Source of the DNA: Nitrososphaera sp.
GTDB lineage: Archaea > Thermoproteota > Nitrososphaeria > Nitrososphaerales > Nitrososphaeraceae
Assembly (NCBI GenBank): GCA_029263715.1
Contig: JAJUFP010000006.1
Coordinates: 62,001-126,000, forward strand
DNA: 64,000 nucleotides
Direction of reading: 5' to 3'
Part shown: piece by piece, positions 1 through 64,000 of the stretch
Numbering within the stretch: the stretch's first letter is position 1
Layout of the letters: every line of letters starts with the position of its first letter
Notes under the pieces: generated by a model
Seen by the model: the letters and a program-made list of their open reading frames with translations, nothing else
Databases searched by the model: none
What the model was told of the DNA's origin: nothing
Made by a program: the position numbers and the translations under genes

Positions 1-515
1 TCGCTTATGTTGATGAGGGGAAGGACGCCTATCGCCTCACCGTACTGGTAAAGGAAGTTCAGGGTAAACGGGACAGCCGCAAAATACGCAAAGGCAACGC
101 CGGCCACAAAAAGTATGACGGCGGGAAGCATTATCCTTGAGATGCTTTTCCTGCTACGCGGGCTTATGGCCGGCGAGATGAACAGGGCAATCTCTCTGAC
201 TATGATTGGCATCGAGGCTATCAGGCCGATGAGAGCCGAGACGTAGATCTGTGCAAAGAACGCCTGGCCCGGTGCTGTCTGGACAAGGGTCACGCTGGGA
301 GGCAAAAGAGTCTGCTGCATGTACAGCGTTATCCTGGCCGAGAGGTTGTGTATGGGGTCGGGAAACGGGTAGGCCAGCATGATCCCGTTGTAGTCTATCG
401 GCCGCAGGTCAAAGGACATGGCAAAGACGGTTATCACTATTATGGAGATGACTATGCGAACCACGCGCATGCGTAGCTCTTCTAGGTGCTCGCCGATGGT
501 CATCTCCGTGGCCAT
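1..515 (-). CDS. tatC: Twin-arginine translocase subunit TatC (3' part outside window)
   Basis: Integral membrane core of the Tat system, which exports folded proteins carrying an RR signal. The reading frame is open from the ATG at 513-515 to the window edge, so the C-terminal part is missing. The N-terminus has the characteristic TatC opening (TEMTIGEHLEELRMRVVR), followed by a first hydrophobic helix, an external loop with FPDPIHNLSARI, then two more membrane segments ending in FTLNFLYQYGEAIG. About 171 residues are visible, against roughly 250-280 for the family. Family identity is clear from the EHLEELR signature. No tatA is visible in this window. Confidence 0.93.
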   Translation of the reverse strand, partial: MATEMTIGEHLEELRMRVVRIVISIIVITVFAMSFDLRPIDYNGIMLAYPFPDPIHNLSARITLYMQQTLLPPSVTLVQTAPGQAFFAQIYVSALIGLIASMPIIVREIALFISPAISPRSRKSISRIMLPAVILFVAGVAFAYFAAVPFTLNFLYQYGEAIGVLPLINIS

Positions 516-549
516 TGAATATATACAATAAACGCCTGTGAAATATAAT

Positions 550-1011
550 TTAGTCGGGGCCGGGGATTGGAAGCGCTTTGCCGGCGGGAAGCTTCCAAGA
601 TTCTTTGTCTACCTCATCCTTCGTTGCTTTTTCAAATTCCAGCGTGAGCTCGACGGGAGCATTGAACTTGAGGCTCAGCTCGTTGGCAAGCACGGCGACA
701 GATTTTGCATCCGCAAATTCCTTGGAGCCCTGCAGGAAGCCTCTGTTTTGCCTGTATAGCAGCTGGCCTCCAAACTTGCCCTGCAAAAATGCGGCCAGGT
801 CTTGCACTGTCTTTTGTGGCACGTCGTTAAAGTAAAAACAGATGCCGTGCACGGGCTCCTTGTCAAAGGGAGTGCCGTACCTGTACCAGAAAACACCAAA
901 ATGCTCGTACTCGCCCTGCATGCACTTGATGTCCCAGTGGTTTGCCTTTTCAGCGGGATAGTCCGCCGAGAGGACATCGGTGATTACAAGACGCCAGTAC
1001 CTGACGCGCAT
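550..1011 (-). CDS. Conserved hypothetical protein, 153 aa
   Basis: Not recognised as a known family. The product is soluble, with no signal peptide or membrane segment. It is rich in aromatic residues in its first half (HWDIKCMQGEYEHFGVFWYRYG), and ends in a stretch with balanced charge and a proline-rich tail (GKALPIPGPD). It reads away from the gene at 1089 and towards tatC on the same strand. Codon use and the absence of a competing frame of equal quality support it as a real gene. Function unknown. Confidence 0.75.
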   Translation of the reverse strand: MRVRYWRLVITDVLSADYPAEKANHWDIKCMQGEYEHFGVFWYRYGTPFDKEPVHGICFYFNDVPQKTVQDLAAFLQGKFGGQLLYRQNRGFLQGSKEFADAKSVAVLANELSLKFNAPVELTLEFEKATKDEVDKESWKLPAGKALPIPGPD

Positions 1012-1088
1012 GGCAGTCGTGTAGAATACGGCATTATAATAACGTTAGATCGGGTAAAAATAAATGAACCTTACCTGCCATTGGCTGT

Positions 1089-1589
1089 ATGCCAGCTACA
1101 AAATACACACTTTCCCCTGACCGGAACAAGCTTTTCGAGGAAATGGAACGGCAGTTTGAAAGCAAGGACATACAGTATTTCAAGAACCTGCTGACCCATC
1201 AAGACAGCGTGGTCAGAACACGGGCCATCTGCATTCTGGCCGAGATTGCCGGTGAAAGTGCCATCGAGCCCATTAGCAACGTTCTCAAACTTGACAAAAA
1301 CGATCTTGTAAGGCATGAAGCCGCCTTCTCCCTTGGCCAGCTGGGTCTTAACAGCGGCATCCCGGCCCTTGCCGAGGCCGTCAAGAAGGATTCAAGCTTC
1401 TTTGTCCGCCACGAGGCCGCGGTGGCCCTGGGCGTTATCGGGTCCGAGGATGCAAGGGAGACGCTGAACCAAGCCCTGAACGATGAAAGCGAAGAAGTCC
1501 GAGATTCAGCAGTGGTCGCGCTTGCCAACCTTGATTATATCAAAGCGGTAAACAGAATAAACGACTTTACGAGAATGACCGGCGGCTAA
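1089..1589 (+). CDS. HEAT-repeat protein with two deoxyhypusine-hydroxylase-like His-Glu motifs
   Basis: 166 residues made of about four HEAT-type helical repeats. Two neighbouring repeats carry VRHEAAFSLGQLG (H76-E77) and VRHEAAVALGVIG (H108-E109). In eukaryotic deoxyhypusine hydroxylase (DOHH), which hydroxylates deoxyhypusine on eIF5A, four such HE motifs bind a di-iron centre, and each half of that about 300-residue protein carries two, 33 residues apart. Here the spacing is 32 and the protein is half size, so a homodimer could rebuild the four-HE site. That is inference; many HEAT proteins and phycocyanin-lyase-like proteins share the fold without metal. No eIF5A or deoxyhypusine synthase gene is nearby. 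The start is the ATG at 1089; the following short gene lies 24 bp downstream on the same strand. Confidence 0.85.
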   Translation: MPATKYTLSPDRNKLFEEMERQFESKDIQYFKNLLTHQDSVVRTRAICILAEIAGESAIEPISNVLKLDKNDLVRHEAAFSLGQLGLNSGIPALAEAVKKDSSFFVRHEAAVALGVIGSEDARETLNQALNDESEEVRDSAVVALANLDYIKAVNRINDFTRMTGG

Positions 1590-1612
1590 ACAGTATAATA
1601 CGGGGTAGAGAA

Positions 1613-1933
1613 ATGTACAGAAATTCCATGTCCAAGGGGGTCTGGCTTGAGAACATCTCCGGCAGCTGGCGTGATGTCAAGTGCCCCTGCGGAAGCACAT
1701 TTCATTTCCGCGGCAAGATAGACGACCTCTTTGCATGGGAACGGATTCATCTGCGCCACATGGCCTCTGACTACGACAATCACGAGATGCTGTCCTTCTA
1801 CCCAAAGGACATGGTGATAATCTACCACTCTACTTCCGGCTACGTGATTGAAAGACGGAAGCACAAAAAAGAAGAGATAAGCGAGGTCAACCAAGCTCGC
1901 ATGTACGGGCAGGTTAAACTGGCCGGTGTCTAG
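1613..1933 (+). CDS. Small conserved hypothetical protein with a CxC motif, 106 aa
   Basis: Unrecognised soluble protein. It contains one Cys pair in KCPCGSTFHF near residue 26 and two His pairs or clusters (RIHLRHM), which might bind a metal, but there is no second Cys pair as in a standard zinc ribbon. It follows the HEAT-repeat gene by 24 bp on the same strand and may share its transcript. Its stop codon abuts the stop of the convergent VOC gene with no spacer. An alternative start is the second Met (residue 6). Confidence 0.75.
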   Translation: MYRNSMSKGVWLENISGSWRDVKCPCGSTFHFRGKIDDLFAWERIHLRHMASDYDNHEMLSFYPKDMVIIYHSTSGYVIERRKHKKEEISEVNQARMYGQVKLAGV

Positions 1934-2299
1934 TTACTTTTCCATGGGTTCCCACAGCGCAAAGGTGTTGTTTTCCGTATCCGTGCACACGGCAAACCAG
2001 CCGTAGGTCGGAACTTCTGTCTTGGGGACCGCGATTTTTCCTCCAAGCCTTTCCACCTTCTTGGAATAGTCATCGATCGAGTCAACACCGATGTAATTCG
2101 TTATGGGTTGTTGCGGATGCTGTCTTTTCATCATGCCGCCGCCTATGGTCTCCTTGCCGTTTTCATCGGTGGTGCGGAACATCCAGTATTCCATCTGTCC
2201 GGGTATCTTCTCTATCTTCCATCCAAAAAGGTCACCGTAGAATTTCTTTGCGCGTTCTATGTTGTCAGTTGGTATCTCAAAATGAACAATGGTCGCCAT
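1934..2299 (-). CDS. VOC-superfamily protein (glyoxalase/bleomycin-resistance fold)
   Basis: 121-residue single VOC domain, with the usual opening IVHFEIPTDNIERAKKFYGDLFGWK and the closing pattern VCTDTENNTFALWEP. The metal-ligand positions of the family are only partly present (H6 at the start, E118 near the end), so a metal-dependent reaction is possible but the substrate cannot be predicted. A GAGGT element about 8 nt before the ATG could serve as ribosome-binding site. It is transcribed divergently from an HxlR-type regulator with an 87-bp shared upstream region, a common arrangement in which the regulator controls the neighbour. Confidence 0.88.
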   Translation of the reverse strand: MATIVHFEIPTDNIERAKKFYGDLFGWKIEKIPGQMEYWMFRTTDENGKETIGGGMMKRQHPQQPITNYIGVDSIDDYSKKVERLGGKIAVPKTEVPTYGWFAVCTDTENNTFALWEPMEK

Positions 2300-2333
2300 A
2301 CATCATTACCTCTTGCTAGTAGATATAAAAAAG

Positions 2334-2343
2334 TAATATATTA
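2334..2343. promoter_or_regulatory. Perfect 10-bp palindrome in the VOC/HxlR divergent promoter region
   Basis: TAATATATTA is a perfect inverted repeat lying between the two divergent genes. It can work as a TATA element for either direction and may also be an operator for the HxlR-family regulator encoded next to it. The site is seen directly; the binding is inferred. Confidence 0.4.
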
Positions 2344-2386
2344 ATAGGCAGGTGAATCGCCGGTAATCAGGTAAAAGCGCGGTAAG

Positions 2387-2782
2387 TTGTCCATCGATTT
2401 TGCCAACGCAATGCAGCAGTTGAAGCGCTGTCCTATCGATTTTACGTTTCAGGTGATCGGTAAGAAATTCACTGTGCTCATACTGCGCAACATGATGCTT
2501 ATCGGCCATGTGCGGTTCAACGAATTTCTAACGATTGAAGGCATCAACCCCAAGACACTTTCACAAAGGCTTAAAGAGATGCAGAAAAATGGCCTTGTAG
2601 AACGCAAGGTGTACCCCGGCACACCAGTCAAGATTGAGTACCATCTCACGGAAAGAGGCTGGGCGTTAAAGCCGCTACTCGATCAGATGATAGCCTTTTC
2701 AATACAGCATTATCCAAAAGAAGTTTGCATGGATGGCAAACCCAAGACGCTGGAGGATCTGTACGGCAAGCCCAGGAACTGA
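2387..2782 (+). CDS. HxlR-family winged-helix transcriptional regulator
   Basis: 131 residues. The family pattern is clear: a conserved Cys near the N-terminus (LKRCPIDFTFQVIGKKFTVLILRNMM), a recognition region (RFNEFLTIEGINPKTLSQRLKEMQKNGLVERKVYP) and the wing (PVKIEYHLTERGWALKPLLDQM). HxlR proteins are dimeric regulators, often responding to electrophiles or redox stress through the N-terminal Cys. The listed start is TTG; an in-frame ATG at 2411 would remove eight residues and still keep the Cys. Divergent from the VOC gene, which is its most likely target. Confidence 0.9.
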   Translation: MSIDFANAMQQLKRCPIDFTFQVIGKKFTVLILRNMMLIGHVRFNEFLTIEGINPKTLSQRLKEMQKNGLVERKVYPGTPVKIEYHLTERGWALKPLLDQMIAFSIQHYPKEVCMDGKPKTLEDLYGKPRN

Positions 2783-2931
2783 GGCTGCCGCTGTAATTGC
2801 ATCGATCCGAAAGCATTTACGTTCAACTTTCTAGCACCGTGTTCGAATTACCTCGTATCTGGCTAAAGGGATTGCATGTTTGATTTCCAACATACAACTT
2901 TATTTACGATGACAATACAATTGTAATTGAA

Positions 2932-4113
2932 ATGGGATCAATGGAACTTGCCGTCAGGATAAACGGAGTTCTTCCTGATGTAGCAGCTGGACCCGGTGAG
3001 GCGAATACTTCAGTTTCAATATACTCTGGCGATTTCCATCTGCTTGTGGATGCAGGAAGCGGCGTTTCTGCCAGTCTTAAGGCCAGCCAATTGGGCAGGC
3101 CGATGCCGGACGCCATCCTGATCACCCATGCTGAAAATGAACACATTAGCGATCTGCCATCGTTGGTTTCGCAGTCAAATGTCAGGATATTTTGCACGAC
3201 TGATTGCATGAATCAGGTAATCAACAAGCTACCCTTTTTTGCTGACAAGCAAGCCATGTTTACGGCCATCCAGCCTGGCCAGCCTTTTGAAGCCGGCCCG
3301 TTTTCGGTGACTCCGGTGGCCGCAGAGAACGCTGGCGATGAGCCGGGCTTTCCGGGCTCTGTCATCTATGTCATCAGAGTTGGGGACAGGAAGATAATTG
3401 CCGGCTGGGACTTTCTTACGCTGCTCAATGCCGATCAGAATCTGATGTGGAATCCGGACCTGTTGTTGCTTGGGACGGAGACCTACAACGAGCATCCGTC
3501 CACCGGCATGATCTCTGTCTCTGAAGCGTACGATATAGTTAGGCGATGGAACGCCAAGGACTGCTACGTGCTTCATTACAGCGGCGAAAAAGACACAGAG
3601 GATAAACGGAACCAGTGGCACAGGGGACCCGTCGGACCGCTGTCTCCGGATGAGCTTCAGAAGGTCATCAACGATCACCTGCTTGTTACCGGACATGAAG
3701 GCAAGTTTGCCATCACTGTCGCCAGGCAGGGTATGGTGTGGACTCCAGCTGCAAAGGTGGAAGAGGAAGGACCGGTTGGAAAGAAGATCGAGATCGAGGC
3801 TCTGGAAAAGTACGTGTTCAGCCTTGAAAAGTTGTCTGACGGCAAAGTGGCTCTGTCTATTGAAGATAGCGTAAACCGGCTGACCTCAGAATTCATCAAC
3901 CCGCGGCTTGGAGGCGACGGCAAGTCGCTGAACACCGATGCAGTCAAAAGCATGATGATGAAAGGCCCGGAACTTCATCTCGGCGTGTCCGAATCCTCAG
4001 TCAGGCTGGACGTCTTGAAGGGCAAGAAGCCCATGTTTGCCAAGGACATCCCTGTCAGCGAGCAGGACGCACGGAAGCTGGTCAGATACCTTCGGGAGAA
4101 CTTTACCGCCTGA
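2932..4113 (+). CDS. Metallo-beta-lactamase-fold protein with an altered metal motif
   Basis: 393 residues. The N-terminal half has the MBL layout (FHLLVDAGSG, then PDAILITHAENEHISDL). The usual HxHxDH signature appears as H66-x-E68-x-E70-H71, so the second His and the Asp are both Glu. Later candidate ligands remain (AGWDF, CYVLHYSG). The C-terminal 120 residues after EEEGPVGKKIEIEALEKY do not belong to the core fold and may form a dimerisation or regulatory domain. Substrate unknown. Its stop lies 8 bp from the stop of the convergent hydrolase gene. The listed start is the first of two Met codons (M1 and M4). Confidence 0.85.
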   Translation: MGSMELAVRINGVLPDVAAGPGEANTSVSIYSGDFHLLVDAGSGVSASLKASQLGRPMPDAILITHAENEHISDLPSLVSQSNVRIFCTTDCMNQVINKLPFFADKQAMFTAIQPGQPFEAGPFSVTPVAAENAGDEPGFPGSVIYVIRVGDRKIIAGWDFLTLLNADQNLMWNPDLLLLGTETYNEHPSTGMISVSEAYDIVRRWNAKDCYVLHYSGEKDTEDKRNQWHRGPVGPLSPDELQKVINDHLLVTGHEGKFAITVARQGMVWTPAAKVEEEGPVGKKIEIEALEKYVFSLEKLSDGKVALSIEDSVNRLTSEFINPRLGGDGKSLNTDAVKSMMMKGPELHLGVSESSVRLDVLKGKKPMFAKDIPVSEQDARKLVRYLRENFTA

Positions 4114-4121
4114 GTCTGCGG

Positions 4122-4970
4122 CTATTCGCTTAGGAACCTGTGTAGTATCTGGCAGGCCAAGGCCGGCTTCTCGGCAAAGGGGGCGTGTCCTGCATCGTTT
4201 ATTACCACGCTTTCTGCATTTTTTAATTCTCTTTTGAATATCTGGTAGTAATCGAGCGGTATCAGCCTGTCCTCGCTTCCCCAGATTATGAGGACCGGAA
4301 TGCCGCTGTCGTTAATTTTCCGAAGCCTGTTGGCCCCAAGGCGGGTTTTCGTGCTGTTGTAAAAAGCCGACTGGAAGGCATGCCTTGCGTTTGGCTGGCT
4401 GATCCTGTAGATGAACCCGTCAACCAAAACTTCTGGGATCCTGATCGGGTTTGCCACCAGCTGCTCAAACACACTTCTTACCGACTGCTTTGAGGGATTC
4501 ATTGCCGCATCCAGGTACTGCTCAAGCAGGGGTGTCGGACCGTCAAGCATCCCAGACGAGTCTACCAGCACCAGCCTGTCGACAAGGGACCTGTTCTCTA
4601 TGGCCAATTCAGCGGCTATGTATCCGCCAAGTGAATGGCCCACTATGCATGCCCTGCCGTCGTCTATCCGGGTTTCATGCATGAACCGGGCGATAACCTT
4701 TGCAAAATTCTTAATGGTATAGTCCATCTCCGGCTTGTCGCTTCCTCCAAATCCCGGTAGGTCGACGGCAACCGCATGCATGCCTGACAGAGACAGCGCG
4801 TCGGGTATGTCAAGCCACCTGTCAGAAGAAGAGCCCAGGCCATGGATGAACAGCACATGTCTTTTGGAAATGGGATGACTTTTTGACTTGCCATCTCTAA
4901 TGACCGCGTTGTCGGCCGACTCTAGATACCTTATTTTCAGGCCATCCACGTTGACAAAGGCTTCTCTCAA
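4122..4970 (-). CDS. Alpha/beta-hydrolase-fold protein
   Basis: 282 residues with the complete catalytic set of the family: oxyanion-hole region FIHGLGSSSDRW, nucleophile elbow GHSLGG (S113), acid in IIWGSEDRLIP and the His in INDAGHAPFAEKP. It resembles soluble esterase, C-C hydrolase or haloperoxidase-like members, and the substrate cannot be decided. No signal peptide. It converges on the MBL-fold gene and diverges from the phosphodiesterase gene at 5029, with 58 bp between them. Confidence 0.92.
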   Translation of the reverse strand: MREAFVNVDGLKIRYLESADNAVIRDGKSKSHPISKRHVLFIHGLGSSSDRWLDIPDALSLSGMHAVAVDLPGFGGSDKPEMDYTIKNFAKVIARFMHETRIDDGRACIVGHSLGGYIAAELAIENRSLVDRLVLVDSSGMLDGPTPLLEQYLDAAMNPSKQSVRSVFEQLVANPIRIPEVLVDGFIYRISQPNARHAFQSAFYNSTKTRLGANRLRKINDSGIPVLIIWGSEDRLIPLDYYQIFKRELKNAESVVINDAGHAPFAEKPALACQILHRFLSE

Positions 4971-5028
4971 CGCGCCTTTCTTGTTTGATACTAAACATTA
5001 ATCTTCTTAACTACCCTCTTCATCCCAA

Positions 5029-5556
5029 ATGAAGATCGGGATAATATCAGACACGCATGACGACGTTGACAATGTAAGAAAAGCAATCAAAATATTCAAT
5101 GAAAGAAACGTCGAGCTTGTCATTCATGCCGGTGATTACGTCTTTCCCGGCGTGGTACAAGAGTTCAAGGCTCTCAAAGGCGCGAAACTGGTAGGAGTGC
5201 TAGGAAACAATGACGGGGAGAGGACCGGCCTGCTGCGAAGATTTCTGGAAGTCGGCGGCCAGCTTTTGGGCGAGCTTGGAGAACTGGAAATCGACAGCAT
5301 AAAACTTGGAATCTATCACGGGACCAGCGAAGAGATAAAACAAATGCTTGCCAGCAGCAAAAAATACGACGTCCTTATCTGCGGCCACACGCACAAAAAA
5401 GAACCAAAAGAAAATAGAGGCAGGGTAGGCGAAGGAACATTCATTCTGAATCCGGGCTCTGCGCACAGAATGGTCAAGAACATTCCAGTGTTTGAGCAGG
5501 CAGGAATCATGATTCTTGACACGCAAACAAAGGAATACGACTATGTGCAGCTTTGA
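5029..5556 (+). CDS. YfcE/MJ0936-type metallophosphoesterase
   Basis: 175 residues, matching the compact archaeal phosphodiesterase family (MJ0936-like). The metal motifs are all present: GIISDTHDD (D-x-H), VIHAGDYV (GD), LGNND (GNxD), IYHGT, and CGHTHKKEP (GHTH). These enzymes hydrolyse phosphodiesters such as bis-pNPP or 2',3'-cyclic nucleotides with Mn or Ni; the natural substrate is unsettled. Starts at an ATG just downstream of the divergent hydrolase promoter. The stop lies 12 bp before the stop of the convergent protease gene. Confidence 0.93.
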   Translation: MKIGIISDTHDDVDNVRKAIKIFNERNVELVIHAGDYVFPGVVQEFKALKGAKLVGVLGNNDGERTGLLRRFLEVGGQLLGELGELEIDSIKLGIYHGTSEEIKQMLASSKKYDVLICGHTHKKEPKENRGRVGEGTFILNPGSAHRMVKNIPVFEQAGIMILDTQTKEYDYVQL

Positions 5557-5568
5557 CCAGTTATGCTC

Positions 5569-8500
5569 TTACTTTACATAGACGCTGACCAGATCTTTGC
5601 GCACAAAGCGCGTGTTTAGGACAGGGCACATTCCTGAGGCCGTGACTACTATGTTGTAACTTCCGATATTCTTGGTTTCTCTGAACTGTCCTACAAGAAC
5701 ACCGGTTCCCGCGCCGATTGAGGGGACTGTTGGCGACACGATGCCCGGAACAGTGACTACAGGCAACGGCGTCACGACAGATACATCCGGACTGGTAACG
5801 GTAGGGCCCGAGGACAAGAGGCTTCCAAGCCCGATCCGTCTCAGCGTGTCAGAAGACGTGCTCTTGAGGTTTACGGTGCTACTGGCAGTTGCAAATATGT
5901 CGGTTTCCCTTAGCATTTTGTTGCGCAAAGCCGCCAGCTTGGCCATGTCCTGCGGCATTTTGTCGCCCCGGATTGACACAACCATCTTCTGCAGTTGAGA
6001 GGCGTATTTCACCATTAAATCCGGTATGCTTGCAGCCAAGGTCTTGACATTGCAGGTTGCCGCAAACCCCTTGATGGGCATTTTGCCGTTGTAGACCTGG
6101 GCAGCAATGGTTATGGGGGCGCCCCTAACCACGTGCTTGGGGAAAAGGGAGGTTGCCAACTTGAGTGGCGACTTGACAAATCCGCCTACGGTGTAGCGGA
6201 CGTGTGTATTTTCATGCGTCTTTACCTCTACGAACCACTGCCCCGGTATCGGCTCTTGGAGTTTAAAGATGACATAGCCCTCCCCTTCTATGCGCCGGAG
6301 ATAGCTGTAACTGGAATTTAGCAGCCGCCCACGGGGATCGCGCAGCCGCACATTGACTTCGTTGGGTTTGCTTGGATCGCCGGAAACAAATTTCAGCTTC
6401 GAGTCAGCCCACGAGACTGTAAAAGTCACCTCGGTGGCGTATGCGTCTACAAAGGCCGGCAGACGGCTGCTGGAAGCCGTGGCAGAGTCGTTAACAATTA
6501 TGCTGTCGCCGCTGACCTGCCCTCTTATGTAGTTGTATATCTCAAACAGGTCGTCGATGGTTGGCATGTAGTAGTACCGGCCGCTGGTGGTGCTGGCAAT
6601 CTGCTCCAGCAGAGTCTGGTCCGATGCAGGACCCATGGCGCAGGTATAAACCGGCAGGTTTGGAGGAAGCAGGGCTACTGCGTCCAGAGCGGAGGGCTTT
6701 GACGGGTTTGCAGGGTCGCAACCCTTGTTGTCGTAACCGTCCGACAGTAGCACGACGGCTTTGGCTCCGGCAACGGTGGCCGTGTTCAGCAGATCCCGGG
6801 CTTTCAGTATGCCATCGCCCATGTATGTGCAGCCTCCAAATGCCATGCCATCGATCTCGCCTTTTGCGGCATCGCGAATGGGCTGGCCTGTTATGGTCTG
6901 TACAGCCGGAGACGCGCCTGTGGGGTATTCCACTGCGCCGGTGCTGCCGAAACTTACAACGCCGACCTGGTCGTCCACACTCATCAGGTCTACAAACTGC
7001 TTGCTGCTGATTCTGGTGACATTTTCGTAACCAAAAGTCACCATGCTACCAGAACGGTCTATCGCTGGCACGACGCTGACTGGGGTTGCGGAGGGAACCT
7101 CCGCATTGTCTATAACAAGCGCAAAATCCTGCCAGGGAGTGGCATCAAAGGGAGGCCTTGCATTCATGCTTAGAGCAGAAGCTATTACCCGCACCTGATA
7201 GACTCCATTTGGATTCTGGACGTAAACGCATTCTATGTTGTTGCGATCGTCAAAAGCGCCCCCGGTTGCAGAAAACCCGTTGTTAAACACGTTTCCTCTG
7301 TAGACGTTGCCGGTGGAAACCTCCGTCACCTCAAGGTCAAGGTCGTTTACCAATGCAGGGTTGGCGTTAGCAGCACCTGGAGCATCAGTCCACACAAGTG
7401 TAATCCGCATGGGGCGCGCTGTATCGACCGGCGATACTCTTATCTGATACTCCTGGCCGTTGGCAGTGAAAGCGTGCCGCTGGTCAGAAATGATCTTGGG
7501 CCCTCTGTTGGTGGCAGGGGCCTGCAGCATGATGTTTTCAAGGTTTACTCTGCCCCAGCCCTGGTCGTTGTTGGGTATGTTTGCAATCGGGATCTGATTT
7601 CCAGCTGCATCAACGCGGCGGGTAGAGCCGCCGGCGATGTCCACTGCCCCGTTGACAAGCAACGCCTTGAGCAAAGCGGTGCTGGGGTTTGCTCCACCTG
7701 TTCTGTTACGCCACCATTCAAACAACAAGGCACACATGCCCGCAACATGGGGCGCGGCCATGGAAGTCCCGCTATTGTCATAATGATTGCTGTGCACGGT
7801 TCCGCCGGTATCTGTGTAGGCGGTTCTTGGCTGCTGTATTCCCGGCGTTCCGGGGTTTGAATCTACGGTGGGCCCGGGTCGAACTGAAATAATGTTTGCG
7901 CCGGGAGCCACGATGTTGGGCAGTATGCGCCCGTCCACGGCCGGGCCGCGGCTGGAGCTCTGCCTCAATCCCCTGATGTCGTCAAGGTCCCCCTCGCCGG
8001 GCCGAAAGTTCAAGGAATTGCCCACCACGATGGCGTTCTTGGCCTCTGATGGCTCGCCAATGGTTGAGTTGTTGGGCCCAGAATTGCCGCAGGCAAAAAT
8101 AATTGCCAGGTTTTCAAGGGTCGCCGTGCCGGTGTTTGGGTCGCGCACCAGCTGATCAAGCGTCCTGCATAGGGCAGTGTACCCCTGGTTGAACAGGGCG
8201 ACTCCCGCGTTGGCCGTCCCCCAGCTGTTGTTCATGACGTTGGAATTGTTTGTGACGGCGCCTTGCACCCATGCATTCAGGTTGATGGCTACGCCGCCAG
8301 CTATAGCGTTTATGCTGCCAAAATTCGCGTTTGGGGCCATTCCCTGGCCAAGAACAAAACCCTGCGGGTCGGCATCCCCGCTTGCCCCGTTGCCTGCCGC
8401 GATGCCGGCGACATGGGTTCCATGCCCGTTGCGGTCCACGGTAATATTGCCGCCTGTCTGGTCAAGGAAAAAGGCCATTCTCCCTGCCAGGTCTGCCTGC

Positions 8501-9402
8501 ATGGTGGCATTGTTGTGGGTATCAATACCGCTGTCACAGATGGCAATGGTAACGCCGTTTCCGTTCACCCCGAGATCTGTCAGCGTGTTTGCGTAACCCG
8601 TGTTAGGCCCGGTATTGGGCGCGGCATTTACGTCCAAATCTCCGGCAGCTATCTGGCATGAACGCTCGTCAAGGAGTATGGATTCAGGATGGTAGTCAAG
8701 CCACCGGACATCCTGAAGGTTTGCTATCTTGCTCAGTCTGCTTGCATCAAGATCAGCAATAATGGAAACAAACCTGCCGGAAAGATCTTCTTTTGAAATG
8801 ATCTTCCCTTTTGATTCCTCTATCTGTTTGTAAAGCAAGGCTGTGTCGCCGCTGCCAAGAAAACCTATGTTCACGCGCACATTACCACTCATCTTTAAAA
8901 GACGGGAGGAGACCTTGTACGCTGGCTGGAAAAGGCCTGTCCACGCAACAAAGGGCATCTTTTTAAGCTTGCTTGCATCTTCCGCGCTCCCAACAACGAA
9001 AAGCCCGTAGCTTGAAATTTTTTCAACGACGTCTAGGCCCTGCGACTCGATTTCATGTATCCACTCTTCGGTTGGCGGCCCTATCAGCTGCACAAGGTGG
9101 TGTCGCCACGCTTTTTCGCGGGATTTCGGTACCTGCAACTCCTTGGGTATTTCGGGGAGTTTTTCTTCGATGTTGATCTTGTAAGGGCCGACGACAAGTA
9201 TGTTGGTGTCGGGCAGCAACTTGATGCGAAATCCCTTCTTTTCCAGCCTTGCAAACTGTTGCTTGCTTCCTCTCACCAGCACGCCGGAAGGAAACTCGTA
9301 CTCAACTGCACATCCTGCATTACGAGCCTCATTGCTCTCTGCAATCACGCTGTCCTTGGTTCTGGCTACACCTTTTTGCGCAATCAATGCCTTGAAGGCC
9401 AT
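5569..9402 (-). CDS. Giant subtilisin-like serine protease with von Willebrand factor A domain
   Basis: 1277 residues. Residues 1-250 form an N-terminal region with repeated propeptide-like modules. The S8 peptidase domain spans about 275-620 with the full triad: D290 (IAICDSGID), H327 (NGHGTHVAGIAAG), S547 (GTSMAAPHVAG), and oxyanion N440. A P-like/beta-sandwich domain (about 635-765) follows. A vWA domain (about 775-960) has an intact MIDAS: D782-x-S784-x-S786, T859 and D888. The last 250 residues are beta-rich, with a PVVTVPGIVSPTVPS linker. No classical signal peptide is visible at the N-terminus (MAFKALIAQKGVARTK), so the route to the surface, if exported, is unclear. The gene stands alone, convergent with the phosphodiesterase. 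Confidence 0.93.
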   Translation of the reverse strand: MAFKALIAQKGVARTKDSVIAESNEARNAGCAVEYEFPSGVLVRGSKQQFARLEKKGFRIKLLPDTNILVVGPYKINIEEKLPEIPKELQVPKSREKAWRHHLVQLIGPPTEEWIHEIESQGLDVVEKISSYGLFVVGSAEDASKLKKMPFVAWTGLFQPAYKVSSRLLKMSGNVRVNIGFLGSGDTALLYKQIEESKGKIISKEDLSGRFVSIIADLDASRLSKIANLQDVRWLDYHPESILLDERSCQIAAGDLDVNAAPNTGPNTGYANTLTDLGVNGNGVTIAICDSGIDTHNNATMQADLAGRMAFFLDQTGGNITVDRNGHGTHVAGIAAGNGASGDADPQGFVLGQGMAPNANFGSINAIAGGVAINLNAWVQGAVTNNSNVMNNSWGTANAGVALFNQGYTALCRTLDQLVRDPNTGTATLENLAIIFACGNSGPNNSTIGEPSEAKNAIVVGNSLNFRPGEGDLDDIRGLRQSSSRGPAVDGRILPNIVAPGANIISVRPGPTVDSNPGTPGIQQPRTAYTDTGGTVHSNHYDNSGTSMAAPHVAGMCALLFEWWRNRTGGANPSTALLKALLVNGAVDIAGGSTRRVDAAGNQIPIANIPNNDQGWGRVNLENIMLQAPATNRGPKIISDQRHAFTANGQEYQIRVSPVDTARPMRITLVWTDAPGAANANPALVNDLDLEVTEVSTGNVYRGNVFNNGFSATGGAFDDRNNIECVYVQNPNGVYQVRVIASALSMNARPPFDATPWQDFALVIDNAEVPSATPVSVVPAIDRSGSMVTFGYENVTRISSKQFVDLMSVDDQVGVVSFGSTGAVEYPTGASPAVQTITGQPIRDAAKGEIDGMAFGGCTYMGDGILKARDLLNTATVAGAKAVVLLSDGYDNKGCDPANPSKPSALDAVALLPPNLPVYTCAMGPASDQTLLEQIASTTSGRYYYMPTIDDLFEIYNYIRGQVSGDSIIVNDSATASSSRLPAFVDAYATEVTFTVSWADSKLKFVSGDPSKPNEVNVRLRDPRGRLLNSSYSYLRRIEGEGYVIFKLQEPIPGQWFVEVKTHENTHVRYTVGGFVKSPLKLATSLFPKHVVRGAPITIAAQVYNGKMPIKGFAATCNVKTLAASIPDLMVKYASQLQKMVVSIRGDKMPQDMAKLAALRNKMLRETDIFATASSTVNLKSTSSDTLRRIGLGSLLSSGPTVTSPDVSVVTPLPVVTVPGIVSPTVPSIGAGTGVLVGQFRETKNIGSYNIVVTASGMCPVLNTRFVRKDLVSVYVK

Positions 9403-9554
9403 TTTCTCGACAGAGATACGAAGAACAACAGGTAGTTAATAAAGGGCATAAGTTTGGGAAACCAACCAAGAAGTGCACGCTACCTTCACCATTTTTCACT
9501 ATCCGGTCATGCATATTGCCAACATTCTGACGCAGTTTATGAAGGCTTGAAACC

Positions 9555-9561
9555 TTATTAG
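9555..9561 (+). promoter_or_regulatory. TATA-like element of pccB
   Basis: TTATTAG is centred 26 nt before the GTG at 9584, the spacing expected when transcription starts at the first base of the coding region. This supports 9584 over the upstream TTG at 9569. Confidence 0.5.
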
Positions 9562-9583
9562 TTATTGATTGTGTTCTGGAACC

Positions 9584-11119
9584 GTGGATTTCACGGATCT
9601 TGAGAAAAAGAGAAATGAGCATTTCCTTGGCGGTGGGAAGGAAAAGCAAGAGGAGCAGAGGAGAAAGGGAAAGCTCACGGCCTTTGAGAGAATGAAATCT
9701 CTGTTTGATGCCGGAACCTTTGTTGAGATTGACCCCTTTGTGACCCATGAATGCCACGAATTTGGGATGGAGAACAAAAAGATTCTCGGAGACGGCGTCG
9801 TCACAGGATACGGGATGATAGACGGCCGCCTTGCATACACTTTTTCGCATGATTTTACAGTTCTTGGAGGCTCGCTGGGCTGGGGGTTTGCCTCCAAAGT
9901 ATGCAAGATAATGGATCTTGCCCTAAAACAGGGGGTTCCCATAATAGGAATAAACGATTCAGGAGGAGCTCGCATCCAAGAAGGGGTCATGAGCCTTGCA
10001 GGCTACGCAGAGATCTTTCACAGGAATGTCAAAGCCTCAGGAGTCGTTCCCCAGATATCTCTGATAATGGGGCCCTGCGCGGGAGGTGCTGTCTATTCGC
10101 CGGCCATCACTGATTTTATAATCATGACAAAATCTGCATTCATGTTTGTCACGGGCCCGGAGGTGGTCAAGGAAGTCACCAAGGAGAACGTAAGCTTCAA
10201 CGATCTGGGCGGTGCAGAGATTCACAACGAGAAAAGCGGCGTTGCACATTTTCTGGCCGAAGATGAGCAGGATTGCTTTGCCATCCTCCGAAAGCTGGTC
10301 TCTTTTCTGCCTTCCAACAATCTTGAGGATCCTCCCCGGGTGGCTCCAAAGGACGATCCAAACAGGCAGGATCAAGAGCTTGATTCGATTCTCCCTTCAA
10401 GTCCAAACAAGCCGTATGACATGGAGGCCGTGATAAGGAAGATTGTAGACAACGGAGACTTTCTTGAGGTTCACAAGTACTGGGCCAAGAACATCATAGT
10501 GGGATTCGCAAGACTTGACGGAAGCCCTGTTGGCATCGTGGCAAACAATCCGGAGGTTCTTGCGGGGGTTCTTGATATTGATTCCTGCGACAAGGCAACC
10601 CGGTTTACAAGGTTCTGCGATTGCTTCAACATTCCTCTGGTTGCCCTTGTCGATGTGCCGGGATTTCTTCCGGGTACAGGCCAGGAGTGGGGCGGCATAA
10701 TAAGACACGGTGCAAAGCTTCTGTACGCCTTTTCAGAGGCCACTGTGCCCAAGCTTACCGTCATAACCAGAAAGGCATACGGCGGGGCCTACTGCGTGAT
10801 GAACAGCAAGCACATCGGCGCGGACTATAACTTTGCCTGGCCAAACGCCGAGATCGCCGTCATGGGGCCTGAAGGGGCATGCAACATAATTTTTAGAAAG
10901 GATATATCGGAAGCAGAAAACCCGGAGGAAAAGAGGTCAGAATTGGTCCAGGATTACCGGGAGAGATTTTCCAATCCATACATCGCGGCATCGAAAGGCT
11001 ACATAGACCTTGTCATCGAGCCAAAGGAAACAAGAACAAGATTGATCTCGGCCCTCAAAGCTATTTACAAAAAAAGAGAGGAACGGCCAAGAAGGAAGCA
11101 CGGAAACATCCCGGTTTAG
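9584..11119 (+). CDS. pccB: Acetyl/propionyl-CoA carboxylase, carboxyltransferase subunit
   Basis: 511 residues, the usual size of PccB-type beta subunits. Two crotonase-like halves are visible, with the acyl-CoA site in NDSGGARIQEGV and GPCAGGAVYSPAITDF, and the carboxybiotin site in DVPGFLPGTGQEWGGIIRHGAK and RKAYGGAYCVM. It transfers the carboxyl group from carboxybiotin to acetyl-CoA or propionyl-CoA. In Nitrososphaeria this enzyme performs both carboxylations of the 3-hydroxypropionate/4-hydroxybutyrate CO2 fixation cycle. A GTG start is chosen because of the TATA-like element 26 nt upstream; a TTG at 9569 would add five residues. Followed by accC and accB on the same strand. Confidence 0.95.
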   Translation: MDFTDLEKKRNEHFLGGGKEKQEEQRRKGKLTAFERMKSLFDAGTFVEIDPFVTHECHEFGMENKKILGDGVVTGYGMIDGRLAYTFSHDFTVLGGSLGWGFASKVCKIMDLALKQGVPIIGINDSGGARIQEGVMSLAGYAEIFHRNVKASGVVPQISLIMGPCAGGAVYSPAITDFIIMTKSAFMFVTGPEVVKEVTKENVSFNDLGGAEIHNEKSGVAHFLAEDEQDCFAILRKLVSFLPSNNLEDPPRVAPKDDPNRQDQELDSILPSSPNKPYDMEAVIRKIVDNGDFLEVHKYWAKNIIVGFARLDGSPVGIVANNPEVLAGVLDIDSCDKATRFTRFCDCFNIPLVALVDVPGFLPGTGQEWGGIIRHGAKLLYAFSEATVPKLTVITRKAYGGAYCVMNSKHIGADYNFAWPNAEIAVMGPEGACNIIFRKDISEAENPEEKRSELVQDYRERFSNPYIAASKGYIDLVIEPKETRTRLISALKAIYKKREERPRRKHGNIPV

Positions 11120-11248
11120 GATTATTCGCAGTAATGGAACCAAGAAAAATCCTGATGCAGCGACAACGTTGGATGGTGTTTTTGCATTATCGGGACAAGA
11201 TTTGGCCTACCATAAGTTTTAAGATGTGCAAGTGAAACTGGTCAACAT

Positions 11249-12721
11249 TTGGTTAAAGTCCTCATAGCCAACAGGGGCGAGATCGTACTAAGGGTCGCAA
11301 GGACCTGCAGAAAACTTGGCCTTAAGCCGTATGGAATCTACTCTGACGCTGATAAGGAGTCACTGCACGTAAAGTATTGTGAAGATGCATTAAACATAGG
11401 TGGTAACCTGCCTTCTGAAAGTTATCTAAGGATGGACAAGATCATCGATGCAGCAAAAAAGCTGGGCTGCGACATGATACATCCAGGTTACGGCTTTCTT
11501 GCCGAAAACCTCCAGTTCTCAGAGCTATGCAGAAAGGAAGGGTTCATTTTCGTAGGCCCGTCCCCGGAAGCCCTGACACTTTCTGGTGATAAAGCCATGG
11601 CAAGGGAGGTTGCTTCAAGAATCGCGCCGATCCTTCCAGGAAAAGAAGTCTCAAAAGAAAGCGATGCCTTGAGTCTGGCCGAGAAAATAGGTTACCCTGT
11701 AATACTGAAAGCCGTGAAGGGGGGTGGAGGCAGAGGCCTTAGGATAGTCAAGTCCCCCGATGAATTGAGCAGGTTGTTCATCTCATCGCAGAACGAAGCG
11801 ATGATGAGTTTTGGCTCCAATAGATTGTACGTCGAGAAATACCTGGAGCATCCAAGACACATAGAGGTACAGATACTCGCAGACAGTTCAAACGTAATCC
11901 ATCTCTGGGAAAGAGAGTGCTCCATTCAGCGAAGGCATCAGAAGCTGATAGAAGAAACACCTTCTCCTGCCCTGACCAAGGATATCCGGAACAGGATGAC
12001 AACGACTGCTCTGGCAATAGCAAGGGAAATGAAGTACAACAACGCTGGCACGGTGGAGTTTCTCTTTAAAGGCGGTGATTTTTACTTCATGGAAGTCAAT
12101 TCCAGGATACAGGTGGAACACCCCATTACCGAGGAAGTCATGGGGGTAGACATAGTAGAACAGCAGCTAAACATAGCCTCTGGCGCGGGTTTGCAAATAA
12201 AACAACAAAACGTAAAATCAAGGGGGCATGCAATAGAATGCAGGATAAATGCAGAACATCCGATAAGCTTTGCCCCCTTCCCCGGAACAGTCACCAAATT
12301 CGTTCCTCCCACAGAAGAGGGCGTTCGGGTTGATACCGCCCTGTATTCTGGGTATTCCATACCACCCTTCTACGATTCGCTCATAGCCAAGCTGATATGC
12401 TTTGACGAGGACCGGGACAGGGCGATAGAGAAAATGAAAAGAGCACTTTTGTCTTTTAGAATCTCCGGCATCCCGTCCACGATACCCTTCCACATATCGG
12501 CCCTACACGATGAAAGGTTCCTGCGGGGTGACTATGATACTTCCTTTATTGAGGAACTGAAACCCTTCTCTTCTCACGATGGTGAGATGGCAGCGGCTGT
12601 GCTATCCCAATTGCCAAGAAAGGTCCAGTTCCTGAAAAGGGATGATGCCAAGGACCCATGGATGAGAAGCAGATTCGACAGAATGCAGCATGATTATCTG
12701 TTATCCGGGTGGTCCAGATGA
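11249..12721 (+). CDS. accC: Acetyl/propionyl-CoA carboxylase, biotin carboxylase subunit
   Basis: 490 residues with the three biotin carboxylase domains: N-terminal VKVLIANRGEIVLRVARTCRKLG, the ATP-grasp glycine loop (KAVKGGGGRGLRIV) and the metal and bicarbonate site (MEVNSRIQVEHPITEEVMGVD), then the C-terminal domain starting at GHAIECRINAEHP. It carboxylates the biotin on AccB at the cost of ATP. The start is a TTG at 11249; AAGTTTTAAG lies about 29 nt upstream and could be its own TATA element, so it may be transcribed separately from pccB (129 bp gap). Its stop codon overlaps the accB start as ATGA, indicating translational coupling. Confidence 0.96.
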   Translation: MVKVLIANRGEIVLRVARTCRKLGLKPYGIYSDADKESLHVKYCEDALNIGGNLPSESYLRMDKIIDAAKKLGCDMIHPGYGFLAENLQFSELCRKEGFIFVGPSPEALTLSGDKAMAREVASRIAPILPGKEVSKESDALSLAEKIGYPVILKAVKGGGGRGLRIVKSPDELSRLFISSQNEAMMSFGSNRLYVEKYLEHPRHIEVQILADSSNVIHLWERECSIQRRHQKLIEETPSPALTKDIRNRMTTTALAIAREMKYNNAGTVEFLFKGGDFYFMEVNSRIQVEHPITEEVMGVDIVEQQLNIASGAGLQIKQQNVKSRGHAIECRINAEHPISFAPFPGTVTKFVPPTEEGVRVDTALYSGYSIPPFYDSLIAKLICFDEDRDRAIEKMKRALLSFRISGIPSTIPFHISALHDERFLRGDYDTSFIEELKPFSSHDGEMAAAVLSQLPRKVQFLKRDDAKDPWMRSRFDRMQHDYLLSGWSR

Positions 12722-13149
12722 AGATCAAGGTTAACGGTAACGGTTACGACATAGAAATCCTGGGAAATAAAGCCAAGGTCAACGGTGAAAACATCGATGT
12801 GACATTAAATGAGCAAGAGATCCTGATCAACGGAAAAAAGTTTTATCTGGATTTCATTGAGGAAGGCGAACCTTCTCTCATGATAATAAATGGAATGACA
12901 TACCTGGTTTCAAAAAGCGCGGTAGTGGGCATCTCTGTCAGGGAACTAAAGGCGCCCATAAGCGGACTGATAACAGACGTTCTAGTCAGGGCAGGAAGTG
13001 AGGTTAACAAAGACCAGCCGCTTGTAATACTGGAAGCGATGAAGATGGAGAACCAAATAAAATCTCCACTAAAAGGCAGAGTAAGAGAGATCAGGGTAGA
13101 TAAGGGCCAGTCCGTAAAAACAGGACAAGTTCTTGTAACCTTTGAATAA
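12718..13149 (+). CDS. accB: Biotin carboxyl carrier protein of the acyl-CoA carboxylase
   Basis: 143 residues from the ATG that overlaps the accC stop (ATGA). The C-terminal biotinyl domain holds the biotinylation motif ILEAMKMENQIKSP, with Lys the modified residue, preceded by the beta-sandwich KAPISGLITDVLVRAGSEV. The N-terminal 65 residues are a small beta-rich domain (KIKVNGNGYDIEILGNKAKVNG) typical of acyl-CoA carboxylase carriers. It shuttles carboxybiotin between AccC and PccB. A GTG at 12709 in the same frame is possible but the ATGA overlap is the better start. Confidence 0.95.
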   Translation: MKIKVNGNGYDIEILGNKAKVNGENIDVTLNEQEILINGKKFYLDFIEEGEPSLMIINGMTYLVSKSAVVGISVRELKAPISGLITDVLVRAGSEVNKDQPLVILEAMKMENQIKSPLKGRVREIRVDKGQSVKTGQVLVTFE

Positions 13150-13208
13150 TGTTTCACCGTCTAACAATGCGCCTTTCCAACTATAACTTGGACTTGCCAG
13201 TAGACTGA

Positions 13209-14906
13209 TCATTTCTTGATCATCTGCATTATTTCTTCTCTGACGCCCATCTTTTCTTTTTTAAACAGCCTCTCGTCCATTTCCTTCAATGAAGAGCTGG
13301 GCGTAGGTGTGAAGCCCATCTTGGATATTATGTCCCTGTCCACGTCGACTCCGGGGGCAACCTCTTCAAGGATCAGTCCATGTTCTGTCAGCCTGAAAAC
13401 CGCCCTCTCTGTAATGTAGAGAATCTCATGTCCGTACTTCAATGCCTGGCGTCCGCTAAAGACAACCTTGAATACGCTTTCAACAAATTTCGGTATTGAA
13501 CCGTCCTTTACAATTTGCAGCTTGTTATTCAGGATGCTGATCTCGCTCTTTCCTGCGGTGAAGGCGCCTGCAAAGTAAGTTTTTGGAGCTCCGCCGGCTA
13601 TTACAGGGAATCCTCCTGGCCCAAAGATCCTGTCCGGCAGCATCGACGGGTTCACATTTCCTGCCCTGTCAACCTGCAGAAACCCGAGGGACGCCGCATC
13701 GATTATCCCGCCTTCAAAGTTGGAGAACATGTCCGGCACTGTCGAGAGCGCAAAGGGGCTTATGGCTAAACCAAAGTCAGCCCCTGAAAGGGCAATGCCT
13801 CCCCACAGACCGGATTCCAGAACTGTTATGATGAACTCTGTCACGTCCTCTTCTGCCGCCACCGATGATACCAGGGCCGGTATACCTATGCCTAGATTAA
13901 CTATGACAGGAGCTTGTTTTTCTTCAAATAACCTGACCAGTTCCAGGATGATCCTTCTGGCAATCACCTTTTCATATTCGTTGGGCGGCGCTCCGGTAAG
14001 TTCTTCAAGCAACTTTTCAGTTATCGGCGGAATTACTTTGTATGAGATCCGAGGATCGTATTCAGTGGTTCCCGTCTGCCAGTGGTACTGTTTTGGGGCA
14101 ATGGTAACATAGTCTACCAGGGGGCCTGGAACATCAACGTCTCTTGGATTTAGTGCCCAAGACTTTGTTAACCACCTTATCTGGGCGATCACGGTTCCCT
14201 GCTTTGGTCTTGCCTTTGTGGCCTGGGCAATGCTAAGGATGGTCCCTCTCAGACCTTCATCTTCCATCGACAGGCTGCCATTCTCGTCGGCGGTAGTAGC
14301 CCTTATCAAGGCATAATCCGGTTTTGGAGCCTGGTACAGTAGGTACTCTTCTCCTTCGATATTCATTACGCTGACTCTGCAGGATGGATTCTTGCCTCCT
14401 TTTTCATTTAGGGCAGCGCCTTCCCTTCTGGGGTCAAGGAAGGTATCGACGCCTATCTTTGTTACAAGGCCAGGCCTTCCGCATGCTATTTCCCTGAACC
14501 AGTACGCGGTAATACCAATAGGCCATCCATAGCATTCAATCCTGTTTTCCCTTACCAGCTTTTGAAGCCACGGTGAAAAGCCCAGGTAGGGCATCAGAAC
14601 TCCTCTGAGAAACTCTTGATTCCGGTCGCTGTAAAGCCTTTCAGCAACCCAGTCCAGTGCTCTGCCAGGCATTGCAGGCAGGGCATCGGAGATTACAAAT
14701 ACGTTCTTGGGGTGCCCCTGTTCAGCGTACCGCTTGTACAGCTCCAAAATCAAGTACTCTGGAGTCGTAGCCATGTTAAAGCCGGAAATCGCGATGACGC
14801 AGTCGTCTTTTAGTTTTGAAAGCGGGGTAGCAGCATCGACAACCTTGGCGAACATTCCGACTTTGGTAGCGATAACCTTCCTAAATACAATTTCGTAGAA
14901 TCGCAT
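13209..14906 (-). CDS. Family I CoA-transferase, fused alpha-beta subunits
   Basis: 565 residues joining the two halves found in acetate/propionate and 3-oxoacid CoA-transferases. The first half has the SGFNMATTPEYLILEL region; the second has NLGIGIPALVSS and the catalytic glutamate in TVLESGLWGG (E364), matching the ExG motif. The enzyme moves CoA between carboxylic acids through a glutamyl-CoA thioester. It converges on accB with 59 bp between stops. The proximity to the carboxylase suggests handling of C2-C4 acids linked to carbon fixation, but the substrate is not determined. An in-frame ATG 17 codons further in (14855) is an alternative start. Confidence 0.88.
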   Translation of the reverse strand: MRFYEIVFRKVIATKVGMFAKVVDAATPLSKLKDDCVIAISGFNMATTPEYLILELYKRYAEQGHPKNVFVISDALPAMPGRALDWVAERLYSDRNQEFLRGVLMPYLGFSPWLQKLVRENRIECYGWPIGITAYWFREIACGRPGLVTKIGVDTFLDPRREGAALNEKGGKNPSCRVSVMNIEGEEYLLYQAPKPDYALIRATTADENGSLSMEDEGLRGTILSIAQATKARPKQGTVIAQIRWLTKSWALNPRDVDVPGPLVDYVTIAPKQYHWQTGTTEYDPRISYKVIPPITEKLLEELTGAPPNEYEKVIARRIILELVRLFEEKQAPVIVNLGIGIPALVSSVAAEEDVTEFIITVLESGLWGGIALSGADFGLAISPFALSTVPDMFSNFEGGIIDAASLGFLQVDRAGNVNPSMLPDRIFGPGGFPVIAGGAPKTYFAGAFTAGKSEISILNNKLQIVKDGSIPKFVESVFKVVFSGRQALKYGHEILYITERAVFRLTEHGLILEEVAPGVDVDRDIISKMGFTPTPSSSLKEMDERLFKKEKMGVREEIMQMIKK

Positions 14907-14963
14907 TCAGGCAGATAGCAGGAAGTGGCTGCTTGATTATCGTGAATTGCATCATTGATCATG

Positions 14964-14970
14964 TTTATAA
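14964..14970 (+). promoter_or_regulatory. TATA box of the beta-propeller surface protein gene
   Basis: TTTATAA is centred about 28 nt before the TTG start at 14995, consistent with leaderless transcription and with that TTG as the start. Confidence 0.55.
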
Positions 14971-14994
14971 TGTTCGACAAAATTTCATATTGCA

Positions 14995-17082
14995 TTGACA
15001 CAAGCCAAGGTACGACGTCTTTACATTCTTGCAATATCGTTGGTGTCTGTCATAATCTTATCGCCGTTTCTTGCTGTCAGTAGCTACGCGGCAGAGTCTT
15101 CCTATGAAATCTGGCGTTTCAGTGCCGGCGGTTCCATTAACACAATCTCTGCGATTGGAGATGTTTCTGGCGACGGTATCGGCGATGTGGTAATGGGCTC
15201 AGATGACCGCAAGGTCTACATGCTTGACGGCAAGACTGGGAAGACTCTGTGGAGCTATGCCGCAAACCAGACTGTTCAATGGGTAACACCACTGGAAAAC
15301 CCGGACACCGACATGAATCAGGCTATGGTGCTTGTAGGGTCTAAAGATAATTCAGTCTTCCTCCTGGACAGTAAAGGCGCTCTTGTATGGAAAATCGATG
15401 ATATCGCTAATAACTCGGTCAGTGCGCAGGACCCCTGCTATGTGCATTTGCGCTCCATCCATGTCATATCGGACGTCAATGATGACGGCCTGCCTGACGT
15501 GGCGATCGTTTCAAGTTCCGGAGACGAATGTACAAAAAACAGCAGGTTTACGGCAACTGCTCTAAACACAGCCGACAGCGGTAATCTGTGGGAGTACAAA
15601 CACGAACAAGAACTTCACGGACTGAAGGAAGGAAATGCCGGAAGCAGTCCAGTTGCAGTGATTGATCTTGATGCAGACGGAATCCTGGATCTTATATTGG
15701 TAGACGATCACAACGTCTTCTATGTAATAGACGGACTTACCGGGCAAGAGCGGGCTACCCGGCAGGTAACTTCAAACGGAGAAATATGGAACCTTGCGGT
15801 TATCCCGGATGTTGATGGCGATGGCATGGAAGACGCGCTGGCGCTTCATTTCATTGAAGGCGGAGGAGGGCCTGACTATGCAAGGGTTAGCGTCATGGAC
15901 CTTGATCCCATTTCTGAGGTCTGGAAAGTCAACATCGGTGACGGGACTTACAAAAGTGGCGCAGCATTTTCTGCCACGTACATTGCTGATAAAGACTCTT
16001 CGTATTATCTGGCAGTAACCCAAAGAATTGACGATGACCTCCATGTTGCTTTGCTGGACAGCACTACCGGTCAGCAAAAATGGAAGTTCAATCTGGGAAC
16101 AGACAGAAGCAGGGACGACTTTTCAAAGCGCTATCCTGTTGTCAGAGTTCAAGATCTTGACGGCGATGGTTTTGAAGAGCTGGCAGTCGGTTCCATAGAT
16201 TCTACCGTCTATCTATTAAACGGCGGCAATGGACAGGTGATCTGGAAACATCCTATCAACAACGGAATCAATGCGCTGGATACCATCACGCAGGACGGCA
16301 GGACAAACATCCTGGTCGGAGATTCCGTCAACACGGCGCGTGCCATTGCAGGTCTGACGGAGATCAAGACTACTCTTACTGCGAATGTCTCGTCAGAATC
16401 AGCAATAGCCCTGTCGCGCCTGACAGTTTCTGGAAGGCTTTCCCCCGCACTGCCGGGGGAAACGCTGGAACTTTTGTACAAAGACCCTGATGGTAAGATC
16501 ATGACGAATCTGGTTGTTATTGCAAAGGATGGAAGTTACACCGATACCATATTTCCTGAAAAAGAGGGCAATTGGACCGTGTACGCGGTATTCAAAGGTG
16601 AAGGGTACTATACTGGCTCGCAGAGCCCGACGCTGCAGTTCACTGTTACCAGCAGAACTGAAATGAACACTTTCAATCTGAGGGTCGATGATGTATCCTA
16701 CCCGATAAGGTACAGCATTGAAGGCGGCTCGATAAGAGACATCGCTGTCGAAAATACATCAATAAAAGTAGACATTGATGCAACAATGAAAGGCACATTG
16801 TCTATACACCTGCCAAGAAACGTGATAGATGCAAGGGATTCTGATTACGTCGTATCTGTTGATGGCAGACCTGTGCTTTTCAAAGAAACCGAGACAAACG
16901 ATGAGGAAAGAATCCTGCTGATACCCTTCTCTGCCGATTCAAGGGAGATAACAATAACCGGCACTTATGTGGTTCCAGAATTTGATGCAATAGCCATGGC
17001 AGTGCTTTCATTGACTATAACGATGGTTCTAGTCGTCAGGACCGTGTACGGAAAGTTTGGCAAAGGCACGCGTCTTTTCTAG
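14995..17082 (+). CDS. Secreted FG-GAP/PQQ-type beta-propeller protein with C-terminal PEF-like anchor
   Basis: 695 residues. A signal peptide covers residues 1-32 (ILAISLVSVIILSPFLAVSSYAA region). Residues 40-440 contain repeats of the type GDVSGDGIGDVV, DVNDDGLPDVAI, DLDADGILDLIL, DVDGDGMEDALA, DLDGDGFEELAV: Ca-binding FG-GAP/EF-hand-like blades mixed with PQQ-type blades (KVYMLDGKTGKTLW). An Ig-like domain follows (about 455-560). The C-terminus reads VPEFDAIAMAVLSLTITM and ends with a basic tail, which is the layout of PEF(G)-CTERM sorting signals processed by archaeosortases, with D in place of the usual G. Likely cell-surface protein, function unknown. The TTG start is supported by a TATA box. 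Confidence 0.88.
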   Translation: MTQAKVRRLYILAISLVSVIILSPFLAVSSYAAESSYEIWRFSAGGSINTISAIGDVSGDGIGDVVMGSDDRKVYMLDGKTGKTLWSYAANQTVQWVTPLENPDTDMNQAMVLVGSKDNSVFLLDSKGALVWKIDDIANNSVSAQDPCYVHLRSIHVISDVNDDGLPDVAIVSSSGDECTKNSRFTATALNTADSGNLWEYKHEQELHGLKEGNAGSSPVAVIDLDADGILDLILVDDHNVFYVIDGLTGQERATRQVTSNGEIWNLAVIPDVDGDGMEDALALHFIEGGGGPDYARVSVMDLDPISEVWKVNIGDGTYKSGAAFSATYIADKDSSYYLAVTQRIDDDLHVALLDSTTGQQKWKFNLGTDRSRDDFSKRYPVVRVQDLDGDGFEELAVGSIDSTVYLLNGGNGQVIWKHPINNGINALDTITQDGRTNILVGDSVNTARAIAGLTEIKTTLTANVSSESAIALSRLTVSGRLSPALPGETLELLYKDPDGKIMTNLVVIAKDGSYTDTIFPEKEGNWTVYAVFKGEGYYTGSQSPTLQFTVTSRTEMNTFNLRVDDVSYPIRYSIEGGSIRDIAVENTSIKVDIDATMKGTLSIHLPRNVIDARDSDYVVSVDGRPVLFKETETNDEERILLIPFSADSREITITGTYVVPEFDAIAMAVLSLTITMVLVVRTVYGKFGKGTRLF

Positions 17083-17192
17083 ATCGTTGCTGATAGAATT
17101 TTTGATCCCCTCCTTACGGATGCGATCAGCGATCATTGTTAAAGTACCGCTATGATGTGCCTACATTCTTATTAGTCAAACATGGTTAAATA

Positions 17193-17396
17193 ATGATGAA
17201 TAAACAATTTTTGTCTGTTAGGGGCCTGACTAACAATCAATTATCCGCATCTGGCAAGCCGAAAATGTGCAGGAAATGCGGCAGTCCGGCCACAAAAGAG
17301 ATACTGTTTGATGTAGGAAACGACATCGCGGTTATAGAAAGGTACTGCGATCCATGTATACAGACTGTTTTAGCTAACAGCAGGAGTTCTGCATAA
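17193..17396 (+). CDS. Small zinc-binding protein with two CxxC motifs, 67 aa
   Basis: Unnamed small protein. It carries CRKCG near residue 26 and YCDPC near residue 51, the spacing of a single four-Cys zinc site. It resembles the protein encoded at 22600-22809, which has CRMCD and YYCKSC in the same arrangement, so the two look like paralogues. A second ATG directly follows the first. TTATTAG lies about 22-25 nt upstream. The next short gene starts 2 bp after its stop. Confidence 0.75.
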   Translation: MMNKQFLSVRGLTNNQLSASGKPKMCRKCGSPATKEILFDVGNDIAVIERYCDPCIQTVLANSRSSA

Positions 17397-17398
17397 CC

Positions 17399-17572
17399 TT
17401 GCCAAATTTTAGAGAATCGCCAGTATTGATACGTTCCAAGTCTCCGAAAAATGGACAGGAACAGATTGTTACCGATCGCGACGGTGTCAAACACCTTGAA
17501 TATTTCTCAAATGGGAGTTGGAGGCATCATCCGAAATGCAAGCTGCGGGTAAATAAAGAATGTAACAAATAG
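17399..17572 (+). CDS. Very small basic protein, 57 aa
   Basis: The frame opens with TTG 2 bp after the stop of the preceding zinc-protein gene and runs for 57 codons. The product is basic, with a recognisable protein-like composition (GQEQIVTDRDGVKHLEYF, then HHPKCKLRVNKECNK). Two Cys residues and a His pair near the C-terminus could take part in metal binding. The tight spacing suggests co-transcription with the upstream gene. No family recognised; it is below the length at which genes are normally called. Confidence 0.5.
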   Translation: MPNFRESPVLIRSKSPKNGQEQIVTDRDGVKHLEYFSNGSWRHHPKCKLRVNKECNK

Positions 17573-17819
17573 CAACTTAAGCTCTGAAAGTTGCTTTTCC
17601 TCTTGGGTAAGCTATCGCTACTGGATCCGAACGCGCATCGAAAATCTTCAAATTCCTTCAAAAGGAATCGTTAAATTCTTTAGCTTCGAAACTCAGAATT
17701 ACAGCAACCTTCCATCGCTTTTGATTAATTGCAATTGCTTGTCATCTCTATCAAACAAACGCTCTTTATTTGAAGCAGGCTTTAGCACTGCTTATACCAA
17801 AACTATTGGAATATAGTAC

Positions 17820-18131
17820 ATGGAAAAACCAAAACTTCCTGTATTGTTTTTCCTGATAGTGGGGAGCGTTGGAATGCTATCGTCTCTAGGTGCAACTAGC
17901 GCAATGGCTGCAGGAGACTACTCAGAAGAGGTTGTGGAGCTGGCAAAAGAGCGCGTCGAACTTGCCAGGGGTCCGGGTGCATACGGTAATGGAGTGCCCA
18001 TCCTGGACAAATTGAATATGAATCCACAACTCATCGTCATAGCAACAATCGTCATTGCAGGTGTTGTATTCCTGACGTTTGAAAGCCTGAGACGAGGATC
18101 TGGTATTTCAAGCATGATTACGACGAGATAG
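17820..18131 (+). CDS. Small membrane protein with signal peptide and C-terminal TM helix, 103 aa
   Basis: Residues 8-31 form a signal sequence or first membrane helix ending in SAMAAGD. A charged external part follows (EEVVELAKERVELARGPGAYGNG), then a second hydrophobic helix (about residues 70-88, LIVIATIVIAGVVFLTF) and a basic tail (ESLRRGSG), a type I membrane arrangement. CTTATAC lies about 26 nt before the ATG, supporting a leaderless start. Family not recognised; a surface component or small subunit of a membrane complex is possible. Confidence 0.7.
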   Translation: MEKPKLPVLFFLIVGSVGMLSSLGATSAMAAGDYSEEVVELAKERVELARGPGAYGNGVPILDKLNMNPQLIVIATIVIAGVVFLTFESLRRGSGISSMITTR

Positions 18132-18202
18132 CGGCATTCCAACATTTTTTACTAAATCGTGTTTGGGAACAAGTATAGTAAATTTTCGAAACTGGTAACC
18201 TG

Positions 18203-18222
18203 AGCAGATTTTTTTTCTGCTT
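18203..18222 (+). terminator. Hairpin with T8 tract after the small membrane protein gene
   Basis: An 8-nt T run (18209-18216) is flanked by short complementary arms (AGCAG and CTGCT) about 70 bp after the stop at 18131. T-rich tracts are sufficient for archaeal termination. Confidence 0.4.
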
Positions 18223-18320
18223 GCCGGCTAACTTCGGGTGTTGGTTTTAGCGACATCCTTTCCTTTGGAAAATGATTTCCTAATTTTTTAAATACTTTTA
18301 ACGACCTTTAGTCAGCTGTT

Positions 18321-18548
18321 ATGGTTTACGATATGGAAGAAATACGCGGTACGCTAAGGGCTATCGATTTGAAATATTATGATAATTTAGCATTGGATGA
18401 AAGACAGATTAGCGATGAATTTGCCAGAGAGATTATTATGGACAATCTTAAAAAGGCAGAGAAAGAATTTAAAAAAGGTACAAAGGACGGCAATAAGCAC
18501 GGAATAGTTTATAGAAGTATTGCCAAGGACCTTCTCGATTCACTTTAA
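18321..18548 (+). CDS. Small charged hypothetical protein, 75 aa
   Basis: Helical, highly charged soluble protein (EFAREIIMDNLKKAEKEFKKG) with no Cys. Two T/A-rich elements (TTTTAAATA and CTTTTAA) lie 20-33 nt before the ATG. No family recognised. Confidence 0.6.
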   Translation: MVYDMEEIRGTLRAIDLKYYDNLALDERQISDEFAREIIMDNLKKAEKEFKKGTKDGNKHGIVYRSIAKDLLDSL

Positions 18549-19021
18549 CTTATCCTGTAGCTATGCCATTTGATAACCGGCCAAATCTCTTGACCCTAAA
18601 AATATCGTTTGTTTCTTGCCATTCAATTCCGCATCATTGACTTGACGCAAGCCTTTTCGTTAATGACGACAGCTTTTCAAATCGATTGCCCAACTGAACA
18701 TACATTTCAAAGTTCTTTTTACTTCGCTATCGCTGGCTTTACTGTCAGGTCTTTCATTGGGTTTAGCTTCAGACAAATGCCAGCCACTTCAACAGAAGTC
18801 TTATCCAATTCTTCATGATGGCGAAGCATTAAAGCGACTTGCGAGGATATGCTCTTGATTGCTATTCGATGTTATTTTCAGAGTGATGGGCCTCTAGAAT
18901 CAAAATCGTCAATGTTGTAATGATCCGGCCTTCTGCTAAATTCAGGGGGATGATCGGTTACGGTGATACCTTCCTGCGCATATCGTATCAGAAACATAAG
19001 CAAAAAAGAGAGAATGCTACA
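18549..19021. other. 473-bp stretch without a confident gene
   Basis: Low-complexity AT-rich DNA. The only minus-strand frame with some coding character is 18719-18829 (36 codons, product begins MLRHHEELDKTSVEVAGIC), too short to call. No RNA gene, terminator hairpin or repeat was recognised. Confidence 0.4.
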
Positions 19022-19345
19022 TCAGCGGATTCTCTTGAACGATACAAAATGTTCTTTTATTTCATCTACTCTGCCTAACGAATCGGCGTTCTTCCTGAGG
19101 TCAGAAAAGGATGAATCATGACTGATTTTTTCTAGGAAGGAAAGAGCTTGTTCCCTTGTGGCTCCGTGCCTGATATCGTAATCTATCTGTCTGCAAACAT
19201 TTGTTAAATTGCCATACCTTTTGTTCTGTCTCTTCTCCCACGCTGAAGCACTACTGGATAATCCTGTAACATACTTTAGAATCATTCTTTCCATATGACT
19301 AATGTGCCACTCTTTCATCGGAAAACTATTTTGAATCAAAAGCAA
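19022..19345 (-). CDS. Hypothetical protein, 107 aa
   Basis: Basic helical protein with His-containing segments (KEWHISHMERMILKYV) and a mixed charged C-terminal half. No family recognised, no membrane segment. An ATG ten codons in (MKEWHISHMERM) is an alternative start. It is the only minus-strand gene in the first part of this small-gene region. Confidence 0.55.
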   Translation of the reverse strand: MLLIQNSFPMKEWHISHMERMILKYVTGLSSSASAWEKRQNKRYGNLTNVCRQIDYDIRHGATREQALSFLEKISHDSSFSDLRKNADSLGRVDEIKEHFVSFKRIR

Positions 19346-19475
19346 CCGATCAGCTTAGACTTCACCGGCTTATAATTCCACTTGATAACCATCTACCTTC
19401 TCCTATTTACTAGATACGTGTGCTATAGACAAATCTTAAATTGTTTAATAGTCGTTCTGCCTAATACTTATTGCA

Positions 19476-19706
19476 ATGGTTTCTGCTTTTATACTCATTA
19501 ATTGTAACTTTTCACTTGTCTCCAACGTTATCGAATCATTGGGTAAAGTGCATTCTATAAGCGATGTTTACCAGACAGCCGGCATATACGATATTCTGGT
19601 AAAAATAAACTCCGTGTCCGAGAAGGAATTGCGAAAAATTGTTCTAAATGATATCTGCAGGATTCGTGACGTAAAATCTACCGTGACTATGGTTGTAGCT
19701 GAATGA
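19476..19706 (+). CDS. Stand-alone Lrp/AsnC ligand-binding (RAM) domain protein, 76 aa
   Basis: The whole protein corresponds to the C-terminal RAM domain of Lrp/AsnC regulators, with the pattern FILINCNFSLVSNVIESLG, then DVYQTAGIYDILVKINSVSE and ending RIRDVKSTVTMVV. There is no helix-turn-helix. Stand-alone RAM proteins form dimers or octamers that bind amino acids or partner with full-length Lrp regulators. Length of about 75 residues is normal for this class. Confidence 0.85.
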   Translation: MVSAFILINCNFSLVSNVIESLGKVHSISDVYQTAGIYDILVKINSVSEKELRKIVLNDICRIRDVKSTVTMVVAE

Positions 19707-19752
19707 CATGCGGAGCCGCTCCTGAGTTACTGAATAATCTGCCTAACCTGCC

Positions 19753-20175
19753 TTGCTTCTCTTTGATTACAGTAAGGAGTGTGACCTAGAATTGCCAGTT
19801 TGTGAAATATGTAACAAGGAAGAATACCATACTTGTTCTGCATGTAACAAGCATCTGTGCAGGGCGTGTTTTAACACGATTCATTTTGGGATAAACGCCC
19901 CAAGAACAGGCAAATCAATGGTATACAACAGATGCATTTTTTGCAACTACGTTTACGGAGCGAATACAAAATGCAGTGTCTGTGACAAATGCACTGTTAT
20001 ACTCACATGGGAGTCATCGATGAATTACCTGGCTGCGGTAAACAGAGTGTCAGATCTGATAAAGACAAACCAGTTGGACTCGAAATTGAGAAATGAAAAC
20101 TATTGCAAGGCAAACTTTGGATCTCGCGCGGCACAAGTAATAATGGATGCAATAGACTATTCGAAAATGCAATGA
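19753..20175 (+). CDS. Zinc-finger protein with B-box-like Cys/His clusters, 140 aa
   Basis: Contains an N-terminal cluster (CEICNKEEYHTCSACNKHLCRACF, split here as C-x2-C, H-x-C-x2-C, H-x2-C-x2-C) resembling a B-box or small treble-clef zinc module, and a second cluster (RCIFCNYV, KCSVCDKC). The last 55 residues are helical without Cys. Such modules usually mediate protein or nucleic-acid contacts. Start uncertain: TTG at 19753, or TTG at 19792 (gives MPVCEIC), which has an AAGGAG element upstream. Confidence 0.7.
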   Translation: MLLFDYSKECDLELPVCEICNKEEYHTCSACNKHLCRACFNTIHFGINAPRTGKSMVYNRCIFCNYVYGANTKCSVCDKCTVILTWESSMNYLAAVNRVSDLIKTNQLDSKLRNENYCKANFGSRAAQVIMDAIDYSKMQ

Positions 20176-20327
20176 TGGTCATTTGCATAGAAATGGCCAA
20201 ATGTTGACTGCAGACTCGATTTTCAATCATGCGAATGCCTTAATTTAAAAGAGGCGGTCAACAGGCGCACCTTTCTTTGGCATACCTATAATACGAACCA
20301 TCGCTTATTAGAAGTACGGTTAAAGAA

Positions 20328-20504
20328 ATGCCAATGCTTATGCTAAAATGCAAGACTTGCGGGGAGGTGTTTCCCGGGATTTACGTTGCTGAAGGGAGTA
20401 GTAATGTTTTCAAATCGGCTGCCACAAGCGCTGACACTCTGCATACTTGTTCAAGGGGACACAAAAATGAATACGTCACAGAAGATTACATGGACTGGTC
20501 CTGA
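20328..20504 (+). CDS. Very small zinc-ribbon-like protein, 58 aa
   Basis: 58-residue product with KCKTCGEVFPG near the N-terminus and HTCSRGHKNEY near the C-terminus, i.e. CxxC and C-x3-H forming a plausible four-ligand zinc site. Three Met codons at the start (M1, M3, M5). The TTG that best fits the start of the broken hflX gene lies 5 bp after this stop, so the two appear to be one transcript. Confidence 0.65.
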   Translation: MPMLMLKCKTCGEVFPGIYVAEGSSNVFKSAATSADTLHTCSRGHKNEYVTEDYMDWS

Positions 20505-20509
20505 CGTCA

Positions 20510-21581
20510 TTGAACAAGTTAAGGAAAGTAGTGCTTGTAACGTACCCAGATAGTTTCACGCTGGAAGAAGCAAAAAGCCTTGTGGATTCAGCAGACCGCA
20601 GGAACGTTGGCGTCTTTACTCAAAAGTACCTTAGCCACTCCCAGTACGGGATAGGCTCCGGCAAAAGAATTCATAAAAAAATCTGACGTGGAGCAAATAA
20701 CCATTGACGAACATCTTCAAAACAAATACACAACCTGGAAAAACTGACTGGCGTACAGGTAATTGACAGGGAGCGGCTGATACTTGACATTTTTTACTCG
20801 CGGGCCACCACGACAGAGGCAAAACTGCAGATAGAACTTGCCGAAATAAAGTACGAAATGCCACGTGTTCGGGAAAACGCGAAACTGACCTCCGGCAATG
20901 AGCGACCGGGGAAAGGTGGCATGGGAGAATATGTAGTCGATGTAAAGTTCCGCGATCTAAAAAGGCGCATATCATTTATCAAAGCAAAACTGGATGAAGC
21001 TAAAAGAAAACGGGAACTCTATCATCAACAACGAATAAGGACTGGGATGCCCGTTTTTTTCACTTGTAGGCTACACCAGCTCCGGCAAGACTACCCTGTT
21101 TAATCTGCTCACCCAGGAGCACAAACAGACCGCCAGCAGTCTGTTTACAATACTTTCAACAACTACCCGGGCATTGAAAGTGAATGACAACGAACTATTG
21201 CTTACAGATACTGTCGGTTTTATCAGCAGGCTTCCTACATACATGATAGACGCATTCAAATCAACACTGGAAGAATCGCTGGCCGCCGACCTGATCTTGC
21301 TCTTGATAGATGCATCGGAAGACCTTCGGGATATCAGAATAAAGTATATCACTTGCTGGCAGGTGCTTGAAGAGCTGAAGGTAGACAGGTCCAAGGTTCT
21401 TGTGGTTTTCACCAAGTTTGACAGGCTGGGTTCAGAAGAAGTAATTGGACAGATTGCCAAAGATCTGAGGATACCAAATCCGACTGTTATATCATCAAAG
21501 ACCGGGTATGGCATCCATAAACTGAAAACAATGATGGGCCAGCACTCTAAGAGCGCAAATGTTCATGATGTAAAGCAGTAG
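20510..21581 (+). pseudogene. hflX: HflX-type GTPase gene broken by three frameshifts
   Basis: Read across three frame changes, the region encodes a complete-length (about 350 aa) archaeal HflX, a ribosome-associated GTPase. The start TTG gives MNKLRKVVLVTYPDSF. Shifts occur at the A7 run 20675-20681, near 20713-20720, and at the T7 run 21054-21060. Conserved parts are spread over three frames: the N-terminal HflX domain (VQVIDRERLILDIF), the glycine-rich linker (NERPGKGGMGEY), the P-loop (GYTSSGKTTLFNLL), G3 (LTDTVGFI) and G4 (FTKFD). Two shifts are single extra bases in homopolymers, so sequencing error is as likely as true decay. If real, the cell lacks HflX from this locus. Confidence 0.85.
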
Positions 21582-21789
21582 CGCGAATCTGTTACGCTTC
21601 CATACGCCACAATGGCTGCCTTAAGGGCAGCGTCTTGCCATGGTCTTGGCAGCTGTTTATGAACGTGTGATAAGATGCAGCCGTTTGTGAACAAGGAAAA
21701 ACATGTAGGCCAGAGTCAGAACGACGCCGCGGGCCATGCTGAATTGAGAGCCTGAATTGCTTCATCCGTATGGCGGCCATAATTTCTGG

Positions 21790-21993
21790 CTAACTGAGTC
21801 CTGCCTTCTTGTACAACATCTTTACGCATTCAGAATACGTTCTGTATTTGAATTTGATCTCCTGCACCGGACTATCCACTTTCAAGTAATCTTTCCTAGT
21901 ATCAATGTTGTATTTTTTGCCGATATCTTCTAAAATTTCATTTACAGTCGTGTTTTGGTACGACTCATCAATCAGCTTAGCCACAAAATACAT
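21790..21993 (-). CDS. Small hypothetical protein, 67 aa
   Basis: Soluble, helical, charged product (KLIDESYQNTTVNEILEDIG, then KFKYRTYSECVKMLYKKAG). No family recognised, no metal motif. Stands alone between the broken hflX and the next minus-strand genes. Confidence 0.55.
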   Translation of the reverse strand: MYFVAKLIDESYQNTTVNEILEDIGKKYNIDTRKDYLKVDSPVQEIKFKYRTYSECVKMLYKKAGLS

Positions 21994-22168
21994 GATACGG
22001 GGTTGCTTATCAAACTATGCAACCCAATTTGATCAGCATGATGCTTTTTCCAAGTTCAGGACAAGTTCTTTCTAAGGCCACACTATTGATTAAAGCCTGT
22101 TAAGTATTAAATCACAAAAGTAGAGACTAGGCCAGCAACCAGCATCTTGCCAGAAAAGCTGCAGCATC

Positions 22169-22327
22169 TTACTTTTTGTAATACTTTCTGTCTGGAATAA
22201 AGGTCTTGCATTCACATTTGCCAATCAGGCATTTCCTCTTGTCTTTTTTGGCTGAAGCATCGTGGTCTACTTTTTGATGGCCGCAATTCGAACATTTGAT
22301 AAAGAGATCGGATTCATCATTTGCCAT
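22169..22327 (-). CDS. Very small Cys-rich zinc-binding protein, 52 aa
   Basis: Starts at an ATG at 22325-22327. The product has IKCSNCGHQKVDHD near the N-terminus and KCLIGKCECKTF near the C-terminus: CxxC plus C-x4-C-x-C, with His residues between, enough for a zinc ribbon. It adds to the run of small zinc proteins in this region. Confidence 0.65.
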   Translation of the reverse strand: MANDESDLFIKCSNCGHQKVDHDASAKKDKRKCLIGKCECKTFIPDRKYYKK

Positions 22328-22350
22328 TACTATTTTAAAACATCCTCATA

Positions 22351-22545
22351 TTACTCGAGTTCTGTACATATCATGTCATATATTGCATTGCATGTGACTC
22401 TGAGAAGTACAATCCTGGCCTTATTTTCCAAGTCCAAATAAAACCACCTGCCGCGCAAATCATAGATGCAATTCAGCAAAGCGTTGTTCATGGTTGATGC
22501 TTTACGTGATTGGTATAAGGTGTCCATATGGTTAATGGTTGTCAT
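22351..22545 (-). CDS. Small hypothetical protein, 64 aa
   Basis: Soluble product with a central RGRWFYLDLENKARIVLLRV segment and two Cys that do not form a CxxC pair. It lies 23 bp upstream of the small zinc-protein gene on the same strand and may be co-transcribed. No family recognised. Confidence 0.5.
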   Translation of the reverse strand: MTTINHMDTLYQSRKASTMNNALLNCIYDLRGRWFYLDLENKARIVLLRVTCNAIYDMICTELE

Positions 22546-22599
22546 TACACGATGGCACGGCTGTGATTCATTTAATATGGTGTAGGTGCTAGGACATAT

Positions 22600-22809
22600 G
22601 TGAAAGGGGGGAGTCCCAATCTGATTATCGAGAAATTTGATATCCCTATAAAGACGACAAGGGCTCCTTATTCATACGCTCCTCTCCCAAGGGATGTTTA
22701 TTGCAGAATGTGCGATAAGCATGCATATTATAAAGTAACAAGGAAGATGGAATTCATAGACACGATTGAGTATTATTGTAAATCTTGCTTCAAGAGACTT
22801 GAGCAGTGA
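22600..22809 (+). CDS. Small zinc-binding protein, paralogue of the 17193-17396 product, 69 aa
   Basis: GTG start. CRMCDKHAYYKV and IEYYCKSCFKRL give two CxxC pairs with the same order and nearly the same spacing as in the protein encoded at 17193. The N-terminal 35 residues differ (proline-rich, KTTRAPYSYAPLPRD). Likely a zinc-ribbon-like adaptor or regulator; function unknown. Confidence 0.7.
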   Translation: MKGGSPNLIIEKFDIPIKTTRAPYSYAPLPRDVYCRMCDKHAYYKVTRKMEFIDTIEYYCKSCFKRLEQ

Positions 22810-22940
22810 AATACCGCACGTTGAAAAGAAGTCAGCGACGAACTACCAAAACCCTCTTTTTTGGCCCATTTGGGACATTATTTCCACTGTTACACAAGAC
22901 GTGTACTGCGATAGTGGTAAAACAACCGTCGGAGTAATTC

Positions 22941-22947
22941 TTTATTG
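22941..22947 (+). promoter_or_regulatory. TATA-like element deciding the start of the PH-like gene
   Basis: TTTATTG is centred 26 nt before the GTG at 22970, which matches the leaderless spacing seen elsewhere in the window. Confidence 0.45.
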
Positions 22948-22969
22948 TGTAAAGAACCTTAGTATAACT

Positions 22970-23338
22970 GTGGAAAAAGACGATGCGCCGTCTGACGTCC
23001 TGAAGCTTTTGGACGAAAATGAAGAGGTTCTCCTGTACATGAAGCAGAAAAAGTACCATCCTGCAATAAACATTGAATCTGTGATCGTTACTGATAGGCG
23101 TGTTATTCTCAGAAAACCGTCAATGCTTAGAATAAAGAAAAGCTATACGGATTACAGTTATGCCGACATCCTAAACGTGACAATTGACAAGGGTGTTCTT
23201 CGGTCTACTTTAAAGCTAAACCTGAAAGTAGATGGAACCGATCTTTTGGTGGAGGATATTCCTAACGAGGATGCACAGGAAGCATTCAAAATAATCAGAG
23301 CAGGGATAGACCAGGCAAGATCCCGTCTTCATGAGTGA
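22970..23338 (+). CDS. Bacterial-PH-like domain protein, about 122 aa
   Basis: From the GTG at 22970 the product begins MEKDDAPSDVLKLLDENEEVL and follows the layout of small PH-like (bPH) proteins: an N-terminal strand, IESVIVTDRRVILRKP (the typical strand with TDRR), then YSYADILNVTIDKGVLRS and a C-terminal helix (DAQEAFKIIRAGIDQARSR). The same frame is open upstream to 22766 but that would overlap the preceding gene and adds a stretch of poor coding character. bPH domains often form ring-like oligomers; the role here is unknown. Confidence 0.72.
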   Translation: MEKDDAPSDVLKLLDENEEVLLYMKQKKYHPAINIESVIVTDRRVILRKPSMLRIKKSYTDYSYADILNVTIDKGVLRSTLKLNLKVDGTDLLVEDIPNEDAQEAFKIIRAGIDQARSRLHE

Positions 23339-23531
23339 TTCTTACCGAATTCCGGGTCTTTGCGATTAAGTTGTTTGTCAAGACAGTTTTTTGGAATTTA
23401 CGAATTGACATCATTTAGAACAATCCTTATAGGTTAAAGACGCAATCTGAATTCTCGGGGCGCAAATCTGAGACGGCATATGTTCCAACTATTATGTCGT
23501 TTTCTACACGGGGGCAAAGTGAATCTAGACA

Positions 23532-24530
23532 TTGGAAGGCATTGTAAAGGGATGGATAATCTCCGTCATCGCGATAGCCGTTATTTTGCTGGCTTTTCTC
23601 TCAATCAGTTATCCCCAGCCTTCAGCCAAAGAAACTGTTGAACCAAGAACAGTAGAGGTGCTCCTGTTAGCAGGTGAGGGCGTGCAAAAGATTGCACCTG
23701 ATAACGATCTGTATCCCGGCGGTGTAATGTACAGTACAATGACATTCAACGGGACTATTCCCGGGCCGGTGATCTCGGTTAATCAGGGCGATATTCTGAA
23801 AATAACGCTACGTAATGACGGTAGCACGGTACACAGCCTCAATCTGCACGCAGGCTTTGGGCCAAGTCAAGCTTTGTCAAGCATAGTACTGCCAGGAGAA
23901 AGCAGGACCTGGACTATGAAAGCAGATTATCCTGGAGCATTTTTGTATCATTGCGACGGCGACAACCTCAATGGAATCTGGGAGCATATCGCCTCAGGAA
24001 TGTACGGTGGCATAGTAGTTCGTCCGCCGCAAGAAGAGCCAGCCAAAGAATTCTACGTGTTTTTTAGCGAAGTATACAGTTCGGATGATTCGCAACCAAA
24101 TAAAACTTCGAAGCTGGGTTCATTTGATTTTGAGAAATTCATGGATGGCAAGCCTGATCTCATTCTGACAAACGGCATGGCTTTTAGATACATTCCATGG
24201 ATAGGCGAATCTGCCAAGGTGATGCTCAACCCCGATGCGGAGGAATTTCACGTAAAGATTGACGAATTGACAAGATGGTATATCTTTAACGCTGGCCCGC
24301 GGAGCAGCGTGGCTTTCAATTTTGGCGCAGGGATGATTCCTGTTGACGAAGTTGGAAATGAAGACAAGATAGAATTGCCGGCATACGATGAAATCAGGAA
24401 TATTCCCCCAGGTTCTGGTACTGTTGTTGAGATCGCATTTCCTGAAAAAGGTACATACTTTGGCAATAATCATGATATCGGCAGCCTGCTGAAGGGTGCG
24501 GGATTTGTGGTAAATGTTGACGACGAATAA
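23532..24530 (+). CDS. Two-domain multicopper oxidase of the NirK-like fold, type 2 site incomplete
   Basis: 332 residues. An N-terminal hydrophobic anchor or signal (residues 8-26) is followed by two cupredoxin domains. Domain 1 keeps the type 1 copper ligands H101, C141, H152 and M157 (HSLNLHAGFG, YHCDGDN, EHIASGMYGG) and the type 2 positions H106 and H140. Compared with copper nitrite reductase, the catalytic Asp position is N104, and in domain 2 the HxxxxH-type region reads VAFNFGAG, so one type 2/catalytic His is lost; the last His (NNHDIGSLL, H314) remains. It likely transfers electrons through a blue copper, but nitrite reduction is doubtful. Start TTG. The gene stands alone. Confidence 0.87.
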   Translation: MEGIVKGWIISVIAIAVILLAFLSISYPQPSAKETVEPRTVEVLLLAGEGVQKIAPDNDLYPGGVMYSTMTFNGTIPGPVISVNQGDILKITLRNDGSTVHSLNLHAGFGPSQALSSIVLPGESRTWTMKADYPGAFLYHCDGDNLNGIWEHIASGMYGGIVVRPPQEEPAKEFYVFFSEVYSSDDSQPNKTSKLGSFDFEKFMDGKPDLILTNGMAFRYIPWIGESAKVMLNPDAEEFHVKIDELTRWYIFNAGPRSSVAFNFGAGMIPVDEVGNEDKIELPAYDEIRNIPPGSGTVVEIAFPEKGTYFGNNHDIGSLLKGAGFVVNVDDE

Positions 24531-24639
24531 TGGTCTAGGATACTGCCCCATGGTTTCAGGTACCCAAAGAACATGAAAATTTCCTAATGGATTTTCCTGT
24601 CTGGCGATAAGGATAACTTGCCAAGTGACAAGATTGAAA

Positions 24640-24714
24640 TGGGCCGGGTCGGATTCGAACCAACGACCCCCGCCATGTCAAGGCGGTATCTTAACCAGGC
24701 TAGACCACCGGCCC
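24640..24714 (-). tRNA. tRNA-Val (anticodon GAC)
   Basis: Read on the minus strand it folds as a cloverleaf: acceptor GGGCCGG/CCGGCCC with discriminator A, D arm with GGTTA, anticodon stem CCGCC/GGCGG closing the loop TTGACAT (anticodon GAC), and T arm GTCGT-TGGTTCGAATC-CGAC region with the TTCGAAT loop. No intron, no encoded CCA. Confidence 0.95.
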
Positions 24715-24800
24715 TTGTATCGCAGATTCTACCTTTGGGGCCCAAATATATATCATAGATAAGATTAAGAATCTCTGCCGTCGCTTTTTATCACGAAAGT

Positions 24801-25829
24801 TTGGTCGAATCTTTTCAAGTGATTTATGGGGATGCCAGCAAGGCCATACAGAGCCTCCCGGCCGGCAAGTTCCGAGCCATCATCACGTCGCCTCCATACT
24901 ACGGCCATCGCCGTTACGGCTCTGACGGCCAGGAGATAGGAAGGGAGCAGACCGTCGAAGAATACCTGGATTCGCTGGCGAAGGTTTTTGTCGACGCAAA
25001 GAAACTGCTGACCGATGACGGCAGCCTTTGGATCGTCATCGGCGATACCAGAAGGAGGAAGGAGAAGCTGCGCGTCCCCCACAGGCTTGCAGACCTTCTT
25101 GTCAGGGCCGGCTACAAGTTCCGAGAAGACATAATCTGGTACAAGAAGAACAGCGTCAGCAGCAGCTCGCCGGACAATTTTTCCCAAGCCTACGAATACG
25201 TCCTGTTCTTTTCAAAGAATTCCCGGTCCTATGCAAACCTGGATGCAGTCAGGGTTATGGGCAACGAGGCCGCCGAGGGAAGAAACCGGCGACCTCTACC
25301 TGAAATGGTGCAGTTCGGGCCGGAAAGGCCGGACAAGGAAGCGATTGAAAGGATATCAAGGATAATTCACAGCTCCACGCCTTTAACGCCGCTTTCCAGC
25401 CTTCCGTCAACGTCGGAGATAGCCCTGGCGTACGGTTATGACCCCGAAAAGTTCTGCCCCACCTGTTACCGCAAGTTCAAGCGGCACGCCACCCGGCGCA
25501 GGATTGGCGGCCACAGGCACTACCCGATCTTTGCTGTCTGCAATCCAAACGGAAAGAACCCCTCCAACGTCTGGGAGATAGCAACAAAGGCCCACTTTGG
25601 CAACGAGCATTTTGCAATCTTTCCTGAGGAGCTGGTAAAAAAGGTCATCAGGTTTTCAACCAAACCCGGCGACTGGGTGCTGGACCCCTTTGCCGGGAGG
25701 GGGACAACCGGCATAGCAGCCCTAGAACTTGGCCGCAAGTTCATTGGCATTGACCTGTATCCTGAGAACGTAGAGCGGGCCATTGCCAACCTGAGCAGCA
25801 AGTCTAATAACTGGAATGGAACAAAGTAA
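24801..25829 (+). CDS. DNA methyltransferase (N4-cytosine/N6-adenine type, beta-like order)
   Basis: 342 residues. The catalytic motif IV is TSPPYYGHRRYG near residue 30 and the AdoMet motif I is DPFAGRGTTGIAALELGRKFIGID near the C-terminus, which is the beta-type order. SPPY is typical of N4-cytosine methylases but also occurs in N6-adenine enzymes. A CPTCYRKF Cys pair sits in the central region. No restriction endonuclease gene is adjacent, so it is probably an orphan methylase, possibly for housekeeping DNA modification. TTG start. The bluB gene begins 9 bp downstream. Confidence 0.9.
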   Translation: MVESFQVIYGDASKAIQSLPAGKFRAIITSPPYYGHRRYGSDGQEIGREQTVEEYLDSLAKVFVDAKKLLTDDGSLWIVIGDTRRRKEKLRVPHRLADLLVRAGYKFREDIIWYKKNSVSSSSPDNFSQAYEYVLFFSKNSRSYANLDAVRVMGNEAAEGRNRRPLPEMVQFGPERPDKEAIERISRIIHSSTPLTPLSSLPSTSEIALAYGYDPEKFCPTCYRKFKRHATRRRIGGHRHYPIFAVCNPNGKNPSNVWEIATKAHFGNEHFAIFPEELVKKVIRFSTKPGDWVLDPFAGRGTTGIAALELGRKFIGIDLYPENVERAIANLSSKSNNWNGTK

Positions 25830-25837
25830 ATTGAATC

Positions 25838-26578
25838 TTGGATAGCGATTATCTTACAGAACCTGAAAAGGGCGGCCTGTACAAGGCGATATTCTCAAGG
25901 AGGGACGTCCGTTCCCACTTTATACAAAAGGATATTCCCGATGATGCGTTGCTGAGAATACTTAACGCTGCGCACCACGCCCCTTCTGTTGGCTTTTCAC
26001 AGCCCTGGAACTTCATCTTGGTAAAGGACATGCCGACGCGCCAGAAGGTCAAGGAGTCTTTTCTGCGGGAGCGGGAAAGATCCACACGGATGCTGGATGA
26101 CAACAGGGAGCGACAGGACAAGTACAGGAGTCTGAAGCTTGAAGGGATAATCGAGTCTGCAGTCAACATCTGCGTGACGTACGACCCCACCCGGTTCGGG
26201 CCGTTTGTCCTGGGAAGAACCTCCATCGAGGAAACGGGGGTTTACAGCGTCTGCTGCGCAATCCAGAACCTCTGGCTTGCGGCAAGGGCCGAGGGTATTG
26301 GGGTTGGCTGGGTAAGCATCCTCTCAAATCAGGACTTGGAGGAGATACTGGAGATACCGCCCCATGTCAAGCCTGTGGCCTACCTGTGCCTTGGCTACGT
26401 CGACGAGTTTGCATCAAAACCCGACCTTGAGGCGGCCGGCTGGCTTTCCAGGATGGACTTGGCAGACGTGGTATGCTTTGAAAAGTGGGGGTCTACAAAT
26501 TCTGAGAAATGGTCCGGCCTATCAGCGGCTGTAAACAGGTTAAAGACTGAAGACAATATATACATGAACAGACCCTGA
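25838..26578 (+). CDS. bluB: 5,6-Dimethylbenzimidazole synthase BluB
   Basis: 246 residues of the nitroreductase-fold BluB subfamily, which uses oxygen to fragment reduced FMN into dimethylbenzimidazole, the lower ligand of cobalamin. Diagnostic features are SRRDVRSHF, HHAPSVGFSQPWNF, FGPFVLGRTSIEETGVYSV, GVGWVSIL, CLGYV and the closing PDLEAAGWLSRMDL. Nitrososphaeria are known cobalamin producers, in line with this gene. It starts with TTG 9 bp after the methyltransferase and is followed 29 bp later by the HD-domain gene, so the three may share a transcript. Confidence 0.95.
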   Translation: MDSDYLTEPEKGGLYKAIFSRRDVRSHFIQKDIPDDALLRILNAAHHAPSVGFSQPWNFILVKDMPTRQKVKESFLRERERSTRMLDDNRERQDKYRSLKLEGIIESAVNICVTYDPTRFGPFVLGRTSIEETGVYSVCCAIQNLWLAARAEGIGVGWVSILSNQDLEEILEIPPHVKPVAYLCLGYVDEFASKPDLEAAGWLSRMDLADVVCFEKWGSTNSEKWSGLSAAVNRLKTEDNIYMNRP

Positions 26579-26606
26579 TCGACAAATATACCGGTAGGCA
26601 AACGCG

Positions 26607-29051
26607 TTGAACTCTAAACCAGGAAAATTTCTGGAGGCAAATGCTGGCGATGGTTGCTATCCGTACGCGCAGCCCGGCGGACTGCCTTTCAGCTTGCATT
26701 ACCATGACATAGCAAGATGGCTCTTCATCGTCCTTATCTTTGCAGGCCTCCTCTCCTCAGGCTGGTTTGGCATACCGCTTGTCCCGAAATACTTTGTGGG
26801 CGCCGAGATAGATCTGGTGATAGAGCTCTTTGTGCTCTTCAGCGCCCTTGGGACCATCTGGGGCGTGATGGCGTACAGAGAGTTCTCCAAATCGGCATCA
26901 GCAGTGATAGAGGCCAGGCTGGCCGCACGCAAGCTGGACCCAATGATAGGGGATTACGAGTACAAATCCTACAATCCTGTTACCAAGGAGTACGAAAACG
27001 GCTTTGTGCCTTCCGGCCCGGTGGACTTTTGGGACAAGGAGACCCACGTCCCCTCATGGCTTGACAAGGGCAAGTACTGGCACATCCTGCTGACGCTGCA
27101 AAGCGTAAACCGGGAGATAAAACTGCAGGTTGTCAGAGATAAGGATCTTCCCTTCGGAGAAGGCCCAAGAAACGTGGCCGTCACTTACAGGGAGCGGGTC
27201 TCCGGCGAGATCCGCTCCAGACGCTACCAATACGTTGTCAAGGTACCACAGTGGCTGGTCATGAACACGGAGCGGCAACGTTTTGTTGAATCCAGCATGG
27301 ACAGCGCTGATCTCAGTTCTTTGATCTCAGATGTTAACCGGAAGATAGTGCTCGCCACAAACGAGGTAGCCGGCTGGGAAAGACTACGCGTCCGCTATCC
27401 GTGGCGGTTCATGACTTTTGTCATCTATCTCAACAAGAGCCTGCCCCTGCGCATCGTCTACTATCAGGTCATCAGAAACTTTCCGGGCGCAAAAAAGCGC
27501 AGGGTGGAGCAGACCAATGCAGACCTTGCCAACGTCAGCGATGAAGAACTCGTGGCCTCGATAATGGAACTTGCCGTCAAAAAGGGGATCCCTGCAGACC
27601 GCCTTTCAAACCTCCGTGCCCTTGTCAAGTTCCTGAAAAACTCGTACACCCGGCAGGGTCTGGGCGAGGGCTCAAGCGAATACCACAACTTTCACCATTC
27701 GCTGGAAGTGTCGTACATGGCGATGCATATGCTGCCGCCAGAACTGGAAGGCTACACGTTTGACTCCAAGGATTATGAATTAATTCTGGTGGCAGGGCTT
27801 TTGCACGATTACGATCCGATGCAGGCGCCAACTCAGCAGATGGCGTCCACGTCCCGTATCAAGGGGCCCAGCGTGGTCAGGACCATGCAGGAGCTGCAGA
27901 GGATCCGATTGCACGATGCATACTTTACCATGGCCCCAGAAGAGTTCGAGAACTATTTTCGGGAGTTCAAGTCAGTTACAACTCCACCGGAAGAGTTTGC
28001 CACCACCCACCCCGAGTATGTCAAGGCAGAGTGGACTCCCACGGACAGCCTTCTGGTCGAGGCGCTGATCTGGAGGACTGACTTTCCTTACTTTAAACAA
28101 AAGATTGCCCAGGAAAAGTTTGCCTCGCTTCTGGAAGAGCTGAAGACCCGGGGCAGGCAGGATTCTGGCAAGATCAAGCTTTTAAGCGAGGTCCTCTGGC
28201 TTGCAGATCTGTCGGTGACGTACATGGGCTCAGATCCCATCAGGGCCTGGGACCGGGTCATAAACCTGTACGACGAGCTTTACCTGCCCAAGCTGGAAGC
28301 GGTCTCGCGGACCGACGCGTTTTTTGCAGATTTTGCAGACATTGAGCTTTTTAAAAGGCTGATAAGCCAAAAGGCCTTCCCGGATGTCTTTAGGCAGCGC
28401 TGGAACCTTATCTACCAGTTCTTTCACGAAGGCAACCCTTCAACGCCGCTTAACAGAACCATAGAGACCGCGCGCAAGATGTACTTCAAGGTCAATGTGG
28501 AGCTGGGCATGCGCAGAGGAGAGATGCTGCAGGCCATCGCGTCGGACAACTGGTCCGAGTACTTTATCGGCATAGGAAAGGATCAGGACGAGGTGTTCAA
28601 GGCCAAGTCCCGGCTGGCAGAGCTGGACCCGCAGAACGCGTCTGCATTCTGGGGAGACTTTCAGAAACTGCTTCCTTCAATAAACGACAAGTCGATAGAC
28701 AACTTTCTGCTTGTCATGCCGGAACATTCCACGCCGCTTACCGAGCAGGAATACAGAAACTCACTTCAATCCATGCTTGCAACGATGAGCAAGAAACTGG
28801 CGCAGGGTGGCATGGTAAAGATCCTGACCGACATTGACAAAAATAGTGCTCATTTCAGGGAGCTGATGACAGTGGCAGACCAAGCCGGCCTGGTCGCCGA
28901 GCTCAAGAATGTTGGCAAGACATACTTTCCAAAGAACTGGCGGGATCGGGACTTTGTCGCGGACAGGCAGCCGCACGTGATAACCTTGGTTCTGAGGGCT
29001 GTCGCCGGTGGCAAGCCGATGGATGCACAGAAAGACCTAGCTAATGCTTAA
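26607..29051 (+). CDS. Membrane-anchored HD-domain protein resembling eukaryotic cyclic-nucleotide phosphodiesterases
   Basis: 814 residues. Two N-terminal membrane helices (about 37-56 and 66-90) are followed by a soluble beta-rich region (about 110-270), then an HD-type helical domain. The motif EYHNFHHSLEVSYMAMHML (from Y359) parallels the PDE signature YHNxxHAxxV, with H360 as general acid and H364 as metal ligand; GLLHDYDP (H400-D401) parallels the PDE HD motif; LWLADLSVTYMG could supply the later Asp. The residues after 600 include a second hydrophilic helical region. Cyclic-nucleotide hydrolysis is inferred from the motif only; other HD hydrolases cannot be excluded. Class III cyclases at 34798 and 59801 make the reading plausible. 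TTG start. Confidence 0.85.
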   Translation: MNSKPGKFLEANAGDGCYPYAQPGGLPFSLHYHDIARWLFIVLIFAGLLSSGWFGIPLVPKYFVGAEIDLVIELFVLFSALGTIWGVMAYREFSKSASAVIEARLAARKLDPMIGDYEYKSYNPVTKEYENGFVPSGPVDFWDKETHVPSWLDKGKYWHILLTLQSVNREIKLQVVRDKDLPFGEGPRNVAVTYRERVSGEIRSRRYQYVVKVPQWLVMNTERQRFVESSMDSADLSSLISDVNRKIVLATNEVAGWERLRVRYPWRFMTFVIYLNKSLPLRIVYYQVIRNFPGAKKRRVEQTNADLANVSDEELVASIMELAVKKGIPADRLSNLRALVKFLKNSYTRQGLGEGSSEYHNFHHSLEVSYMAMHMLPPELEGYTFDSKDYELILVAGLLHDYDPMQAPTQQMASTSRIKGPSVVRTMQELQRIRLHDAYFTMAPEEFENYFREFKSVTTPPEEFATTHPEYVKAEWTPTDSLLVEALIWRTDFPYFKQKIAQEKFASLLEELKTRGRQDSGKIKLLSEVLWLADLSVTYMGSDPIRAWDRVINLYDELYLPKLEAVSRTDAFFADFADIELFKRLISQKAFPDVFRQRWNLIYQFFHEGNPSTPLNRTIETARKMYFKVNVELGMRRGEMLQAIASDNWSEYFIGIGKDQDEVFKAKSRLAELDPQNASAFWGDFQKLLPSINDKSIDNFLLVMPEHSTPLTEQEYRNSLQSMLATMSKKLAQGGMVKILTDIDKNSAHFRELMTVADQAGLVAELKNVGKTYFPKNWRDRDFVADRQPHVITLVLRAVAGGKPMDAQKDLANA

Positions 29052-29083
29052 ATTGGCGCTGCCGACGTTGAAGACTGACCTGT

Positions 29084-29158
29084 GGGCTCGTAGCTCAGCA
29101 TGGACAGAGCGAACGCCTCCTAAGCGTTAGGTCGGGGGTTCGAATCCCCCCGGGCCCG
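29084..29158 (+). tRNA. tRNA-Arg (anticodon CCT)
   Basis: Cloverleaf with acceptor GGGCTCG/CGGGCCC (one T-G pair), D arm GCTC, anticodon stem AACGC/GCGTT closing CTCCTAA (anticodon CCT), and T arm with GGGGG-TTCGAAT-CCCCC. Discriminator G, no encoded CCA, no intron. Confidence 0.95.
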
Positions 29159-29159
29159 C

Positions 29160-29165
29160 TTTTTT
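29160..29165 (+). terminator. T6 tract directly after tRNA-Arg
   Basis: Six T residues begin 2 nt after the discriminator base, matching the oligo-T terminators expected after archaeal tRNA genes. Confidence 0.5.
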
Positions 29166-29209
29166 ACGAATGTTTTTGGAGGTCTGACAAAAATGAAGCG
29201 GAAAACTGT

Positions 29210-31843
29210 CTATCTTTCCTTGGTTAGGGCCAATGATTGGTTTGCGTATTTTCTATCGCCAAGAAATGCCAGCAAGGCTGATCCACCGGCTCCAAGGTAC
29301 ATTGCAAGGCCAACCAGCAAATTTCCGTTAAAACCTATTATCATTGCCAGCGTAGCCGCAAGAACCGTTCCTATTATTGACGCGATGACGTTGATCCCCC
29401 ACAATAAGGTGGTGTTGTTGTCGCTCTGCCTGAATCCGGAAGACAAGAATGCCATCCTGATAAGGGCGGGGAACTGAAATCCCATCAAAAGACCTGCAGG
29501 AAACAGAATAACAAAAGTAAGCGCGGCTCTAAAAGGCAGTTGCATTGTAATGCTCGAATCAATGATGCCCTGCAGAAAGAAAAGATAGAACAGCACAATC
29601 CCTGCAAGAACGGGTATTGATACCAGCACGGCTCTATACGGCCTGTTGTTAAACAGCCTGCCGCTCAGGTATGCGCCGATACCGCTGGACAGAAGGATGG
29701 AGAACAGTATTACCATCAGGGCCATTATGGGCGTTCCAAGCAGAAGCAAGAATTTCTGGATGAAGGTGATCTCTAGAATCATAAAGCCAAGGCCGATACA
29801 GATAGCAAACAGCACAAAGCCGCTAGTACGCGCTGTTGTTCCACTGTTGTTAAATGTTGTCGTCTTTTTCCCTCTTTTGGCATGATAAATTAGCATCAGG
29901 GACAGCGCGGCGGATATGGCCAGCACTGTTCCAAGCAGAATGATCATCTGTTTTGGCACAAGCTCCCTTGCAAAAAAGAAGGGCGAATCATCAGTAGGGA
30001 TCCTTGGATTTATCGCCATTTCAGAAGAGATGTACTCACCGTACCTGTCGCTTCCATTGTTGGAGAACAATCTATCATATGGAGAAACTATGTACGTGTC
30101 TGCAAGCATTATTGCCTCTGCATGATTTCTCTCTGCCTTTTCCCTTACCAGATCGATCTGGTCAGCTGTAAAAGAGGTTGATTTTACCATCACCAGCACT
30201 GGATAATACGTTTGACTGTCGTCAGTACGCCCAAAAAACAAGCCGGGACGGTCTTCTACCACTATGATGTGCTTGCTGACATCCTCTATGCTCTTTCCTG
30301 TCTCTTTTGCCAGGGACTCGGCTACAGTGGGCATGAGCCTTGGAAGCTCAAAGTTCCACCGTATCATCACCAGCATGCCTCCATCATCCAGATGCCGCAG
30401 GTATTGCTGGAATGCTTCCACGGTATACAAATAGTTCTCAGACAGCGCATAGCCGCCAGCAAGCTGGGCCGCCCACGTGTCCACAAGCTTTATGGTTATT
30501 GTGTCGAACTTTGAGCTTGAAGAGCTGATAAACCTCCTACCATCATCGATAAACAGCTGGACATCGCTGCGATCGTACACGTTTCCTGCTTGGCTTCCAA
30601 AACCTCTTACCGTTGAAACTATCATGGGGTTTATCTCCACCGCGGTGACTTTCTTTGCGCCTCCTGCGAGGGCCGTCAGAATATCCTGGCCGCCACCACT
30701 GCCAATAACAAGGGCATCCTCTGCTCTTGATATTTCATAAGGAAGGTAATCCATGTATTGGCGTACCCAGCGGATGTCGCTTTTGGAGCCATCCCACTGG
30801 TATATGGGTGTGCCAGCATCAGCATCAATGATTATCATGGCCAGTTCTCTGGGGCCTCTAGGACTGCCATCAGACGAGCTTGCCGCATCATAAACGAGCT
30901 GCTTTGTAACGTCAATCCGTGAAAAAGAGTTCCACTGGGTTGAAAGGTGATCGAACTTTTCCGGCTTGTTCAACTGGTAGTATAGCCCCTTGTTAACTCC
31001 GGGCCGTACTTTCATCAAGTCATCAGTCCCCACAGCAGTTGCTATCATTGTAGGACTAGTGATAATCTGCAAAAGAATCAGACCGGCAAGCAAGCCGGCA
31101 GCAGATATCTTTAATCTCTGTGTTACAATACCCTGCTCCATCGTCGCTGCCGACGATGACTCTGCGCTTGAATGCTGTTCCTGAAGGTATGGATCACCTT
31201 TCTTGCCGCCCCTTAAGAGTAAAACACCAATAGTTGCAGACCCTGCAACTAGCAAGGATGTCAAGAGAAGCACAGGTTCTGCACCAAGGCCCAGCATCAG
31301 GGGGTCCAGCAGAAGGGCAGCAGATGAAGCACCGATCAAATCTGCGAAGTATAGTTTGCTTATCTGTCGGGGCATGGCAAAAAATATCAGCGCCATGATG
31401 GATCCTGCAAAAAAGAAAGGAATTGATGAAGTGAAATAAAACAAGTAGATGTATGATGTGTCCGGCGGAATCTGAGTTACTATGAAAATGAATACAGGTA
31501 CCGAAACCGCGTAGGCCATAGAATACTGGATTATCTTTGTGGTAAGAGTCGCAGGAGTCATTGTTGGCAATAGTAACCTGCGCCATGGTCTTACTGCACG
31601 CTGCTGGAATGGCTGTAACTTTCCGTCACCTTTTTGCATATGTATTAGGAGCGAACCAATTCCAAGACCAAAGAATGCGACAGAGATTGCCATAAAGGCA
31701 TAATCATACCAGAGGATGATCGAGAAGATCCTGGTCAGTGCAAGTTCAAACAGTATCGTGCTAAGGGATGCGAAGAACAGCACGACCATGAGAAAGACAA
31801 GAAAATTTCTTCCTGTCATTAAAGTGACCGACAATCGTCGCAC
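29210..31843 (-). CDS. Polytopic membrane protein with spermidine-synthase-like methyltransferase domain
   Basis: 877 residues. About seven membrane helices lie in the N-terminal third (SLSTILFELALTRIFSIILWYDY is typical of the first), a soluble Rossmann-like domain in the middle (about 320-600) has the spermidine-synthase AdoMet pattern ALVIGSGGGQDILTAL, then VTAVEINPMIV and a DDGRRF segment, and a second block of about six membrane helices fills the C-terminal third. Such fused proteins are widespread, but their small-molecule products are mostly unknown; the polyamine product is therefore not assumed. An in-frame ATG nine codons in (MTGRNFLVF) is an alternative start. Confidence 0.88.
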   Translation of the reverse strand: MRRLSVTLMTGRNFLVFLMVVLFFASLSTILFELALTRIFSIILWYDYAFMAISVAFFGLGIGSLLIHMQKGDGKLQPFQQRAVRPWRRLLLPTMTPATLTTKIIQYSMAYAVSVPVFIFIVTQIPPDTSYIYLFYFTSSIPFFFAGSIMALIFFAMPRQISKLYFADLIGASSAALLLDPLMLGLGAEPVLLLTSLLVAGSATIGVLLLRGGKKGDPYLQEQHSSAESSSAATMEQGIVTQRLKISAAGLLAGLILLQIITSPTMIATAVGTDDLMKVRPGVNKGLYYQLNKPEKFDHLSTQWNSFSRIDVTKQLVYDAASSSDGSPRGPRELAMIIIDADAGTPIYQWDGSKSDIRWVRQYMDYLPYEISRAEDALVIGSGGGQDILTALAGGAKKVTAVEINPMIVSTVRGFGSQAGNVYDRSDVQLFIDDGRRFISSSSSKFDTITIKLVDTWAAQLAGGYALSENYLYTVEAFQQYLRHLDDGGMLVMIRWNFELPRLMPTVAESLAKETGKSIEDVSKHIIVVEDRPGLFFGRTDDSQTYYPVLVMVKSTSFTADQIDLVREKAERNHAEAIMLADTYIVSPYDRLFSNNGSDRYGEYISSEMAINPRIPTDDSPFFFARELVPKQMIILLGTVLAISAALSLMLIYHAKRGKKTTTFNNSGTTARTSGFVLFAICIGLGFMILEITFIQKFLLLLGTPIMALMVILFSILLSSGIGAYLSGRLFNNRPYRAVLVSIPVLAGIVLFYLFFLQGIIDSSITMQLPFRAALTFVILFPAGLLMGFQFPALIRMAFLSSGFRQSDNNTTLLWGINVIASIIGTVLAATLAMIIGFNGNLLVGLAMYLGAGGSALLAFLGDRKYANQSLALTKER

Positions 31844-32104
31844 TAAAATACGCGTTTTTTGTTTAAATGAGTTACGAAGATCTCTGGCTAAGCGTCACTG
31901 CTGTTTTAACCACAGGCGCCATCCGGCAGGCCTGCCAAGACAAATCATATTGCACGTTCCAAGAACCATCTTTGCAGTTGTGTCAGATTAAGCGACATAA
32001 CCTGACTGCCTGATAGTATCTAGCCGGAGGACAGGGAATTGGTATAGTCCATTAAACCTGCCAAAAGTCATCCGACTCTATCGTTGGCAACATTGCGTTC
32101 CTAC

Positions 32105-32488
32105 TTAGGCAACGGAGTACGATACATAAGTGCATTCTCCACTGATGTGCTCCACTTCCTCGTAACCTTGGATTTCTTTGATCATGTCCCGCGTCGGATA
32201 CACCAAGATTACTTGGTGGACTTCAGTTTCATAAGACGTTGGCACTCTTCCAGTCTTGGCAATAAAATACTCGCGAACCCTATCAAAGTTTGTCCCTTCT
32301 GTGGCAATAACCCGGAGGGCGTATAGGGGGCCTTTGCTTTTCGCAGAACTTGGTGTCTGGGATATTATCTCCTCCACCAGCTTCGGATCTACTTTTGGAA
32401 AGTATTTCTTGTATAGGCCATGGAGCTTTGTGTATTCTGCCCTGATCTCCTCGAACTCTTTTTGAGCAGATGTACTGTTCCCGGACAT
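32105..32488 (-). CDS. Conserved hypothetical protein, 127 aa
   Basis: Soluble alpha/beta protein. It begins with a helical segment (AQKEFEEIRAEYTKLHGLYKKYF) followed by a mixed region ending VILVYPTRDMIKEIQGYEEVEHI. No recognised domain or metal motif. Good coding character and an ATG start. Monocistronic. Confidence 0.65.
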   Translation of the reverse strand: MSGNSTSAQKEFEEIRAEYTKLHGLYKKYFPKVDPKLVEEIISQTPSSAKSKGPLYALRVIATEGTNFDRVREYFIAKTGRVPTSYETEVHQVILVYPTRDMIKEIQGYEEVEHISGECTYVSYSVA

Positions 32489-32636
32489 GTAGATAATGGT
32501 GTAAAACAGCTAATAAGCCTTCAGACTGTAAGCTACCGGGCAAAATCAGTGGCCGAAACATTTCGATCGGATGAAGCAACAAGATAAACACCCGATGACA
32601 CTGGCAAATTCAACGAATTTTCCATGCTAATAATCA

Positions 32637-33254
32637 TCAGGGAACTATCTTTACCTCGACGTAGCCGGTCTTTTTTGAAATGTCGTAGCTGTACCAGGTT
32701 TCATAAGTAAAAGACGCCATTATTATGACCGTCCTGTTGAGCATTTCGTCTGGCATGGCTTGGGGTATCAAAACCCTCATCGTTGCCGCTTCTGATGAGT
32801 TACCCCAGAGAAATGCGCTTGCAGGTGAATAGCTAACACTGGAGATCACTATCTCCTGGCCCGAGGGTGAATAGTTGGCAAACCTGTTGTAAAAGCCCTT
32901 TACAGTTACTGGTTCCCACCATACGTGGCTGTGATGAATGATGGTAAACGGTATTTCCACAGTCTGGCCCCGCCGGATCTCCACCACGCCGCCTTCAAAC
33001 TTGGTCTCGATAACATGCGTCAATATCCTTCTTTCAAACATTTCAAGCGTGGTCAGCGACTCGTCTGCTGAAAGCTCCTGCACGGCAATATTGGAAGGCC
33101 CGCTGCCTGCCTTTATCACAAGGACAGCTACAACCGCAATTACGGGCAACGCGATGAGCCACTTTCTGGAGACCAACACCCACAGATACAATGCCAGAAT
33201 GTGCATATAATGCATCTGCTTGCACGTGGCGGAAAAGTTCGTAGATTTCCTCAA
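32637..33254 (-). CDS. Membrane-anchored exported hypothetical protein, about 205 aa
   Basis: One N-terminal membrane helix (WLIALPVIAVVAVLVI) anchors a beta-rich external domain of about 150 residues (GGVVEIRRGQTVEIPFTIIHHS, then SPASAFLWGN) resembling an Ig-like or CARDB-like fold. The TTG start at 33254 gives a long N-terminal tail; internal ATG codons (giving MHYMHIL) or the GTG giving MLVSRKW with TTATATG about 28 nt upstream are better starts, so the true protein may be 175-190 residues. It follows the small zinc-protein frame at 33268-33450 by 13 bp. Confidence 0.7.
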   Translation of the reverse strand: MRKSTNFSATCKQMHYMHILALYLWVLVSRKWLIALPVIAVVAVLVIKAGSGPSNIAVQELSADESLTTLEMFERRILTHVIETKFEGGVVEIRRGQTVEIPFTIIHHSHVWWEPVTVKGFYNRFANYSPSGQEIVISSVSYSPASAFLWGNSSEAATMRVLIPQAMPDEMLNRTVIIMASFTYETWYSYDISKKTGYVEVKIVP

Positions 33255-33267
33255 GCTCGTTTCCAGA

Positions 33268-33450
33268 CTAAGGAGCGGACCTGTCCTTGATCTCCATCCT
33301 CTTGGGGCATCTCAGAAAATGTATGTATATGCACCACTGACAGAGGCTGTTTGCATTGCACAGCGGGCATACAGCATCATCCGTGATGTTTCTCTTGCAA
33401 ATACTGCATACCGCTATCGTTGCCCCATCCCCCGCCTTTCGGTACTTAAT
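33268..33450 (-). CDS. Small zinc-ribbon-like protein with no standard start codon, about 60 aa
   Basis: A minus-strand frame encodes TIAVCSICKRNITDDAVCPL, then CNANSLCQWCIYIHFLRCPK, giving at least three CxxC pairs typical of a double zinc knuckle. Between the upstream stop and the first Cys there is no ATG, GTG or TTG. The best fit is ATT at 33448-33450, giving (M)KYRKAGDGAT, with TTTATC upstream. Either a rare ATT start, a point mutation of ATG, or a sequencing error explains this. It precedes the exported protein gene on the same strand. Confidence 0.5.
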   Translation of the reverse strand: MKYRKAGDGATIAVCSICKRNITDDAVCPLCNANSLCQWCIYIHFLRCPKRMEIKDRSAP

Positions 33451-33825
33451 ACGATGAATGGTGATAAAAGCTTAAACCCTGCGGAATTCGTCGCTAAAAA
33501 AAGGCGGTGTCGACATTTTTGCAATGCACTGTACACCAACTGGTTATAACCACTGCTGAGCTGATACATACGGTCACCAGTCAGCCATACTGGCCCTGCT
33601 CCGGTATTCCAGACGCTAGGAATCCATTTGGGGCAGGGCTCTAAACTATCGCCCTGTCAGTTCTGTATCCTTTCACGCTTGATGTCACACACAGGATTCC
33701 TTGGTACAGGGCAAGGTGATGGACAACAATGGCGCGCGGAAGGATAATGATTCTGCTCTGCTGCCAAGGATCAGACACGGCATATCGATAGAATTTACAA
33801 GGCGCGATACTGCCTTTCTGGAAGA
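33451..33825. other. 375-bp stretch without a recognised gene
   Basis: No convincing coding frame, RNA gene or repeat was seen. Short overlapping frames on both strands have no coding character. The stretch probably holds the promoter of the small zinc-protein frame and the 3' end of the tail-tube operon. Confidence 0.4.
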
Positions 33826-34233
33826 CTAGAGCATCTTGACCTCTGCAATGTCGCTGTACACTGTAAGGTTGTGCCTGATGACATCGTTGAATCTCTGGCC
33901 GCGCTTGTCTGAATAGGAAATGTCTGCCGTGATAAGCTGCGGCTGCTTTCTTGCCACGTAGGAAGAGAACCTGTCAACAAAGATGCGGATTTTCTTGCCG
34001 GGCGGCGCGAATTCCAGCATCCGGAATATCTTCATGCTGGCGATGTTTCTTCCATTTGAGTCGACTATCTCCCTGTCGAACTTGATAGATGTCCTGTATG
34101 CCGATGAGAGGCCGATGTTGGCTATCACGATGAAGAGCATGTCGTTTTCGCATTCAAAATCCACGATGACCTCCGGGCTTCTGCAATTATTGTCATTGAT
34201 GGTGGAAACGGATCCTTTTTTGCGCATATGCAA
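33826..34233 (-). CDS. Hypothetical protein downstream of the tail-tube gene, 135 aa
   Basis: A beta-rich protein (VIVDFECENDMLFIVIANIG, then RIFVDRFSSYVARKQPQLI) that resembles an Ig-like domain by strand pattern. It starts with TTG immediately after the stop of the tail-tube gene (TGATTG), or with ATG two codons later, so the two genes are translationally linked. A role as tube-associated or assembly protein is possible but unsupported by motif. Confidence 0.65.
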   Translation of the reverse strand: MHMRKKGSVSTINDNNCRSPEVIVDFECENDMLFIVIANIGLSSAYRTSIKFDREIVDSNGRNIASMKIFRMLEFAPPGKKIRIFVDRFSSYVARKQPQLITADISYSDKRGQRFNDVIRHNLTVYSDIAEVKML

Positions 34234-34740
34234 TCAGGTTTCAACCGGCTCAGTAATGCTGGTGTCCCGCTCCCAGCCTTCGTTTTCAAGCTTGATCTTT
34301 CTTATGGCTATCTTTGGGGTGTTGGCGTCCAGTTCAGGAAGTGCCTGGTATTCAGATACCCAGCAGCGGTATATCTTGTAGGACATAACCTTCGTACCCT
34401 GCTCGTTGTACAGATCCAGGAGCACGTCTTTTCTAAAGTTTTTAAGCGACATCTCTGGCGTCTGCAGTTTGCTTACTAGGTTTGCCCAGTCCTCAAACGT
34501 CGGGTCGTGGGTCACGCCCTCTTCCAGAATCACAGGGTCGTACTTTGTTCTGCCGGGAATCTTGTGCACGACGCTTGGGTTGCCCCCTTCTCTGAATTCT
34601 ATGACCTCGGTGCTCCGTGTGAGGGGGGAGACCTTGGTTATGCCTGCCACGGTCTTGCCATCGATCACAACCCTGAACTTGAAATTCTTGTACGGGTCGT
34701 ACCTTGACGGATTAACAAAGAACTTTTTGGAAGCTGCCAA
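34234..34740 (-). CDS. Contractile-tail tube protein (T4 gp19/eCIS tube family)
   Basis: 168 residues of the phage-tail-tube family (T4 gp19-like, also the tube of extracellular contractile injection systems). Diagnostic features are the N-terminal DPYKNFKFRVVIDGKTVAGI, the following PLTRSTEVIEFREGG, the RTKYDPVILEEGVTHDPTFEDW segment and the C-terminal KIYRCWVSEYQALPELDAN, and the beta-strand near the end ending in AIRKIKLENEGWE. No sheath, baseplate, spike or AAA ATPase gene is in the window, so it is an orphan here. TTG start. It is followed immediately by a 135-aa gene, and preceded on the same strand by a class III cyclase 57 bp upstream. Confidence 0.9.
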   Translation of the reverse strand: MAASKKFFVNPSRYDPYKNFKFRVVIDGKTVAGITKVSPLTRSTEVIEFREGGNPSVVHKIPGRTKYDPVILEEGVTHDPTFEDWANLVSKLQTPEMSLKNFRKDVLLDLYNEQGTKVMSYKIYRCWVSEYQALPELDANTPKIAIRKIKLENEGWERDTSITEPVET

Positions 34741-34797
34741 TCCGGATATTAATTATATAAGTATGTATTAACTATTGTGGCTGCGTTTTCCTGAAGT

Positions 34798-35649
34798 CTA
34801 GATCTGGTACAGCCGGTATATGGCGCCGGTGGAGTCGTCAATATAGTTCCATCTCTCGATGTCTGTCTTTAGCGCCAAAAAGGCTGCTCTGTCTTCAGCT
34901 GGCAGCTGATCGTATACGGACTGGCCCACTATCGCGCCGTCAGGTTTTGCCAGGGACTTCATTTTTGCTGCCAGGCTGATGCAGGGGCCAAGTATGTCAA
35001 CATAGGATTTCCTTGCATCATTGCCGTAGAGTACGACGGCGCACTGGCCGGCGTCGATGCCTATCCGGACTGCAAGCTCGGGATGGTAGTACTCGTTTAG
35101 AATTGGATTGATAACCTGCTGGATGACGGTGACTATTTCCTTGCCGCATGCCACGGCGTCGCGGATTACAGAGACGTCTTCTGCCTTTGAGGAATCAGAG
35201 CCGATCAGCGGAAAGAACGCCAGGACCGAGTCGCCGGCGTATTTCAGCACATAGCCGCCGTGGTCGGTTATGGTGATGGATGTCTCTTGAAAGAATATCT
35301 GGATTATAGTCGACAGGGTGTCAACCGGGATGGTAAGGCTCATGTTAGTCGAGCCCACTATGTCTGCATAGAGCATGACCATGGGCACCTTGTGGTAGAC
35401 ATGAGCCCTCAAAAAAGAATCAGCCGGCTGCGTAGCAGCCTCAAAGATCATGCCGTAGCGCAGAGATTTGAAGACCCTTGACTGCCGCTCAACCAGAAGG
35501 TTGCCGGCGTCCCTGGAATGCTGTTTTGCAAGCTCGAACACTTCGGCTGGTATGAACTGCTTTGTCAGGTTGTCGTAAAAGCCGCTCTTGCCTGAGACTG
35601 TCTTCTGCACGTACCTTGCCTGTTCTACTGTCTCCGAATTCAGCGTCAT
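34798..35649 (-). CDS. Class III adenylate/guanylate cyclase-domain protein
   Basis: 283 residues from the ATG at 35647-35649; the frame stays open upstream to 35736 but those residues are poorly protein-like. Residues 1-80 form a helical N-terminal segment. The cyclase domain begins at MVMLYADIVGSTNMS (metal D96) and has GYVLKYAGDSVLAFF (K136 and D140) and RIGIDAGQ. The last motif reads YVDILGPCISLAAKM: the Asp that selects adenine is kept, while the usual transition-state Asn and Arg are Ser and Lys. Activity may be altered. The tail-tube gene lies 57 bp downstream. Confidence 0.88.
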   Translation of the reverse strand: MTLNSETVEQARYVQKTVSGKSGFYDNLTKQFIPAEVFELAKQHSRDAGNLLVERQSRVFKSLRYGMIFEAATQPADSFLRAHVYHKVPMVMLYADIVGSTNMSLTIPVDTLSTIIQIFFQETSITITDHGGYVLKYAGDSVLAFFPLIGSDSSKAEDVSVIRDAVACGKEIVTVIQQVINPILNEYYHPELAVRIGIDAGQCAVVLYGNDARKSYVDILGPCISLAAKMKSLAKPDGAIVGQSVYDQLPAEDRAAFLALKTDIERWNYIDDSTGAIYRLYQI

Positions 35650-36081
35650 TCGTAGGATTCCACCGCCAAGGCCTTTTTCAGGCAGTTTCTGCTGCAATTC
35701 TAATAACGGCAAAAGAGACAGCAAGCTGAGCAACAAGCTAAATTATTTTGCAGTAGCAGGAGCGCCCAAGAATCGCCATTGGTTCTAGTTCAACATTTGC
35801 AGATTAGGCTTACCATCCTAATTCAAAGCAGAATCGCTTGGCTAGTGTACGAGGTCATAGGTTGGAGCTTGTAATGCTACCAATAACTTTAACTGGTTGC
35901 TGGACAATAAAGGACTGGGCTATGGCATTAGCCTTGGCCTAAGAGCCTAAACCGCATCTCTTGGGGGTGCTGATAATGCCTACCATTGGGTGAAAATTAG
36001 ATGGTGGGCATGAAATTCCAAATGCTTGAGTCATGGCGAAGTCTGCAATCATGGTCTTGTAACGATCGGGGTGTATGAATC
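35650..36081. other. 432-bp stretch without a recognised gene
   Basis: Between the divergent cyclase and HAD genes. AT-rich elements and the promoters of both must lie here, for example AAATTATT on the cyclase side. No RNA gene, repeat or convincing small frame was seen. Confidence 0.4.
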
Positions 36082-36942
36082 ATGGGAAATCAAGAAAAGG
36101 TGTTTGCAATAATCTCGGACTACGATGGAACGTTATGTCCTGCTAAAGACATTCGTGATAATAACCGAAACAGGATACCAAAAGAACTTGAGAGCTTGCT
36201 GTCAGAAATATCTAAGCACATACCAGTTTGCATATTGTCAAGCAAGGACTATGGATTTCTGCACGACAAGGTCCCGTTTTCAAATATCATCTCATGCATT
36301 ATGGGCTTAGAGACTCTAGTCGTCGACAGGGACAAAACTTCAAGGGTAGTTGATATCAAAAACCGTCATCTGATGCTAGATGAAGACCGGTTGCGCATCG
36401 GTGATAACGCTTTAAATCAGCTGGCAGATGACGTGGCTGCAAGATTTCCACAGGTTGCAGTAGAACGAAAATTCACGTCTGAAGGCTTGCTGGGAGGCAT
36501 TACATTTGATTGGAGGCATCTAAGAGACTGGAAAGAACATTCCCGTTCGGTAGGGAAGTACGTAAAAGAGATGTTGTCCAAAGAGCCATATTGCTTCTCA
36601 CCCCGCCTCTTTCTAAAGAAATACTCTTCTCATCCTTTTGTTGATGTGTATGCCAGCAAGTGCAACAAGGGAGTGGGGCTGGACTGCATCGCAGTTGAAC
36701 TGGGGTTCCACAAGACTATGGGAAAGATTCTGTACCTGGGCGATTCTGAAAATGATAATCCGGCATTCATAAAAGCCGACATCTCTGTGGGTGTGCTCTC
36801 GGACTATAGGCTAAACCCCGATCTGAGATGCAAATACATGGTTGATTACAGTCAGCTCTATGACTTTCTGAACCATCTAAAGAACGACGATTTTATATTC
36901 TCCAAGCAATTGGCAGCATCGATCAAAAGTAATTTGCACTAG
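36082..36942 (+). CDS. HAD-superfamily phosphatase, sugar-phosphatase-like (type IIB)
   Basis: 286 residues. Motif I is IISDYDGTLCPA (Asp nucleophile and general acid), motif II is CILSSKDYG, and motif IV is ILYLGDSENDNPAF, with a large C2 cap between. The layout matches sugar-phosphate phosphatases of the Cof/trehalose-phosphatase/mannosylglycerate-phosphatase type. Nitrososphaera lineages make compatible solutes such as ectoine-like and trehalose-like compounds, but the substrate here is not determined and no glycosyltransferase partner lies adjacent. Confidence 0.85.
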   Translation: MGNQEKVFAIISDYDGTLCPAKDIRDNNRNRIPKELESLLSEISKHIPVCILSSKDYGFLHDKVPFSNIISCIMGLETLVVDRDKTSRVVDIKNRHLMLDEDRLRIGDNALNQLADDVAARFPQVAVERKFTSEGLLGGITFDWRHLRDWKEHSRSVGKYVKEMLSKEPYCFSPRLFLKKYSSHPFVDVYASKCNKGVGLDCIAVELGFHKTMGKILYLGDSENDNPAFIKADISVGVLSDYRLNPDLRCKYMVDYSQLYDFLNHLKNDDFIFSKQLAASIKSNLH

Positions 36943-36973
36943 ACTGCAAAAAATCAGAGGAAAAAGCGCTTCC

Positions 36974-37357
36974 TTACTGCGCCATTCCCTCTGTTACTCC
37001 CATTTCCGACGGTTTTCTTTGCGATTCTGGAACGGCAGCGGATGATTTCACTGTTTCATAAGTCATGCGACTGGACTCTGCGGTTTCCATTATAGCATTG
37101 GCAGTCTCTTTAATTACACCGCGTCTTTGCAGCTCCGTAGCTGTATCGTTGATCGCCTTGGCTGTATCGCGGGAAGTTATTACTGCCTCTTTAAAAGCCT
37201 CTGTGAGCTGTTCCATAGCTCCGGTCTGGCGTATTACCTTGACTATCTCGCGTATCCTTATGGAGGACTCTGCAATGTTCTTTGAAATGTTTCTCACAGT
37301 CTCAGCCACTTCTTCAGGAGTCATTTCATGTCGTGAAGATGCAGATTTTTGTGTCAT
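36974..37357 (-). CDS. Helical hypothetical protein, 127 aa
   Basis: Start ATG at 37355-37357; TTTAATA lies about 28 nt upstream, supporting this over an ATG five codons earlier. The product is an alpha-helical, amphipathic protein (MTPEEVAETVRNISKNIAES, then DTATELQRRGVIKETANAI), with repeated GVI-type turns. It is similar in character to the product of the upstream gene at 37402-37893 (both contain RRGVI and long helices), suggesting paralogues from an old duplication. No catalytic motif. Confidence 0.65.
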   Translation of the reverse strand: MTQKSASSRHEMTPEEVAETVRNISKNIAESSIRIREIVKVIRQTGAMEQLTEAFKEAVITSRDTAKAINDTATELQRRGVIKETANAIMETAESSRMTYETVKSSAAVPESQRKPSEMGVTEGMAQ

Positions 37358-37401
37358 GCAACAGTTTCTCATTAATAATATTAAAGAATATTGGGTTTTG
37401 G

Positions 37402-37893
37402 TTATTTTCGGAGCGTCTTGTAGGTTTTAGAAACGTTTTCTGCCGTATCCTGTAGATCTGCTATTACGCCTGAACGCCTGGAGCTGGCCGCAGCCAGTTT
37501 CAATTCACCTGCTAAATCCCTGACAGCGTCAAAGGTTTCCTTCAATGACGAGAGGAGTTCCTGGTTTTTCTGAACCTCGCCGGTGATCTCAATAAACCTT
37601 CTTGTTGACCTGGTGGCGTCCACTATTTCCTGCAGAACGCCTGATTCCTTCAACTCGGAAACGGTTGCGGCCATCTTCGTTGCAGCATCCTGAGCTGCTT
37701 CGGCCGCAGCTTTCATTTCCTGGATATTTTTCTGTAATTCAGGGTCTTTCAAGTACGCCATCATGGCCCGCGCATTATCTGTCGTTTCCTTGATGGTTGT
37801 AAGGGCATCCTTGACGTCCTGCCGGGAGAGCATGCTCACAATTTGAACTGCGTCAGAAGTCGTTTCTCTTACTTGGCGCAGCTTCTCGCCCAT
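37402..37893 (-). CDS. Helical coiled-coil-like hypothetical protein, 163 aa
   Basis: Almost entirely amphipathic helix (MAATVSELKESGVLQEIVDA, then RSGVIADLQDTAENVSKTYK), with about five 11-33-residue repeats. The composition resembles apolipoprotein- or MlaD-tail-like helical proteins. It is followed 45 bp later by its apparent paralogue. May interact with membranes or form filaments; function unknown. Confidence 0.68.
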   Translation of the reverse strand: MGEKLRQVRETTSDAVQIVSMLSRQDVKDALTTIKETTDNARAMMAYLKDPELQKNIQEMKAAAEAAQDAATKMAATVSELKESGVLQEIVDATRSTRRFIEITGEVQKNQELLSSLKETFDAVRDLAGELKLAAASSRRSGVIADLQDTAENVSKTYKTLRK

Positions 37894-37995
37894 AGGTTAT
37901 TTTACACAATTCTAAATAATAAATCGCTCTGTAGGTTTTTCTGGCATTTCATGTCTTGAGCTGCTGTACCATACCTTGAAAAAAGACCGGTCTGA

Positions 37996-38646
37996 TTATT
38001 TGCTGCGCTGCTGGGGCTTTTGCGGCAGGTGGCGGCTGAACTCGTCTATGCTCATCACCAGACCGTAATAGTCCCTCACTATTTCAAGCGTAGATTCGAA
38101 GTGCTTGCGGTTTCCCGATGCGGTGGCATCTGAAATCAATATCACGTCGTAGCCGTTGTTAAAGGCCTCTCTCAGGGAAGTCTCGACGCAGATGGAGGTG
38201 TCTATGCCGCAGAACAAGAGCGTGTCAACGTGCAGGCTCTCAAGCCATACATCCATCTCGGTGTCGTGAAAGGCCGAATCCCGCCTCTTGACCACTATGT
38301 GGTCGTCGGGGCCCGGCTTGATATCATCGACGATGTCGGCATCCCACGTGCCTCTGATGCAGATGGGTCTCTTGCGTATCCTCTCCTCCCTGGCCTTGGG
38401 CAAGATCCTGTGGTAGTTGGTCAGAAGGTCTATTCCAGACTTTTCCCTGACGGCCTGAGTGTAGAACACCGGCATGCCGATTTTCCTGCAAAGTTCGATC
38501 AGCCTTGCAACCCTTGGTATCACGCTCTGGTAGTGGGAAGTATCCATGCCAAGGAGGTCGTATGAGCCGCCCTTGCTTATGAAGCCGTTCTGCATGTCTA
38601 TGACCATGAGGGCTGGATTGACCTCGTGCCCCTTCAGATTCAGCAT
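37996..38646 (-). CDS. Isochorismatase-family cysteine hydrolase
   Basis: 216 residues with the family's D-K-C triad: Asp in LMVIDMQNGFI, Lys in HIVVKRRDSAF and Cys in LFCGIDTSICVETSLREAF. The family includes nicotinamidases, N-carbamoylsarcosine amidases and isochorismatases; the loop sequences here do not single out nicotinamidase. The region VIPRVARLIELCRKIGMPVFYTQ is the usual second helix-strand unit. No signal peptide. Monocistronic. Confidence 0.93.
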   Translation of the reverse strand: MLNLKGHEVNPALMVIDMQNGFISKGGSYDLLGMDTSHYQSVIPRVARLIELCRKIGMPVFYTQAVREKSGIDLLTNYHRILPKAREERIRKRPICIRGTWDADIVDDIKPGPDDHIVVKRRDSAFHDTEMDVWLESLHVDTLLFCGIDTSICVETSLREAFNNGYDVILISDATASGNRKHFESTLEIVRDYYGLVMSIDEFSRHLPQKPQQRSK

Positions 38647-38734
38647 GGAAGATGAAAGGCAGGTTTAATCTAAAAGAGTTGTGGCTAGAGTCGACAACGA
38701 GTTTGAAACAAAAATGTGAGAAAATTTTACTCGC

Positions 38735-39412
38735 TTATCTCTCCAGTATTTCTATAGAGATTATCCTGGCATCATCGGGGTTGGCTGGTTGTTCCCTATC
38801 AGATCCAGAGCCGCCCACCCGCTGCAGAGAAGCAATCTTGTCGACGACATCCATGCCCTCGATTACCCTGCCAAACACGGTGTATTTCTCGTCAAGGCTT
38901 GCCCTGATAAGATCGCTATCCTCCAGCACGATAAAGAACTGCGAGCCGGCGCTGTTTGGATCGCTGGACCTGGCCATGGAGAGGATGCCCCTGTTGTGAG
39001 GTATGTCGTTGAATTCTGCCGGCAGCGAATATCCCGGTCCGCCGGTCCCCCACAGGTCCTTGTCTGCAAGGCTCTTGGAGAGCGGATCGCCTCCCTGAAT
39101 GACAAATCCCGGAGCTATGCGGTGAAACAGCGTGCCGTCGTAAAAGCCATCTTTTGACAGATTCAGGAAACTTTCCACATGCTTTGGTGCAGCATTTGGA
39201 AAGAACTCTACCTTGATAGTTCCCTGGGCGGTCTTGATCTCGGCTATCTCATTGCTTGTAGTCATGTCTGCAGTAACCGGGTTGCTGGATTCTTGGTTGG
39301 TTTGCGCTGGTTGGTTGCTAGTTTGAGGCTGCTGCGAAAATTGGTAGGCTATGACGCCGCCGGCAATGGCAACAGCCGCTGCAATGGCCGCAATTAGTAC
39401 TATTGGTTTCAC
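38735..39412 (-). CDS. Membrane-anchored cyclophilin-type peptidyl-prolyl isomerase
   Basis: 225 residues from a GTG at 39410-39412, chosen because TATTATATC lies about 25 nt upstream; a TTG six codons earlier is also in frame. A single N-terminal membrane helix (VLIAAIAAAVAIAGGVIAYQF) and a Gln/Asn/Ser-rich linker lead to a cyclophilin domain with FHRIAPGFVIQGGDP, AGSQFFIVL and TVFGRVIEGMDVVDKI. The conserved active-site Arg (FHR) and Gln (QFF) are present. Located outside the membrane, it likely helps fold exported proteins. Confidence 0.93.
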   Translation of the reverse strand: MKPIVLIAAIAAAVAIAGGVIAYQFSQQPQTSNQPAQTNQESSNPVTADMTTSNEIAEIKTAQGTIKVEFFPNAAPKHVESFLNLSKDGFYDGTLFHRIAPGFVIQGGDPLSKSLADKDLWGTGGPGYSLPAEFNDIPHNRGILSMARSSDPNSAGSQFFIVLEDSDLIRASLDEKYTVFGRVIEGMDVVDKIASLQRVGGSGSDREQPANPDDARIISIEILER

Positions 39413-39433
39413 GTGCAAAGCAAGGGTCAAATG

Positions 39434-39441
39434 ATATAATA
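39434..39441 (-). promoter_or_regulatory. TATA box of the cyclophilin gene
   Basis: On the minus strand TATTATATC-like sequence centred about 25 nt before the GTG at 39412. Supports leaderless transcription from that start. Confidence 0.5.
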
Positions 39442-39472
39442 ACTAATCTAAGCGTCCCATATTGAAAAATTG

Positions 39473-41314
39473 CTAGAGAATACTTTCGTTTAACTCCGCT
39501 ATGTAAATACCCATATCTCCTGCGCTTCCGGAACTAACGAACGCAATTAGCCTTCCATCAGGGCTTATGGCTGCCAAATGTATCTCGGTGTATTTGCCAT
39601 CCCAGGATTCCAATACAGTGTCTAGCGTCGCGAGGTCAGCATTATCATCCGCGGATACCACCACAAGCTGATCCCATGGGATACCATTGATGTGAACTGT
39701 GGCCATAACATAGTTGCCATTAGGATTCCAGTCAAAGTAATTCAGATTGCTCATGTCTTTAAGAGGATATACGCTTCGCTCCTCAATTGATATGGGTATG
39801 CTGCTGAATATTCGGTCTTTCGTATCAAAGGTCGTCAAGAACTTCTGTCCGTGTTCGTCTTCACCAACAAAAGCCATCTTGCTCCCATCATTACTTACGA
39901 AATCGTTTGTCAGAAGCGAAGGGAATGCTCCTTCGTACAATAGCGTGTCATTTCGACCATAGAAAGTCGCTCTCTTTTCTTCATCAAAGACCTTTCCTTC
40001 ATCTGACGGCTCGACAAGCCATAACGCACCTTCTTCCCCCGTTTGTTGGACATATACGATGCTACCATCAGGCATGAAATCACCGAACTCAGTTGTGTCC
40101 GCTATGTTTTCCAACTTTCCATCTGCAGTGCCTATCTTGATCAATCGCGTGTCGCCGCCTTCACCCCCAATTGTAGCGAGTAAGTATTCGTCATCTGGAG
40201 AAAGCCTAAGTTGAACAAGATGGGATATGGTCAGGGGCACCTTGACCTCCTCAATTTCCCCGGTGTCAATATCGACCATCCATATCGATGACCGGTTTGG
40301 ATTCTCTGGAGATTCCGTTAACAAGATTAATCTCTCGCCGTTTTGGCTCCAAACCATTTCTGAAGATCGGATGTCATCTTGTTCATCTGCTCCTAGGACT
40401 GCAAACAATCCATCTGCCACGGGGTTTTCTCTACCGACAAGTCTCGTAACATCAGTTGTCATGAAATCAACGGGGCCGACGAAGTAGCCATTGTAAGAAT
40501 CCGAAATTGAGTAATGCACGCTGTACTCGAATTTGTTTTCCAAACTGTCAACTGCGACAATCTTGTATGATCCTTGGCCAGCTGAACTTGTATCCAATTG
40601 GCTCACGGCTGATTCACACGATGTTAGCTCTATTCCCAGGTATTCTTTTGCAGGCGGGTTTGAACAGCTAAAGATAGGCTGCACTTTTGAGCTAAGGGGA
40701 TATACCTTTCCTTCCTGAGGCGAAAAGAATTCTGGACTTGTATTCTTGACTCTGTCCACAGCATGAGCGAAATCTTCAAGCATTGGAGCGTATGCGCTGT
40801 AGCCAACTTGGAAGATTGCAAGGGGAGCTACCGCAAATGCAGCAAGAAAAGCAAGGTGGGGTCTAGATATTCTTAAGACGCTGCCAAACAACTTCCTCCT
40901 CGCCAAAAGGTCGATTACAATTGGCAGAGGTGCAGCTATCAAGAACCAGATTCCCCAGTTGATGCTGGTGTTGCTCAAGCCGTTCCTTAGCAAAGATTCA
41001 AAGGCGATACCATAGAGTGCCCACCCGGTACTTACTGCCCCACCAATCAAGGCTAACCACCACCCCCATACTTTCAGTTTCCTGAGTCCCATTCCTGCGA
41101 CTATGAGGACGGCCCCTAGAACCAACAAGGAGGCTCCCTCGAGCTGAAATAACGGGATCAAGATAGCTGATTCAGGCAAAGGCGACGCCATCAAGAATTG
41201 TGGTAATGCTAACAAGCTGAAGCTACCAAGCAAAAGAGCGAAAGCGCCCGTTATCAAAGAAAGAATAGAAATTGCAGCGATGTCTCGGGACATGTCGGCT
41301 CTAGTGTCATTCAC
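39473..41314 (-). CDS. Membrane protein with external TolB-like beta-propeller domain
   Basis: 613 residues. Four or five membrane helices lie in the first 180 residues (for example ALLLGSFSLLALPQFL, LLVLGAVLIVAGMG, WWLALIGGAVSTGWALYGI). After a linker with a short Ig-like part (residues 195-270), the C-terminal 340 residues hold WD40/TolB-like repeats (MVWSQNGERLILLTESPENP, then LRLSPDDEYLLATIGGEG and AAISPDGRLIAFVSSG). A sensor or cell-surface protein is likely, but there is no enzyme motif. The cyclophilin gene follows downstream 61 bp later on the same strand. Confidence 0.8.
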   Translation of the reverse strand: MNDTRADMSRDIAAISILSLITGAFALLLGSFSLLALPQFLMASPLPESAILIPLFQLEGASLLVLGAVLIVAGMGLRKLKVWGWWLALIGGAVSTGWALYGIAFESLLRNGLSNTSINWGIWFLIAAPLPIVIDLLARRKLFGSVLRISRPHLAFLAAFAVAPLAIFQVGYSAYAPMLEDFAHAVDRVKNTSPEFFSPQEGKVYPLSSKVQPIFSCSNPPAKEYLGIELTSCESAVSQLDTSSAGQGSYKIVAVDSLENKFEYSVHYSISDSYNGYFVGPVDFMTTDVTRLVGRENPVADGLFAVLGADEQDDIRSSEMVWSQNGERLILLTESPENPNRSSIWMVDIDTGEIEEVKVPLTISHLVQLRLSPDDEYLLATIGGEGGDTRLIKIGTADGKLENIADTTEFGDFMPDGSIVYVQQTGEEGALWLVEPSDEGKVFDEEKRATFYGRNDTLLYEGAFPSLLTNDFVSNDGSKMAFVGEDEHGQKFLTTFDTKDRIFSSIPISIEERSVYPLKDMSNLNYFDWNPNGNYVMATVHINGIPWDQLVVVSADDNADLATLDTVLESWDGKYTEIHLAAISPDGRLIAFVSSGSAGDMGIYIAELNESIL

Positions 41315-41624
41315 AGTGCATTTGAATTTATTTGTAAATAGCAGATCATGTTCATTCTTGGGTTCGAGTGAATAGCTGAGATTTATTTAAAACCAAAAAC
41401 CTAGGAGTGGTGAAATATCTGGATCATCGACAACAGAACTGGTCCACATCGGATATGTCTTGGTACGCCAAATTACTATTCCCTCGTAGCAACGGGTGCG
41501 GCAGAATTTGAACCACGGTGCTTTTTGTTGCACACAATATTACTCCTGATTTGAATGACTTGTATTATGCACCAAAACCGAAAGATATTATCCATTTATT
41601 GATGGGCAGCCGCACAAAGCAGAC
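41315..41624. other. 310-bp stretch with only a doubtful coding remnant
   Basis: Frame 41414-41554 on the plus strand reads protein-like (WIIDNRTGPHRICLGTPNYY, then SLVATGAAEFEP) but has no ATG, GTG or TTG before it and stops after 46 codons. It may be a remnant of a small gene; a continuation could lie in the +1 frame after 41518. Otherwise no feature is recognised. Confidence 0.3.
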
Positions 41625-43271
41625 TTATGTTGCCAACAGGGACATAGTTTTGATGGGCGAAAGTATTTCTGCATCTGAGAGGCTTGAAATCGCCAGCGTT
41701 CTTATCGTGTAACTGCCCGGTCCACCAGGTTCCCATGGAAATGCTACATCTGCGCTGCCTTTTGGACCAAGCGCGCCAGTCCTGTATTGCAGGTACACCG
41801 TGATGTCTTGGGCATTCCTTACCTCGACTATTGCCACATAAGGCTGTGCAGAATCGTTATTGTTGGCAAGAGTTACGGAAACCATGATCGGACCATTAAG
41901 AGGATGCGAATCTTCAATGACCATGCCGTTTCCGTCCCTAATGGAAGGCGTGATGGTAACCGTATCCATGCCTTTTCTTGGGGTCGTCACCTTCAGCTCA
42001 AAGGCGAAGCTCTTTGCAGGGTTAAGGCCCTGCTCTTTTCTGGCCAGATAGTCAGCCGGGTATGCATCTGTGTATTCAATACGCACAATATCATCATCAG
42101 AAACATCAATCGAGCTGGTCTGACCGGAATCTGACAGGTCGAGTCCAAACTCAAATGTTCCGGAATTCTCTGCACTTTCAGGCACTGCAAGTGTTTTTCT
42201 GTCTATGCTTGAAATGACATCAACTGCTATGGAGTCAACCCTGTCAGGATCTGCATTGGCGTCCGGGTCGGTTATGGTGACAGCGGCGGTATCGCCGCGG
42301 GCATAGACAGCCTTGTCTGCGGAAAATACCGGGTCAAAAGTCCGAACTTGGCCTATCACCGTCATGGTTCCTGAAACGTTGCCAACGGTAAAACTGACTT
42401 CGTCTGTAGAATTGGAGTTGTTCTCTTCTGCATCCAGACCCTGGTTGTAGTTGGCTTTTTCATGAAGCGTCAGGGATAGCGATTTGCTGGTGGCCACTAT
42501 CGACGAACCAAGCTGGTACCTTGCCTCGAATACTGCTGTGTTGCTGCCGGTCTCCTCAAAGACAGCCGCCGCGCCAAAGTCTCCGCCCTCCAGCGTGAAA
42601 AGGTCTGCATTTGGATCCGATTCTGAATCGAAGGTGAACTGGTCCCGCTCAAACGGGTTGAGATTGGCGTCCTGGTCCGTCACGGATATGTATACGAAAC
42701 TGTCAGAGCCGTACGAGTCCCTGTCAAGGCTCAGGCTGCCCAAAGTCTCCTCGTAGCTTATGGAAAACTCTGAATCACCAAAGACAATCCTGAACGTCAC
42801 TTCATCGTACAGGGAATCTCCTGTATCAAGCTCGCTTCCATTGTTGGCATCCTGTCCAAACCTTATGATGGGGGCGCGTACTCCGTCAAATCCGTCTGCC
42901 GGATCGTCAAAGCCGCTGGTATTGAGCGGATCCAGGGCCTTTTCTCCCATTCCATCGGCATACTGCGAGGCCGCGTGAACCAAAAAGAACTCGAATTTTT
43001 GCGAACCCGGACTGGTATCGGGAATCTCAAAACTATCCGACACGCTCTGGTTGTTGCGGCTGTCAGCCTCGATTGTGATGTTTATAGAATCATCGCTACT
43101 GTCCGACGCGTCTGGGTCCGTTATGACTATCTGGACTGCGGCTTCTCCAAAGAATTTTGACTGATAGTTATCTACAGACGTCCTGATGGTTGGTTCCTCT
43201 GAAAAGGCAGGCCTGCTAACAATAATCAGCATTACGAGCAAAGATGCTAGTAGCAAGGCAGCCAGCTTCAA
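41625..43271 (-). CDS. Secreted S-layer-like protein with three ITDPDA-type repeats
   Basis: 548 residues with a signal peptide (LAALLLASLLVMLIIVSRPAFS). Three beta-rich repeat domains begin with VQIVITDPDASDSSDDSINI, VYISVTDQDANLNPFERDQF and AAVTITDPDANADPDRVDSI, each about 140-150 residues apart; such acidic D-P-D-A-N motifs could bind Ca and recur in thaumarchaeal surface-layer proteins. Acidic composition also fits an exposed protein. There is no C-terminal transmembrane anchor; the C-terminus ends with an Ig-like domain (QPYVAIVEVRNAQDITVYLQ). It is encoded next to a lysyl oxidase homologue on the same strand. Confidence 0.82.
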   Translation of the reverse strand: MKLAALLLASLLVMLIIVSRPAFSEEPTIRTSVDNYQSKFFGEAAVQIVITDPDASDSSDDSINITIEADSRNNQSVSDSFEIPDTSPGSQKFEFFLVHAASQYADGMGEKALDPLNTSGFDDPADGFDGVRAPIIRFGQDANNGSELDTGDSLYDEVTFRIVFGDSEFSISYEETLGSLSLDRDSYGSDSFVYISVTDQDANLNPFERDQFTFDSESDPNADLFTLEGGDFGAAAVFEETGSNTAVFEARYQLGSSIVATSKSLSLTLHEKANYNQGLDAEENNSNSTDEVSFTVGNVSGTMTVIGQVRTFDPVFSADKAVYARGDTAAVTITDPDANADPDRVDSIAVDVISSIDRKTLAVPESAENSGTFEFGLDLSDSGQTSSIDVSDDDIVRIEYTDAYPADYLARKEQGLNPAKSFAFELKVTTPRKGMDTVTITPSIRDGNGMVIEDSHPLNGPIMVSVTLANNNDSAQPYVAIVEVRNAQDITVYLQYRTGALGPKGSADVAFPWEPGGPGSYTIRTLAISSLSDAEILSPIKTMSLLAT

Positions 43272-43366
43272 CTGAATATCCTGCGCTCTTTATCGATAAA
43301 TACCTTGCACGGGCTTTTCTTGCAACCGACGATTTGAGTTAAAAATGGGGAGGAAGAGCACCTGCT

Positions 43367-44140
43367 CTACCTGTTTGGTATCTTTTCGCCGCACAATCCT
43401 GGTTCGCATTCAGAATGTCCTACCACTTCGATCTTGGCGTTTCCGTTGCTGTCCCTTTTCAGCTGGAAGGACACCCAGGCAGTGTTGTTTGAAGTGTCTG
43501 TCTCTATGAAGGTCTCGTCCGGATTTGCAGTGCTCACCAGATAGTAAAGACCCGGCGGCGCTTCTGTGATGTCAACTTCCATGTCTGGAAGCGACTGATG
43601 GTACTGGTCTACCCAGCCCACGCTGATGCCCTGCAGGTCGCCGTTGCATTCCCAGTATGCCCTTTCTTTGGTAGGCGAGTTGTCGTTTATCTTGTACCAG
43701 TCAATGAGGCAGGAGGTGATCTTGACCGACTGGTTGACCAGCGGACCGTCCACGCTTCCGGCCCTGACTTCAAACAATGCAACGTCGGCGATGTGCCAGT
43801 GGTTGTGCTGCTCATGGAATGTGAACTGGCTGACAAGTTTCTCGTCTACGACGTTTCCGTCTGAATCCAGTATCTGCTGTATTGCATCCTGCGTCTGGGT
43901 GGGGTCGGTTGCCGGTATCACTGCCCTTATCTGCAGCGGACCTTGACCCGTGTTGGCCACACCGTTTGAGAATCGCAGCCATTCTTTCTGGTGATCATTT
44001 TGTATTGACAAGTGCGATGGAACTGCTGTCTTTAGGTCCGGCAGTAATCCCTGGCCTGCCGCATTGACGTTCTGCAATGTTACGGCTAAAGAACTTGCCA
44101 AGAGAATTCCTGCAAGGCCCATGCTCAAAAGTTTCAACAT
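43367..44140 (-). CDS. Secreted lysyl-oxidase-family copper amine oxidase homologue
   Basis: 257 residues with a signal peptide (residues 1-27, LSMGLAGILLASSLAVTL). The copper motif is FHEQHNHWHI (H112-x-H114-x-H116), matching HxHxH of lysyl oxidases. The residues needed for the lysine tyrosylquinone cofactor appear in place: K140 in SVKITSCLIDWYK (like GHKASFCLED) and Y180 in GISVGWVDQYHQSLPDMEVD (like GISxGxxDxY). The end pattern YYLVSTANPDETFIETDTSNN also fits. The family oxidises protein lysines and so cross-links proteins. The target here is unknown; the neighbouring S-layer-like protein is a candidate. The gap between the two genes is 95 bp. Confidence 0.87.
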   Translation of the reverse strand: MLKLLSMGLAGILLASSLAVTLQNVNAAGQGLLPDLKTAVPSHLSIQNDHQKEWLRFSNGVANTGQGPLQIRAVIPATDPTQTQDAIQQILDSDGNVVDEKLVSQFTFHEQHNHWHIADVALFEVRAGSVDGPLVNQSVKITSCLIDWYKINDNSPTKERAYWECNGDLQGISVGWVDQYHQSLPDMEVDITEAPPGLYYLVSTANPDETFIETDTSNNTAWVSFQLKRDSNGNAKIEVVGHSECEPGLCGEKIPNR

Positions 44141-44341
44141 GGGCGTTTTATTGGTCTGCCAATGTTAAAAACATTCATCTGTACTAGTGCATCTAAGACT
44201 TTTGCAATTAGAAGTTATAGTGTTCTTTCTGCCTTTGTAACGTCATAATGGACATGTTAACAGAGAGAGTAAGAATATGACTCTAAGTATATCAAACATA
44301 AATTCTGATATCGAAAATTATTTTACACTACTCTATTTCTA

Positions 44342-45601
44342 ATGTCACTGATGGCCATTACCTTGAATCCTTCAACATTGCAAAGGATGGAAATTGCAAA
44401 AGGAATGTATCTTCAAGGCGTGTCTGATAATTCCAATTATTCCCATACGACTGCGATATCCGCCATTCTAAATTTTGATTATGCTGCTGAAACTCTCATC
44501 AAAGCAGTATTAATTGATGCAGGAATATCCCTGAATACAACGACCAAAAGTGGCACTTCTGTTTTCAAAGATTTTCCAACACTTATCAAAGATTTACAAA
44601 CTAAGTACCCGTCTTTGAGTAATGTCATTCTGAATGCAATAGACTCCTTACATAAACTTAGAAATGATGTTCAGCATAATGCTCAGATTCCCTCACAAAC
44701 CTCAATAACGCGGTTTGAATCGAATGTAAGAATTTTCTTTGATGATATTCTGAAAAATATATACAATAATGTAATTACATTTGAAGAGATATCTCTTTCT
44801 GCTTTTGTAGAAAGCAAGGTGGCAAAAGTAATACTTGATGAAATGGAGAAAGCTATTGCATCTGGTAATTATGATGACGCGGTTTACTTGGCTAGAAAGG
44901 CAGTGTCATATCTTATATCACTAGTTAGAAAAGAACTTGATTTGCCGAATAAATCTCATAATGCTCGATCATTGCATACGTCTTCCATATCGAAAAGACA
45001 TCGGCGAAGTTATAAAGACCAGGAAGTAAGAATGGTAGTAGATAATATTAACGAACATGTCAGTACAATATCTAATTTTCTAAATGAAGTTAAAGATGTA
45101 ATGCTTGAAATGGATGAAAGAGTAGAGTGGTTAATCGATACTGGCATATTACTGGAATACAAGTATGAGTTGAGTCAGCTTCTCGGAGATCACAGATTTA
45201 CAATCAAATATAAAATGGAACCCGACAATGAACACGTAGACCTCCAAAAAGCGGAAAAATCACGAGCTCTAGCCTATTACATAATAATGAAAATGCAATC
45301 AATTCTGAAAGCGCATAAGGACGAAGATTCTGCATTTGTTTTTTACCTAGGAAAAAGTGTTTTAGGTACAACTAGCATTATCAAGGCTGGTTACGCTAGC
45401 GCAGCAGTAATTATTGAATCCAAATGGGAGCTGCGATTACAAGGCAGCAATGATGTAATCCAAAGTGGAAAGATAGATGGACAAGGAATTAAACAAATTG
45501 AAATCAAAGAATTAGAGAAAGGAAAAACATACACCTTTGTTATCATAATAAGTGATGGACAGAAGGAAATAAGTGAATCTGTGCAATTTACTATTCCCTA
45601 A
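44342..45601 (+). CDS. HEPN-like protein with C-terminal Ig/FN3-like domain, 419 aa
   Basis: AT-rich gene unlike its GC-richer neighbours. The first 150 residues are helical with LHKLRNDVQHNAQ (R107-x4-H112), the RxxxxH motif of HEPN ribonucleases. A second helical region (155-215) resembles another HEPN-like or four-helix unit (DDAVYLARKAVSYLISLVRK). A coiled-coil follows (about 240-290), and the C-terminal 80 residues are beta-rich like an FN3/Ig domain (ESKWELRLQGSNDVIQSGKI). HEPN proteins act in antiviral or toxin systems; that role is inference. TTATTTTAC lies about 24 nt before the ATG. Confidence 0.72.
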   Translation: MSLMAITLNPSTLQRMEIAKGMYLQGVSDNSNYSHTTAISAILNFDYAAETLIKAVLIDAGISLNTTTKSGTSVFKDFPTLIKDLQTKYPSLSNVILNAIDSLHKLRNDVQHNAQIPSQTSITRFESNVRIFFDDILKNIYNNVITFEEISLSAFVESKVAKVILDEMEKAIASGNYDDAVYLARKAVSYLISLVRKELDLPNKSHNARSLHTSSISKRHRRSYKDQEVRMVVDNINEHVSTISNFLNEVKDVMLEMDERVEWLIDTGILLEYKYELSQLLGDHRFTIKYKMEPDNEHVDLQKAEKSRALAYYIIMKMQSILKAHKDEDSAFVFYLGKSVLGTTSIIKAGYASAAVIIESKWELRLQGSNDVIQSGKIDGQGIKQIEIKELEKGKTYTFVIIISDGQKEISESVQFTIP

Positions 45602-45619
45602 TCTGTGCAAACATTAGCT

Positions 45620-45889
45620 TTATCTTCTAACAGAATCGTTCTCTATATTGGTCACTCTGTTCTCTAACATTTCCAAACGTGCCTTTATCTTCTTGCTGTC
45701 GGAATATGATATGATTATGCTAACTACTTGGGCTGCGATCAGAACTCCCGCTCCATACCAGATTAATTGAAAGGCATCGGGATCATACGTTGCAAGGATA
45801 CCCCCAATAGCTATTATTATTGCAGATACTACATTCAAGATGATAGATATAATATTGGCCAAAAGAAACGCAACTACTTCATCTTTCAT
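45620..45889 (-). CDS. Small membrane protein with two TM helices and a coiled-coil tail, 89 aa
   Basis: Two hydrophobic helices (LANIISIILNVVSAIIIAIGG and LIWYGAGVLIAAQVVSIIIS) and a charged helical tail (KKIKARLEMLENRVTNIEN). Membrane-associated small proteins of this form often act as effectors or assembly partners. It lies between the HEPN-like gene and the KAP NTPase pair, convergent with the former. No family recognised. Confidence 0.6.
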   Translation of the reverse strand: MKDEVVAFLLANIISIILNVVSAIIIAIGGILATYDPDAFQLIWYGAGVLIAAQVVSIIISYSDSKKIKARLEMLENRVTNIENDSVRR

Positions 45890-46046
45890 TAGTTGAATGA
45901 AAGATACGTAAGATAAATTGCTTTCTTGACATCACTTCCTAACTGCTCACTACTTTGATACAGCACAAAGCGACGAGGAAATTAGCAGGTTCTCTTTTTA
46001 TTGACAATAAATTAAAAGCAGGGACATCACATAGATTGAGTGACAA

Positions 46047-47366
46047 TTATGAAATTAGGCCGACAACACATATTGTTCGCTCCAATTCTACGAGTTTGTT
46101 GTTGTTATTTCTCTCAGGATCAGGCCCGATATCCAACGTTTCTTTGACCTCTTTTAGGAATCTGTATAGCTGATGGTTCTCATTCACATACTTGTATAAT
46201 ATCTCCTGTGCTACTGGATTGAATGCATGTGAAATGTTCATGTAATCGTACATGTTTAACGATCTTGCACCTTGTCTGGAATCTGAATTTTTTATTTCTG
46301 CGAGTTTTCTTTGAAAAGAAGGAAAATCTTCAGTACTCCCAACGATGGAGCAGAGATGAATCAGTATCTTTGGACTTTCGCGAACGAATCTCGAAATCTC
46401 AGGGAATGAAGTTGTTAAGATACTCCAGATTAAAACATATGGAAATAAAGTTGGAAATTCCTTCTCTTCAATATTATTAGATATGAAATACGCTAGATTC
46501 AATGCTCTCTTGATTTTTCTAGGATTGTATGGAATTCCTCGTCTCAGAAATCTCTTTATTTCATCAGGAAGATTTTGAGTGATAGTCTCGATGTATTGTA
46601 TTATCATAGCATCGTTCTTTGGTGGCAGTTCCAACTTTAACTGAAATATCTTGTCAAGATGTTCTTTTCCTTCATTAACAGATTCTGACTGACCCTTATG
46701 TTTTAGAACCCAAGCTCTCTCTAACTTAGTGATATCTACACCAACAACGAAGGTTGTCTTTCTTGTATTGAAAAGTAACTTTATGGCTTCTAGCATATCA
46801 ATAACGTTATCAATGCTACATCTGTCCAAGTCATCAACAAATATTACTAACCGACCTTTACCAATTACTTTCTCCAGTGTTTCTGAAAAGGCTCTAAAAC
46901 CCTCTATGGTATCACGGAATTACTTCAAAACCCCTCCAGCATTGTTATATCGGATTTTTTTTGTAGCAACGTCTGATGTAATCAGTAACATTTTCAGTAG
47001 CTCAGAGAGTTTTTTAACATATGGTTTTCCAATAAACTTTTGCAAAATGTGTTGAATTAGTGCCTTTACAGGATCCAGTTTCTCATACTGCCATGCATCA
47101 AACCAAATTACTTTGATACTCTCAGATTTCTCTTCTTCTTCGAGCATATAATAAACACGCTTAAGTAAACTGGTTTTTCCGGATCCCCACTCTCCAACAA
47201 GACAGATCGAAAATGGTTTATCTGGAAGGGATTTTATCAGGTTGTAAAGCTGTTCAGTATATACCTTATATCCAAATAGATCTGATTCATAATCAGGTTC
47301 ATCTGCTAATAATTTTAAAGCCGAAATAATCTTTCCTTTTTCATACTTAGAAGAGATCAGATTCAT
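46047..47366 (-). pseudogene. KAP-family P-loop NTPase interrupted by one in-frame stop codon
   Basis: 440 codons in one frame, start ATG at 47364-47366, with a TAA at 46920-46922 after codon 148. Upstream of it are the P-loop GEWGSGKTS (residues 58-66) and IKVIWFDAWQYEKLDP, a KAP-NTPase signature; downstream, in the same frame, are EGFRAFSETLEKVIG, the Walker B VIFVDDLDRCSIDN and VVGVDITKLERAWVLKHK. So a single nonsense change splits an otherwise intact protein. The downstream half could start at an internal TTG. It may be a dead gene, an assembly error, or a site of readthrough. KAP NTPases are often tied to phage exclusion. TATA CTTTTATAG sits 25 nt before the start. Confidence 0.82.
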
Positions 47367-47387
47367 GTGAAAAGAGAGTTTAATGTT

Positions 47388-47396
47388 CTATAAAAG
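47388..47396 (-). promoter_or_regulatory. TATA box of the KAP NTPase gene
   Basis: CTTTTATAG on the minus strand, centred 25 nt before the ATG at 47366; supports a leaderless start. Confidence 0.5.
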
Positions 47397-47493
47397 GGGT
47401 TTTTCCTGCACCATGCAATCTCAAAAATACTAACGAGTGTTATTACCTAAACAAGCGGCACAAAAATGAGCGTGGGAGGGGGGCGTTCTCTTT

Positions 47494-49695
47494 TTACTCC
47501 TTGTCTATGAACTCGTCCGGGTTTGGTGGTTCGGGGTTGAGGCCCTTCCTCTTCCTTACGTCTCCAACCAGGGTGCGGAATATCGAGTTTGGAACCGGCT
47601 GCCATGCCTTGAAGAAGGTGGTCCACATCGCTTTTCCTGCGGTGCCGCCCCTCATCACTTCAGACAGGTCAAAGGTCTCCGACGCTGGAACCTCTCCCTG
47701 AATGATGGCAATGATCCCCTTCTGCTCGACGTTCAGCAGTTTCCCACGTTTGCCGGACAGAATTCCAGCCACCGTTCCTATCTGCTCCTGCGGGCACTTG
47801 ATCTCGATGCCAAGGATTGGCTCAAGCAATACTGGGTCTGCAATCAGCATCGAGCCCAGCATCGCCCTTCTTGTGGCCGGCATCAGCTGCGCAAGGCCTC
47901 TGTGGGCCGGGTCTTCGTGGGGGACAAAGTGGTGCAGGACAAACTTGATGCCCCTGACCTGCTCCTTTGCTATGGGGCCGTTGCGTATCACGTCGTCAAA
48001 GCCTGATCTGATAGAGTCCATGGACTCTTGGATGAACTGGACACCCTTGGTCTCGTCGACAAGCATGTTGCCGGATGCATCGATGGCAGCCACGCTCCTT
48101 GACTCGTCGGTGCCCCAGCCCTTCTCCCTCAGCAGCTTGGCCATCTCCTTCTTGTCCATGTCTTCTTTGAGCTTGCCGGTCCTTATCATGTCCACAATGT
48201 CGTCGGCCAGCGGCTCGACGCGCATGAATATCTTGTTGTGCTTGTTTGGCGACTTGCTCATTATCGGGCCAGCCTTGGCGCGGATGGTCTCGCGGTAGTT
48301 GATCAAAGGCTGAGTAGTTACAATATCAAGGCCTGCTTCCTGCAGAAGCGATGTTGCGATTTCAAGGTGCAAAACGCCCATGCCGGCCATCAGGGTCTCG
48401 CCGGTCTCCTCGTTTATCTTGACTACCAGGTTGGGGTCCTCAACCGTGATCCTTCTGAGGCCTTCAACAAGTTTTGGAAGATCCTTGGGGTGCTTTGGCT
48501 CTACTGCAATCGTAACGACCGGTTCTGATACATACTTGATGGATTCAAATGCTGTCGAGTTCTTGATGGTGGAAATGCTCTCGCCGGACACCGCGTATTC
48601 AAGGCCGAGAAGCGCGGGGATGTTGCCTGCCGGAAGCACGCTTACCACTTCTCTTGTGTTGCCCATGTAGATGTTGACTGACTGAACCTTGCCGGGCCTC
48701 TTGGCGTCGATGAGGTAAACCTCGTCACCGTCTTTTATCGTGCCGGAGTACAGGCGGCCGGTGGCAACCCTGCCGGCCTGCGGGTCGACGTTGATGGTGG
48801 TGACCATCATCATGGCTGGCCCCTTCTCGTCGCAGTTCAAAAGCGCCTGGCCTACCTCAGAGTTGAGGTCTCCCGGCCAGATCTTGGGGATACGGTACTT
48901 CTGCGCAACGTGGGGCGGCGGGTGGTGCTCGACTACCATCCCTAGGACGGCGTCGTGCAGCGGGGCTTTTTCTGCCAGCGCCTTTATCTTGCTCTCGTCG
49001 CCGGAGCTGTACGCCTCGTACACGTCTTTAAAGCCGATGCCCTTCTTCTGCGCAATCTTGAAGTTAAAGCCCCATCTGTCCTTGGCAGAGCCAAAGGCCA
49101 CGCTGTTGCCCTGGATGCTTACCTTCCACTTCTCCTTGTATTCGGGCTCTGCATAGATGTCGACGAGCCTGTTGAAATCGGCGATAATGTTGGACAGCCA
49201 CTTTTGCATGGCCGGCGCGTCCAGCCGCAGCTCCTTGACGAGGCGGTCTATCTTGTTGATGTAAAGGACTGGCCGGACACGCTCTTCGAGGGCCTGCCTT
49301 GTCACGGTCTCTGTCTGGGTCATGATGCCCTCTACAGAGTCTGAGACGACTACCACGCCGTCGATGGCGCGCAGAGCACGGGTGACCCTGCCGGTAAAGT
49401 CGATGTGGCCCGGCGTGTCAATCATGTTGATGACGTAATCCTTGCCTTCGTTTTCGTAAAGCAGCGTAACGTTGGCGCCCCTGATGGTCATCTGCCTGTT
49501 CTGCTCCAGCTTCATGGAGTCCAGCGCCAGCGCCTGGCCGGCAACCGACGGGGCAATGATGCCTGATGCGGCAAGCAGGCTGTCGCTCATGGTGGTCTTG
49601 CCATGGTCAACGTGCGCTATTACACCGAAATTACGGATCTGGTCCTTGTTACCGATAATTCTCAGGATTTCCTGAGTAGACTTGAACTTTGGCAT
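47494..49695 (-). CDS. fusA: Translation elongation factor EF-2
   Basis: 733 residues, normal for archaeal EF-2. GTPase motifs are GVIAHVDHGKTTMSD (P-loop), IDTPGHIDF (G3) and LYINKIDRL (G4). Domain IV contains HEDPAHRGLAQLMPATRRA, where the His before RG is the site of diphthamide modification in archaea and eukaryotes. It drives ribosomal translocation. GC-rich with core-gene codon use. Divergent from mqnD; the intergenic region holds TTTAAAA-type elements. Confidence 0.97.
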   Translation of the reverse strand: MPKFKSTQEILRIIGNKDQIRNFGVIAHVDHGKTTMSDSLLAASGIIAPSVAGQALALDSMKLEQNRQMTIRGANVTLLYENEGKDYVINMIDTPGHIDFTGRVTRALRAIDGVVVVSDSVEGIMTQTETVTRQALEERVRPVLYINKIDRLVKELRLDAPAMQKWLSNIIADFNRLVDIYAEPEYKEKWKVSIQGNSVAFGSAKDRWGFNFKIAQKKGIGFKDVYEAYSSGDESKIKALAEKAPLHDAVLGMVVEHHPPPHVAQKYRIPKIWPGDLNSEVGQALLNCDEKGPAMMMVTTINVDPQAGRVATGRLYSGTIKDGDEVYLIDAKRPGKVQSVNIYMGNTREVVSVLPAGNIPALLGLEYAVSGESISTIKNSTAFESIKYVSEPVVTIAVEPKHPKDLPKLVEGLRRITVEDPNLVVKINEETGETLMAGMGVLHLEIATSLLQEAGLDIVTTQPLINYRETIRAKAGPIMSKSPNKHNKIFMRVEPLADDIVDMIRTGKLKEDMDKKEMAKLLREKGWGTDESRSVAAIDASGNMLVDETKGVQFIQESMDSIRSGFDDVIRNGPIAKEQVRGIKFVLHHFVPHEDPAHRGLAQLMPATRRAMLGSMLIADPVLLEPILGIEIKCPQEQIGTVAGILSGKRGKLLNVEQKGIIAIIQGEVPASETFDLSEVMRGGTAGKAMWTTFFKAWQPVPNSIFRTLVGDVRKRKGLNPEPPNPDEFIDKE

Positions 49696-49785
49696 ACACT
49701 CGTTTTAAAAAAAATTTGTTCGAGGACTATAAATGTTGCCTACGTCTTTAGATTTAATAGTGGCCGGGCCAGCCGTACGGGCTGG

Positions 49786-50619
49786 ATGCAGATTACCCTT
49801 GGCCATACGCCGGATGCCGATGACGCGTTCATGTTCTACGGCATTGCCTCGGGGAAGGTTCGCTCCAGCAGCTTTACGGTCAAGCATGTAATCGAGGACA
49901 TTGAAACCCTGAACCGGCGGGCGCTAAGGCACGACCTGGACGTTACCGCGGTATCGGCCCATGCCTACGCTTATCTGAAGGACTATGTCATCTTGCGGGG
50001 CGGCGGAAGTTTTGGAATCAAGTACGGCCCGGTGGTTATCGCCAGAAAAGACAAGAACCTGACGGCAGACCAGCTGAAAAACGCCACCATCGCCATACCT
50101 GGCAGGATGACTTCTGCCAACCTCCTGCTCAAGCTTGCCGTGGGCAGATTCAAAGAAGAAGAGCTGTCCTTTGAAGCCATACCGCAGGCTGTGCTGGACG
50201 GCAGGGTGGACGCCGGCCTGGTGATACACGAGGCCCAGATAACGTACGACAGGACAAAGTTTTCCGGCATCCTGGACCTGGGAAGCTGGTGGTCCTTGGC
50301 GACAAACAACCTCCCTGTTCCGCTGGGAATCAACGTGGCCAGCAGCCTGACCATGACTCGGAGCCAGATCCAGGAGTTTAGCGACCTCTTTGTGCAGTCG
50401 ATACAGTACGGCCTTGACAACGTCGATGCCGCCGTGGACTATGCCATGCAGTACGGAAGAGGCCAGCCAAAAGCCACGATAAAGAAATTTGTTCTGATGT
50501 ACGTAAACGACTACACAAAGGACATGGGTCAGCCCGGCAGAAGAGCCATAGAAAGGCTGTTTGAGATGGCCAAAGAAAGCAGGCTGATAGACTCTGCCGT
50601 CGCAGTCGACGTGGTCTAG
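49786..50619 (+). CDS. mqnD: 1,4-Dihydroxy-6-naphthoate synthase-like protein (MqnD family)
   Basis: 277 residues from the ATG giving MQITLGHTPDADDAFMFYG, which matches the N-terminal pattern of MqnD (SPCPNDTFIFHA-like). The periplasmic-binding-protein fold is shown by DVTAVSAHAYAYLKDYVILR, ATIAIPGRMTSANLLLKLAV and VDAGLVIHEAQITY. MqnD cleaves cyclic dehypoxanthinyl futalosine to the naphthoate in the futalosine route to menaquinone. MqnA belongs to the same superfamily, so a second role cannot be excluded. A frame open to 49603 would overlap fusA and is not used. It overlaps the stop of the convergent mqnE by 4 bp. Confidence 0.9.
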   Translation: MQITLGHTPDADDAFMFYGIASGKVRSSSFTVKHVIEDIETLNRRALRHDLDVTAVSAHAYAYLKDYVILRGGGSFGIKYGPVVIARKDKNLTADQLKNATIAIPGRMTSANLLLKLAVGRFKEEELSFEAIPQAVLDGRVDAGLVIHEAQITYDRTKFSGILDLGSWWSLATNNLPVPLGINVASSLTMTRSQIQEFSDLFVQSIQYGLDNVDAAVDYAMQYGRGQPKATIKKFVLMYVNDYTKDMGQPGRRAIERLFEMAKESRLIDSAVAVDVV

Positions 50620-51728
50620 TCGAACCTTTTGATGATGTTAAAGAACGTGTCCCGCTGGGCCGGCTCGCGCTTTATCTCCCGGACCATGCCTGCCAGCTCC
50701 TGGATGGAGGTGCCGCTGGCCTTGCCGGCGGCCTTGAAAATCTCCTCCGAGTAGGCAGTCCCCACCATGTCGTTTCCGCCGTACGACAGGGCAACCTGCG
50801 CTATCTTTTTGCCAAGGGCCACCCAGTACACTGAGAGGTTTTTCAGCGCGCTTCCCAAGAGCAGCCTTGACACCGCAATGACGCGGAGGTCATAAGTAGA
50901 CGGGCTTTCGGCCTTGATGAGCCCCTTCTGCTCAAGCTCTGTGTTTTCAAGGCTGAACTTGAGGGGGATAAAGGTGGTAAAGCCTGCAGTCTTTTTGTGC
51001 AGTTCGCGGATCTTGAGCACGTGATCAACTACGTGCTCTGGCTTTTCCACATGCCCAAAGAGCATGGTGCAGTTGCTTTTCAGCCCCAGCTCGTGGGCCT
51101 GCCTTGCAGTGTCCAGCCATTCCTCGCCGGAGCACTTGCCTATGACTATCTTGTTTCTTGTCTCCGGATGGAATATCTCTGCCCCGCCGCCAGGCAGCGC
51201 GTCAAGCCCGGCTGCCTTGAGCCTGGAAAGCACCTCCCTGACGGAGTTGCGCGTAAGCCGGGCTATGAAAAAGATCTCTGCGGGGGTAAACGCCTTTATC
51301 CTGACTTGCGGGTGGGCTGCCTTGATGGCCCGCATCATGTTTTCATAGTAGTCAAGCCCCAGCTTGGGATGAAAGCCGCCGACTATGTGAAGCTCGGTTG
51401 CCCCCATCTCGATGGCCGCCTTGGACCGGGCCACGATCTGATCCGTAGTCAATGTATAGGCATCGTCCTCGTTGCCCTTTCGGTAAAACGCGCACAGCGG
51501 GCAGCTGGCAGCGCAGACATTGGTATAATTCAGGTAGTATGATGCAACAAAGGTGACAATATTTCCGCACAGGTCCCGCCGGAGCCTGTCGGCAGCGGCT
51601 CCAAGAAGGAAAAGGTTCTCCTCCTTCATCAGCTGCACGCCGTCGTCGTAGGACAGCTCCTCGCCGGCAAGCGCCTTTTCCAGCGCAGCGGTTCCGCCCA
51701 CCTTGCTGACGGCGTCTATTGTCTGCAA
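50616..51728 (-). CDS. mqnE: Aminofutalosine synthase MqnE (radical SAM)
   Basis: 370 residues. The radical SAM cluster motif is VCAASCPLCAFYR (C72, C76, C79). The MqnE-type region ELHIVGGFHPKLGLDYYENM, followed by RIKAFTPAEI and GGGAEIFHPETRNKI, separates it from MqnC. It joins an enolpyruvyl-chorismate-derived substrate to SAM to give aminofutalosine, step two of the futalosine pathway. Its start lies 88 bp from the divergent mqnC. It converges on mqnD with a 4-bp overlap. Confidence 0.92.
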   Translation of the reverse strand: MQTIDAVSKVGGTAALEKALAGEELSYDDGVQLMKEENLFLLGAAADRLRRDLCGNIVTFVASYYLNYTNVCAASCPLCAFYRKGNEDDAYTLTTDQIVARSKAAIEMGATELHIVGGFHPKLGLDYYENMMRAIKAAHPQVRIKAFTPAEIFFIARLTRNSVREVLSRLKAAGLDALPGGGAEIFHPETRNKIVIGKCSGEEWLDTARQAHELGLKSNCTMLFGHVEKPEHVVDHVLKIRELHKKTAGFTTFIPLKFSLENTELEQKGLIKAESPSTYDLRVIAVSRLLLGSALKNLSVYWVALGKKIAQVALSYGGNDMVGTAYSEEIFKAAGKASGTSIQELAGMVREIKREPAQRDTFFNIIKRFD

Positions 51729-51816
51729 CGCCTGAAAATAGGCCTGCAGGCCATTATAAATTTAGACTCTCCAAATAGAATAAATATCATCAAAGGCACC
51801 GGGATACTGTTAATAT

Positions 51817-52941
51817 TTGCAAAGCAGACTGGTCCAGGAATTTCTTAAAAAGTCCGATATCAGCGACATTCTGGACAGCGCGCTGGCCGGCAGAAGGCTG
51901 GACCTGAACGACTGCATACGGCTTGTCAAGTCCGACGATGCGTATTCCATGGGCCTTGTTGCCAGCATCCTGCGGGAGCGAAAGTTTGGAGATACGATAA
52001 CCTTTGTCAACAACATCATACTAAACTACACCAATGTCTGCGTCACGTACTGCAAGTTCTGCGCGTTTTACCGGCCGCCGGGCCATGAAGAATCGTATAC
52101 CGTTCCACTGGAGGACATTGTAAAGAGGGTCGCCACCTCCCGGGAGATGTTTGGGATCACACAGGTCCTGATGCAGGGCGGCCACAACCCGAGCCTACGG
52201 GTAGAGTATTTTGAGGATGCGTTCAGGGCCATAAAGCAGAAATGCCCGGAGGTGGGAATCCATGGCCTCTCGCCGTCGGAGGTGGACATGATAGCCCGCG
52301 TCGAGAGGAGCAGCACCAAGGAAATACTGTCCCGGCTAAAAGAGGCCGGCCTGGATTCGCTTCCGGGGGCCGGCGCCGAGATCCTGGAGGACAGCGTCAA
52401 GGAGCAGATAAGCCCGCTTAAGATAAAGAGCCACGAATGGCTGCGGATAATGGAGGAGGCCCACGGACTTGGGATCAGGTCTTCGGCCACGATGATGTAC
52501 GGGACGGTGGAGACCGAGGAGGACCGGGCAAGGCACATCATGAAGATAGCCCGCCTGCAGGAAAAGACCGGCGGATTCATGGCGTTTATCCCGTGGAGCT
52601 TTGAGCCCAACAACACCGAGATGCAGATGGAGGGCCTGGTCAAGTACCCGTCCGGCGGCCTGCAGCTGCTAAAGATGATTGCCATCTCTAGGATAATGTT
52701 TGACGGCCTTGTCGATCATTTACAGTCATCGTGGCTGACCAACGGCATTGGCATGGCGCAGCTGGCCCTAAGCTACGGAGCGGACGATTTTGGAGGCACG
52801 CTGATTGGAGAAGAGGTAGTGAGCGCGACCGGGGCAAGATCCACCGAACTGACATCTGACAGGATAATAGCTGCCGTCAAGCAGGCAGGCTTTCGCGTTG
52901 CAGAGCGGGACAACGCCTACAACATCATCAGGTACCACTGA
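51817..52941 (+). CDS. mqnC: Cyclic dehypoxanthinyl futalosine synthase MqnC (radical SAM)
   Basis: 374 residues. The radical SAM motif is NVCVTYCKFCAFYR (C75, C79, C82). The region ITQVLMQGGHNPSLRVEYFE is typical of MqnC, and the closing part resembles the MqnE relative. It cyclises dehypoxanthinyl futalosine in the menaquinone pathway. Start TTG, with ATAAATATC about 33 nt upstream. It overlaps the stop of the convergent UbiD gene by 14 bp. Confidence 0.92.
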   Translation: MQSRLVQEFLKKSDISDILDSALAGRRLDLNDCIRLVKSDDAYSMGLVASILRERKFGDTITFVNNIILNYTNVCVTYCKFCAFYRPPGHEESYTVPLEDIVKRVATSREMFGITQVLMQGGHNPSLRVEYFEDAFRAIKQKCPEVGIHGLSPSEVDMIARVERSSTKEILSRLKEAGLDSLPGAGAEILEDSVKEQISPLKIKSHEWLRIMEEAHGLGIRSSATMMYGTVETEEDRARHIMKIARLQEKTGGFMAFIPWSFEPNNTEMQMEGLVKYPSGGLQLLKMIAISRIMFDGLVDHLQSSWLTNGIGMAQLALSYGADDFGGTLIGEEVVSATGARSTELTSDRIIAAVKQAGFRVAERDNAYNIIRYH

Positions 52942-54382
52942 AATATTCGGACCATTTCCTGTCTACCAGAGCCTTGGTCTCGTCGTCCACCACTGCCAGC
53001 TGCTGGATCTCGCGCATGTAGCCTTCCTCGCGCGTCTTTGTTGTTGCGTCGATGCCAAGCTTGGATCCCAGGTTGACAAGCGGCGAGGCCGGGTCCAGCG
53101 TGTCGGTGGGGGCGTTGTTGATTATCATCGTGTCCCTTGCCGCGTCGGCCCTGGTGGTAAGGGCCCATATCACGTCGTTCATGTCGTGGACGTTGACGTC
53201 GCTGTCCACCACCACAAACATCTTGGTCAGGGCCAGCTGCCCCATGCCCCACAGGCCCATCATCACCTTCTTGGCCTGGCCGGGGTACTGCTTTTTGATC
53301 GATATGATGGCCATCCCCTGGAACCAGGCAGCCGCCGGCATGGCAAAATCCACCACCTCGGGGTGGAACATCTGTATCAGCGGCAGAAACGAGCGCTCGA
53401 TCACCTTGCCGATGTACGCGTCTTCAAGAATCGGCTTGCCTACCACCGTCGTCAGGTAGATGGGCTTGCTTCTCCTCATCATGCCTGTCAGCGTGAACGT
53501 GGGAAACGGCTCCGGCGGGGTGTAATATCCAGTATGATCGCCAAAGGGCCCCTCCATCCGTATGTCGTTTGGGTCCACGTAGCCTTCAAGCACTATCTCG
53601 GCATTGGCCGGCACTTCCAGGTCCACGGTCCTGCACTTGACCAGCTTGACTCCTTTCTTTCTTGTGATGCCTGAAAACAGGTACTTGTCCATGCCTTCTG
53701 GGACCGGCGCGACGGCGCTAAAGACGGTGGCCGGGTCTGCACCTATCACGATGGCAGCCTCGATCTTTTTGTTCTGCTCCTTTAACATCCGGTAATGCTG
53801 CGCGCCGCGCTTGTGGGCCTGCCAGTGCATTATAGCATGCTTGTCGTCGATTATCTGAATTCTGTACACGCCAAGGTTGCGGATCTCTGTCTCCGGGTGC
53901 TTGGTAACGGTAAAGCCAAAAGTGATGAACCTGCCGGCATCGCCGACAAAGGACTTGAGGACCGGCATCGAGTTAAAAGACGCCCTGTCGGTTTCCACCA
54001 CCTCGGTTACCGGGCCTCCATCAACGTATTTCGGGCCGTACTCGCCGATTTCAGACAGTTTTGGCAGCATCTTCAGCTTGTTGAGCATCCCGGACGGCAT
54101 CTTCATCCGGGTCAGGTCAACGATGCGTCTGCCGATATCGACAAAATCCTCAGACTCTAGGGCAACCTGCAGCCTCTTCATGGTGCCAAAGGCGTTTCCA
54201 AGAACCTGCATCTGCGAGCCGTCAACGTTCTCAAACAACACTGCCGGCTGGTCGCCGGAGTACATAAGCCGGCGCATTATCTCGGCCACTTCCAGATCGG
54301 GGCTTACCGGTGTTCGGATCCTTTTCAGCTGGCCGGCATTTTCCAGCGCTTCAACGTATTCGCCGAGGCTTTCGAATGGCAT
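52928..54382 (-). CDS. ubiD: UbiD-family decarboxylase, probably for menaquinone
   Basis: 484 residues of the UbiD fold, with N-terminal MPFESLGEYVEALENAGQLK, GDHTGYYTPPEPF, LTTVVGKP, and the C-terminal AARDTMIINNAPTDTLDPAS. These enzymes use prenylated FMN to remove carboxylates from aromatic rings. In futalosine-pathway organisms a UbiD member acts on the naphthoate, and the position next to mqnC-mqnE-mqnD makes this the most likely role. No ubiX flavin prenyltransferase or prenyltransferase is in the window. The ATG at 54382 is preferred; another six codons upstream is in frame (54400). Confidence 0.92.
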   Translation of the reverse strand: MPFESLGEYVEALENAGQLKRIRTPVSPDLEVAEIMRRLMYSGDQPAVLFENVDGSQMQVLGNAFGTMKRLQVALESEDFVDIGRRIVDLTRMKMPSGMLNKLKMLPKLSEIGEYGPKYVDGGPVTEVVETDRASFNSMPVLKSFVGDAGRFITFGFTVTKHPETEIRNLGVYRIQIIDDKHAIMHWQAHKRGAQHYRMLKEQNKKIEAAIVIGADPATVFSAVAPVPEGMDKYLFSGITRKKGVKLVKCRTVDLEVPANAEIVLEGYVDPNDIRMEGPFGDHTGYYTPPEPFPTFTLTGMMRRSKPIYLTTVVGKPILEDAYIGKVIERSFLPLIQMFHPEVVDFAMPAAAWFQGMAIISIKKQYPGQAKKVMMGLWGMGQLALTKMFVVVDSDVNVHDMNDVIWALTTRADAARDTMIINNAPTDTLDPASPLVNLGSKLGIDATTKTREEGYMREIQQLAVVDDETKALVDRKWSEYFSGT

Positions 54383-54427
54383 CTTGGCGCAAGCTAGCAT
54401 GCATATGTTAGATAAGTGTTGCCAGCG

Positions 54428-54844
54428 TCAAGGCCGCCGGATCTTCAGGAACTTGCTTGTGTTCTTGCGGACGATGGGTATTATCTTGTCCATTATAATG
54501 CCGTGGACTTTATCTCCAGCCTCGACATCAAATGATAACAGCATGACATAGTAAAGCCGGCTGTTTTCATCGGCTATGGGGATGGTGGCCCGGACAAGTT
54601 TTGCATAGTAGGATGAGGCGTAGTTCACCTTGCCAAGCAGGTACTCCCATCTAAGGCGCGTGTACTGCCGCGTGGCTGCCGTGATGGCGTACTGTGCGCG
54701 CTCTTCCGGGTTGAGCAGCGGCTTTAAGCCCTTCCTTTCGGCAGTGGCCACCAGCGTGCCGTCCCCGTCTGCGATCCCCACAAACCGGATCGCCGGATCA
54801 AGGGAGACTACCTTGTCGCAAACTTCCTGAAAGAATGGTTTCAT
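54428..54844 (-). CDS. Conserved hypothetical protein, 138 aa
   Basis: Soluble alpha/beta protein that opens with a sensory-like pattern (VSLDPAIRFVGIADGDGTLV) and has SYYAKLVRATIPIADENSRLYYVMLLSF, a profilin- or roadblock-like strand arrangement. Such proteins are common in Nitrososphaeria next to signalling genes. The gene lies 27 bp upstream of the UbiD gene's alternative start on the same strand and could share its transcript. Confidence 0.7.
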   Translation of the reverse strand: MKPFFQEVCDKVVSLDPAIRFVGIADGDGTLVATAERKGLKPLLNPEERAQYAITAATRQYTRLRWEYLLGKVNYASSYYAKLVRATIPIADENSRLYYVMLLSFDVEAGDKVHGIIMDKIIPIVRKNTSKFLKIRRP

Positions 54845-55053
54845 AGACTGCTATTCTCAAGATGTTGGCAAGTATATTTGATTTTCCTAGTTGGATTGGT
54901 AGAACTATGTAATTCGACTTTTACTAGATATAGCCCATCTCATGATCACACAGATGATTCAATGTCTCATAAGAGTGCATGAACATTCAATAAAACTTGA
55001 ACATCACTTTTTATGTAATTTTGATATAAATCTCAACGCTAGCTTCAAAGGCC

Positions 55054-55062
55054 TTATATAAA
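55054..55062 (+). promoter_or_regulatory. TATA box of the second subtilase gene
   Basis: TTATATAAA centred 25 nt before the ATG at 55082; supports that start over the GTG at 55073. Confidence 0.55.
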
Positions 55063-55081
55063 TGTTAGCAGTGTGGAAGTT

Positions 55082-56752
55082 ATGGAAGACCAATCTCAAC
55101 AAAGCGAAAGCGACGAGATCATCTTCAGAAGCAAATTAGGCGAGAAAGAATTCATTTTCGATCCCACATTTAAGGAAGTAATAGTGTCTTTCAAAATGTT
55201 CACCGGTACCGATCCAGAAGGAATAAAAAAATACGAAAAGGAGATGGAAAAGGCGATAGAAGCCGAAGGGAAGAAAGACGACAATAACCAGCAATCAAGC
55301 GTTCCATTGAAGGTTGATGGCATCAATGGCAAATGGGGTTTTGCACGCGTGAAACCGGTCACTGAAAAACCGCTAGTATTGGAAAACTCTGAAACTTTCA
55401 GATATATGACAGCAGTGATTGATAGATCACCTTGTCGATGCTGCAACAGGCCACTGGGCGATAATGAACCCATTCGCTACTTTGTACCCGATCGCATTAT
55501 AGTAAAAACCAATCAGGAGCCTGAAGAATTTCACGGATATGCAAAAGATAAGTTTGGTTTAAACTTACTGTACGATCCACCTCTTCAAGTTAATACATCT
55601 GTATTCGAAATGTCCGCCTTAAAATCTGTAACCGGAAAAGACCTTTTTGCAACTATAGATGAGTTAAACCAAAATGACAAGGTTGAATTTGCTGAACCAT
55701 ACGAGGTTGTCTTTGATACTTCTCTTTATGAGCCGACGGACGTGCATTATGCTGATAAGTCCCAGTGGGGCATAAGGAATGCAAGCGATGGTCCCAGTAT
55801 GAGAGTGTACGAAGCTTGGAACGTCGATATTAATAAGCAATACCAACCAGGCGGCATTTCAAAAGAGAATGCAGAGAATTGGGGTAACCTGGGCGATCCC
55901 AATCCTGCCAATACACCTAACGTGATAATAGCCATAATCGATTCTGGTGTACAAACTAACCATAATGATTTCCTCATTTCTACCAATGGCGACACGGATG
56001 CTTTCATAACTGGAGAAAATCAGAATTTTAGTGGTTCTGGAGGTCCAACCGATATATCTGATGCAGATCCTAATAGTCATGGAACACACATGGCAGGCAT
56101 TGTTGGGGCAAGAAGATGCGACCAACCAGTTCCTCCTTCGAATAAAAAAGTCGTCGGTGTGGCTCCCAGATGCAAGATCCTTCCGCTTAAGGTATCCATT
56201 AATCCTGCTGTCGTAAATCAGTTTGTAAGCGCAATACAATATGTGATAGATCAAGCTGCGACAAATAAGAGATACGTCATATGCATCGGTCAGGAATTAA
56301 GCGATGATTCACAGCTACGGACAAAGATAAGTGACGCTATATCCAATAACATAGTTGTCGTTTGTGCTGCAGGTAATAGCGGTGCGAGCTCCCCTGTATA
56401 TCCGGCAAAATTCCCAAACGTCATTGCCGCAGGTGCGTCCGATAGTACTGATTCCAAGTGGGTTAATTCAAATTATGGCAACACGGAGAGCGGGCATCCG
56501 GTCATATTTGCACCAGGAGTAAATATACGGTCTACAATACAAACAGATACATGGGGTTACAAGGATGGAACCTCTTGTTCCGCTGCTTTTCTCTCGGGTG
56601 CTGCTGCACTTATCCAGGCTCGCAACAAAAAACTCGGTAATTCATGGCTTACACCGGCTGGTGTTAGAAGCAGAATAATCAACAATTACGATCTCATCAA
56701 TGGAACGTATCGTCGTCACAACCTAAGAAACGCTTTCCAGACGACTCCATAG
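55082..56752 (+). CDS. Subtilisin-like serine protease without signal peptide, 556 aa
   Basis: Start at the ATG of MEDQSQQ, 25 nt after a TATA box. Residues 1-110 hold a basic/acidic leader and a small domain, then a Cys-rich stretch PCRCCNRPLGD (C-x-C-C), then an inhibitor-like propeptide region (about 130-215). The S8 domain has the full triad: D287 (IIAIIDSGVQTNH), H333 (SHGTHMAGIVGA), S498 (DGTSCSAAFLSGAAAL), with oxyanion N432 (AAGNSGASS). No signal peptide or C-terminal anchor, so the protein is either intracellular or exported by an unusual route. It precedes a large secreted protein gene. Confidence 0.9.
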   Translation: MEDQSQQSESDEIIFRSKLGEKEFIFDPTFKEVIVSFKMFTGTDPEGIKKYEKEMEKAIEAEGKKDDNNQQSSVPLKVDGINGKWGFARVKPVTEKPLVLENSETFRYMTAVIDRSPCRCCNRPLGDNEPIRYFVPDRIIVKTNQEPEEFHGYAKDKFGLNLLYDPPLQVNTSVFEMSALKSVTGKDLFATIDELNQNDKVEFAEPYEVVFDTSLYEPTDVHYADKSQWGIRNASDGPSMRVYEAWNVDINKQYQPGGISKENAENWGNLGDPNPANTPNVIIAIIDSGVQTNHNDFLISTNGDTDAFITGENQNFSGSGGPTDISDADPNSHGTHMAGIVGARRCDQPVPPSNKKVVGVAPRCKILPLKVSINPAVVNQFVSAIQYVIDQAATNKRYVICIGQELSDDSQLRTKISDAISNNIVVVCAAGNSGASSPVYPAKFPNVIAAGASDSTDSKWVNSNYGNTESGHPVIFAPGVNIRSTIQTDTWGYKDGTSCSAAFLSGAAALIQARNKKLGNSWLTPAGVRSRIINNYDLINGTYRRHNLRNAFQTTP

Positions 56753-56952
56753 CTTTTCACAAGGGATTGTAGCCGAAACATATACCTGCTGGATTTTTAA
56801 TCGAAATGTTTGTAGAATTAATCGAGAAACAGTACTAATGCACCGCTCTGGTTGTTCCCGTCACTTGCCCTTTGGCTTGCTTCCAAGTACATGCGGCAAT
56901 TATGCAATCTTACTACCCGTTGTAATAGGTCATCACCGTCGAATAGGATTTC

Positions 56953-56960
56953 TTATATAG
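56953..56960 (+). promoter_or_regulatory. TATA box of the 923-aa surface protein gene
   Basis: TTATATAG centred 26 nt before the GTG at 56982; supports that start and a leaderless transcript. Confidence 0.55.
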
Positions 56961-56981
56961 ATAGGAAGATTAGAAGATTAT

Positions 56982-59753
56982 GTGAAGTATGTTCCCTTAT
57001 TGGTGTTATTTGTTATTCTATTTCCATTATTCATTCTAAATTTAATACTTGAATATGCAGGTGCAACGCACACCGTAAGTGCATCACCGGCGGGCGGCAC
57101 CTATAATGAATCTCAATTTGTTACACTAGAATCATCAGCAACCGATGCAACAATTTACTACACCACAGATGGTTCTGATCCAACCACATCAAGCTCGGTG
57201 TTTTCCGGACCGATTGAGATCGGTGAAGATACTGTTCTAAAATTCATGGCAATTGATCCTATCGACAGCCATAGTTCTGAAATAGTCTCAGAGACTTACG
57301 TCATTGATGAATCACCGCCTACTGTTGTGAGCACAGAACCGGCAAGTGATGAAACGAGGGTTGACCCAAGGTCCATCGTGAGTGTGACATTTAGCGAGCC
57401 GATGGACGAATCGACAATAAATAGTGATTCATTTACAATAGCTGACTCTTCTGGAAATCCGGTTTCTGGCACAGTAACTTATGAAGCGAACACAAATACC
57501 GCATCGTTCACTCCTGTTGAGTTTGATAGAGATTGTTCAGACTGCCTGAACCTTGGCAAGAATTACACAGCTACCCTAGATGAGAACATCCGTGACGTCG
57601 CAGGAAATGCCTTGGGAGCAGACTTTTCGTTTTCTTTCCGGACTGGAGGCGCTTATACGATAATAATTGGTGATGTTGAAACTGGAGAGGCGATACAGGG
57701 GTCGGCGTCGGCATTCAGGGTTACTCCAGATCCGTTCGATCTCAAAGGTTCTTTGCTTATAGAAGATAATGATGAAAATGATCTAGACACGGTTTTTTTT
57801 AACTCACCTGGACATCTGGACGGTGCAATAACTATCTTCAATATGGAATTTTCAACTTATACTCTTACAGAAGTCACTGTTCCTGAGGGGTACAGGAAAA
57901 TATATGACAATGTCGTAATTACTGTGCACGACACGAATCGTGCCGGAATTAGGCCAATTGAAAACATTCTATCATCAACTTCTCTTGACGATGTATTCCC
58001 TGTATTTACACCGCCCCCTGATCTGACCGCAGAGCAATTCGAGTTGTACAAGGACAATGCAACTCCTGGCATATTTTCTGGTATTCAAGGTAGCGAGTTG
58101 GCTAGTCCTAGCCCGATATTTGCAGTAGGCACGGATCAGCTCCCAGAGGCTAGAATTGCAACTCCTGCGACAATTGAACAATTAACATCCCCGATACGTT
58201 CTGTTGTTTTTGACATAACAGCATCTCCCGAACTATCGGGAGAAGAAATAATTGATTTATTTGATATTCCCACCTATCCCGCTCCCGCACAAGATGTTGC
58301 AGAACAGGTCATATACGTCGTGCCAGCGACAGTAATACCGTATGAGGGTTCTAAGAATAATTTTGTACTAACACCAATAATAGATAGGGTATTTCCTGGT
58401 CTGCAGCTCTTTGTAAATCAAGCATCGTTCGTAGAGTCGCAGGCGGCCCAAGTAAAGCGTGTTACCATGACCTTTAACGTTGTAGCAACCGATGTTGGAT
58501 TTAGCTTCGGTATTTCGGATGTCCCGCCGCCCGAGACTCCGCCACATCCACTTAATGCACCTGCCTTGTTCTTGGACGTGGGTCATGTTGGAAAGGATAC
58601 CGGGGGCAACGATGTTGACTTTTCAGATCCCAACATGTTCCAATCCTCACCAAAAATAGAGATACTTGTAAAAAAATCGCTTCCAAACTTTCCGCAACTG
58701 CCAAATGGGTGTCCAGACTTTAAGGTATTTCTACTGAAAGGCAGCAACTGGGTTCCAATCGAGAAGCTGGATCTCACTCAAGAAGGAGCGGAAGATTGCG
58801 AATTCTCTCTAGAGCCGGATCACTTTTCCAAGTTTGCTGTGGGAGGAGTAAAAGGAACCCAGGTAGTTACGGATGAACCCCACAGAAGGCATGGAGGTTC
58901 AGGAGGATCAAATCGCGCATCTGATGATGTATCAGACGGATCTACTACAACCAGTATAGGTACAAGGGATTTCCTAAAGACCATCGAATTGGACGACGGT
59001 CAAAAAATAGATCTGAAATTTGATAATGTGGTCTCCCCCGGACAGATTACTGTGTCTGATATAACGTCTTCAGACGAGACTAGCGAACTGTTCTCTTCAT
59101 TTGAATCAAATCAGGGAACTTTAACCATAGAAAATTCAAGTTTTACTACAACAGGCAAAATCTACGAGATAAAATCCTCTTCATCTCTTGATTTCACAGG
59201 CGATGTAACTGTAACAATACCATACGATGAAGCGACAACAGACTCGTCTGAATCAGACGTTAGATTTCTGCATCATACCGAAACGGGCTGGGAAGATGCA
59301 ACCATATCAATCGATGTTGACAAGAACGTCGTGACTGGTAGGATCCCTTCATTTTCACCTGTTGTTGCCGGGATGGTGGATGACGGTACGTATGGCCCGG
59401 TCTACTTTGAAGAACATCCGCTCAGCAGGGTCAAGATAGTCCATGTAGAATGGGGCATTTCACAAGATTCGGGGGAGGATGCAGTGACGGTGTTTGGCAG
59501 CATAAAGAACCAGCAAAGAATCAGCCAGGACTATACTTACATAGTACAACTAGTGGACCAAGACGGAATTACCGCAGACCTGAAAATTTACCACGGCTCA
59601 CTTGCAGAAGCAGAAAGCCTTCAGCTGACAAGTTCAATGTCTGCCATGAAAGACGGACCGCACGAGATAAAGATATTCGTTATTGACAACTTGGACATGC
59701 CTCAGATTTTGGCCGAAGCTGTAACAGAAAATCTCAATGCCCCGGCGATGTAA
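56982..59753 (+). CDS. Large secreted or surface protein with Ig-like and chitobiase-C-like domains, 923 aa
   Basis: An N-terminal signal or anchor helix (residues 4-25) is followed by a domain like the C-terminal domain of chitobiases (about 28-105, FVTLESSATDATIYYTTDGS and TVLKFMAIDP), then a Big_5-type Ig domain (about 107-222, PASDETRVDPRSIVSVTFSE). The remaining 700 residues are beta-rich and not assigned, with an acidic, Ser/Thr-rich region around 640-680 (RRHGGSGGSNRASDDVS) and a CARDB-like end (YIVQLVDQDGITADLKIYHG). Likely a cell-surface or adhesion protein. GTG start. Confidence 0.78.
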   Translation: MKYVPLLVLFVILFPLFILNLILEYAGATHTVSASPAGGTYNESQFVTLESSATDATIYYTTDGSDPTTSSSVFSGPIEIGEDTVLKFMAIDPIDSHSSEIVSETYVIDESPPTVVSTEPASDETRVDPRSIVSVTFSEPMDESTINSDSFTIADSSGNPVSGTVTYEANTNTASFTPVEFDRDCSDCLNLGKNYTATLDENIRDVAGNALGADFSFSFRTGGAYTIIIGDVETGEAIQGSASAFRVTPDPFDLKGSLLIEDNDENDLDTVFFNSPGHLDGAITIFNMEFSTYTLTEVTVPEGYRKIYDNVVITVHDTNRAGIRPIENILSSTSLDDVFPVFTPPPDLTAEQFELYKDNATPGIFSGIQGSELASPSPIFAVGTDQLPEARIATPATIEQLTSPIRSVVFDITASPELSGEEIIDLFDIPTYPAPAQDVAEQVIYVVPATVIPYEGSKNNFVLTPIIDRVFPGLQLFVNQASFVESQAAQVKRVTMTFNVVATDVGFSFGISDVPPPETPPHPLNAPALFLDVGHVGKDTGGNDVDFSDPNMFQSSPKIEILVKKSLPNFPQLPNGCPDFKVFLLKGSNWVPIEKLDLTQEGAEDCEFSLEPDHFSKFAVGGVKGTQVVTDEPHRRHGGSGGSNRASDDVSDGSTTTSIGTRDFLKTIELDDGQKIDLKFDNVVSPGQITVSDITSSDETSELFSSFESNQGTLTIENSSFTTTGKIYEIKSSSSLDFTGDVTVTIPYDEATTDSSESDVRFLHHTETGWEDATISIDVDKNVVTGRIPSFSPVVAGMVDDGTYGPVYFEEHPLSRVKIVHVEWGISQDSGEDAVTVFGSIKNQQRISQDYTYIVQLVDQDGITADLKIYHGSLAEAESLQLTSSMSAMKDGPHEIKIFVIDNLDMPQILAEAVTENLNAPAM

Positions 59754-59800
59754 AAAATTAACATCAAATTTATTAACAGACAACCGACATAACCGATCGG

Positions 59801-60982
59801 ATGAGTTATTCCCAAGATTCCGGTCTTGCTCACTGTCATTTTTTCTTTGTCGATATCGTCGGCCTTTCAGATCCAACCGCATCAACAAAATTACAGATAA
59901 AAAAGATTGATTTCCTTAACAAAAGCATAGCAGATTGTATAGCCTTCAAATCCACTCCACAAAATCACAAAATTATACTGCCTACAGGAGACGGCATGGC
60001 TATCGGATTCATTCAAGGTTCGGAGGAATTGCCCCTGCAACTGGCAATCGAATTACACGAAAAAATAAAACATTTCAATAAAGGAAAAGTGCCTGTAGAA
60101 TCAATAGGCGTTAGAATTGGCATACACAGCGGACCTGTATTCATGGTAAACGATGTAAATGGCAACCGTAACGTCTGGGGCCCCGGGATAATAATCGCGC
60201 GGAGGATCATGGATTTGGGTGATGACGACCACATACTACTCAGTTCCAGGGTCGCAGAGGACCTTTCGCAGATTTCTGACTATTATAAAAAATGCCTTTT
60301 CTTTATAGGCGAGCATGTCTTCAAGCATAATGTAAAAATAAGAATATACTCTGCTTATTCAACATCAGGAAAGCAGACCTTCGGAAACTCTAAGCTTCCT
60401 GAGAAGATCAAGAAATCTCCTAATGATTACTTGTATCCCCACATAGGCGTTAATCTTTCTATAGTAGACCCCAAAACAATGCTTGTTCACTACAAACGGT
60501 TATACGAGATTCAAAGCCTTTCGGATGAACCTATATCCGAAGTAAATCACCAGATCGCTACTGACGTAGAAAAAACCTTCGAGGAACTGAACTTAAAGAT
60601 CTATGATGAAGATGGCAACGATATGAAAATAACTAACATTAAGGTCGATAAGCCCTTACAGAAGGATTTCGATACATCCTTTTCCACTCCGCTAGAAAAA
60701 GGACAAGGGCTACGCTATTTCCTTGAGTATGACATTGAAGAACCGGAAAGATATTTTGAAAATATCTTCCTGACCAATTGTGAAAAGTTTGTCACCACCA
60801 TTGACTTCCCAGTAAATGCTGGAATTCGCAATCCTGTTGTTTATGAAGTAAATTTGGAGAATGATGAGAAAATTAAAACCAAAAACCAACCGGTGTTAGT
60901 AGAAGAAACCAATGGCCGCCGGACAGTAAGATGGGCAAAGAAAAACGTCAGAAAAGGGCAGTCCTTTAGATTTGAGTGGTAA
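59801..60982 (+). CDS. Class III nucleotide cyclase-domain protein fused to a beta-rich C-terminal domain
   Basis: 393 residues. Residues 10-185 form a class III cyclase domain: CHFFFVDIVGLSD (D18), IILPTGDGMAIGF (D64) and GVRIGIHSGPV. The purine-selecting Lys position is Leu (ILPTGD), and the last motif WGPGIIIARRIMDLG keeps Arg but has Ile instead of the catalytic Asn, so substrate and activity are uncertain. The C-terminal 200 residues (DYLYPHIGVNLSIVDPKTML onwards) are beta-rich, ending RRTVRWAKKNVRKGQSFRFE, with no recognised family. AATTTATTA lies about 28 nt before the ATG. AT-rich gene beside the ribosomal genes. Confidence 0.8.
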   Translation: MSYSQDSGLAHCHFFFVDIVGLSDPTASTKLQIKKIDFLNKSIADCIAFKSTPQNHKIILPTGDGMAIGFIQGSEELPLQLAIELHEKIKHFNKGKVPVESIGVRIGIHSGPVFMVNDVNGNRNVWGPGIIIARRIMDLGDDDHILLSSRVAEDLSQISDYYKKCLFFIGEHVFKHNVKIRIYSAYSTSGKQTFGNSKLPEKIKKSPNDYLYPHIGVNLSIVDPKTMLVHYKRLYEIQSLSDEPISEVNHQIATDVEKTFEELNLKIYDEDGNDMKITNIKVDKPLQKDFDTSFSTPLEKGQGLRYFLEYDIEEPERYFENIFLTNCEKFVTTIDFPVNAGIRNPVVYEVNLENDEKIKTKNQPVLVEETNGRRTVRWAKKNVRKGQSFRFEW

Positions 60983-61093
60983 GATACCTCAATAGGGTCC
61001 AAATCCAAGACTGATAACATTTCACACAAAGGATTTGGTTTGGTGTTTTGAAGCAAATACATATATGGGTTTTACAGGTCGATACTTGCCAGT

Positions 61094-61471
61094 TTGTCGC
61101 AAGAACTAGTGATGCTTGAAGACCGTAAAAACTCGTTGCTGAACAGGCGCGAGGTAAAGGCGCTGTTCAAAGGCGCAGCCGGCCAGCTGAAAAAAACAGA
61201 CGCAGCAGAAAAGATAGCCGGCCAGCTTAGCGTTGACAAAAAGAACGTTGTTCCAATAAACCTTGTTTGCGAGACCGGCATGACCGACGTTCATGCAGTA
61301 TTCTACGTGTATGACAACGAAGAAGAGGCCAAAAAGCAGCTGCCAAGGTACAGGCTACTCAGGACCATGCCCAAGGCAGACAGAAAGAAGCTTTTAGACG
61401 AGGAAAAGGCGGCCAAGCTTAAAGCCAAGCAGGCAGCGGCTGCCGAGAAGGGCGGAGGCGCCAAAAAGTAA
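61094..61471 (+). CDS. rps24e: Ribosomal protein S24e
   Basis: 125 residues. Archaeal/eukaryotic small-subunit protein with typical ELVMLEDRKNSLLNRREV, the LSVDKKNVVPINLVCETG strand and DVHAVFYVYDNEEEAKKQL. The Lys/Ala-rich tail (KLKAKQAAAAEKGGG) is a disordered extension. The start is a TTG; a GTG or ATG four to five codons later is possible. The stop overlaps the start of S27ae (TAATGG), indicating translational coupling. Confidence 0.95.
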   Translation: MSQELVMLEDRKNSLLNRREVKALFKGAAGQLKKTDAAEKIAGQLSVDKKNVVPINLVCETGMTDVHAVFYVYDNEEEAKKQLPRYRLLRTMPKADRKKLLDEEKAAKLKAKQAAAAEKGGGAKK

Positions 61472-61680
61472 TGGCTGACAAAAAGGCCGCCGCAAAAGGC
61501 GAGGTAGCAATCCACAAGTTCTACAAGGTAGAAGGAAGCAAGGTTACCCGGCTCAAGCGCGAATGCCTGAAATGCGGCAAGGGCGTCTTTATGGCCGAGC
61601 ACAAGGACAGGTTCACCTGCGGCAAGTGCGGCTACACCGAGTTTGCCCGCAAGGAACAGGCCAAGAAAGGCAAAAAGTAG
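61471..61680 (+). CDS. rps27ae: Ribosomal protein S27ae
   Basis: 69 residues with the zinc site CLKCGKGVFMAEHKDRFTCG-x-CG, i.e. CxxC-x(14)-CxxC, typical of archaeal S27ae. Basic N-terminal and C-terminal tails. ATG overlaps the S24e stop by one base. Confidence 0.96.
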   Translation: MADKKAAAKGEVAIHKFYKVEGSKVTRLKRECLKCGKGVFMAEHKDRFTCGKCGYTEFARKEQAKKGKK

Positions 61681-61683
61681 CCC

Positions 61684-63315
61684 TCAGCCAAAATTCCTTA
61701 TTTCATTTTTGATTGCCCGGGCCACGGCCGGAGTCAGCACGGGATAGAATGTTGCAATGTACTGTTTTGAATCCATCTTGGCCGCTAATTTGGTATCAGC
61801 GTAGCCCTCCAGAAACTCCTTTGTTATTGCCGCGGCCATGTCTGCATTTCTGCTGTTCTTGAGGCCCCAGCACACAAACTGCGCGACATCCCATGCAGGG
61901 TCGCCGGCATCAAAGACAAACTGTTCCAGGTCAGTGAAATACAAACCGTCATGAATTATGACGTTCTTTGGCTTTATGTTGCCAAAGCTGGCCCCCGTTT
62001 GATGGACTTGGGCCATCTGCCGGCCTGCAACCCTTAACCATTCAGTTTCCTCATCCCTGCCCAAAAGCAGGCCGCGGATAACATCGGCAAGGGTCCTTCC
62101 TTCTATGAACTGCGTTACCAAAAGCCTTCTGTCCAGAACCACGGCCTCTATTGATGGCGTCAAAAGCCCCAGCCTGCGGATCTGCCTTGCAGCCTTGTAT
62201 GCCGAACCCAGCCTGTACATCGGGTCTATCTTGAACTTTTTTACCGGCGCAGTCCACATGCTTAGCGCTGCCCATTTCACTGATTTCGTCCTTGCCAGTT
62301 TTTTGACCGCGTACCTGCGCTCATTGTTTTTGTTCTGCAGCACGTACAGCATGGTCCTGCTGTTTGGGTTTCCAAGCCGCCTTTTGGTTATCGAGTAATT
62401 ATCAAGCCCGGCCTGGCTGGCCAGCAGGTCGAGCCAGTACTGCCTTCTGCTGTCTGATACCAGCAGACCTTCTGGAAGCTTGCAATAAACGCAGGCAGGG
62501 CAGGACATGAAATCTGGAAACTCTACCCGCTGGGCTACCTGTCTTTTTATCTTGGACTCAGCCTCCCTTACTGCAAGATGCAGGGTCTTTCTGCCCGCAT
62601 ACGTGTGGACGAAATACGAGCTGAATTCCTGAAGCTTCTTGGTCAGCTCAAGCGAGGCGCGGTTTTTTTCCACCTGCACGCGCTTTTCAGAGATCCTCAA
62701 GAGATCTCCTTGCTGTTCAAAGAGCTCCTTGTCTTCGGCCATGATCTCTGCCAGCGCCCGCCTGTAGCCGTCCAGAGCAAATTTCAGGTTCTGTTCGTTT
62801 GCAGTGTAAGTCTTGTAGTAGCTGTATGCAGCATTTGGGTACAATGACGCCCTCCGCTTTACCTTTGAAAAATGCACGTATTCCAAGGGAAAAGAAATTT
62901 CCGTGCAAAGCAGGCTGGTCTGGCCAACCAGGTTCTGCATCTCTTCAAGGATCACCCGTTTTTTGTAAAGGCGTTCCATGCGCTCAAAGAACTCGGCGTT
63001 GATCACGGGCTCGTAAACATGCAAAAGCCTTCCGACAACAAACTCGCCCAGATGCGCATGCCGTGCATCGCTTTCCAGAGAACCCTGGTCGACAACCAGG
63101 GCAGAAACCTGCAGGCCCTGATCCTTTTGGTAAACGTACTTGACTGCATACGGGTAGTTGGCAAGAACTATCATGACGTCGACGTCGCTGTCCGGCCTTG
63201 CGTAGCCTGCCACCCTTGAGCCGTAGATGCAGGCGGCAACTATTCTGCGGCGGCCGGCTATCCGTTCCATCACGTTTTTCAGGGACTGCAGTTCTTCCGG
63301 CGAGAGGCTAAACAT
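61684..63315 (-). CDS. Nucleotidyltransferase fused to a kinase-like domain, 543 aa
   Basis: An N-terminal nucleotidyltransferase domain (ACIYGSRVAGYARPDSDVDV, GS-x(n)-DxD, residues 25-55) is followed by a helical middle region and a Cys cluster (SCPACVYCKLPEG, C272, C275, C278), then a kinase-fold domain from about 300: YAVKKLA (Lys 338/339), VTQFIEGRTLADVI hinge, the catalytic loop GASFGNIKPKNVII, and TDLEQF (D462) as DFG-like. In related Bud32/LPS-kinase-like proteins the loop is HGDxxxxN; here the catalytic Asp position is N446, so the kinase may be inactive. Convergent with rps27ae (3 bp between stops). It overlaps the upstream gene by 8 bp. Confidence 0.8.
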   Translation of the reverse strand: MFSLSPEELQSLKNVMERIAGRRRIVAACIYGSRVAGYARPDSDVDVMIVLANYPYAVKYVYQKDQGLQVSALVVDQGSLESDARHAHLGEFVVGRLLHVYEPVINAEFFERMERLYKKRVILEEMQNLVGQTSLLCTEISFPLEYVHFSKVKRRASLYPNAAYSYYKTYTANEQNLKFALDGYRRALAEIMAEDKELFEQQGDLLRISEKRVQVEKNRASLELTKKLQEFSSYFVHTYAGRKTLHLAVREAESKIKRQVAQRVEFPDFMSCPACVYCKLPEGLLVSDSRRQYWLDLLASQAGLDNYSITKRRLGNPNSRTMLYVLQNKNNERRYAVKKLARTKSVKWAALSMWTAPVKKFKIDPMYRLGSAYKAARQIRRLGLLTPSIEAVVLDRRLLVTQFIEGRTLADVIRGLLLGRDEETEWLRVAGRQMAQVHQTGASFGNIKPKNVIIHDGLYFTDLEQFVFDAGDPAWDVAQFVCWGLKNSRNADMAAAITKEFLEGYADTKLAAKMDSKQYIATFYPVLTPAVARAIKNEIRNFG

Positions 63316-64000
63316 AGCCGGGCTGGCTCTTTTTCTTGCGCAGCCTCATGCTTTCAAATTCTGCAATCCTGTCCTTTACTGCCTGGTCCACCTGAAGCCG
63401 CGCCATCGCATCGACCGGAATCTTGACAACGTTGGCGTCTATTGGCACACGTACCATGGGGAGGCCCTTGTCCATCCACTGCTTGATGGACTTGTCTTCC
63501 AGTTTCAGGTCCCGGAATCCTTCTGGAAAACGCGTGGTTATGTGCCTTATCAGAGTCTGGTCGGATTTGAATACCGCCCGCTCCTCCATCAACCTTCCTC
63601 CGTCTGCGTACCTTCCCTCAAAAAGCGTGCCGGCCAGTTCATCGGATACCACGTTCATCTTTGCTATCCTGCCTACAAGTTCCAGATAGTGCATGAATTC
63701 ATGGGCCAGTATGGCGTGAATGGTGCCCTTGAGCCCAAAGGCCACAAGCGGAGCAGTTATCTGCACAACGACGTGCAGCGTGTTGTCATCTCGGACCACC
63801 GGGATGGTCCGTGCAAAAAATATGCCAAACTGGGTGAACTCAACCGCGGAGGTTGACACCACCATGCTTGGCTCAACGTAGTAATACGGGTAGCTAAGAC
63901 CGGACGCTTTTTCTACCCTGCTTATGCCCTCGGTGACAAGCGGGAACCTCTCCGTTATCATTCTGTAGATCTTGTCTGGTATCTTGCCCGCACTGGCCGC
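63308..64000 (-). CDS. Putative HEFxH zinc metallopeptidase-like protein (5' end outside window)
   Basis: The frame is open to the window edge, so the true start lies beyond 64000 (the residues before the first Met, AASAGKIPDKIYRM, read as protein). The key motif is HAILAHEFMHYLEL, an HExxH zinc-site pattern with a likely third ligand further on (SDELAGTLFEGRY or EERAVF). The N-terminal visible part has GLSYPYYYVEPSMVVSTSAVE. The protein has no signal within the visible part. It overlaps the start of the nucleotidyltransferase-kinase gene by 8 bp, suggesting coupling. Confidence 0.78.
   Translation of the reverse strand, partial: AASAGKIPDKIYRMITERFPLVTEGISRVEKASGLSYPYYYVEPSMVVSTSAVEFTQFGIFFARTIPVVRDDNTLHVVVQITAPLVAFGLKGTIHAILAHEFMHYLELVGRIAKMNVVSDELAGTLFEGRYADGGRLMEERAVFKSDQTLIRHITTRFPEGFRDLKLEDKSIKQWMDKGLPMVRVPIDANVVKIPVDAMARLQVDQAVKDRIAEFESMRLRKKKSQPGYV

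Follow-up and report, generated by a model that had tools for sequence, protein, structure and literature searches.

A lysyl oxidase gene beside an S-layer paralogue in the genome of an ammonia-oxidising Nitrososphaera

The 64,000-nucleotide stretch of a Nitrososphaera sp. genome analysed here (the window; positions 62,001 to 126,000 of contig JAJUFP010000006.1) carries a genuine, apparently intact lysyl oxidase (LOX) gene, and a chance match is excluded. The assignment is a correct annotation and adds a further member to a known family. The S-layer paralogue that lies next to the gene is probably a positional neighbour and not a dedicated substrate, and as the best explanation of the enzyme we tentatively favour the deamination of environmental primary amines.

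The lysyl oxidase gene and its product

The gene occupies positions 43367..44140 on the minus strand and encodes, from an ATG start, a putative secreted copper amine oxidase (PF01186) of 257 aa. A gap of exactly 95 bp (43272..43366, minus strand) separates it from the gene for an S-layer-like repeat protein (41625..43271, minus strand; 548 aa, TTG start, 14 Lys, 0 Cys), and the sequence confirmed both open reading frames, their strand, their spacing and the upstream position of LOX as the first-pass annotation had given them. By eye, we found in the gap a TATA-like element (ggTATTTATCG) ~30 bp 5' of the repeat-gene TTG, which would be compatible with the repeat gene having its own promoter. 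On the far side of LOX, between it and the gene for elongation factor 2, lie genes for an HEPN-domain protein and a KAP-NTPase (44342-47366). The KAP-NTPase gene is apparently in two frames (46047-46829 and 46920-47366), the larger piece of which resembles QatA, and is possibly a decayed defence gene.

The protein belongs to PF01186 (E 8.4e-13, 48.8 bits against a cut-off of 20.4), and human LOXL2 (5ze3) was its sole sequence match in the PDB (E 5e-7). LOXL2 again came first (E 1.9e-8; TM 0.54 on query length) when folds were compared with an AlphaFold model that has a mean pLDDT of 81.7, a helix at residues 2-29 and a low-confidence loop at residues 155-164, showing that the model has the LOX fold. 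The first-pass annotation had read H112, H114 and H116 as the copper HxHxH motif and K140 and Y180 as the equivalents of the LTQ cofactor Lys and Tyr, and both readings were borne out: the five residues align onto the copper ligands and LTQ pair of LOXL2 (H626/H628/H630, K653 and Y689) and are invariant in an alignment of 27 archaeal and bacterial homologues that are 40-79% identical to the window LOX. Equally invariant are H109, C144, C165 and the stretch Q170-G171...G175-W176-x-D178-Q179-Y180. Loss of the Lys or Tyr from orthologues, which the first-pass annotation had named as a refutation of its proposal, was found in neither near nor distant homologues. By the LOXL2 and 27-homologue alignments, the copper site H109-xx-H112-x-H114-x-H116 (HEQHNHWH) maps to 43793..43816, K140 to 43721..43723 and Y180 to 43601..43603, all on the minus strand. 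H109 (codon 43814-43816) takes the place of the fourth His of the animal type (H289 of human LOX), H112, H114 and H116 corresponding to the essential three (PMC4448552). This fourth copper-site histidine, which has been described as missing from bacterial LOX (PMC4448552), is present in the window protein and in all 27 homologues, bacterial MAG contigs included.

The N terminus of the protein is hydrophobic, and residues 1-27 (44060..44140, minus strand), read by eye, form a putative Sec signal with an AxA-like site between ...NVNA and AGQ. Copper loading, LTQ formation, secretion and activity are predicted. With animal LOX and LOXL1-4 (human LOXL2, 5ze3), the window LOX shares the catalytic domain, the three copper His plus the fourth, and the LTQ Lys/Tyr; it differs in having no SRCR or propeptide domains, only 4 cysteines and no collagen/elastin substrate, and identity in the fold match is ~20%.

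A 2015 study described LOX from thaumarchaeotes (PMC4448552), and the first-pass view that archaeal LOX proteins are known only from sequence surveys is outdated, as the Haloterrigena turkmenica enzyme (HTU-LOX) was expressed and assayed in 2019 and found to be active, copper-dependent and BAPN-sensitive (PMC6452851). Its good substrates include taurine, polymyxin, histamine and cadaverine; it also oxidises amikacin and capreomycin and is weak on glycine, beta-alanine and GABA (PMC6452851). As described in that paper, HTU-LOX resembles the window enzyme in being an archaeal LOX with a hydrophobic N terminus and the same catalytic residues, whereas it belongs to a euryarchaeal group for which a separate transfer from bacteria has been proposed (PMC4448552). 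Thaumarchaeal LOX proteins, including that of Nitrosopumilus salaria BD31 (PMC4448552, PMC6452851), are of the same family as the window LOX; the N. salaria protein (locus L013) is 45% identical to it over the best segment.

The S-layer paralogue as a neighbour of LOX

The label "S-layer-like" given to the neighbouring protein at first pass was right, in that its residues 174-540 align with NmSLP, the S-layer protein of Nitrosopumilus maritimus (PDB 8c8k and related), over the C-terminal 365 residues of NmSLP (E 9.4e-14); NmSLP has 1734 aa and the repeat protein only 548. No Pfam family scored above cut-off, and the top Foldseek matches, 8c8m/8c8l, lend weak support, the model having a pLDDT of only 62.9. 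Several paralogues are encoded in the same genome; the open frames of three measure ~1280-1490 aa, and one of these long paralogues matches the N-terminal part of the repeat protein at one end and its residues 165-543 at the other. From these similarities, we interpret the repeat protein as a short member of the thaumarchaeal S-layer paralogues, and the three full-length paralogues are more likely than the 548-aa protein to form the lattice.

The first-pass annotation had proposed that oxidative cross-linking of the envelope would be a new function. In such a scheme, LOX would oxidise lysines of the adjacent S-layer paralogue or of the S-layer lattice to allysine, whose condensation into covalent cross-links would stiffen the envelope. 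Animal LOX chemistry is in keeping with this proposal, as are the adjacency of the two genes in the window and the hydrophobic segments, seen by eye, at the N termini of both proteins. We nevertheless consider it unlikely, on evidence from gene context, co-occurrence and lysine content.

When 33 LOX loci were scanned for the repeat protein in flanks of up to ~8 kb (shorter on small contigs), it was found near LOX in two of them, the window and Nitrososphaera sp. WS208 (as labelled), and no S-layer-like gene was present in the scanned flanks of the other 31, so that a conserved LOX/S-layer pair was rejected. WS208 is the nearest LOX-bearing relative (LOX 79% identical), and the neighbourhood is kept there with insertions: between LOX and the repeat orthologue lie three genes, which code for a membrane protein, a dienelactone-hydrolase-like protein and an unknown protein. 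Beyond the orthologue, as in the window, come a cyclophilin gene and a cyclase-like gene. LOX and the repeat gene are old neighbours in a small clade, yet no fixed pair. The WS208 LOX starts 85 bp after a gene on the same strand for a YHS-domain heavy-metal/copper P-type ATPase (L074:6148-9190); a partnership with this ATPase was rejected because its 83% identical counterpart in the window genome sits on another contig.

In the third Nitrososphaera-genus genome with LOX (G032), a translation-factor-like gene adjoins it and there is no S-layer gene. Conversely, orthologues of the repeat protein occur in two genomes in which LOX was not found, G033 (44%; 95% complete) and G036 (43%; only 65% complete). 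LOX and the repeat orthologue coincide in 2 genomes, an overlap that favours a link over 70 genomes (Fisher p 0.014) but has a p of 0.11 within the genus, relatedness being uncorrected in both values. The co-occurrence in related genomes that the first-pass annotation had looked to was not borne out, and neither gene context nor co-occurrence supports envelope cross-linking as a new function.

The repeat protein is also poor in lysine: its 14 lysines make up 2.6% of the 548 residues, where the median over 39 proteins of the window is 6.0%, and the S-layer paralogues in its genome have 0.9-2.6%. Conservation does not favour its lysines either. At an overall identity of ~61%, the window and WS208 proteins share 7 of 13 lysines at aligned positions, and K272 is the only one invariant in four orthologues, two of which come from genomes in which LOX was not found. 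The repeat protein thus does not have the abundant or conserved lysines looked for in a substrate. Low lysine argues against cross-linking, although a few lysines could still suffice. Furthermore, BAPN had no significant effect on osmotic-stress sensitivity, cyst formation or growth of Haloterrigena (PMC6452851), and LOX is broken or absent in relatives. Taken together, context, co-occurrence, lysine content and lysine conservation all fail to support a functional link between LOX and its neighbour; cross-linking of the S-layer would be without precedent in archaea, and the present evidence points away from it.

We rejected the idea that the presence of LOX is tied to low S-layer lysine, which is low both in genomes with LOX (0.9-3.7%) and in those without it (1.5-4.8%). 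Acidic residues (D+E) make up ~18-24% of the S-layer-like proteins in the window genome, in WS208 and in G033, far above the ~6-12% in other genomes of the family (loci compared: L077, L078, L079 and L084-L095), and this acidity may reflect adjustment of cation binding to the habitat.

Distribution and descent of LOX

In the family, a 27-row profile detected LOX in 4 of 70 genomes, and in the class in 26 of 400; with Pfam the counts were 4/70 and 25/400. The possibility that Pfam was missing copies was rejected, as the only one added by the profile, in G117, is broken. In one Nitrosopumilaceae genus (g18, which includes loci labelled Nitrosopumilus), 16 of 95 genomes have LOX, and all have it at one site, downstream of a 4-hydroxybutyrate-CoA ligase gene and an HpaB-family gene and preceding the gene for a CFI-box protein and/or signal peptidase I. 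From its position, and in view of the 4-hydroxybutyrate cycle, we take the HpaB-family gene to encode a putative 4-hydroxybutyryl-CoA dehydratase. These LOX genes thus differ in setting from the window LOX, which adjoins an S-layer paralogue.

Wherever LOX occurs in this genus, and in G076 too, it directly follows the genes for the ligase and the putative dehydratase (L063:7093-12634 and 15 equivalents, for example L054-L056 and L061-L072). A CFI-box-CTERM protein gene followed by that for an archaeal signal peptidase I is the convergent neighbour of LOX at many Nitrosopumilaceae loci (L019, L013, L014). Oxidation of GABA, on which an archaeal LOX is weakly active, would give succinate semialdehyde, an intermediate of the 4-hydroxybutyrate cycle. 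LOX probably lies beside the 4-hydroxybutyrate genes by descent, and the case for a functional link to them is weak because the fixed site is inherited and is empty in many genomes.

In many LOX-negative genomes of this genus, the dehydratase gene directly precedes the signal peptidase or CFI-box gene, leaving the site empty. Three genomes have damaged copies at the same site, that of G141 being split, that of G168 carrying an in-frame TAG and that of G117 having stops and a frame break (L067:7609-8495, L068:7659-8600 and L108:3112-3922), which shows that loss of LOX occurs. These damaged copies and empty sites might mean that LOX is a largely cryptic passenger, recently acquired or decaying and of little function in its host, and the low native expression and undetectable activity in Haloterrigena (PMC6452851) would agree with this. 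We regard it as quite improbable, since the catalytic residues are invariant in 27 intact homologues down to ~40% identity, implying purifying selection in most carriers.

In a tree of LOX sequences, the three from the Nitrososphaera genus cluster (support 83/88), and their neighbours come from contigs labelled Gammaproteobacteria, Chloroflexota and Planctomycetota. The bacterial MAG contigs in the tree may be misbinned; one of them, L007, carries several porin-like genes in a row and appears to be genuinely bacterial. Support is weak at the deep forks, and three changes are required for the Nitrosopumilaceae sequences. The intermixing of archaeal and bacterial sequences fits lateral spread, which has been proposed for LOX (PMC4448552). 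Carriage by viruses was rejected, as a scan of viral contigs gave no relative. We concluded that LOX is most likely a laterally spread, accessory gene that is patchy in occurrence and easily lost.

Amine deamination as a possible role

The host genome encodes archaeal AmoA (E 2.6e-118), and we therefore take the organism to be an ammonia oxidiser. That the window gene specifies a catalytically competent, secreted LOX is a prediction, as are its physiological role and substrate. The account that we tentatively put forward is that this laterally spread, accessory enzyme is secreted and deaminates environmental primary amines, yielding NH3 that the host could use. With its own K140 and Y180 it would form lysyl-tyrosyl-quinone, and it would convert primary amines and O2 to aldehyde, NH3 and H2O2; its substrates outside the cell would be polyamines, taurine-like small amines and the exposed lysines of environmental peptides, and the NH3 released would become available to the ammonia-oxidising host.

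The family, the residues, the fold, the sporadic distribution and the AmoA of the host speak for amine deamination, as do the activity and relaxed specificity of the closest assayed archaeal homologue (PMC6452851). A non-systematic look beside LOX found no amine transporter, aldehyde dehydrogenase or other amine-catabolic gene. The biology of LOX in animals, which is cross-linking, also stands against this account. So do the slow turnover of HTU-LOX and the undetected amine oxidase activity of its host, in which native expression was low (PMC6452851), and the proposal that AmoA itself acts on the amines of polyamines (PMC10753782).

The substrates of HTU-LOX also bear on a role in defence or competition, in which the enzyme would inactivate antibiotics that carry amines, and cationic peptides (polymyxin, aminoglycosides), or would harm rivals through its H2O2. 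Oxidation of polymyxin, amikacin and capreomycin by the Haloterrigena enzyme (PMC6452851) would suit such a role, and patchy occurrence is typical of genes of this kind. However, natural resistance to these drugs is usual among archaea, as argued in the same paper, and the LOX loci share no defence-gene neighbourhood, so we hold this role to be quite improbable as well.

Returning to amine deamination, a survey of nitrifiers notes that some AOA cultures made labelled nitrite from putrescine, although the surveyed genomes lack the known genes of putrescine catabolism and have no complete pathway for it (PMC10753782). The text of that survey contains no word starting with "lysyl" and no "amine oxidase", as is also true of a second survey of organic N use by AOA, and our literature search found no paper connecting LOX with ammonia oxidation or with the archaeal S-layer. 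A bolder form of the deamination account, which we rate as rather unlikely, is that LOX serves some AOA as an extracellular amine deaminase that has so far been overlooked, releasing NH3 from putrescine, taurine and other amines at the cell surface and so coupling organic N directly to ammonia oxidation. If amine deamination is indeed its role, LOX would be a candidate gene for the reported, unexplained conversion of putrescine N to nitrite by some AOA.
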